Shown here: positions 1 to 24,372 of the stretch, piece by piece
How the letters are laid out: each line of letters starts with the position of its first letter
Numbering within the stretch: the first letter of the stretch is position 1
Virus record (IMG/VR): IMGVR_UViG_3300035088_000011
Span: 1-24,372 of that record
Length of the DNA: 24,372 nt
Strand: one strand, 5' to 3'
Source of the DNA: a virus
Notes under the pieces: generated by a model
Told to the model about the DNA's origin: nothing
What the model saw: only the letters and a program-made list of their open reading frames with translations
The model's database searches: none
Made by a program: the position numbers and the translations under genes

Positions 1-1066
1 TCGTTTTGATCGCATTCAGCATCGTCACGATGGCATTCAGCCTGCCGTTCACCGTCGTCGCTGTGACGCTGGTGTTCGCCGCGCTCTCGGTGGCCGGTGT
101 GCCGACTGAGACAGCGGGCTCCGTCCTCAATACGAGCAGGTTATACAGCGAATTCGGCGGGTAGGGCGCGGCCTGGGTGACGCACTGCGCGATCAGGTGC
201 AGCCGGGCGTAGTCGCCGACCGAGGTGCTCGTGGGGAAGGCTATCGTGGTGTCGAACGTCTGGCTCGTGCCCGCTACGCTGGTCCAGTGCCCGATCGTGT
301 CCGTGCGACTCCCGGCCGGCGAACTGATGAACGCGAGCAGCTTCTCTTCGGCGGTGTTGACCAGCACATTGCCCTTGAGGCGGATCACATCGCCCGCCGC
401 GCGCAGCTGAAACGAGCCGTTGTACAGCGTGTAGTCCTGCGGCTTGTGCGTGCCATTGCGCCAGATATGACCGAGATGTGGGACGAGCGGAGTCGCGGCG
501 ATGGCCCCGTAGAGGTATTCTGAGGCGTCGCTGAGCTTCTGCAGATTAGCGGCGGTGTATGTTCCGGCAAAGGTCGGTAGCGTGCCCGGCCAGGCCACAC
601 CGAGATTTGAAACAGGCGTGGCGTACACATCCTCAACGTGGAAAGCCGAGGTCTTCGAGGCGTTCCCGCTGGTCGTAATGCGAATGTCCAGGATCTGCCC
701 GTCGGTGTACCCCGATGCGATGCTGAAGGAGGTTGACCAGTTCGTGGCCGCGGCGATCGTCGCCTTGAGCACGCCGTTGACGGTGATGAGGAGGTTCGTG
801 CTGCCGAATGAGGCTGCGGTGCCGCGGCATAGCAGGGTGGTGTGCCCGGTGCGCCAGCGCAGCCCGCCGCGCCAGAGCAGGAAGTCGCCCAGCTTGTGGA
901 GGTTGTATGACACGGGATCGCCATAGGCGCCCGTGCTATCGAAGGCAGATTCGAGACGGTAGCTCAGCTGATCGAGCACGATCGCATTGCCGCGCAAGAT
1001 ATTCACATCATGCGCCGCCAGGAACTGGCCGGTTCTGAATTGTGGGGGCGTCTCGTAGCCGTACAT
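1..1066 (-). CDS. Tail fibre / minor tail protein, partial (C-terminus beyond left edge)
   Basis: Reading leftward from an ATG at 1066, the frame stays open to the window edge, giving about 355 residues that begin MYGYETPPQFRTG. The product is rich in Thr, Ser, Gly, Asn and aromatic residues, with alternating polar and hydrophobic stretches such as GSTNLLITVNGVLKATIAAA. This composition is typical of beta-rich tail fibre or receptor-binding proteins. No catalytic motif is visible. It lies last in the tail module, after the tape measure and the two distal tail proteins, where siphoviruses usually encode host-recognition proteins. No good Shine-Dalgarno sequence precedes the start. In an ancestral arrangement it probably abutted the stop of the 70-aa gene, because its first 15 bases are repeated there. 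The role is inferred from position and composition; the reading frame itself is secure. Confidence 0.75.
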   Translation of the reverse strand, partial: MYGYETPPQFRTGQFLAAHDVNILRGNAIVLDQLSYRLESAFDSTGAYGDPVSYNLHKLGDFLLWRGGLRWRTGHTTLLCRGTAASFGSTNLLITVNGVLKATIAAATNWSTSFSIASGYTDGQILDIRITTSGNASKTSAFHVEDVYATPVSNLGVAWPGTLPTFAGTYTAANLQKLSDASEYLYGAIAATPLVPHLGHIWRNGTHKPQDYTLYNGSFQLRAAGDVIRLKGNVLVNTAEEKLLAFISSPAGSRTDTIGHWTSVAGTSQTFDTTIAFPTSTSVGDYARLHLIAQCVTQAAPYPPNSLYNLLVLRTEPAVSVGTPATESAANTSVTATTVNGRLNAIVTMLNAIKT

Positions 1067-1067
1067 A

Positions 1068-1076
1068 TGCTATACT
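1068..1076 (+). promoter_or_regulatory. Extended -10 promoter for the rightward HTH gene
   Basis: The sequence TGCTATACT matches the extended -10 pattern TGnTATAAT with one mismatch. No convincing -35 box lies 16-18 bases upstream, as is common for extended -10 promoters. Transcription would be expected to start about seven bases after the box, which is the A of the ATG at 1083, giving a leaderless mRNA. The same TATACT hexamer is the -10 of two other promoters proposed in this window, at 14467-14472 (minus) and 23413-23418 (plus). Confidence 0.5.
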
Positions 1077-1082
1077 GTCCGC

Positions 1083-1355
1083 ATGGAGCTCAAAGAAGAC
1101 CGACACAACGCAGAGTGGGCCGACGCCCCGCCCCGGTTTCCAGTACTAGCCGATCGCCTCTTGCTCATTTCGCCCGAGCAGCCCCGCGAGAAGGCGATCG
1201 AGGCGCTGTACTTGTTCGCCGGCGGCGCTCCCGTCATGCTCGTGCAGCGGTTTGAGCTATCGCGCGCCGATGTGCGCGCCTGTCTGGACAACCCGACACC
1301 CGACGCGCGCCTGGCGGCGCTGGACGAGCTTCTTGACCGCATTGGCGTTCCCTAA
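1083..1355 (+). CDS. Small helix-turn-helix protein, opposite strand to the tail operon (candidate moron)
   Basis: This 90-aa protein is the only convincing rightward gene in the first 23 kb. Residues about 48-69 (segment APVMLVQRFELSRADVRACL) fit the helix-turn-helix pattern xxLAxxFxLSRxxVRxxL: a first helix ending in Phe-Glu-Leu, the turn residue Ser, and a recognition helix RADVRACL. A preceding helix (KAIEALYLFAGG) and a following one (DARLAALDELLDRIG) complete a small three- or four-helix domain. It should therefore bind DNA; its target is unknown. There is no Shine-Dalgarno sequence, and the extended -10 at 1068-1076 places the transcript start at the ATG, so translation is probably leaderless. 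It is flanked by 15-bp direct repeats of the downstream gene's start, the signature of a late insertion. No terminator follows it. It could be expressed from a prophage when the leftward operon is silent. Confidence 0.6.
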   Translation: MELKEDRHNAEWADAPPRFPVLADRLLLISPEQPREKAIEALYLFAGGAPVMLVQRFELSRADVRACLDNPTPDARLAALDELLDRIGVP

Positions 1356-1376
1356 ATCGGCCTCGTAGCCGTACAT

Positions 1377-1589
1377 CTATGCGCCATCTCCCAATACGCG
1401 CGCCGCCGCGGTTCGGCATTGCTCTGGTGTGGCCCGCAGTATTGCCCGCACCGCATCCTGCCACTCGCGATCCCAATCGTAATAGGTTTGATAGCCGTAG
1501 ATGTCTATGATGTCCACAAGTTCAGTAAGATACCGATCCCATAGCCCCCGCCGTTCGATCTCATCCTCGATTTTTGTGCGTTCTTCCAT
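1377..1589 (-). CDS. Small acidic/aromatic phage protein of unknown function (70 aa)
   Basis: The start ATG lies one base after the TGA of the 494-aa tail gene, so the two are translationally coupled. An in-frame ATG 17 codons upstream lies inside that gene and is less likely. The 70-residue product starts with a charged helix (MEERTKIEDEIERRGLWDRY), continues with an aromatic-rich segment (DIIDIYGYQTYYDWDREW) and ends in a helix with one Cys. There is no signal peptide or membrane span. Its place between the tail hub protein and the tail fibre suggests a small tail or baseplate accessory protein or a fibre chaperone, but I do not recognise a family. Its TAG stop directly abuts an ATG that is now the dead copy of the tail-fibre start. 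Confidence 0.7.
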   Translation of the reverse strand: MEERTKIEDEIERRGLWDRYLTELVDIIDIYGYQTYYDWDREWQDAVRAILRATPEQCRTAAARVLGDGA

Positions 1590-1590
1590 C

Positions 1591-3075
1591 TCAGAACCCC
1601 AGCTTCCTCGATAGCCCGGTATAACTCGTGCTGCCCACAATAAAAAAGTCCGCGCTTTTGGGCAGTCCGACCACGGGCACGAGGTCGTAACTTGCCTCCA
1701 TGCCGGTATCGCTATGGCGCTTCGCCGTGATGAGATGCGCTACGGCGGAGAGCGACCAGCGCGAGCAGGTGAGCGAAACGGTTTCGCCCACACTCCGCGC
1801 GGGGTCGTAGACACAGCCCGTGGCGCTGCGCAATGGTAGCGTCGTGCCGTGGAAGGCCAGCACCATCTCGCAGAGGCGTTCGGCATGCGCCTGGGATTGA
1901 ATATAGGGGTTATCTGGGATCGTGAGCGTGCCCGTCCCGCTGCCCGCTGATGCCGTGCCAGCCTCGCCCGCGACGATCGGTTCGCCCTGGAGGATAAGGG
2001 CGTGGATGGCGATCGGGTTTGCCGAGGTGTTCTCCACTGCCAGGGTGATCTGCTGCGCTTTGAGTGTGACCGTAATATCGAGATCGCCCGCCACAACGGG
2101 TCGGCCGTCGAGGAAGGTCGCTTTCACGGCATCGAAGGGGAGCGTCCCGCCGGACAGCAAGAGACTTGCGAGCGGGTTCTGCGCCTCCAGGGTGATCGTG
2201 GTCGTCTCTAGCGCGGGGATCAGGCGCGGCGTGGTGTCGTTGATGACCTCTTGTATGCCCTGCTTCTGGCGCGGCACGAAGGAGCACATGACCTTCGTGA
2301 CGACAAGATCGCCCGTGCCCTGCTCGGTGAGATCTCCGTACACGCCCTGGCGATTGGTCGCGCCGGCGAGGGTATCGGCAAAGGTATACGTCGCCGTACC
2401 GCTGCCGAAGGAGAGCGGCTGGAGGTAGCGCACCACCCCATCCGCGCTTTGGTAGAGTTGGCCGCCCGACGCCCTGGCTAATTTAAGACACTCATCCCAG
2501 GCGTTCTCCCCCGCGAGCCACGACCACTCTGGCGCAAGAATAGCGTCCTCAGGCACGCTGTAGTAAAATAACGCGGTGGTGTAGGTGAAGTCTTGCTCTA
2601 AGGGACGCCCGCCCGCCCGCCACAGCGCCTCATTGATGAGCCCGCCGACATAGGCCACATCATCAGGGTCTTCCACCGAGGCTACCGTCGTCGCCGTAGC
2701 GACCACGCGACGATAGCGCGCCACGCTGTAGGCCCGCGTACGCGCAATCAGGCGTTGATAGCCCTCGCAGGCAAAGGTGAGGGAGGTCTGATCCCTATCC
2801 CGTCCCGCGATAATGCCGGTAAACGCCACGACAGTCACACCGCTAATGGTCGGCGTAAAGCGGATTGGGACATCAAGATAGGCCGTCGCCTGAAGCGTAA
2901 GATCGTCCGTTTTGACCGAGCAGCGCAGATCGGAGGCATCCCCAAAGGACAACGCATTATCGGTATTGCCCGACAATTCAAGATCGCCGCTGACTTCGGC
3001 GATCGACGCGGTGATGTCAACCCACGATCCCGCAGGCTTCCACTCCAGAAGAAAACTCGCTGTGTAGACGGTCAT
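1591..3075 (-). CDS. Distal tail / baseplate hub-like protein (494 aa)
   Basis: This protein follows the tape measure and a 125-aa tail protein, the position of the tail-associated hub (Tal or gp27-like) in siphoviruses. It is largely beta-rich, with regions such as VPIRFTPTISGVTVVAFTG near residue 70 and FADTLAGATNRQGVYGDL near 230. The N-terminal part recalls the hub domains that describe curved beta-barrels and ends in a compact C-terminus (DFFIVGSTSYTGLSRKLGF). A Gly/Ala/Ser-rich linker (GEAGTASAGSGTGTLTIPDN) near residue 370 separates two parts. No lysozyme or peptidase motif was found. The TAG stop of the upstream gene directly abuts its ATG (TAGATG), so translation is coupled. The hub assignment is by synteny and fold impression, not by a signature motif. 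Confidence 0.65.
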   Translation of the reverse strand: MTVYTASFLLEWKPAGSWVDITASIAEVSGDLELSGNTDNALSFGDASDLRCSVKTDDLTLQATAYLDVPIRFTPTISGVTVVAFTGIIAGRDRDQTSLTFACEGYQRLIARTRAYSVARYRRVVATATTVASVEDPDDVAYVGGLINEALWRAGGRPLEQDFTYTTALFYYSVPEDAILAPEWSWLAGENAWDECLKLARASGGQLYQSADGVVRYLQPLSFGSGTATYTFADTLAGATNRQGVYGDLTEQGTGDLVVTKVMCSFVPRQKQGIQEVINDTTPRLIPALETTTITLEAQNPLASLLLSGGTLPFDAVKATFLDGRPVVAGDLDITVTLKAQQITLAVENTSANPIAIHALILQGEPIVAGEAGTASAGSGTGTLTIPDNPYIQSQAHAERLCEMVLAFHGTTLPLRSATGCVYDPARSVGETVSLTCSRWSLSAVAHLITAKRHSDTGMEASYDLVPVVGLPKSADFFIVGSTSYTGLSRKLGF

Positions 3076-3453
3076 CTATGCTTCCCTGATCGTGAGCTTC
3101 AGTGCGTACTTATAGGCGTTGGCCTTATCCGTCGTGACCGTCTCCTCATAGCTGTCGTCACCGACGCACAGCGCCGTGAAGGAGGCGCCGAGATGATCGA
3201 CAAAGGGGAACGTCGTGGTGAGGTTGCGCACGGCCAATACCGCAGTCTCGGTGGTCTGGTTGGCCCGCTCGCCCCAGTCCAGCTCCCATTCCCACTTCTC
3301 ACCGCGCCGCACCCAGGCCAGCGATCCATCAGCGCCCGTCATGAGCTTACCGATCTTGATCCGCCGACGCATCAACGTGAGCGGTCGTTGCGGGTTAGCC
3401 GTGCTGGTCGGACTGCCTGAGTACGTGATCGAATTGATGATGAGATCGGCCAT
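3076..3453 (-). CDS. Distal tail protein-like (Dit-like) minor tail protein (125 aa)
   Basis: Its start overlaps the tape-measure stop by one base (TAATG), and its stop directly abuts the next start, so it is embedded in the tail operon. The 125 residues are predicted to be mostly beta, with Trp-rich strands (WVRRGEKWEWELDWGER) and a C-terminal strand AYKYALKLTIREA. The gene immediately downstream of the tape measure usually encodes the distal tail protein that caps the tube tip and holds the hub. The length is shorter than most full Dit proteins (about 200-300 aa) and fits a minimal version lacking the galectin-like domain. The assignment rests on synteny; no diagnostic motif was identified. 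Confidence 0.6.
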   Translation of the reverse strand: MADLIINSITYSGSPTSTANPQRPLTLMRRRIKIGKLMTGADGSLAWVRRGEKWEWELDWGERANQTTETAVLAVRNLTTTFPFVDHLGASFTALCVGDDSYEETVTTDKANAYKYALKLTIREA

Positions 3454-6224
3454 TACACCATCACCGCGCCCTTGATATTCCGCACGGCGCTGGTGGTCGC
3501 GCCCTGCTCGCGCGTGATCGCGTCTTTCGCGGCGTTGACCGCTCCGATAACTCCCTCCAGGGCCGCCGCTAGGGTGTCTAGGCTGGCGGTTGGCGCAGTT
3601 GCGGGTGTGATCGGTGGCAATGCCGCTGCGCCAGCACTCGGCACGACCGGCGGTGTCGGACCGCCTACGCCCACCGGGCGCGGCCCAATGCGGTTCAGGA
3701 TGCGCTCCTGTTCCAGCAGCGCGGCATTCTCGTCCGTGACGGCCTTGCCCGATAGGCGAGCATTGTCGACCTTGCGCTCGCGCGCCTGATCGCTCGCCGT
3801 GATCATTTTTCCCTGCTGCTCCTCATAGGAGCGCTGCTCTGCGGCAAGGGCTTCGTCGCGGGCGACCGCATTCGGATCGCCGCCCGCTGCGATCTGCTTC
3901 GACTGCTCCGCCAAAAGCTGGCGCTCCTTCTCGCGCAGCGCCTCTAGCCTGGCAACCTCGTCGCCGTCCTTCTTTTGTTTGGCCTTATCGATCGCCTGTG
4001 CGTACTCCAATTCCACGTCGGCGCGGTGTTTGGCCTGCTTGACCATTTCCTCGCTCTGCGCAGCATTGCCCGCGGCGGCCGCCTTTTGGGCCGCATCGAA
4101 GTCGGCGTAATATTGCGCGTCGATGCGGGCAAGCTCGGCACGGCCCGCTTTCGTGGTATTGAGTTCCGATGATGTCAGGGCTTTGAGGAAGTCGATCTCG
4201 CTCGACCGCTTTGAGATTTCGTTTGCCTGCTGCTGCGCGAGCTGCTTTTTCTGGTAGTCTCGATCGATGTCGAGTAGCTTCTGCTGGTGCTGGGTTTCGA
4301 GGTTTTCCGCGCGGTCATCCGCTTTGGCCTGGTCGGCGAGCAAGGTATTATTCAGTCGTTGTTGGTCGGTGAGCTTGACTCCACCGGCGCCGCCACCCCC
4401 GCCGCCCTTTTTCGTCCCGCGCTTTTCCGCCTCGGCGATGTCAGCTAACTTATTGATGTAGTCTGCTGAGTCGGCGCCGCGTGTTTTGCGCAGCGCCTCT
4501 GCCTCGGCACGCAAGCGCTGGATCGTCGGGATCTGGTTGCCTTGTGCTGCCTGGAGACGCCGCTCGGCTGCGGCCGCGGCGTTGGCAGCGGCGGTGCTTT
4601 CCTGGCGCTGACTGACTGCATTGCTGTGCTTAAAGGCGTCGCGCTCGGCACGATCGGCGATCGGCGCGTTCCGCTGGGCATTAATGCCCGCCATGGCGTT
4701 GAGTAGGGCGAGCGCCCCGCGCGCCTCGTTCGCCCGGAGCGTGGTTTCGATCAGGCGCGCGATCAGCGGCGACAACCCACCGGCGGCGGCGGCGGCGGCG
4801 GCCCCGCTCGCGCTTACGTTCGGGTTCAGGGCGATGAAGGCATCTGTAGCGGCCTGGGCCTGTGCTGCTAGGAGGGCCGTAACGGCGGCCTGCTCCTGCT
4901 TCGCCGCAGTATCGGCGATGCTAGTGTTGGCTGATTCGATCAGCGCCTGGCTATGCGCCTGGGCTGCCAGCCCGGCCTGGCTCACGGCGATGCGCTCAGC
5001 CTCCATGCTACTGACCAACTGCCCGGTCGCCTCTCCCCACGTGCCAGCCGAAACAGTGCCCTGGCCTTGTTCCTGGGTCAACGCGCCGATGGCCGCGTTC
5101 ACCGCGTCAACCGCGACGACCAGCCCCTGTAGCTGCTGCCCGCCCTGTGCCGCGTTGCGGATACTTTGATCCATGGCGGCAAAATCGCCGGTCAGCAGGC
5201 GCGTGGCCCCGGTCGTGGCCTGGATTTGCGCCTCTAAGATCGCCAGCCCCGGCCCCTGTGCGAACTGCGCCTGAGCCAAGGCGAGCTGCTCATTCGCAAT
5301 AGCAACATCCTTGAGCTTGCCCGCGACCCCGGTGGTTTTTGCCGCTAAGGCGTCCATCCCGATCCCGGTATTGTTTAGGAACTTGTTCAGCACCTGTACC
5401 GCATCGGCGCCGCCAGCGATCTCGCGCTTCATCTGGCCAGCCACGTCGCGGCCGACCTCAAAGCGTGTCACCAGAGAGGTGGTATCACCCGACGCGAGCG
5501 CCTTGACCGCGACTGCGGCCTCTTGGAGGGATTGCTCGGGGGAAAGTACCTGGAGGCGGGCAAGCACGCCGAGGATGTCCTCGACGCTGGCCTTGCTGTT
5601 GCGCATGACGCCGATCGACGCTGCGATGGCTTCTGTGGTTTCTTGCTGGGTGAGCTTGAACTGGCGCGCGAACGCGGCGGCCTCGCCGTAGACCTGGCCG
5701 GTATCGCGTACGCCTTTTAACTGCGCATTAATCGAGGCTGTCGTGGCGTCCAACTCCGCCTTAAACTTGAACGCCGCCGCAAAGGAATCAACCGCGCCCT
5801 TCAGCACGCCGATGCCGCCCGCCAGCAGTGCCGCCGGACCGACGACACTGAGCATACTATTTTTGGCCGCGTCGCCGAATTGCGTAAAGGCCGACGTGCC
5901 GCCCTGGAGACGGGCAAGCTGGGCCTGAACGGCGTTCGACACGTTATCCGTCGCACCGACGTTCGCCGCCAGCGCGGTTTTGAGGATTGTGGCAGCCCGT
6001 ACGACATCCCCCATCGCAAACGCCAGCCGCGCCTCGGACTGCGCCGCACGCAGGGCACCGTCTGCTGTCTGCTGCATCGGCCCGGCGACACGACTCGTTG
6101 CGGACGCGAGCAGGCCGCTCGCCTGGCCGGTCGCACGCATCTGCGCCTCGATGCGCGTCAGGGCCACTGAGACGGTTTCCCGCCCAAGGAGAACATCTAC
6201 GGTAACAACGCCCGCGCTGGTCAT
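3453..6224 (-). CDS. Tail tape measure protein (923 aa)
   Basis: This is the longest gene in the window and lies directly after the tail-assembly chaperone pair, the standard position for the tape measure. The protein is strongly helical and Ala/Gln-rich. A hydrophobic patch at about residues 123-150 (SMLSVVGPAALLAGGIGVLK) resembles the membrane-insertion segments of tape measures. Long coiled coils occupy the C-terminal third (EYAQAIDKAKQKKDGDEVARL). Two low-complexity runs break the helices: an Ala run after SASG (about residue 475) and a Gly run after KRGTKK (about residue 605), encoded by (GGC)n-type tracts at about 4786-4803 and 4390-4410. Its ATG overlaps the preceding stop (ATGA). At about 0.15 nm per residue, 923 residues would set a tail of roughly 140 nm; that is a rule-of-thumb inference. 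Confidence 0.9.
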   Translation of the reverse strand: MTSAGVVTVDVLLGRETVSVALTRIEAQMRATGQASGLLASATSRVAGPMQQTADGALRAAQSEARLAFAMGDVVRAATILKTALAANVGATDNVSNAVQAQLARLQGGTSAFTQFGDAAKNSMLSVVGPAALLAGGIGVLKGAVDSFAAAFKFKAELDATTASINAQLKGVRDTGQVYGEAAAFARQFKLTQQETTEAIAASIGVMRNSKASVEDILGVLARLQVLSPEQSLQEAAVAVKALASGDTTSLVTRFEVGRDVAGQMKREIAGGADAVQVLNKFLNNTGIGMDALAAKTTGVAGKLKDVAIANEQLALAQAQFAQGPGLAILEAQIQATTGATRLLTGDFAAMDQSIRNAAQGGQQLQGLVVAVDAVNAAIGALTQEQGQGTVSAGTWGEATGQLVSSMEAERIAVSQAGLAAQAHSQALIESANTSIADTAAKQEQAAVTALLAAQAQAATDAFIALNPNVSASGAAAAAAAGGLSPLIARLIETTLRANEARGALALLNAMAGINAQRNAPIADRAERDAFKHSNAVSQRQESTAAANAAAAAERRLQAAQGNQIPTIQRLRAEAEALRKTRGADSADYINKLADIAEAEKRGTKKGGGGGGAGGVKLTDQQRLNNTLLADQAKADDRAENLETQHQQKLLDIDRDYQKKQLAQQQANEISKRSSEIDFLKALTSSELNTTKAGRAELARIDAQYYADFDAAQKAAAAGNAAQSEEMVKQAKHRADVELEYAQAIDKAKQKKDGDEVARLEALREKERQLLAEQSKQIAAGGDPNAVARDEALAAEQRSYEEQQGKMITASDQARERKVDNARLSGKAVTDENAALLEQERILNRIGPRPVGVGGPTPPVVPSAGAAALPPITPATAPTASLDTLAAALEGVIGAVNAAKDAITREQGATTSAVRNIKGAVMV

Positions 6225-6559
6225 GTCTGCTCCGCGCGCATGGCGTCCTGTTCGGCTTTGAGTTCTTCCAGATAGGCGCGCATTTCCGCCTCATCCTGCT
6301 GCTTCTTTTGTGCAAGCTCGGCAGCACGCGCCGCATCGGCACGGCGGTCGGCTGCAATGAGCTGCGCCACGGCTACCTGAAGGTGTGCGGGTGTTCGCAG
6401 GCAGCGCACCATCGTGAGCCGCGGTACGCCGTCAAGCTGCGCCAGGAGGCCGATCCAGCGGTCAAGCTGCCTTGCGGCGGCTTCGCGCTGGTCGCGCCGC
6501 GTCATCGCGCGCTGTGTCGTCGCGTGCAAGCTCGTCGGCGATGGCAGCCACGGCAGCAT
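6221..6559 (-). CDS. Tail assembly chaperone second frame (gpT-like extension, probably reached by frameshift)
   Basis: This frame lies between the first chaperone gene and the tape measure and overlaps the first chaperone by up to 98 bases. The arrangement is that of lambda G/T, in which a fraction of ribosomes shift frame to add a T domain. The specific part of the protein, from about residue 33 on, contains DRWIGLLAQLDGVPRL and a charged helix (RADAARAAELAQKKQQDEAE). Neither candidate ATG (6559 or 6505) has a Shine-Dalgarno sequence, which favours expression as a fusion. The frame relation to the upstream gene requires +1 or -2 slippage, not the usual -1. The first frame ends in GCT TGA C, a shifty-stop context. 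A +1 shift there would give a product of about 230 aa. It could alternatively be an independent gene. Confidence 0.7.
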   Translation of the reverse strand: MLPWLPSPTSLHATTQRAMTRRDQREAAARQLDRWIGLLAQLDGVPRLTMVRCLRTPAHLQVAVAQLIAADRRADAARAAELAQKKQQDEAEMRAYLEELKAEQDAMRAEQT

Positions 6560-6914
6560 AGTTCATCTCCGTCAGGGCCGAAATGTAATCCCCGATTTGC
6601 TCGACTGTTCCGGCATGCTTCTGGACGAGCTGCCGCGCCTGATCGATCGTCATATGCGGCGCGGCGATGCCGAAATGGAAGTACCACGCCATCAACTCGA
6701 CCACATCGCGTGTGCCGTCGGCCTTCCACGCGTTCGCACGCGCCTCTTCTCTTTGGGCAAGCGAGAGCCCATGCACGCGCAGTTTCAATGGACCGCCGCT
6801 GATCTTCCACCCCCACACCGTGATGGTATCGGCGGGCATGTCGTCCGCAGCCAGGATGTCGGCGAGCGTGGCGTAGTCCTCGCCCGCCGCCAGGGTGCTT
6901 TTCGTGATGGTCAC
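6462..6914 (-). CDS. Tail assembly chaperone (gpG-like, 150 aa)
   Basis: It lies between the tail tube gene and the tape measure, the conserved location of tail-assembly chaperones. The protein has a small N-terminal beta part (ADTITVWGWKISGGPLKLRV) followed by helices containing LSLAQREEARANAWKADG and a C-terminus rich in Arg and Ala (RDDAARPARSRRKAA). This layout is shared by many chaperones of this type. The start is a GTG preceded by GAGG at a reasonable distance; just upstream overlaps an ATG directly followed by TGA, a two-codon start-stop. Its 3' end overlaps a second frame that is probably joined to it by programmed frameshifting. The expected role is to coat the tape measure and recruit tube subunits during tail assembly. 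Confidence 0.75.
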   Translation of the reverse strand: MTITKSTLAAGEDYATLADILAADDMPADTITVWGWKISGGPLKLRVHGLSLAQREEARANAWKADGTRDVVELMAWYFHFGIAAPHMTIDQARQLVQKHAGTVEQIGDYISALTEMNYAAVAAIADELARDDTARDDAARPARSRRKAA

Positions 6915-6939
6915 ATGGCCTCAATGGTTGTGAAATGTT

Positions 6940-7335
6940 TCACGCGACCGTGTACGCCCCGTTGTTCAGCCCGCTCGCTTCGAAGGTTGCCGTGCCTTTG
7001 GCCGAATGCCCTAGCTTGACATTCTCGACCAGCGCGAGCGCCACCGTGATGGTGTAGCCCACATTGGTTATCAAGGTGATCGGCGTATCGGTTCCGCCGG
7101 TCAGCGCCGTGATGATCGCGGTCTGATTGGCGTCTTTGCCTGACGGAACAGCGCCCTTGAAGTTCCACTTCAGGCTATTGCTTGTACGCGAGCGGTAGAG
7201 CGTGCCCGCGTCGTTCAGGAACGGGCCGAGCGTCTCGGTATCCTGCACGACCTCAGCGCCCCACTCCTCAATAAAAAGGAGGGTCAGCGTCCCGCTGTTG
7301 ACCTTGCCGGATGGGCCTTGAATGGGTACTGCCAT
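6940..7335 (-). CDS. Major tail (tube) protein (131 aa)
   Basis: The gene has a good ribosome-binding site (AAGGGAGC before ATG) and sits immediately upstream of the chaperone pair, as tail-tube genes do. The protein is predicted to be an all-beta sandwich: MAVPIQGPSGKVNSGTLTLL at the start, TSNSLKWNFKGAVPSG in the middle, ITVALALVENVKLGHSAKG near the end, with the closing strand NNGAYTVA. Its length is at the short end for siphovirus tube proteins (usually about 130-250 aa). No Ig-like C-terminal extension is present. It should polymerise into hexameric rings around the tape measure. The identification rests on position and fold impression. Confidence 0.75.
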   Translation of the reverse strand: MAVPIQGPSGKVNSGTLTLLFIEEWGAEVVQDTETLGPFLNDAGTLYRSRTSNSLKWNFKGAVPSGKDANQTAIITALTGGTDTPITLITNVGYTITVALALVENVKLGHSAKGTATFEASGLNNGAYTVA

Positions 7336-7352
7336 GGTGGGTTGCTCCCTTG

Positions 7353-7766
7353 TTAACCGTTGAGAAGCCCCGCATTGCGTGCCGCGTGCAGCATGTCAAT
7401 GTAGGCTTCAAGGCGTTTTTCCAGTCGTTCCTCAAGCTCTAGTGCCATTCGCTCGCGCTCGCGCTCATTGATGCGACCAAGGGCACCAACTAAGTTTGCG
7501 CGCTCGTTGTGTATCCGTGTCAGAACCGCATCAGCGATGCGCTCCGCCATGCTGCGCTCGTGTGGCGATAGTTCAGCCTCGGTCGTAATGTCAAGTTCTG
7601 GCGCGATCGTATAGATGAAGGCACGCACTCCCTCGCGTGGGTCTATGGCGACTTCAACACGCGCTACCCACGGAATAGGCTCGCCCGTATCAGCATCGAC
7701 AATCTTGCACCCCTGTGTGTTGAGCCCGCCATCGTGGGTAATCCCGATCTTGCTTTTCTCGCCCAT
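7353..7766 (-). CDS. Conserved-looking phage protein with C-terminal coiled coil (137 aa, unknown)
   Basis: A strong ribosome-binding site (AGGAGGGG) precedes the ATG, so the gene is real. Residues 1-60 look like a compact beta domain (GCKIVDADTGEPIPWVARVE, then DPREGVRAFIYTIAPELDI). This type of small domain, with a VxxVEVxIDxxEGVR pattern, appears in uncharacterised proteins of many phages. Residues 65-130 form a highly charged helix or coiled coil (ALGRINERERERMALELEER). It lies between the HK97 gp10-like connector gene and the tail tube gene. A structural or assembly-accessory role is plausible from position only. I do not recognise a named family. Confidence 0.65.
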   Translation of the reverse strand: MGEKSKIGITHDGGLNTQGCKIVDADTGEPIPWVARVEVAIDPREGVRAFIYTIAPELDITTEAELSPHERSMAERIADAVLTRIHNERANLVGALGRINERERERMALELEERLEKRLEAYIDMLHAARNAGLLNG

Positions 7767-7777
7767 CCCAGCCCCTC

Positions 7778-8104
7778 CTATCCTCCGATAAGCTTGCGTA
7801 CTTCGACCGCGACCTCAGCCGCAACGTCGATCGCCTCTTTTGCGGGCGTTGCGTAGGGCCGGGCGGCGCTCGTAGACGTGCCGAATTCCTGAAAAGCGGC
7901 GTAGGGCATCCCCGCAACCACGCGCCGCGCCTGGGCGTGCGGGCCGTCCTCTACCGTGATGGAGGCCCGCAGCGCGCCTGTGTCGACCGGCGCGAGTTGC
8001 CGCGCCAAATCGGCGATAAGGTTCGCCCCTCTTTCAACGCCCGCCTCGATCGCCTCGGGCAACCCGGCGCGGATGCGGTCAAAGCCGCGGGTGTCAACGC
8101 TCAT
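7778..8104 (-). CDS. HK97 gp10-like tail-completion / head-tail joining protein (108 aa)
   Basis: The sequence carries the two signatures of the HK97 gp10-like family: APVDTGALRASI (about residues 37-48) and YAAFQEFGTSTSAARPYATP (about 68-87). Members act in head-tail joining or tail completion of siphoviruses. The length (108 aa) is close to the family norm of about 110-150. Its ATG overlaps the stop of the preceding 72-aa gene by four bases (ATGA). It is normally adjacent to the tail terminator gene. Here it is separated from that gene by the 72-aa gene and the large glycosyltransferase-methyltransferase gene, which therefore appear to have been inserted between two connector genes. Confidence 0.85.
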   Translation of the reverse strand: MSVDTRGFDRIRAGLPEAIEAGVERGANLIADLARQLAPVDTGALRASITVEDGPHAQARRVVAGMPYAAFQEFGTSTSAARPYATPAKEAIDVAAEVAVEVRKLIGG

Positions 8105-8319
8105 TCGCCGTTGCCCTCTCGCGCATGCCGCGGCAGGATTGGTCCGATCGTTACGCCACCATCGTCCAGGTACGGGCCGACCGTCTTCTCGCGGGCCGCC
8201 CGCTTCTCTGGTTGGTCGCGTATCTCGCGCAAAAGCGTTATCATCTCGACAAGCCGCCCGTCCAGCCGGTCAAGCCGCTCGGCAAGCGCGATGCCAAGTT
8301 CAAGCTCCGCAGATGTCAT
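8101..8319 (-). CDS. Small helical protein of unknown function (72 aa)
   Basis: Both ends overlap their neighbours by four bases (ATGA): the start with the stop of the glycosyltransferase-methyltransferase gene and the stop with the start of the gp10-like gene. This makes it part of a translationally coupled string. The N-terminal two-thirds is one long amphipathic helix (ELGIALAERLDRLDGRLVEM, then ITLLREIRDQPEK), and the C-terminus is Gly/Pro-rich. No membrane span or known motif is visible. It may belong with the inserted enzyme gene, since both interrupt the usual connector order. Confidence 0.6.
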   Translation of the reverse strand: MTSAELELGIALAERLDRLDGRLVEMITLLREIRDQPEKRAAREKTVGPYLDDGGVTIGPILPRHAREGNGE

Positions 8320-10322
8320 ACGACTACCTCTTCCGCGTCGGGGATACGGATCACGCTCGCGCGCACGTGTGCCACGTAGCGCCCGGCATACTCCACCAGA
8401 GTCGCCCCACTGCCATAGAGTGCGGTCAGGGCGGCGTTCTCGTGGACTTCCATGATGAGGTGGTCGACCCGCCCTAACAGATCGCCCATCCCATAAATAA
8501 TCTCGTACTCCGCGCCCTCACAGTCGAGCTTGAGGAGCGCGATGCGCGAGATGGGGGTCTGCTCGATTAGATCGACCAGTGACAAACGCTTAGCCTCGAT
8601 AGCGACAGGGCCACTATCGAACGCGCCGTAATGCCCAGTATTAGTATTCGGATCGCCGTAGAGTGTGATCGGCTGTGTGTCTGCCCCAACGGCAACGCAG
8701 GCAAGCCATGCATCATGACACCCATTCGCGCCGAGGTTACGCTTGAGCCGTGCGAAGTTCGCGGGGACGGGCTCAAAGGCGTATAGCTCGACCCCTGGCC
8801 ACTTCTTCGCCAGGTAGCACGACACCACGCCGACATGGGCACCGACATCGATGACGACATCGCCAGGCGCAAACGTGAGATCCTGCAAGCGGTAGGTTGT
8901 GACAATCTCTGTCGCAACAGCATGCTTGACACCCCCATTCGGATCATCTTCGATGTTTAGTGTGATGCCATCGATCACGACCGGCCAACCCCGTTCGGCG
9001 GCATCCCGTGTTCCGTTCACCCTGAGTTCAGCGGGGCAATCAGGGATGAGGCACGGGGCAATCACGCCCTGCTCCGTCTGCGCACCGAGGCCCGCCCATT
9101 TGTGAGTGTGGAACGGGACGGGCTCCGCTGCGATGCGCTGGGCGATGGCCTCTAATACAGGCCTCCACTGCGTGTCAACGATCATGTCCTGATCGCGCTC
9201 GCGCACAGCCCACGCCCGCGCAAGGGTAGCGAGATCGGCGCGCGTGGAATCATTCTGAAGGAGGCTATACGCCGCCTCCAGCTGCTCCACGATCGCGCCA
9301 ATGTGGGGCGTGCGCCACTGGCACTCTAGGGGTAGGACAAAGAAGGGCTCGCTGTCTTTTCGCGCGACCGTCCAGCCGGCGCCGACGTTCTCGCTCATCG
9401 CCGTCCAATCGCCCGCGATGACGGGCGTGCCGCACGCTTGCGCCTCTACCAGGGGAATGCCGAACCCCTCCGAGAGGGAGCAGCCCAGCAAGACATCGAA
9501 CGCCCGGTAGCGGTCGATCATCGCCTCGGTCGAATAGCCTAGATTAAGGTCATAGGGATGCGCCCAAATTGCGCGGTCCGCCATGTCACCGAGCAGCCAG
9601 GGCAGCGGCGGCGCCTCGGGGTCAAGCTCGGGGGCGCCGTAGCAGTGCAGGTAGATCAGGGCGTCGCTGTGGCGACGGGCGAAGCGGGCAAAGGCTGTGA
9701 GTTGCTCGGGGTAGGCTTTCCGTGAGGGGTAGCCTTTATTGTGCGCAACCATCCCGACGATGAACGCATCAGCCGGCCAGCCGAGCCGATCGCGTGCCCC
9801 TCGCCGATCGCCGGGCGTGAACTGTGTCGTATCAACGCCCTGACTAACGAGTGGAAGATCAAGCCCGGCCAGCACGGCTTGGGCCTGGCCGAAGCGCGAG
9901 AGTGCGATCGCTTGGTAGCACTCCTTTAACCGCAAGGCGATCTGCGGCGCGATCGGCTCCGAGTCGAGCGGTGGCCAGGCACACCAGCGCGTGCCGTTAG
10001 CGGTGAGTTGGGTAGGGTTCTGGGCCCAAACATCGGCATGTGAAAGAAAAATGTCTGCGCCTTCTTGTTTCGTATTCGCCGCATGGATGTCGTTTCCGCG
10101 CGGGTCGAAGCCACGGCAATAGATGGGAATACCGTTCCAATCAAGCTTACCGTTTTCCAAGCCATAATAGGCGCTGATACTCATACGCAGCCCCAGCCGA
10201 TCGCGCAGCCTCGGCACTACCTCTCGCGTCGTGACTGAATATCCGAACGGGCCAAAAGGACTTGACGAGCCCCAACACACGGCCATCGGTCGTCCATTGA
10301 TTGTGATTTTCTGGTCGCTCAT
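8316..10322 (-). CDS. Two-domain glycosyltransferase (GT4-like) - FkbM-type methyltransferase fusion
   Basis: The 668-aa frame starts at the ATG at 10322, just after the stop of the tail-terminator gene; an in-frame ATG 30 codons earlier lies inside that gene and is rejected. Residues about 1-400 form a GT-B glycosyltransferase of the GT4 type: a strand-turn GMVAHNKGYPSRKAYPEQL near 190, and the C-terminal EX7E motif EGFGIPLVE (E285, E293) followed by AQACGTPVIAGDW. Residues about 445-668 form an FkbM-type SAM-dependent O-methyltransferase: motif I VIDVGAHVGV (D492, G494, G498), acidic loop YAFEPVP (E517), and LLKLDCEGAEYEII near 596-609. The two domains suggest sugar transfer followed by O-methylation of the glycan or acceptor. 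It lies inside the virion-structure operon between connector genes, so a virion protein or the host surface is a possible acceptor; the substrate is unknown. Confidence 0.9.
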   Translation of the reverse strand: MSDQKITINGRPMAVCWGSSSPFGPFGYSVTTREVVPRLRDRLGLRMSISAYYGLENGKLDWNGIPIYCRGFDPRGNDIHAANTKQEGADIFLSHADVWAQNPTQLTANGTRWCAWPPLDSEPIAPQIALRLKECYQAIALSRFGQAQAVLAGLDLPLVSQGVDTTQFTPGDRRGARDRLGWPADAFIVGMVAHNKGYPSRKAYPEQLTAFARFARRHSDALIYLHCYGAPELDPEAPPLPWLLGDMADRAIWAHPYDLNLGYSTEAMIDRYRAFDVLLGCSLSEGFGIPLVEAQACGTPVIAGDWTAMSENVGAGWTVARKDSEPFFVLPLECQWRTPHIGAIVEQLEAAYSLLQNDSTRADLATLARAWAVRERDQDMIVDTQWRPVLEAIAQRIAAEPVPFHTHKWAGLGAQTEQGVIAPCLIPDCPAELRVNGTRDAAERGWPVVIDGITLNIEDDPNGGVKHAVATEIVTTYRLQDLTFAPGDVVIDVGAHVGVVSCYLAKKWPGVELYAFEPVPANFARLKRNLGANGCHDAWLACVAVGADTQPITLYGDPNTNTGHYGAFDSGPVAIEAKRLSLVDLIEQTPISRIALLKLDCEGAEYEIIYGMGDLLGRVDHLIMEVHENAALTALYGSGATLVEYAGRYVAHVRASVIRIPDAEEVVV

Positions 10323-10338
10323 ATGGGGGTTAGCTCGC

Positions 10339-10731
10339 TCACACCGCCTCCAGATAAACTCTCCAGACATGCCCACATGTCCAGCGCCCGCCGGTGTCGG
10401 GCGGCACCACAACGGGCTGCGCGTACTCCGCCGACACGGCGTAGCCTGCCGCCGCTAGGCTCTCCATGCCCGGCGCGACGGCGGCCATCAGCGTCGCCGC
10501 CGCACTCTGGCTCATCGCAATCGCGCGTACCGTGATAAGGCCGCTCCATCCCAGCTCGTTCAGACGCCGCGCCGCGCGCCCCCCGTTGTCCTGTGACTGA
10601 AAAATAACGAACGGCGGGTCGACGCCCTCATCCGCCTGTGCCCACGACACCGGCGCCGCGGTGAGCGGATCAAGTGCGGCGAAGATCGCCCCGCGCACCA
10701 CCTCGATCGCGCTGTACAGCGGTGTTGGCAT
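10339..10731 (-). CDS. Tail terminator-like protein (130 aa)
   Basis: This gene follows the head-closure protein with a five-base gap between the TAG and the ATG. The protein begins with a helix (YSAIEVVRGAIFAALDPL) followed by PVSWAQADEGVDPPFVIFQS, then beta strands (GLITVRAIAMSQSAAATL) and a C-terminal strand (WRVYLEAV). This helix-strand-helix order is that of tail terminator (gpU or DUF3168-type) proteins. They cap the tail tube at its head end and dock it to the head. The length fits the family (about 120-140 aa). The assignment relies on order and fold impression, with no strict signature. Confidence 0.65.
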   Translation of the reverse strand: MPTPLYSAIEVVRGAIFAALDPLTAAPVSWAQADEGVDPPFVIFQSQDNGGRAARRLNELGWSGLITVRAIAMSQSAAATLMAAVAPGMESLAAAGYAVSAEYAQPVVVPPDTGGRWTCGHVWRVYLEAV

Positions 10732-10733
10732 CG

Positions 10734-11090
10734 CTAATGATCCTTCAGCCCGACGATCAGGCTTGTGCTATACGCCGTCACGGGGAAGGGATATACCGCG
10801 TCGAATACCTTACCTGTACTCACCTGCGTTATGCGGGATGTCGGCTGTACGATAGTCCCCTTCGGTAGCGCGATCCGGTGCGCCCCGCGCGCACGGATCT
10901 GATCTTCGCCCGTCTCATCGCCCGTCGCCGACCAGAGGTAGCCGACGACCGTCGCCGTTGCCGTCGTCTCGGTATAGGAGCCCTTGCCGTCCGGTACTTT
11001 CGTCACGGTCGTGATCGTCCAGCTCTCATTCATCGCCGACTGATCGAGTGCGGTGAGGCTGGCGATCGTGCTTGCGGGGATGAGGGCCAT
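10734..11090 (-). CDS. Head closure (stopper) / head-tail joining protein (118 aa)
   Basis: The ATG directly abuts the TAG of the 76-aa gene (TAGATG). The product is a beta-rich protein beginning with a short helix (IPASTIASLTALDQSAM) and continuing with NESWTITTVTKVPDGKGSYT, IALPKGTIVQPTSRITQV and FPVTAYSTSLIVGL. This is the pattern of head-closure proteins (SPP1 gp16 / lambda FII-like), which close the portal channel after packaging. The position between the adaptor gene and the tail terminator supports this. No signature residue was used. Confidence 0.65.
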   Translation of the reverse strand: MALIPASTIASLTALDQSAMNESWTITTVTKVPDGKGSYTETTATATVVGYLWSATGDETGEDQIRARGAHRIALPKGTIVQPTSRITQVSTGKVFDAVYPFPVTAYSTSLIVGLKDH

Positions 11091-11321
11091 CTACCACTCA
11101 TACTGATACGGTACGTTCGGGTTCCCATCGACCCACGGGATGAACGCTAGCGTGCCGAGCAGCGGCACGTCTACGCCGCCGCGATAGCCCGCGCATGGTG
11201 CATTGCCGTACTCCCAACGTCGTGCATGGGACGCGAACAGCCCCAGGAGCGTGCGTCGTAGCGTGGCTACGACCCGCGATAGGCCAACCACGTTGAGGTA
11301 CCAACAAAACGTGTTGAACAT
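11091..11321 (-). CDS. Small protein of unknown function between adaptor and stopper (76 aa)
   Basis: The gene has one of the best ribosome-binding sites in the window (AAGGAGG, five bases or so before the ATG), overlapping the stop region of the adaptor gene, and its TAG abuts the next ATG. These features argue it is translated. The N-terminal half is hydrophobic and basic (NVVGLSRVVATLRRTLLGLF) and may form an amphipathic or membrane-associated helix. The C-terminal half is Gly/Pro/aromatic (GTLAFIPWVDGNPNVPYQYE). It has two Cys. I do not recognise a family; a connector accessory role would be a guess from position. Confidence 0.6.
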   Translation of the reverse strand: MFNTFCWYLNVVGLSRVVATLRRTLLGLFASHARRWEYGNAPCAGYRGGVDVPLLGTLAFIPWVDGNPNVPYQYEW

Positions 11322-11330
11322 CGTTCCTCC

Positions 11331-11672
11331 TTATGCCGCATCCGCTGCTTGGCTATAGCCATCGTTGCGGGTCGGCATGACTGAGAAGGCGCCCCCACTG
11401 CCGAGCGTACCGCCCGATGCCGCCAAATCACGCCAATACTTGACTCGTTCTGACCACGCGACTGATAGGCCGCTCGGCAGCGTGACGCGATCAGGGTTCT
11501 GCGCGTAGCGCGCCGCAAGCCCCTGCGCCAGGAAGGCGATCGTGCTGTTGCGCGTCATCGTTGCGAGCACAGCAAGGATCTGTGCGTCCGTCAGGAGTTC
11601 GGCCGTTTCGGTGTCACCCAAGACGAAGCGCACATAATCCTTGTCGGTCGGCAGGGTGTCGTCGTAGGACAT
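11331..11672 (-). CDS. Head-tail connector / adaptor protein (gp6-like, 113 aa)
   Basis: The N-terminus DYVRFVLGDTETAELLTDAQ matches the typical opening of head-tail adaptor proteins of the HK97 gp6 / SPP1 gp15 type: a helix with VRFxLGDT, then an acidic helix leading to a Leu-rich core (AVLATMTRNSTIAFLAQGLA). The length of 113 aa is within the family range. The adaptor ring binds the portal and receives the stopper. The gene lies downstream of the capsid gene and upstream of the stopper and terminator genes, the normal order. Its ribosome-binding site (GAGG) overlaps the end of the preceding gene. Confidence 0.75.
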   Translation of the reverse strand: MSYDDTLPTDKDYVRFVLGDTETAELLTDAQILAVLATMTRNSTIAFLAQGLAARYAQNPDRVTLPSGLSVAWSERVKYWRDLAASGGTLGSGGAFSVMPTRNDGYSQAADAA

Positions 11673-11676
11673 CGGG

Positions 11677-12048
11677 CTAGCCTCGTTTGGGCTGCTTCCC
11701 CAGCAGATCGGCCTCGGCCTTCGTCGCGGCTGCCTGCTGCTGCGCTAGTTCCGCAGCCCGGCGATCTTGGGCCGCGCGCTGCTCCGCGTCAAGCCGCGCC
11801 TGCTCCACTGCGGCGGTCGCGGCGGCGGTGCGCTCCTCCTCCAGCCGGGCTTTCACATCCGCCGCATAAACCGGCTCGTCCGCAAAGCGCCCCTTCTCAT
11901 CCACGTATTGCCCCTCGGCGTTGTGGTAAAACCCGGTATCGGAGAGATAGACGCCGCCCGGCGCGGCCTTATCAAGCCGCCGCTTGCTGTCTTCGACCTC
12001 GCGCCGATGCTGCTCTTGGAGATCATTCTCACTACGAAGTGGAAGCAT
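11677..12048 (-). CDS. Charged helical protein after the capsid gene (123 aa, unknown)
   Basis: A clear ribosome-binding site (AGGGGGA) lies just after the 13-bp hairpin that follows the capsid gene. The protein has a charged N-terminal helix (ENDLQEQHRREVEDSKRRLD). A short motif-like segment follows (GGVYLSDTGFYHNAEGQYVD, then EKGRFADE), in which GxY/FxxAxGxxV elements repeat imperfectly. The rest is a long Ala/Glu/Gln coiled coil (ARLDAEQRAAQDRRAAELAQ). Phages often place a small helical protein between capsid and adaptor, but I do not recognise this one. Confidence 0.6.
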   Translation of the reverse strand: MLPLRSENDLQEQHRREVEDSKRRLDKAAPGGVYLSDTGFYHNAEGQYVDEKGRFADEPVYAADVKARLEEERTAAATAAVEQARLDAEQRAAQDRRAAELAQQQAAATKAEADLLGKQPKRG

Positions 12049-12071
12049 GGATTCCCCCTCTATGGTCGGTA

Positions 12072-12102
12072 GGGTGGGACTATCCTAACGATAGTCCCAC
12101 CC
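12072..12102 (-). other. 13-bp perfect RNA hairpin between capsid gene and next gene
   Basis: GGGTGGGACTATC (12072-12084) and GATAGTCCCACCC (12090-12102) form a perfect 13-bp stem with a five-base loop. It lies 8 bases past the capsid stop on the transcribed strand. No T-run follows on either strand, so it is not a typical intrinsic terminator. A processing or stabilising structure that protects the 3' end of capsid mRNA, or a partial terminator reducing downstream expression, would fit. Confidence 0.75.
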
Positions 12103-12110
12103 CCGCTTGC

Positions 12111-13178
12111 TTAGATCGTGATAGTGGGGTCGGCGTAGGTCGCGTTGGCAAAAAACCAGGCCGACCCATTGGTCCGGTTCCACACGCCGAGCCCGAACAT
12201 GGCCTCGAAATATTGGGCGTACAGCGGATAGGTATCCAGTTGCGCAGCCACGCGCAACCCCTGGAAGCCCGCTACGGTGTCCTCACGAAAAACGAGGGGC
12301 TTCATCGGGCTCGCCGCGTCCCAGGTGAAGACGTAGTTCGCGATAGCCCACGGCTTCACCCATACCTCAGCCGCGCCGAAGATGCCGATGAAGCGGTTGT
12401 AGTACGAGCCGGGGTTCATCGTCTCGATCGTGTGGGCCGTGGTTGATGCCGGGATAATGCGGAAGTCCTGCGCCGGCACAAAGCCCGTCAGGGCGCGCAC
12501 CGCTGCCTCGTCCGCGTAGTTGATTGCCGAAATGATGCGCTCGCCAAAGCCATGCTCGATCACGGTGGCAATCGCGGCGGTGAAGCCGGCCGCCGTCAGG
12601 GTCGCCGTGCCGAGGTAGTGCGTATGTGACGATGCGGTGAAGGTCGATCCGTCAGGCGCGTTCGGGATCGCCATTGAGTCGGCATTCACCAGGCGCTTGA
12701 CGGACAGATCGGCGATCGGGCTGCTGTTGATGTCACGGAAGGTGTAGTTGGTCGAGAGGAACAGCGCCTTCTTGATCTCACGCCGCAGCGCCTTCTGGTG
12801 GGCCGTCTCCGCAGCCAGCGCGCGCTCGGCCAACTCCCCGACGCTCGCGCGCTTCACCCAGCGCTCATCCCAGCCGACCGGGTACTGGTAGGCGTTCAGG
12901 GGGAAGCCGACACCGCTACCGACGGCTGGCTTCTTCGTCGCGCTACGGGCGAACTCATCCACCAGCACCATATCGCCGTCAATTGAGGCACCATAGATGC
13001 GCTGCTTGTCGGTCGAAGGATCGGCCAGCTCGGTCATCATCTCGGTTTCGATCGCGTTGTGGGCGGCCAGGTCACGCTGGAGGATGGCGTTGATATTATC
13101 AATGCCGAACTCCATCACCGACGTGAAGCGGTTCGCGCGCAGGTCCGAGAGGGTGTAGGTTCCGATTGGGGTTGCCAT
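12111..13178 (-). CDS. Major capsid protein, HK97 fold (355 aa)
   Basis: The gene follows the scaffold and decoration genes and precedes the connector genes. The protein has the expected order of an HK97-fold capsid subunit: an N-terminal helical arm (residues 1-50), an E-loop region near 60-100 (IDGDMVLVDEFARSATKKPA), a spine helix with GELAERALAAETAHQKALRR at about 114-133, and a C-terminal P/A-domain segment including GERIISAINYADEAAVRALT (212-231) and FGAAEVWVKPWAIANYVFTW (267-286). The C-terminal region is the part shared with the zinc-ribbon protein at 17141-17557. No large N-terminal delta domain is obvious, which fits the separate scaffold gene. The stop is followed by a 13-bp hairpin. 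Confidence 0.85.
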   Translation of the reverse strand: MATPIGTYTLSDLRANRFTSVMEFGIDNINAILQRDLAAHNAIETEMMTELADPSTDKQRIYGASIDGDMVLVDEFARSATKKPAVGSGVGFPLNAYQYPVGWDERWVKRASVGELAERALAAETAHQKALRREIKKALFLSTNYTFRDINSSPIADLSVKRLVNADSMAIPNAPDGSTFTASSHTHYLGTATLTAAGFTAAIATVIEHGFGERIISAINYADEAAVRALTGFVPAQDFRIIPASTTAHTIETMNPGSYYNRFIGIFGAAEVWVKPWAIANYVFTWDAASPMKPLVFREDTVAGFQGLRVAAQLDTYPLYAQYFEAMFGLGVWNRTNGSAWFFANATYADPTITI

Positions 13179-13181
13179 AGC

Positions 13182-13595
13182 TTACACCATCCTCGTTACT
13201 TGGATCATCGTGGCGGTCACTGCCCGCGCCACGCCGACCGCATCACCTGTCGTCGCTGCCGTATCAAGCCGTCCGGCCGTCGCTCCAATAAAGAGCGCGA
13301 CACCCGGCGTCAATCCGGTTGCATACTCGAACTTCGTGCCGATTTGGAACAGCGTCACCGGCTCGCCCGTCTTGGTGAAGCGGGCGGCGAAGCCCGCCAA
13401 GCGGGCCTTCTCATCGGCGGCGGTGCCGTCGGCAGGGTAGACCTTGCCATCCGAGCCTTTGATGTAGCAGGGGGTGACGGCTTGGGACGCCGATCCGATG
13501 TCTGCGCCCGCGACCAGCCCATCACTGATCTGTGGGGCGTACATGCCCGTCGAAGAATCCAAGCCCGCTACGGCGGAAACCGTTACCAGGGCCAT
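13182..13595 (-). CDS. Head decoration / capsid-stabilising protein (137 aa)
   Basis: It has a strong ribosome-binding site (AGGAGG) and lies between scaffold and capsid, the usual place of decoration proteins. The product is Ala/Gly/Thr/Val-rich and beta-predicted, with an internal KGSDGKVYPADGTAADEKAR and a C-terminus GDAVGVARAVTATMIQVTRM. The final pattern, a GxxVGxAxxxTxxxxxV strand pair, recurs in decoration proteins of the DUF2190/gpD-like group. The role would be to sit on the assembled capsid surface and stabilise it. The family name is a judgement by pattern, not a search result. Confidence 0.65.
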   Translation of the reverse strand: MALVTVSAVAGLDSSTGMYAPQISDGLVAGADIGSASQAVTPCYIKGSDGKVYPADGTAADEKARLAGFAARFTKTGEPVTLFQIGTKFEYATGLTPGVALFIGATAGRLDTAATTGDAVGVARAVTATMIQVTRMV

Positions 13596-13632
13596 GTGTG
13601 CCTCCTAGCCCACGGCTTGCCGCCTGGGCGAC

Positions 13633-14205
13633 TTACTTGTAAATGCTCTCCGCGCGCTTGCGTGCGCGGTACTCTTCATCGGTGAGCGCTTGCGGCTGGC
13701 CCGCGCCGCGCCCATAGGCGTTGATGTTCGTGCTACCGCTTGCTGCGGCGGGCTTGATCGTGCCCGCGTTCGCCGCGAGCCAATCGAGCTGATCGACCAG
13801 GCTGAGCTTTTCGAGTAGTGTCTGGATACCGACCGGCAGATCGCGCGTCTGCACCTCAAGCAGGTTCTTGACGACCTTCTCATACGACTCGGCGAGCTGC
13901 GCGCGGGGCTTGAGTTCCTTGACCTCTTCCGCGCGGCGATTGGCCAGCTTCTGCCATTCGGCCTGCTCCTCAAGCTGCTTGGCTTCGAGTGCCTGCTGCG
14001 CTTCGCGCGCCTGCGCCTCGTTCTGGCGCTGCTGGCGGGCTAGGCGTTCCTTGAGAATAGTGTCGACCTGGGCCTGAGTGAACTTCGGCTCGTCCGCAGC
14101 GGTGGTATCGACCGCCACCGCATCCGTCTTACTCTGCGGGTCGACCTGCGCCGCCCCCGCGCCAGTGGATGCCCCACTGTCGGCCGTGAAAAAACCGCGT
14201 AGCAT
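13633..14205 (-). CDS. Scaffolding protein (190 aa)
   Basis: The start chosen is the ATG at 14205, preceded by AGGAGTGACT; an upstream in-frame start would run into the terminator region. The product has a low-complexity Ala/Asp/Ser N-terminus, then FTQAQVDTILKERLARQQRQ near residue 43, a common opening of phage scaffold coiled coils. A long Gln/Glu/Ala coiled coil follows to about residue 115, then a C-terminal capsid-binding helix rich in Arg and Lys (TDEEYRARKRAESIYK). The position immediately upstream of decoration and capsid genes is canonical. It lies just past the terminator at 14256-14297, so its expression requires readthrough, antitermination or a promoter that I cannot see. Confidence 0.8.
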   Translation of the reverse strand: MLRGFFTADSGASTGAGAAQVDPQSKTDAVAVDTTAADEPKFTQAQVDTILKERLARQQRQNEAQAREAQQALEAKQLEEQAEWQKLANRRAEEVKELKPRAQLAESYEKVVKNLLEVQTRDLPVGIQTLLEKLSLVDQLDWLAANAGTIKPAAASGSTNINAYGRGAGQPQALTDEEYRARKRAESIYK

Positions 14206-14255
14206 AGTCACTCCTACCCAGCGATTGCCGCTCGCTGTGGGCGTGAAAAGGGGGT

Positions 14256-14297
14256 AAACAAAAAGCACCCGCAAGCCGTAATTGGCTTGCGGGTGCT
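14256..14297 (-). terminator. Intrinsic terminator (14-bp stem plus U-run), leftward
   Basis: AGCACCCGCAAGCC (14264-14277) and GGCTTGCGGGTGCT (14284-14297) form a perfect 14-bp stem with a six-base loop. On the minus strand it is followed by TTTTTGTTT, giving a complete Rho-independent terminator for leftward transcripts. On the plus strand no T-run follows. It ends the structured RNA that starts near 14461 and would also stop readthrough from the terminase-portal genes before the scaffold gene. Confidence 0.9.
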
Positions 14298-14461
14298 GAC
14301 ATCCGCGTTGTCGGTTATCTAGTCCCGACGAGCTTTAGTTGTTTCCTAGGTCTCTCCCCTAGGAAGTCACACCACTGTCATGTACCACTACGCCGGTACC
14401 GTTTGCTACCACGAAGGATAGCGAGGCACGTAGGACATGAGGGCGGTAGGTGTCACCGTGC
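14256..14461 (-). ncRNA. Candidate structured non-coding RNA or attenuator leader (about 205 nt)
   Basis: A consensus-like promoter ends at 14467 and an intrinsic terminator closes at about 14256, with no plausible gene between; the longest ATG frame there is about 10 codons without a ribosome-binding site. The predicted RNA folds into successive helices visible by eye. A long-range helix pairs UCAUGU (14440-14435) with ACAUGA (14383-14378) and is extended by UACG/CGUA. Inside it sits GCUAUC/GGUAGC (14422-14417 with 14410-14405), closing a six-base CUUCGU loop. Then come the perfect 8-bp stem UUCCUAGG/CCUAGGAA (14365-14358 with 14350-14343) with loop GGAGAGA, GUCGG/CCGAC (14329-14325 with 14314-14310), and the terminator stem. 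It could be a free sRNA, or a leader controlling the scaffold and capsid genes by attenuation or antitermination. I do not recognise a known RNA family. Confidence 0.7.
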
Positions 14462-14466
14462 CAGTA

Positions 14467-14496
14467 AGTATACCGCATATGTCAAGCCGGTGTCAA
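14467..14496 (-). promoter_or_regulatory. Strong sigma70-type promoter for the structured RNA
   Basis: Reading leftward, TTGACA (14496-14491) is followed after 18 bases by TATACT (14472-14467): a perfect -35 and a -10 with one mismatch. A second TTGACA at 14485-14480 lies only seven bases before the -10, so it cannot serve the same -10 but may compete for binding. The expected start is near 14461. The -35 lies inside the last codons of the 68-aa gene. This is the best promoter match in the window. Confidence 0.85.
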
Positions 14497-14688
14497 GCAC
14501 CCATCCGCAGCCCTATCGCGCACTACCCGCGCCGGTCGCCAGAACGTCGCGCCCCCGCACGCACACCAGATCGTCTGCGGACGGCGAATGCTGGCGCGCT
14601 CGCTTAGGTAGAGCGCTTGCCCGTCCGTCTCGCCGAGGACGGCACGGCACGACCAGCAGTGGCAGGGAGTGCGGGTGGTGTGCGGCAT
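14482..14688 (-). CDS. Small Cys-rich (zinc-finger-like) protein (68 aa)
   Basis: The gene has a good ribosome-binding site (TAGGAG) that overlaps the upstream stop. The protein contains CHCWSC near residues 9-14 and CACGG near residues 42-46, spaced as the two knuckles of a small zinc ribbon, with an Arg-rich remainder (SERASIRRPQTIW and WRPARVVRDRA). It probably binds zinc and perhaps nucleic acid. Its location between the metallopeptidase-like gene and the structured RNA is notable: its last codons contain the RNA's -35 boxes. The family is not recognised. Confidence 0.6.
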   Translation of the reverse strand: MPHTTRTPCHCWSCRAVLGETDGQALYLSERASIRRPQTIWCACGGATFWRPARVVRDRAADGCLTPA

Positions 14689-14700
14689 TGGCTAGGGCTC

Positions 14701-15066
14701 CTATCGCGGTCGAATGGGGATGCCATATGGTTGCGGCATATCTTCCGCAAGCAGGTAGGCGACGAGATCGGGGTTCCGCCTGAGCATATCGAGCAGCGGA
14801 CACGCGAGCGCCCGGATCGCCGCCTCGTCATCCTCATGGCTGCGCGTGCCGACGTGCCAGCAGCCATGCAACGCCTCGTGCAGTAGGGCGTAGCGTTTGT
14901 GCGCATCGTTCTGCTCTGGATTCAGGATGATCTGCCCCTTGGCGTACAGGATGCGTCCCCAGGTCGATTCGCCGGACTCCGCGCTGATGCTGTTGTGTTC
15001 GGCACGGTCATCCGTGACGGCGTACACCAGCGGGCCGATAGCGATCTGTGTCGGGAGGGCGCTCAC
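14701..15066 (-). CDS. HExxH zinc metallopeptidase-like phage protein (about 121 aa)
   Basis: The core YALLHEALHGCW holds the zinc-metallopeptidase motif HExxH (H63, E64, H67 counted from the chosen start). It is followed by a helix with acidic residues (RSHEDDEAAIRALA) that may give a third ligand, and by RRNPDLVAYLL. This layout, with a beta strand GRILYAKGQIILNPEQ before the motif, matches small metallopeptidase-like proteins common in phages and distantly like ImmA/IrrE. I chose GTG at 15066, which overlaps the stop of the 22-aa gene (GTGA); a GTG at 15087 would add seven residues. The function is not established. Candidates are cleavage of a host regulator or a virion protein. It occupies the region where a prohead protease is often encoded, but that role is unproven for this type. 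Confidence 0.7.
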   Translation of the reverse strand: MSALPTQIAIGPLVYAVTDDRAEHNSISAESGESTWGRILYAKGQIILNPEQNDAHKRYALLHEALHGCWHVGTRSHEDDEAAIRALACPLLDMLRRNPDLVAYLLAEDMPQPYGIPIRPR

Positions 15067-15131
15067 TTCTTGCCCTTCTTCATCCACGGTGGCAGGCTCT
15101 TCGTCTTGCTGGTCTTCTTCTTGGATGCCAT
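15063..15131 (-). CDS. Lysine-rich 22-aa micropeptide
   Basis: A near-perfect ribosome-binding site (AAGGAG, seven bases before ATG) precedes a 22-codon frame: nine or so Lys in the pattern MASKKKTSKTKSLPPWMKKG followed by KK. Its stop overlaps the GTG of the next gene by four bases (GTGA). Very short Lys-rich peptides ending PPWMKKG or PPFMKKG recur in phage structural regions in my memory, but no function is known. It might bind nucleic acid or act as a leader that couples translation of the metallopeptidase-like gene. Confidence 0.6.
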   Translation of the reverse strand: MASKKKTSKTKSLPPWMKKGKK

Positions 15132-15142
15132 GGTGTCACTCC

Positions 15143-15571
15143 TTAAATCAAATACTGCACCCCGACACTATATGTGAAGCTCCCCGACGCGCTGTGCGTG
15201 ATAGTGATGCGCCAGGTGCGCGGGATGTTCGCCGCAATGACGGCGGTAAATGAACCGTTGGCCGCCACCGCGGGATAGATCAGGTAGGTGCGCGTGCCCG
15301 TCGTCGCCAGGGCCGCGCCAGCGGCACCGAGGGCATAGGCTTTGCCCGATGCGGGGTCGATCCCGAAGCACGCCAGTGTGACGGTCTCTACCGTAGGAAC
15401 CGCGGTAATGTCGAATGTCACAATGACGCCACGCGCGCCGGGATTGACTAGGTTGATTGTCTGCGTTGTCGTGCGGGCGGCCGAGGCCAGCGCGATCACA
15501 TCGGCGTTGCCGTCGGCGTTCCCCAAGTCATCCACGATCTGAACCTGATAGTTCTTATCCGGTGCTGGCAT
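15143..15571 (-). CDS. Beta-rich structural protein, possible decoration protein (142 aa)
   Basis: It overlaps the end of the portal gene by 17 bases and has its own strong ribosome-binding site (AAGGAG). The protein is Ala/Thr/Val-rich and predicted all-beta, with segments such as GARGVIVTFDITAVPTVETV, GTRTYLIYPAVAANGSFTAV and WRITITHSASGSFTYSVGVQ. This resembles Ig-like or jelly-roll virion surface domains. A head decoration or minor virion protein role is inferred from composition and location next to the portal. No cysteine pattern or catalytic motif is present. Confidence 0.6.
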   Translation of the reverse strand: MPAPDKNYQVQIVDDLGNADGNADVIALASAARTTTQTINLVNPGARGVIVTFDITAVPTVETVTLACFGIDPASGKAYALGAAGAALATTGTRTYLIYPAVAANGSFTAVIAANIPRTWRITITHSASGSFTYSVGVQYLI

Positions 15572-17141
15572 TGATTAGCTCCTTGCCGTTCTGTTGCGGC
15601 ATCTGCCCGTTCTGCGGCGCTACGCCTGGCTGCTGCTGCGCCTGCGCATCCTGCATTTGTTGCATGGACTCCTGACGACGTTGTTCGGCTTCGGCTTCCC
15701 ACTTGGCTATTTGTGCCTCGGAATACCCTAATTCGCTCCAAATTTGACGCAAGGGCACACCAAGCGATTGCTTCTTGAGCGCCTGATCAAGCTCCTCCGA
15801 CTCGTCTCTCGCTGATAATGGTTCCCATTGTGGGGTGATCTCTACTTCGGGATCGAGTGAAGGCGCGGTCCAAAAGGCGTTATGCAGCCTGCGGGCAACA
15901 TTAAAAAGATCCTCAATAGCATTGCCGATCTCAGACTGACGCATCCTCGCTTTATTAAGTAAAGGTGTCTCTTGTTGTTTTTGAGTCCCCTCTGCGGCTA
16001 ATTGTTTCGACGTAATGAAACGACTGACTGGTGTATCAGTAGTCATCGCCGCCCACTGAATCCAGTTATACACCTGCTCGGAGATGTTCGACAGGTCCGC
16101 GCCGGGAACGGCCACGGCTGACGCCCCGGTGCGCTCTGTGCCGACCCATGTGCCAGGGTCGATTGGTAGGGGATTGCCTTCGTCGTCAACCGGGCGCCAC
16201 CCTAGGGCGATCATGATACGGAACGCTGTAAGATCCTCCGCCGCAAGAAGGTCGATGATGGTCTTGTTGATGGCGTTTTGCGGACCGACGGCCTCGCCGG
16301 CCTCGAACCCTGCCGTGCTACGGATGTGGACAACCGGGATGCCCAGGGGCATCCCCTCTCGATCAACCCACGCGATCGGCCAGCCCGGATCGCCCTCGTC
16401 CTGGACCGCCGACCACCCCCCATCGCCGCCCTCGTACTTCTCGATACGATCGGGGTAGTAGACCGTCAAGCGCTCGATCACGGCGCGCGACCCACCAGCA
16501 TAGCTCACCGCCTGCCAGCGCTTCGCCACGAACTCTAGCCGTTGCTCCACGTCGTCGTTGTCATAAAAGGCGACACAGCCGAAGTTCGCATCGTCCGCCG
16601 CGGAGGCCGGTCCAAGGTAGCGCGGGTGCGGGATGAAGCGCGGGATCTGTGCCGTATCGTCCCACACCACGAGCACGAACGTCTCGCTATCGCGCAGCGC
16701 GGTCTCATAGATCCGCCGCTGCCGCGCGTCCATTCTATTCTTGCGCCAAATGAGGGAGGCCCACTCCGCGACCGGCTTGACCGTACCAGCGGCGGGCTGT
16801 CCGTTGGCGTCAAGCGCGACCGCGCCCTTCTCGTCTTTCAAGGGCGCCGTGCTACCCTGCTCGTCCGTCGTGAGGCCAGAGACAATCAGGCGCTCCACAA
16901 CAGCATTGATGACGGTGACGAAGATATTCAGGCGTAGTCTTTTGAAGTCCTCCGTGGTAAGGCCGGTCACGCCACCGAGGTATTCCCGCATGCGCTCGGT
17001 GAGTCGAATAAACTGTCGGCCAGCCCAATAGTCACGCTGCTGCTGAATGTCTTGGATGTAGGCTGTGTCGCTCACAAGCCTATCGGCGATGCGGGCATTC
17101 ACGGCAGCGTCAAGCTGGGCGGGATCGCGGCGGGTGAGCAT
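15555..17141 (-). CDS. Portal protein (SPP1 gp6-like, 528 aa)
   Basis: The start chosen is the ATG at 17141, which overlaps the stop of the upstream gene (TAATG); an in-frame ATG 18 codons earlier lies inside that gene. The 528 residues are of normal portal length. Features include an N-terminal helix with RDYWAGRQFIRLTERMREYL, a central beta region with GIPVVHIRSTAGFEAGEAVG, a long helix with NAINKTIIDLLAAEDLTAFR, and a Gln-rich coiled C-terminus (QQMQDAQAQQQPGVAPQNGQ). Together with its place after TerL, this fits the SPP1 gp6-type portal. It forms the dodecameric gate for DNA packaging. A patch at about 15890-16070 is visibly AT-richer than its surroundings. Confidence 0.9.
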   Translation of the reverse strand: MLTRRDPAQLDAAVNARIADRLVSDTAYIQDIQQQRDYWAGRQFIRLTERMREYLGGVTGLTTEDFKRLRLNIFVTVINAVVERLIVSGLTTDEQGSTAPLKDEKGAVALDANGQPAAGTVKPVAEWASLIWRKNRMDARQRRIYETALRDSETFVLVVWDDTAQIPRFIPHPRYLGPASAADDANFGCVAFYDNDDVEQRLEFVAKRWQAVSYAGGSRAVIERLTVYYPDRIEKYEGGDGGWSAVQDEGDPGWPIAWVDREGMPLGIPVVHIRSTAGFEAGEAVGPQNAINKTIIDLLAAEDLTAFRIMIALGWRPVDDEGNPLPIDPGTWVGTERTGASAVAVPGADLSNISEQVYNWIQWAAMTTDTPVSRFITSKQLAAEGTQKQQETPLLNKARMRQSEIGNAIEDLFNVARRLHNAFWTAPSLDPEVEITPQWEPLSARDESEELDQALKKQSLGVPLRQIWSELGYSEAQIAKWEAEAEQRRQESMQQMQDAQAQQQPGVAPQNGQMPQQNGKELINASTG

Positions 17142-17557
17142 TAGCGGGCCTCTTGCATACACGCATAGCCCTGGACAGCCCAAGGCTTGATCCAAATCTC
17201 TGCCGCTTGGTAAATACCCAGGAGGCGATTACTGAGGGTCTCATCACGAGTCGCGCGACCTCTACGGAAGAAGGAAACTTCAATAAAGCCTGTCAGTGAT
17301 GAGATGGCAGCTACGTCGTCATAACGGACCGCGATGATGATCCGCTCAGCGCCGCGCTCGAATGCACGCTGACTGAGCGCCTGCAACCCCTCTGCCGTGA
17401 TCGGTTCCTTTTCGATTCCGTCATCCAGGCGCTTAGTCGCGCCGGTCGTCGCAATCCGCTCAGTCTCCCCCGTCGCCGCAACGGTGCGACCACACTCAAT
17501 GCAAAAGCGCGCCGCAGTCGGCAGTTCATCATTACAGGATGGGCAGCGGGTGAGCAT
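17130..17557. repeat. Pair of 12-bp direct repeats at the starts of the portal and the zinc-ribbon gene
   Basis: GCGGGTGAGCAT occurs at 17130-17141 and 17546-17557. On the minus strand both read ATG CTC ACC CGC: the first four codons (MLTR) of the portal and of the zinc-ribbon/capsid-like gene. The repeats are 416 bases apart and bracket exactly one gene. The pattern parallels the 15-bp repeat pair at 1052-1376, where the inserted gene is also bracketed by copies of the downstream gene's start. Confidence 0.65.
17141..17557 (-). CDS. Zinc ribbon fused to a major-capsid-protein-like segment (138 aa)
   Basis: Residues 1-24 are a classic Cys4 zinc ribbon: CPSC (C5, C8) and CIECG (C19, C22), as in zinc-ribbon domains of the CPxC...FCxxCG type. 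Residues 53-131 align with residues 194-281 of the capsid protein encoded at 12111-13178. GAERIIIAVRYDDVAAISSL corresponds to FGERIISAINYADEAAVRAL, both followed by TGF. LLGIYQAAEIWIKPWA corresponds to FIGIFGAAEVWVKPWA. About 22 residues around the last block share 13 identities. The linker of about 16 residues between TGF and NRLLGI is shorter than in the capsid. The TerL stop abuts the ATG (TAGATG), and its stop overlaps the portal start (TAATG). The role is unknown: an assembly factor, minor capsomer component or packaging-linked DNA-binding protein are options. A simple pseudogene is unlikely, given the intact frame and coupling. Confidence 0.8.
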   Translation of the reverse strand: MLTRCPSCNDELPTAARFCIECGRTVAATGETERIATTGATKRLDDGIEKEPITAEGLQALSQRAFERGAERIIIAVRYDDVAAISSLTGFIEVSFFRRGRATRDETLSNRLLGIYQAAEIWIKPWAVQGYACMQEAR

Positions 17558-18982
17558 CTACCGTCTCCTCTGTGCGGGCGCGGTGTACGACAGGCTAAAG
17601 CCGCGTGCAACCTCGGCTAGCATCAGCCCATAGCGCACCATATCATAGGCATCATCGCCCGCCTCGCCGGCCTCATCGCAATCGACCTTGAGCACGTCCT
17701 CGGGGCGGTTCGGGTCATGGATCATTGCGGGGATCTGCGCAATCGCCCGTACGCAGGTCGAAAAAGCACGGAACGTCGGCTGCTGCCCTGCGATGCCCAG
17801 CCGCTCAATGATCGCCGCCGCGCCGTTGATCCTGTCAATATCGGCGCGCTCCAACTCAATCCCATGATCACCGTACTGTTCTGCGATGGTCTTGCCCTGG
17901 CTATCACCCCGTTGAGAGAACACATCATGCCCAGCAACGATCGGGGCGGGCATGCGAACCCCGAGGCGCGCGATCAGACCATGGATCTCTCGCGCGTGCT
18001 GCGCGACTGTCCACTTGTGCTGGACATGCTCTCCGATGAGGTACACCACGCCCTCACTGCGGGTAAACAGGCCGAACGCCGTATTATGCGTAAAGCCATA
18101 GTCAAGCGCCCCCCAGCATGGCCAATCGCGCGGGATCGGGAAGGGCACAGCGGTATGGAGCGGGTCAGACCATGCGGTGAAAAACTGCCCCGCCGCGATC
18201 TCCCAATCCCCCGCCTCCATCTGCGCCGCAAGGGCGGGCTCGGTTTCGCGTAGGGAGGCTCTATACTCACCCTGGTCGATATACTGATTATCAGTGAGCT
18301 TGGCGAACACGAAAACGCGGCCGTCTTTCTCGTACACCGACGCGTGCTTATCCCACCCCTGGATAAAACGCCCCTTAACCCACTGGTGCCCAACGTTGCC
18401 GGGGTTCGAGGCGCTGCGCATCCGTAGCGGAACAGCGGCGAGCGCACCGACCGCCGGCTTGCGCAGTCGCGTAAATAGGTAGGTGTACTGCGTTTTGCTG
18501 AACTGAGTCAGCTCATCAAAGGCAACATACTGGAACTCTGCCGACTGGTAGCGGTACTTATGCGTCTCCTGTTCGAGGTAGCCGAAGGTCAGCGTGGCCC
18601 CACTCGGGAACGTCCAGGTCTTCTCCTGCGCGTTCCAGTGCGCGTCCGTTCCCGATAGCCACTCCCTAGCACGATCGAGCAACGCGCCGGGGAGGGAGAG
18701 ATCGGCATAGGTACGCCGCAAGATCAGCGCAGCATAGCCCGGTACGTGGGCGTACTGCAAGGCCGCCATGAGCAGGGCGTCGGACTTCCCACCGCCCGCT
18801 GCCCCGCCGTAGAAGGCTTCGCGCACGTCAAGCGCAAGAAAAGCCCGCTGCCGATCGGTCGGCACATGGTTATTCCAGTAGCGCTCCGGCACCCCCGCCC
18901 GCGCCGGCTGGGCGCGCTGCCTAGCCGCGCTTGCGCGGGCGCGCTCACGCTCAACTTGTTCGGTGCTTACGGAGTACGTCAT
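17558..18982 (-). CDS. terL: Terminase large subunit (TerL, 474 aa)
   Basis: The N-terminal ATPase has the Walker A motif GGAAGGGKS (residues 59-67), Walker B YVAFDE (152-157) with catalytic Glu157, and a coupling motif SASNPGN (190-196). The C-terminal RNase H-like nuclease shows acidic residues in WGALDYGFTHNT (Asp294), AGHDVFSQRGDSQ (Asp353) and GDDAYDMVRYG (Asp443/444). The length of 474 aa is normal. The protein powers DNA packaging at the portal and cuts the concatemer. The start chosen is the ATG at 18982; a TTG three bases earlier is possible. It overlaps the end of TerS by about 32 bases. Its TAG abuts the next start. Confidence 0.95.
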   Translation of the reverse strand: MTYSVSTEQVERERARASAARQRAQPARAGVPERYWNNHVPTDRQRAFLALDVREAFYGGAAGGGKSDALLMAALQYAHVPGYAALILRRTYADLSLPGALLDRAREWLSGTDAHWNAQEKTWTFPSGATLTFGYLEQETHKYRYQSAEFQYVAFDELTQFSKTQYTYLFTRLRKPAVGALAAVPLRMRSASNPGNVGHQWVKGRFIQGWDKHASVYEKDGRVFVFAKLTDNQYIDQGEYRASLRETEPALAAQMEAGDWEIAAGQFFTAWSDPLHTAVPFPIPRDWPCWGALDYGFTHNTAFGLFTRSEGVVYLIGEHVQHKWTVAQHAREIHGLIARLGVRMPAPIVAGHDVFSQRGDSQGKTIAEQYGDHGIELERADIDRINGAAAIIERLGIAGQQPTFRAFSTCVRAIAQIPAMIHDPNRPEDVLKVDCDEAGEAGDDAYDMVRYGLMLAEVARGFSLSYTAPAQRRR

Positions 18983-19493
18983 CAAGGCTGATTTTACCGT
19001 CTATGAAGGCGTCGCGCACGTCGGGTGGCACCTGATCCCAATCAACCTGCACATTCGTGTTGACCGTGTTTGTCCTGCGATCGCCCACTTCTTTCGCAAT
19101 GTCATCAAGCACGCCACGGTATTGCTGTACTTCCGCCGTATTGAACTCCTCGTATTCGACCTCTTTCGAGAGCAACCCCGATCCGATCATCTTCACCTGA
19201 TCGGTCCAGAGGAAGCCGCCGAAAATGTCTCCTTCCATCAGCGCGGCAAGCTGCTGCAACTTACGCACGCGCTCGGCTTTGAGCGCTAGGCCAGCTGTGA
19301 GGGCGTCGTGCTCCGCATCGGCCGCAATCGCCTTGATATTCACCGCGCGGTGCCTCCGATACCAATCGACCAGCTGGCGCGACACCTCGAACGGCGGTGC
19401 CTCACGTGCCGCGCGTGCGTTGATTTCGTCGGTTTGCAGCCCTTCGGAGATCCATTCGAGGAGCTTCGTTTTTTGGTTCTTCTTCAACCGCAT
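18951..19493 (-). CDS. Terminase small subunit (TerS-like, 180 aa)
   Basis: It precedes TerL and overlaps it, the standard arrangement. The N-terminal 55 residues form a DNA-binding helix-turn-helix: KTKLLEWISEGLQTDEINAR, then APPFEVSRQLVDWYRRHR, a form I associate with phage small terminases. A central helical oligomerisation region follows (DALTAGLALKAERVRKLQQL). The C-terminus, DVRDAFIDGKISLDDVLRK, is acidic and may contact TerL. The ATG at 19493 was chosen; a TTG nine bases upstream is an alternative. Its first 92 bases overlap the 106-aa gene in another frame. Confidence 0.8.
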   Translation of the reverse strand: MRLKKNQKTKLLEWISEGLQTDEINARAAREAPPFEVSRQLVDWYRRHRAVNIKAIAADAEHDALTAGLALKAERVRKLQQLAALMEGDIFGGFLWTDQVKMIGSGLLSKEVEYEEFNTAEVQQYRGVLDDIAKEVGDRRTNTVNTNVQVDWDQVPPDVRDAFIDGKISLDDVLRKHRTS

Positions 19494-19722
19494 CAGAGTC
19501 AAGTTCCGTCAAGTTTTCGGGTTTTTCCACCACCACGACCACCGCCGCGAAGATCGTTGCTGGCCTACGTACCATCAGATCGAGCATGGCATTCGCTGCC
19601 TGAACAGAAGCTTCCTCAATATCCACTTTCAGCCGAGCGCCCCCATCCGGATGTCGCGCGTAGGCCGACGCCATGCGCGGGATGGTGAACAGAAGGTCGA
19701 AGGTCAAAGGCACGTCGCTCAT
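19402..19722 (-). CDS. Unknown protein (106 aa) overlapping TerS
   Basis: The ATG has a strong ribosome-binding site (GGGAGG) and overlaps the upstream stop by four bases (ATGA), so translation is likely. Residues 1-65 look folded (PLTFDLLFTIPRMASAYA, then VDIEEASVQAANAMLDLMVR) with a hydrophobic strand TIFAAVVVVVEK. The last 40 residues are polar and Arg-rich and overlap the TerS start by about 92 bases in another frame. Such a long overlap suggests either a dispensable tail or that the true TerS start lies further in. I recognise no family. Confidence 0.6.
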   Translation of the reverse strand: MSDVPLTFDLLFTIPRMASAYARHPDGGARLKVDIEEASVQAANAMLDLMVRRPATIFAAVVVVVEKPENLTELDSDAVEEEPKNEAPRMDLRRAANRRNQRTRGT

Positions 19723-20141
19723 CGTCCCTCCCGGTCGAATGGGCGCGCTTCTGGGGTGTAGTCTGCCGACGGCAGGCAGTCGGCGCTGAACTTGCAGATG
19801 TTGTGCAAACACACCTGATGCCCACGCCGCTCGACCTCGGCGAGGATGAGAGCCCAATCGATCGTCCTGAGCAGCGCACGGTGGGCAGTGGCAAGGACAG
19901 CGGCGGGCAGCGCTTGCCAGGCGACACCAAGCAACGTTTGCACATCCTCATCAACAATAAGATCATGCAGCGCCTCGCGCGCCTCCGCCGTAGTGAGGTC
20001 GTGGCATACCGCGATACCTGCCACAGTAGCGATCATGTCAATAATATCAACTGCTACTCCTACCGGGGTACGGCAGTCGGTCGCCACTCTTGCCGGCATA
20101 TCCGCCAGCATGGCGCGGCGGGTGCGTTCGGCGTCGTTCAT
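19719..20141 (-). CDS. Unknown helical protein with Cys-rich C-terminus (140 aa)
   Basis: The ATG at 20141 comes two bases after the TAG of the 61-aa membrane protein and fits the coupled style of the operon; longer in-frame extensions overlap that gene. The protein is mainly helical (PVGVAVDIIDMIATVAGIAV, TTAEAREALHDLIVDEDVQT). It ends with a Cys/His cluster (HQVCLHNICKFSADC) that could bind a metal. No catalytic motif is recognised. It lies two genes upstream of TerS. Confidence 0.55.
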   Translation of the reverse strand: MNDAERTRRAMLADMPARVATDCRTPVGVAVDIIDMIATVAGIAVCHDLTTAEAREALHDLIVDEDVQTLLGVAWQALPAAVLATAHRALLRTIDWALILAEVERRGHQVCLHNICKFSADCLPSADYTPEARPFDREGR

Positions 20142-20143
20142 GG

Positions 20144-20329
20144 CTAGCGCGCCCCCGGCACGCCCAGCGCCGCCGCGACGACGAAGCAGAGCAGCAGCGT
20201 GACTGACAGCCCGACGATGCGCGCGACCACGCCCCAGCGCGGCGAGAGCCAGGTTTCGATACCGACGCCAATAGCGACCGCGCCGACAATCACGAGGATG
20301 AAGACAATCCAGATCAACAACGGTGTCAT
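20144..20329 (-). CDS. Small two-span membrane protein (61 aa, possible holin)
   Basis: A GGGGGA ribosome-binding site precedes the ATG. The protein has two membrane spans: LLIWIVFILVIVGAVAIGVG and VGLSVTLLLCFVVAAALGV, with a short Arg-containing loop (SPRWGVVAR) between them. Size and topology fit a small holin or holin-accessory protein, but many phage membrane peptides look alike. Another holin-like gene lies at 20827-21060, so the pair could be holin and antiholin. Confidence 0.6.
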   Translation of the reverse strand: MTPLLIWIVFILVIVGAVAIGVGIETWLSPRWGVVARIVGLSVTLLLCFVVAAALGVPGAR

Positions 20330-20345
20330 ACGATCCCCCGATCAC

Positions 20346-20753
20346 TCACTTGAGCACCCACACCTCAACTTGACATTCAACCGCGCGGCCCCGCCAGCCC
20401 GGCGGGCATACCCACGAATCCTCGTAGGCCAGTTCAACAATGACGTTGCGCTGGACCAGGTTGCGCTTGTCTTTTCCTGGTCGCGGCAAATCCACCACCA
20501 GCGCGTCCATCTCGCCGCCCGGTCCCTTGATATGCAGCCTGAGCCTCCCCATATCTCCATCTCTGGCGAACGTGTAGCTCACCATGTGCCGCACGGGCGC
20601 GATGTGGCGATGGTTCGCCGTCTCATCCATCTTGCGCGGCCGGTAGCGAACAGCGTACCCCGTGTGATCGGGCACCGCCCGCATCGCCGTGTAGCCGTGC
20701 GGTCCAGCGCCCAGCGCAAACACCAGCGCGGCGGTGGCGATGAGGCCGGTCAA
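20346..20753 (-). CDS. Secreted or membrane-anchored protein (135 aa), TTG start
   Basis: The start chosen is TTG at 20753, which overlaps the stop of the 26-aa peptide by four bases (TTGA). This gives a protein with an N-terminal hydrophobic stretch, LTGLIATAALVFALGAGP, followed by a small-residue region, typical of a signal peptide or anchor. The mature part is beta-predicted (HMVSYTFARDGDMGRLRLHI, DALVVDLPRPGKDKRNLVQR) and has two Cys near the end (SWVCPPGWRGRAVECQVEVW) that may form a disulfide. Its neighbours are membrane proteins, so it may act in the envelope during lysis or superinfection exclusion. The function is unknown. Confidence 0.55.
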   Translation of the reverse strand: MTGLIATAALVFALGAGPHGYTAMRAVPDHTGYAVRYRPRKMDETANHRHIAPVRHMVSYTFARDGDMGRLRLHIKGPGGEMDALVVDLPRPGKDKRNLVQRNVIVELAYEDSWVCPPGWRGRAVECQVEVWVLK

Positions 20754-20830
20754 CGGCGACGCCTCCGCAGCAGCGACACCACGATCAGGATCAGCATCAC
20801 CAGGATGAGCATGGCCAGTACAGGCATCAT
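20750..20830 (-). CDS. 26-aa single-span membrane micropeptide
   Basis: The frame reads MMPVLAMLILVMLILIVVSL followed by LRRRRR: one membrane span with an Arg5 tail. Its ATG overlaps the upstream holin-like stop (ATGA) and its stop overlaps the next TTG start (TTGA), so it is coupled on both sides. The positive-inside rule predicts the Arg tail in the cytoplasm. Size and layout resemble very small holin regulators or toxin-like membrane peptides, but there is no proof. It is shorter than typical gene-finder limits. Confidence 0.6.
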   Translation of the reverse strand: MMPVLAMLILVMLILIVVSLLRRRRR

Positions 20831-21060
20831 AGCCCCGTCCCATGCCGACCAGACTCCCGCCGCTCCACAATCTCGCCCGGCGCGATCGGCGTGAAGTAGC
20901 CCACAAGCGCGCCCACGAGCGTCGTTATCAGTACGGCACCTTCAGCGTCGATTGACACCGACGTGAAGCTGTGCAAGGCCCAGAAAACCACCGCGAGCGC
21001 CATGCCTGAGAGGGCCGTAAGCGAAACCTTATTGATTGGAGCGGAAGACTTTGGAGTCAA
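20827..21060 (-). CDS. Holin-like two-span membrane protein (77 aa), TTG start
   Basis: AGGGGG precedes a TTG start. After a short polar N-terminus, two hydrophobic segments follow: LTALSGMALAVVFWALHSF and AVLITTLVGALVGYFTPIAP, then a charged tail (GEIVERRESGRHGTG). The span ending in VGYFTP is reminiscent of a family of small phage holins and membrane proteins with (L/V)GY(F/L)xP. No endolysin is found next to it in the window. The lysis assignment is therefore tentative. Confidence 0.6.
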   Translation of the reverse strand: MTPKSSAPINKVSLTALSGMALAVVFWALHSFTSVSIDAEGAVLITTLVGALVGYFTPIAPGEIVERRESGRHGTGL

Positions 21061-21069
21061 GAGAACCCC

Positions 21070-21804
21070 CTAGCGAGTTAAAAAAACCACAATGGCGAGA
21101 ATGCCACCGATCAGGACTACGGCGCTCGTCAGGATGGCCCAGCCTGCCTGGAGGCCCGCCCCCCGGCCTGCTCCCTGGCTCTGCGAGTTCGTTAGCGCCT
21201 TCACCTCGGCGACCAGCTGCGCGTAGATCGGGTCGGAGTACGCCTCACGCCCCTTGCCCTCATAGCTCGATTTTTCCAGTAGGGCCAGGCGGTCGCTCAA
21301 CTGCCCCGTCACCTGGGCGAACTGCTGTGCGGCCGTGCTGGCCGTCGTCGCCACAAGAGCGCGCAGCGTCTCTGCCGATGCCGACACCTGGTTGGCCAAC
21401 ACCTGCGCCTGGGCAGCGGCACGCTCGTTTGCCACGGAAACCGCATTGACATCCACGACCCTGATCGCATCAATCCGCTTCGCCTCCGCCTCGCGCAACG
21501 CCCGCTCGTAGCTCTGCCGGAGTTCCATCTGCTCATCAACACGGCGTTGCTCTGCGGCGATCTTCTCATCGACACGGCGCTGCTCTGCGGCTGCTAAGAG
21601 GCGAGACGACTCGACCAACAGTGAGACCCGCCGAATCTCCGCATCACGCAGGTCGTCCACCCGGATGATAGCCGCCCGGAGCAGGTTCTGCACATTTATG
21701 GTGGGATCGAGCGGCGGGACATGCTCGTCCGGTGGCGTATCGAGCACGATATTCTGGGCCTTCCCCTCTACTTTGCTGCCATCCGACATGCTCGCCCCAC
21801 TCAC
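21070..21804 (-). CDS. Coiled-coil protein with C-terminal membrane anchor (244 aa)
   Basis: Residues about 35-190 form a long coiled coil. They include two hendecad-type copies of AAEQRRVDE[K/Q] (near 72-94) and LREAEAKRIDAIRVVDVNAV, VANERAAAQAQVLANQVSAS and AETLRALVATTASTAAQQFA. A single C-terminal span, GWAILTSAVVLIGGILAIVV, anchors it, leaving almost nothing beyond. I recall this VDVxAVxVANERAAAQAxVLANQVSxSAETLR pattern as recurring in uncharacterised phage proteins. The start is GTG at 21804 or ATG at 21789. The topology would suit a spanin- or holin-like envelope role or a virion-exit factor, none of it proven. Confidence 0.65.
   Translation of the reverse strand: MSGASMSDGSKVEGKAQNIVLDTPPDEHVPPLDPTINVQNLLRAAIIRVDDLRDAEIRRVSLLVESSRLLAAAEQRRVDEKIAAEQRRVDEQMELRQSYERALREAEAKRIDAIRVVDVNAVSVANERAAAQAQVLANQVSASAETLRALVATTASTAAQQFAQVTGQLSDRLALLEKSSYEGKGREAYSDPIYAQLVAEVKALTNSQSQGAGRGAGLQAGWAILTSAVVLIGGILAIVVFLTR
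21527..21592 (-). repeat. Two tandem copies of a 33-bp (11-codon) repeat inside the coiled-coil gene
   Basis: Copies at 21527-21559 and 21560-21592 match at about 29 of 33 positions and encode successive EQRRVDE-containing 11-residue blocks. Eleven residues is a hendecad, three helical turns, so duplication lengthens the coiled coil in register. Confidence 0.7.
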
Positions 21805-21821
21805 GCGCCCGCCTGGCGCCG

Positions 21822-22214
21822 CTACTCCCCATTCACCCGGCGCGGCTTGCTGGGCGACGACCTCGCTGGCACCCGCTGGACCCCCATCAGCGCGAGGTCG
21901 GCCAGCAGCTGATTGAACGCCCGCAAGATTTCGTTGACATGCTGGTCAAAGCGCGCCTGGCTCTGCTCAAATCGATACATCCGGCTATCCAATTGCGCGT
22001 AGTGCGCGTGCATCAGCAAATACAATTCCCGATTGGTGTTATCCACGACGGCAACACCGAGGTTAATCAGCTTCTGCTTAATCCGCTCGATCTCGTTCAG
22101 GATCTGCGGCGCGGTATCGTCGCCGGAGCGCGCCTGCTGAAGTTCGAGCTGCTTGAGCCGCCCTTGATGCGCCGCGATCAGCTGGGCGAGATCCTCATGT
22201 TCGAGCGCGCTCAT
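21822..22214 (-). CDS. Helical protein resembling effector-associated-type helical domains (130 aa)
   Basis: Residues about 7-52 (EDLAQLIAAHQGRLKQLELQ, then TAPQILNEIERIKQKL) follow a pattern LxxHxxRLxxLExQxAxxGxxTxPxIxxEIExIxxxI. I recall this pattern at the N-termini of STAND, caspase-like and other signalling proteins of Chloroflexota and cyanobacteria, where it acts as a death-like adaptor (effector-associated domain). The second half is a helix-rich segment (ELYLLMHAHYAQLDSRMYRF). The ATG overlaps the preceding stop by four bases. A phage copy without an effector could be a decoy for host immune adaptors, or just a homologous coiled coil. The resemblance is from memory and needs a profile search. 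Confidence 0.5.
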   Translation of the reverse strand: MSALEHEDLAQLIAAHQGRLKQLELQQARSGDDTAPQILNEIERIKQKLINLGVAVVDNTNRELYLLMHAHYAQLDSRMYRFEQSQARFDQHVNEILRAFNQLLADLALMGVQRVPARSSPSKPRRVNGE

Positions 22215-22426
22215 GGCGGCGTCTGCTCAAGCGCGGCGATGCGTGTGTCCAGCGGCCCGAGCACGGCGCCGATCTGGCCTTGGAGCCGGTTGACCAGCTC
22301 CTGGTAAATATCGCCCTCGATTGCGACCAGTTCGTGATAGAGCGCCAGGCGACGATCCAGCAGGCGCGTAAGCGAATCACCGAGTCTGACGTCGCGTGCT
22401 TCATCTGGTGTTACAATAGTTGACAT
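22211..22426 (-). CDS. Small helical protein of unknown function (71 aa)
   Basis: Its stop overlaps the next start (ATGA). The protein is almost entirely helical: SLTRLLDRRLALYHELVAIE, then GDIYQELVNRLQGQIGAVLG, ending in a short helix before QTPP. It may oligomerise or pair with the neighbouring 130-aa helical protein, to which it is coupled. No family is recognised. The ribosome-binding site is weak. Confidence 0.6.
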   Translation of the reverse strand: MSTIVTPDEARDVRLGDSLTRLLDRRLALYHELVAIEGDIYQELVNRLQGQIGAVLGPLDTRIAALEQTPP

Positions 22427-22458
22427 CGTATGTGCCGCCCCTAACGGCCATGCGATCG

Positions 22459-22479
22459 GCGGGGCGCCCGTGGCCCCGC
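22459..22479. other. GC-rich 7-bp hairpin in an intergenic gap
   Basis: GCGGGGC (22459-22465) pairs with GCCCCGC (22473-22479) around a seven-base loop, in the 66-base gap between the 165-aa and 71-aa genes. There is no T-run on either strand. A weak pause, processing or partial termination element is possible. Nothing else is seen in this gap. Confidence 0.45.
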
Positions 22480-22492
22480 TCGGCCCCTTCCC

Positions 22493-22993
22493 CTAGCGCG
22501 TGTGTGCCACCGCGCGCTGCTCACGCTCCACGCGCCACGCCTCCATCTGATCGTGTTGCGCCTGGGCCGCTCGCATGACATCGCGCGGTGCCCCAAAATA
22601 CCAAATATCCGCGCCACCAGGCGTGCTGTCATGCGAGCGGTAGGCATACCAGCGCATGCGTGCCGGCGTGCCGGTAAAATCGTAGTGGAGACAGTACCAC
22701 CCCTGACGCCGACGTGACCACCAACCAAGGCCGAATGGCTGACAGAGAAGCCGGCCGCCAAAGAAGGTCATCGGGCACATGGAGTGATAGATCGCAAACG
22801 GGCGCGACCGATGCCCACGCGCACGCAGCGCCAGGCGCACCGCATGCCGGGCATGCCAGCGATAGGAGTAGCCCGCCGCGGTCCAGTGCGGCATACGCCA
22901 GCCGCCGAAAGATACAAGCCAACTGAGCATGCGGCCCAATAGCGGTACGCGGTCACGATACCAATATTCCCCGTTGTAGCGGTAGCGTCCCAT
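22493..22993 (-). CDS. Aromatic- and Arg-rich unknown protein (166 aa)
   Basis: The ATG at 22993 has a good ribosome-binding site (AGGAG, overlapping the upstream TAG region); the longer in-frame extension overlaps the 96-aa gene and is rejected. The protein is extraordinarily rich in Trp, Tyr, Arg and His, starting MGRYRYNGEYWYRDRVPLLG, with a hydrophobic stretch RMLSWLVSFGGW. Further blocks are RPFAIYHSMCPMTFFGGRL and RRRQGWYCLHYDFTGTPA. It has three Cys and a charged C-terminal helix. No family is recognised. The regular beta-like spacing suggests a small beta-barrel or a virion or envelope protein. Confidence 0.6.
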   Translation of the reverse strand: MGRYRYNGEYWYRDRVPLLGRMLSWLVSFGGWRMPHWTAAGYSYRWHARHAVRLALRARGHRSRPFAIYHSMCPMTFFGGRLLCQPFGLGWWSRRRQGWYCLHYDFTGTPARMRWYAYRSHDSTPGGADIWYFGAPRDVMRAAQAQHDQMEAWRVEREQRAVAHTR

Positions 22994-23003
22994 GTTGTAT
23001 CTC

Positions 23004-23279
23004 CTACCCTCCCACCGCGCGCTCGCGCAGTGCTGGCGGCTCCGCCCGACGCTCCCGCTGTGCGGCGATCGCGGCAATCCTGCGAAGCCGTGCGCGTGCC
23101 GTCCTAAGGTCGCCCTGCAACACTGCAATACGGGCATCCCTTCGACTCAACATGTCCTCCATCTGCCGGATGCGCCGCAGCCCCGCCTCGATCGCCAGCC
23201 GGCGCCGCTCGGCCAGCCCCTCCAGATTGAGGATGCGTAGGGCGAGCTCGGCATTCGAGTTCAAGACGCCTTCCGCCAT
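23004..23279 (-). CDS. Arg-rich coiled-coil protein, first gene of the leftward operon (91 aa)
   Basis: The predicted product is a single long amphipathic helix: SNAELALRILNLEGLAERRR, RLRRIRQMEDMLSRRDARIA-like repeats, ending ALRERAVGG. The ATG at 23279 was chosen; a GTG at 23294 adds five residues. Neither has a clear ribosome-binding site. It follows the leftward promoter at 23368-23396 and a possible 27-codon leader peptide. Its basic coiled coil could bind nucleic acid or act as an assembly factor; the function is not recognised. Confidence 0.55.
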   Translation of the reverse strand: MAEGVLNSNAELALRILNLEGLAERRRLAIEAGLRRIRQMEDMLSRRDARIAVLQGDLRTARARLRRIAAIAAQRERRAEPPALRERAVGG

Positions 23280-23344
23280 TGCCGGCCGCGCCACGCTGCG
23301 CGAGCGGCCGTGTTACGGTAGGCTCGTAAATGAGCGTCGGTCAT
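23261..23344 (-). CDS. Possible 27-aa basic leader peptide
   Basis: An ATG at 23344 preceded at a longish distance by GGAG opens a 27-codon frame (MTDAHLRAYRNTAARAAWRG then RQWRKAS). It begins about 17 bases after the expected leftward start site and overlaps the start of the 91-aa gene. The peptide is basic. It could serve as a translated leader for the downstream gene, or be meaningless. Confidence 0.3.
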   Translation of the reverse strand: MTDAHLRAYRNTAARAAWRGRQWRKAS

Positions 23345-23367
23345 CGGCGGTACTACTCCGAAATGAT

Positions 23368-23396
23368 TTTATATAGGACCGTCGGGCTATTCCCAA
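23368..23396 (-). promoter_or_regulatory. Leftward promoter at the head of the structural operon
   Basis: Reading leftward, TTGGGA (23396-23391) is followed after 17 bases by TATAAA (23373-23368): four of six and five of six matches to the sigma70 consensus at ideal spacing. The expected start is near 23361. Its -35 overlaps the -35 of the rightward promoter, so one polymerase would exclude the other. It is the only good promoter candidate seen upstream of the leftward genes to 14.5 kb. Confidence 0.55.
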
Positions 23397-23418
23397 AACG
23401 GACTACCTAGGCTATACT
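23390..23418 (+). promoter_or_regulatory. Rightward promoter of the small-gene operon
   Basis: TTCCCA (23390-23395) and TATACT (23413-23418) are separated by 17 bases. The -10 is the same hexamer as in the RNA promoter and the HTH-gene promoter. The expected start is near 23425, about 30 bases before the first ATG. CTAGGC occurs at 23407-23412 and 23424-23429, straddling the -10, and CCTAG/CTAGG form a loose inverted pair, so an operator here is possible. Confidence 0.6.
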
Positions 23419-23455
23419 ACAACTAGGCCGATAAGGGACTAGTAAGGACAAGACG

Positions 23456-23677
23456 ATGAACGCCACTATCATCACCACCGACTTGAGCTTCCAGGATATG
23501 GACGACATGGAGCGACTGTTCGGCGATTGCCGCGACCACGCAGTCAACCGGGCCGTTGACCAATACGTAGGCTTCGGTGCCCGCACGGGCGACCCGATCA
23601 CCATCTACAACGTCTCGGACCTAGCCGCGATCGAGCAGTTCGCCGCTGCGCGCGGCTGGCAGGTACAGGCAGGATGA
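23456..23677 (+). CDS. Small acidic protein of unknown function (73 aa)
   Basis: First gene of the rightward operon, with ribosome-binding site AAGGAC before the ATG. The protein opens with a strand-like TIITTDLSFQDMDDMERLF and contains a Gly/Asp-rich middle (YVGFGARTGDPITIYNVSDL) and an alpha/beta end (AAIEQFAAARGWQVQAG). The net charge is acidic. It looks like a small alpha/beta fold; I recognise no family. Its stop overlaps the next ATG (ATGA), so it is coupled to the DNA-binding protein that follows, suggesting a shared regulatory role. Confidence 0.65.
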   Translation: MNATIITTDLSFQDMDDMERLFGDCRDHAVNRAVDQYVGFGARTGDPITIYNVSDLAAIEQFAAARGWQVQAG

Positions 23678-23979
23678 ACGACCGCATCGATCGCGTTCTT
23701 GCTGCGCTGCCGAGCTTGCTCTTTTCCGACGACCATCTCGGTGCGCGTGCCCTCTTGGAGGAGTTGTACGACGCCGGCGCGGACGACCTTCTGGCCGACC
23801 TCTGCGGCGCGGAGCAGGCCGCCGCGCGCTGGGGTGTCACCGAGCGCCGCGCCAGGGCGCACATCGCCCGGCTCCACGAGAAGTACGGAGTTGGGCGCCA
23901 GTTCGGCGGCACGTGGCTGCTACGCAGACAAGACATTGACGAACACCTACCTAATGCGAAATACCAAGTAAAGGAGTAA
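23674..23979 (+). CDS. Winged-helix / excisionase-like DNA-binding protein (101 aa)
   Basis: Residues about 46-92 form a MerR/excisionase-type winged helix-turn-helix: AEQ-AAARWGVTERRARAHIAR (helix, turn with GVT, recognition helix), then a wing YGVGRQFGGTWLLRRQDIDE ending with the characteristic W-L-x-R-x-x-D-I segment. Residues 1-44 are a separate helical domain (DRVLAALPSLLFSDDHLG). Such proteins act as excisionases, repressors or DNA-architecture factors. It is coupled to the upstream gene by an ATGA overlap. Its position beside the divergent promoters makes it a candidate controller of those promoters; this is inference. Confidence 0.75.
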   Translation: MNDRIDRVLAALPSLLFSDDHLGARALLEELYDAGADDLLADLCGAEQAAARWGVTERRARAHIARLHEKYGVGRQFGGTWLLRRQDIDEHLPNAKYQVKE

Positions 23980-23982
23980 TTT

Positions 23983-24273
23983 GTGTTTTTGGGCACAGGG
24001 GCAACCGGCGCACGTTCCGAACTGATTATCTGCGCCGATCTCATCCGTCTCGGGTACGAGGTATTCCGTGCTGTCAGTCCACAATGCTCCTGCGATCTTA
24101 TGATCCTACGCAAGGGCATTGCCGAGCGCGTCGAGGTACGGACAGGTCGGCGAACACGAGCCGGCGTAGCATACCCACCGCGTTCGCGTGCCGATATTAT
24201 GGCTGTTGTCGCGCGTGAGGATGACAGCATATGGTACATCGATCCCAAAACAAACCTACCGCTTAACATGTAA
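23983..24273 (+). CDS. Small PD-(D/E)XK-like nuclease, possibly with altered active site (96 aa)
   Basis: The GTG start is preceded by AAAGGAG that overlaps the end of the upstream gene. The layout matches small PD-(D/E)XK endonucleases of the Holliday-resolvase or intron-endonuclease-like kind: GARSELIICADLIRLGYEVF (Glu13 on helix one), CSCDLMIL (Asp38), ERVEVRTGR (Glu51-x-Arg53) and a closing strand SIWYIDP. In the usual motif the last residue is Lys (ExK or QxK); here it is Arg53, which often weakens or abolishes cleavage. Cys35 and Cys37 precede the Asp. It may process DNA junctions or be a binding-only relative. Confidence 0.65.
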   Translation: MFLGTGATGARSELIICADLIRLGYEVFRAVSPQCSCDLMILRKGIAERVEVRTGRRTRAGVAYPPRSRADIMAVVAREDDSIWYIDPKTNLPLNM

Positions 24274-24302
24274 TCAAGTAGCGCGCTTCGCCGCGCTGAC
24301 AC

Positions 24303-24318
24303 GGCCGAGCCATCGGCC
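24303..24318 (+). other. 6-bp hairpin in the leader of the last rightward gene
   Basis: GGCCGA (24303-24308) pairs with TCGGCC (24313-24318) around a GCCA loop, six bases before the AAAGGAC ribosome-binding site of the next gene. A second small inverted repeat (AGCGCG/CGCGCT) lies about 20 bases earlier. There is no T-run. These may tune translation or be remnants of a terminator between genes. Confidence 0.4.
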
Positions 24319-24333
24319 ACGAAAGGACAAAAC

Positions 24334-24372
24334 CATGAACCATGAACCGATCATCACCGGAACCGCTACCGA
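24334..24372 (+). CDS. Start of another rightward gene (partial, 13 codons visible)
   Basis: ATG at 24334 has an AAAGGAC ribosome-binding site, the same form as at the first gene of this operon. The visible product is MNHEPIITGTATX. It runs off the right edge, so nothing can be said about its function. Confidence 0.6.

Follow-up and report, generated by a model that had tools for sequence, protein, structure and literature searches.

The window, by which we mean the whole stretch of 24,372 nucleotides of viral DNA analysed here, carries a small gene whose product very probably combines two parts, a zinc ribbon and an HK97 A-domain that derives from the capsid lineage of the phage itself. The gene lies between those for the large terminase subunit (TerL) and the portal protein (Table 1). 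The ATG of this fusion gene directly follows the TAG stop codon of TerL (AGAGGAGACGGTAG followed by ATG) with a Shine-Dalgarno sequence (AGAGGAG) upstream, and its own stop codon overlaps the portal start in TAATG, an anatomy that agrees with the original prediction of a gene coupled to both of its neighbours. The TTG start at 17195 that is listed for the portal gene falls inside the fusion gene. The same prediction had delimited the open reading frame as we do and had recognised an N-terminal zinc ribbon in CPSC...CIECG. Two CxxC knuckles (Cys4), the hallmark of PF13240 zinc ribbons, are indeed present and zinc binding is predicted, with a Pfam score that barely exceeds the curated cutoff. 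Neither an RNA family nor a tRNA was found.

Table 1. Features of the fusion gene, its neighbours and its parent capsid gene, in window coordinates.
Feature	Position	Strand	Basis
Terminase large subunit (TerL)	17558..18985	-	phrog_979, E 6e-59
Zinc ribbon-A-domain fusion gene	17141..17557	-	ORF, 138 aa
Direct repeat ATGCTCACCCGC, copy 1, at the start of the fusion gene	17546..17557	-	exact, 12 nt
Zinc ribbon, residues 5-24, CPSC-x10-CIEC (predicted)	17486..17545	-	PF13240, 25.2 bits, cutoff 25
Low-confidence linker, residues 25-47	17417..17485	-	AF2 pLDDT 47-69 in blocks 21-50
Capsid A-domain copy, residues 48-138	17144..17416	-	BLASTP, profile, AF2, VIA
Arg68, replaces capsid metal-ligand His209	17354..17356	-	alignment; ligand assignment PMC10635136
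Conserved block NRLLGIYQAAEIWIKPWAVQGY	17165..17230	-	holds all 8 kept family-fixed columns (8/9)
Direct repeat ATGCTCACCCGC, copy 2, at the portal start	17130..17141	-	exact, 12 nt, at the TAATG overlap
Portal protein, ATG start	15555..17141	-	phrog_104, E 1e-41
Parent major capsid protein, Patience-like HK97 fold	12111..13178	-	phrog_3990, E 8e-30; PDB 8saj, 8giu
Parent A-domain segment, MCP residues 194-288	12315..12599	-	BLASTP vs fusion protein

The major capsid protein (MCP) of the window is a Patience/Adjutor-like HK97-fold protein. Its predicted structure matched the capsids of the Mycobacterium phages Adjutor and Patience with VIA Z scores of 22.2 and 21.9, with the next capsid at 13.7, and aligned over its length with both (Z 22; PDB 8giu, 8saj; PMC10635136). 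By sequence, the MCP profile found only Adjutor and Patience in the PDB (E 9e-25 and 3e-19). Directly upstream of the MCP gene, a small protein that is conserved in nearly all relatives is encoded on the minus strand (13182-13595); its position matches that of gp22, the gene for a minor capsid protein in Patience, and it is possibly a minor capsid protein as well. In the relative L037, the MCP is spread over two ORFs (868-1446 and 1468-1959, within 868-1959), indicating a broken or interrupted capsid gene, and a contig of a Rhodobacteraceae MAG contains a capsid relative in two overlapping and possibly frameshifted reading frames (L057:4963-5830).

Residues 53-137 of the fusion protein align with residues 194-288 of the window MCP at 40% identity over 95 columns (pairwise BLASTP, E 1e-17). 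The original prediction had aligned about 80 C-terminal residues with the capsid and had counted 13 of 22 identical positions in the block NRxxGIxxAAExWxKPWAxxxY, both of which we recovered. An A-domain profile built from the capsids of relatives, from which the window MCP and the relative with 89% identity to it had been left out, scored the fusion protein with 42.0 bits (E 3e-11), compared to 12 bits for the best of 5000 shuffles and 4 bits for the best of the 479 ORFs of the window once the MCP and the fusion protein itself are set aside, which excludes a chance likeness to the capsid. Against PDB sequences, an A-domain profile matched nothing but an aldolase (E 0.22). The copied segment represents the A-domain without the upstream strand that bears the HxH ligands and has a shorter loop where the MCP is variable; P-domain, E-loop and N-arm are absent, and the fusion protein thus does not have the full HK97 fold of Patience-like MCPs. 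We rejected a frameshifted or broken MCP as the source of the ORF: an intact MCP gene is present elsewhere in the genome, and the motif-bearing MCP-related ORFs in viral contigs continue for 73-80 residues after the KPW motif (47-61 in two that reach the ends of their loci), whereas the fusion protein ends after only 12. Neither of the two outcomes that had been named as contradicting the original prediction, a protein unrelated to the capsid fold or the end of a frameshifted capsid gene, was encountered, as profile and structure comparison tie the fusion protein to that fold and the MCP of the relatives is single and intact.

As suggested with the original prediction, AlphaFold and structure comparison were applied to the fusion protein. 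AlphaFold2 placed residues 51-90 and 111-130 in a confident alpha/beta domain (pLDDT 93-97), and the order of its elements (H55-67, E73-77, H79-86, E91-93, E111-116, E119-123, E131-136) is that of MCP residues 196-287. Among the 22 VIA matches of the model, ranks 1-20 and rank 22 were HK97-fold shells, matched at their A-domain ranges, with a best Z score of 6.8 (<8). The model was built from an alignment that includes capsid rows and leans on the capsid fold, and therefore supports the assignment without being an independent proof; it is the sequence homology and not the fold model that proves the A-domain identity of the C-terminal part. The stand-alone A-domain is predicted to fold as a unit.

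In the A-domain of the Patience capsid, a putative metal site formed by His198, His200, Glu223 and His224 was proposed to lock the A-domain helix, and a small protein, gp4, bridges the split hexamers of this capsid (PMC10635136). The window MCP shares the H/H/E/H residues of this site, and the equivalents in its family (H185, H187, E208 and H209) are invariant in 28 aligned MCPs. In contrast, the fusion protein consists of the A-domain alone, does not contain the HxH pair and has an arginine in place of the EHG histidine (ERG vs EHG), so that neither H-x-H nor E-H is present. Nine columns of the copied segment are fixed in the family (H, R, G, A, W, K, P, W and Y) and eight of them are kept in the fusion protein; the only one lost is the metal-ligand histidine, now Arg68. 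The zinc ribbon precedes the A-domain where the MCP has the HxH strand.

The copy is old. Fusion gene and MCP gene match at 62, 61 and 33% of codon positions 1, 2 and 3, and 18 of 38 codons for identical residues are the same, with 17.7 expected at saturation from codon usage. The estimated dN was ~0.54 and dS was saturated, compared to 0.08 and 0.85 between the MCPs of the window and its close relative L001. A recent duplication of the capsid segment can thus be dismissed on the basis of the saturated synonymous sites, in line with the original prediction. In a tree, the fusion A-domain was placed nearest to the pair of window and L001 MCPs with weak support (95/50), within a clade of six rows that has strong support, and its branch length was 1.77 compared to a median of 0.22. 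The reading frame is intact without any stop codon, and of the 17 columns that reach at least 90% consensus, 12 were kept in the fusion protein, compared to 24 of 66 other columns (p 0.014). The helix half of the domain is far less conserved than the hairpin half. By these measures, the fusion A-domain is fast-evolving yet apparently constrained. Some of the divergence may predate the truncation, when the lineage would have been a full capsid paralogue, and the data cannot separate the two phases.

Both the fusion gene and the portal gene begin with an exact 12-nt direct repeat, ATGCTCACCCGC, which was found nowhere else in the window and had not been mentioned before. From codon usage, the chance of its three shared codons is ~2.5e-5. 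In L001 (MCP 89%, portal 60% identical), TerL overlaps the portal gene at TAATG and there is no gene between them. The repeat looks like the trace of an insertion between TerL and portal by which the start of the portal gene was duplicated, or of a later conversion. Because the capsid-derived part has reached saturation whereas the repeat is exact, the fusion gene had probably been formed before its arrival at the present place. A 12-nt repeat is shorter than assembler k-mers. An assembly artefact through the repeat is unlikely in view of the gene's own Shine-Dalgarno sequence and start-stop overlap; a single contig exists.

The nearest known kind of protein is the Family 4 A-domain encapsulin, of which the fusion protein is not a member. 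Family 4 proteins (PF08967, PDB 2PK8) comprise ~100 residues that represent only the HK97 A-domain without P-domain, E-loop and N-arm; they are encoded by cellular genes of thermophiles, mostly near metabolic enzymes, and have very low similarity to capsids (PMC8346489). The fusion protein likewise carries a stand-alone A-domain of ~100 residues. This domain, however, shares 40% identity with a parent capsid from its own genome and is attached to a zinc ribbon, and the gene lies in a phage packaging operon, flanked by TerL and portal instead of enzyme genes. PF08967 was not among the Pfam matches of the fusion protein with E<=1, and 2PK8 was not among the VIA matches of its model. To our knowledge, stand-alone A-domain proteins have so far been described only as cellular proteins and linked to HK97 capsids by structure. 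Unlike for these, the parent capsid gene is recognisable by sequence in the same genome. This makes it possible to test if an A-domain taken from a capsid folds and docks by itself, and in which way one part of a shell protein turns into a regulator or a new protein. That a fused zinc ribbon has taken over from an internal metal lock is a specific idea that can be tested.

Among phage proteins, Patience gp4 is comparable as a small capsid accessory protein encoded near the packaging genes of a phage with Patience-like capsid; however, its 102 residues contain no cysteines and by eye no A-domain likeness, so that the comparison is an analogy only. Patience gp7, which is also encoded between terminase and portal, was rejected as a homologue, as its sequence looks like an HNH/endonuclease VII-type protein. 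The vertex protein gp24 of phage T4 is reportedly a full-length duplicate of the capsid gene that adopted a specialised role and forms pentamers, whereas the fusion protein kept just one capsid domain. We found no published report of a phage A-domain-zinc fusion or of a partial capsid duplication.

The two main helices of the A-domain provide the interfaces between facet subunits in HK97-fold proteins (PMC8346489). Without P-domain, E-loop and N-arm, the fusion protein cannot form a shell alone, and the kept A-domain together with late, portal-coupled expression suggests docking on MCP A-domains as its most likely activity, an assignment that we regard as plausible but tentative. The fusion protein could then be an accessory or assembly factor of the capsid that is present in few copies, with the retained capsid surface packing beside MCP A-domains at the capsomer centre, most plausibly at the portal vertex or within the chasm of the split hexamers known from Patience-like capsids. 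Its zinc ribbon may substitute for the lost metal lock, provide a second contact to portal, terminase or DNA, or both; zinc binding, docking site and partner are the steps that we infer. Of the original interpretation, the zinc ribbon, the origin of the A-domain in the capsid lineage of the phage itself and the packaging operon stand, whereas its role in assembly, packaging or inhibition we can likewise only infer. Against docking, the surfaces for capsid contacts may have been lost, considering the long branch and the weakly conserved helix half; the loss of the metal-site histidine and the lack of an orthologue of this single sequence also count against it. It is even more tentative that the phage freed the A-domain of its own capsid as a zinc-ribbon capsid factor at the capsomer or portal vertex, as a counterpart to the origin of A-domain encapsulins.

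Alternatively, and somewhat unlikely in our view, the fold may have been re-used outside the capsid, with the A-domain serving only as a stable scaffold for a zinc-ribbon protein whose partner would be DNA, terminase, portal or a host factor. The long branch and the lost metal ligand would fit such a history, as would the general use of zinc ribbons as nucleic-acid or protein binding modules and the adjoining TerL and portal genes. However, the kept positions are those fixed in capsids rather than a random selection, even if constraint on the fold alone would produce the same pattern.

Relatives of the fusion protein were found neither in viral contigs (protein search) nor in one genome each of about 85,000 species, and cultured phages in INPHARED gave only weak matches with E values of at least 0.09. 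All 39 related viral records, many of which are fragments, hold one A-domain, within the MCP, and all motif-bearing MCP-related ORFs of viral contigs are capsids. In 150 cultured Patience-like phages, no second A-domain was detected (150 places, one each). Locus scans with TerL and portal returned only two loci and one locus, respectively. The fusion protein is thus known from a single sequence so far, which limits confidence, and its persistence in nature is unproven. The existence of one copy without orthologue and the insertion-like repeat could indicate evolutionary debris, a functionless product of illegitimate recombination that happens to be open, and the age of the copy would weigh less against this if part of the divergence arose in a full MCP paralogue. 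We nevertheless consider debris decidedly unlikely, because the frame is intact despite saturated synonymous sites, invariant residues are kept, and the gene has a well-placed Shine-Dalgarno sequence and a start-stop overlap.

An isolated domain with part of the capsid signature and without the shell-forming P-domain and E-loop could also act as a dominant-negative or superinfection-type factor that caps the capsomers of related phages or satellites. This is improbable, as expression from the phage's own late operon would harm its own capsid too, and there was no match in the defence library. Host systems such as CapRel and Lit sense capsid proteins, and the kept signature block might make the fusion protein a decoy for such sensors or for nucleases recognising capsid protein, but with its late-operon position this is the most far-fetched reading.

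Between portal and scaffold, a weak M78/metallopeptidase-like ORF is present on the minus strand of the window (14701-15087; phrog_1233, E 3e-9). In L001, this interval contains a small zinc-finger ORF (4056-4403) that by eye resembles Mu Com, and similar short CxxC ORFs occur in L030, L045 and L051. The run of structural genes in the window additionally includes an ORF of 698 residues (8316-10412, minus strand) that combines a GT4-like glycosyltransferase part with an FkbM-family methyltransferase (TIGR01444, E 7e-28) and possibly represents cargo for the modification of virion or host surfaces.
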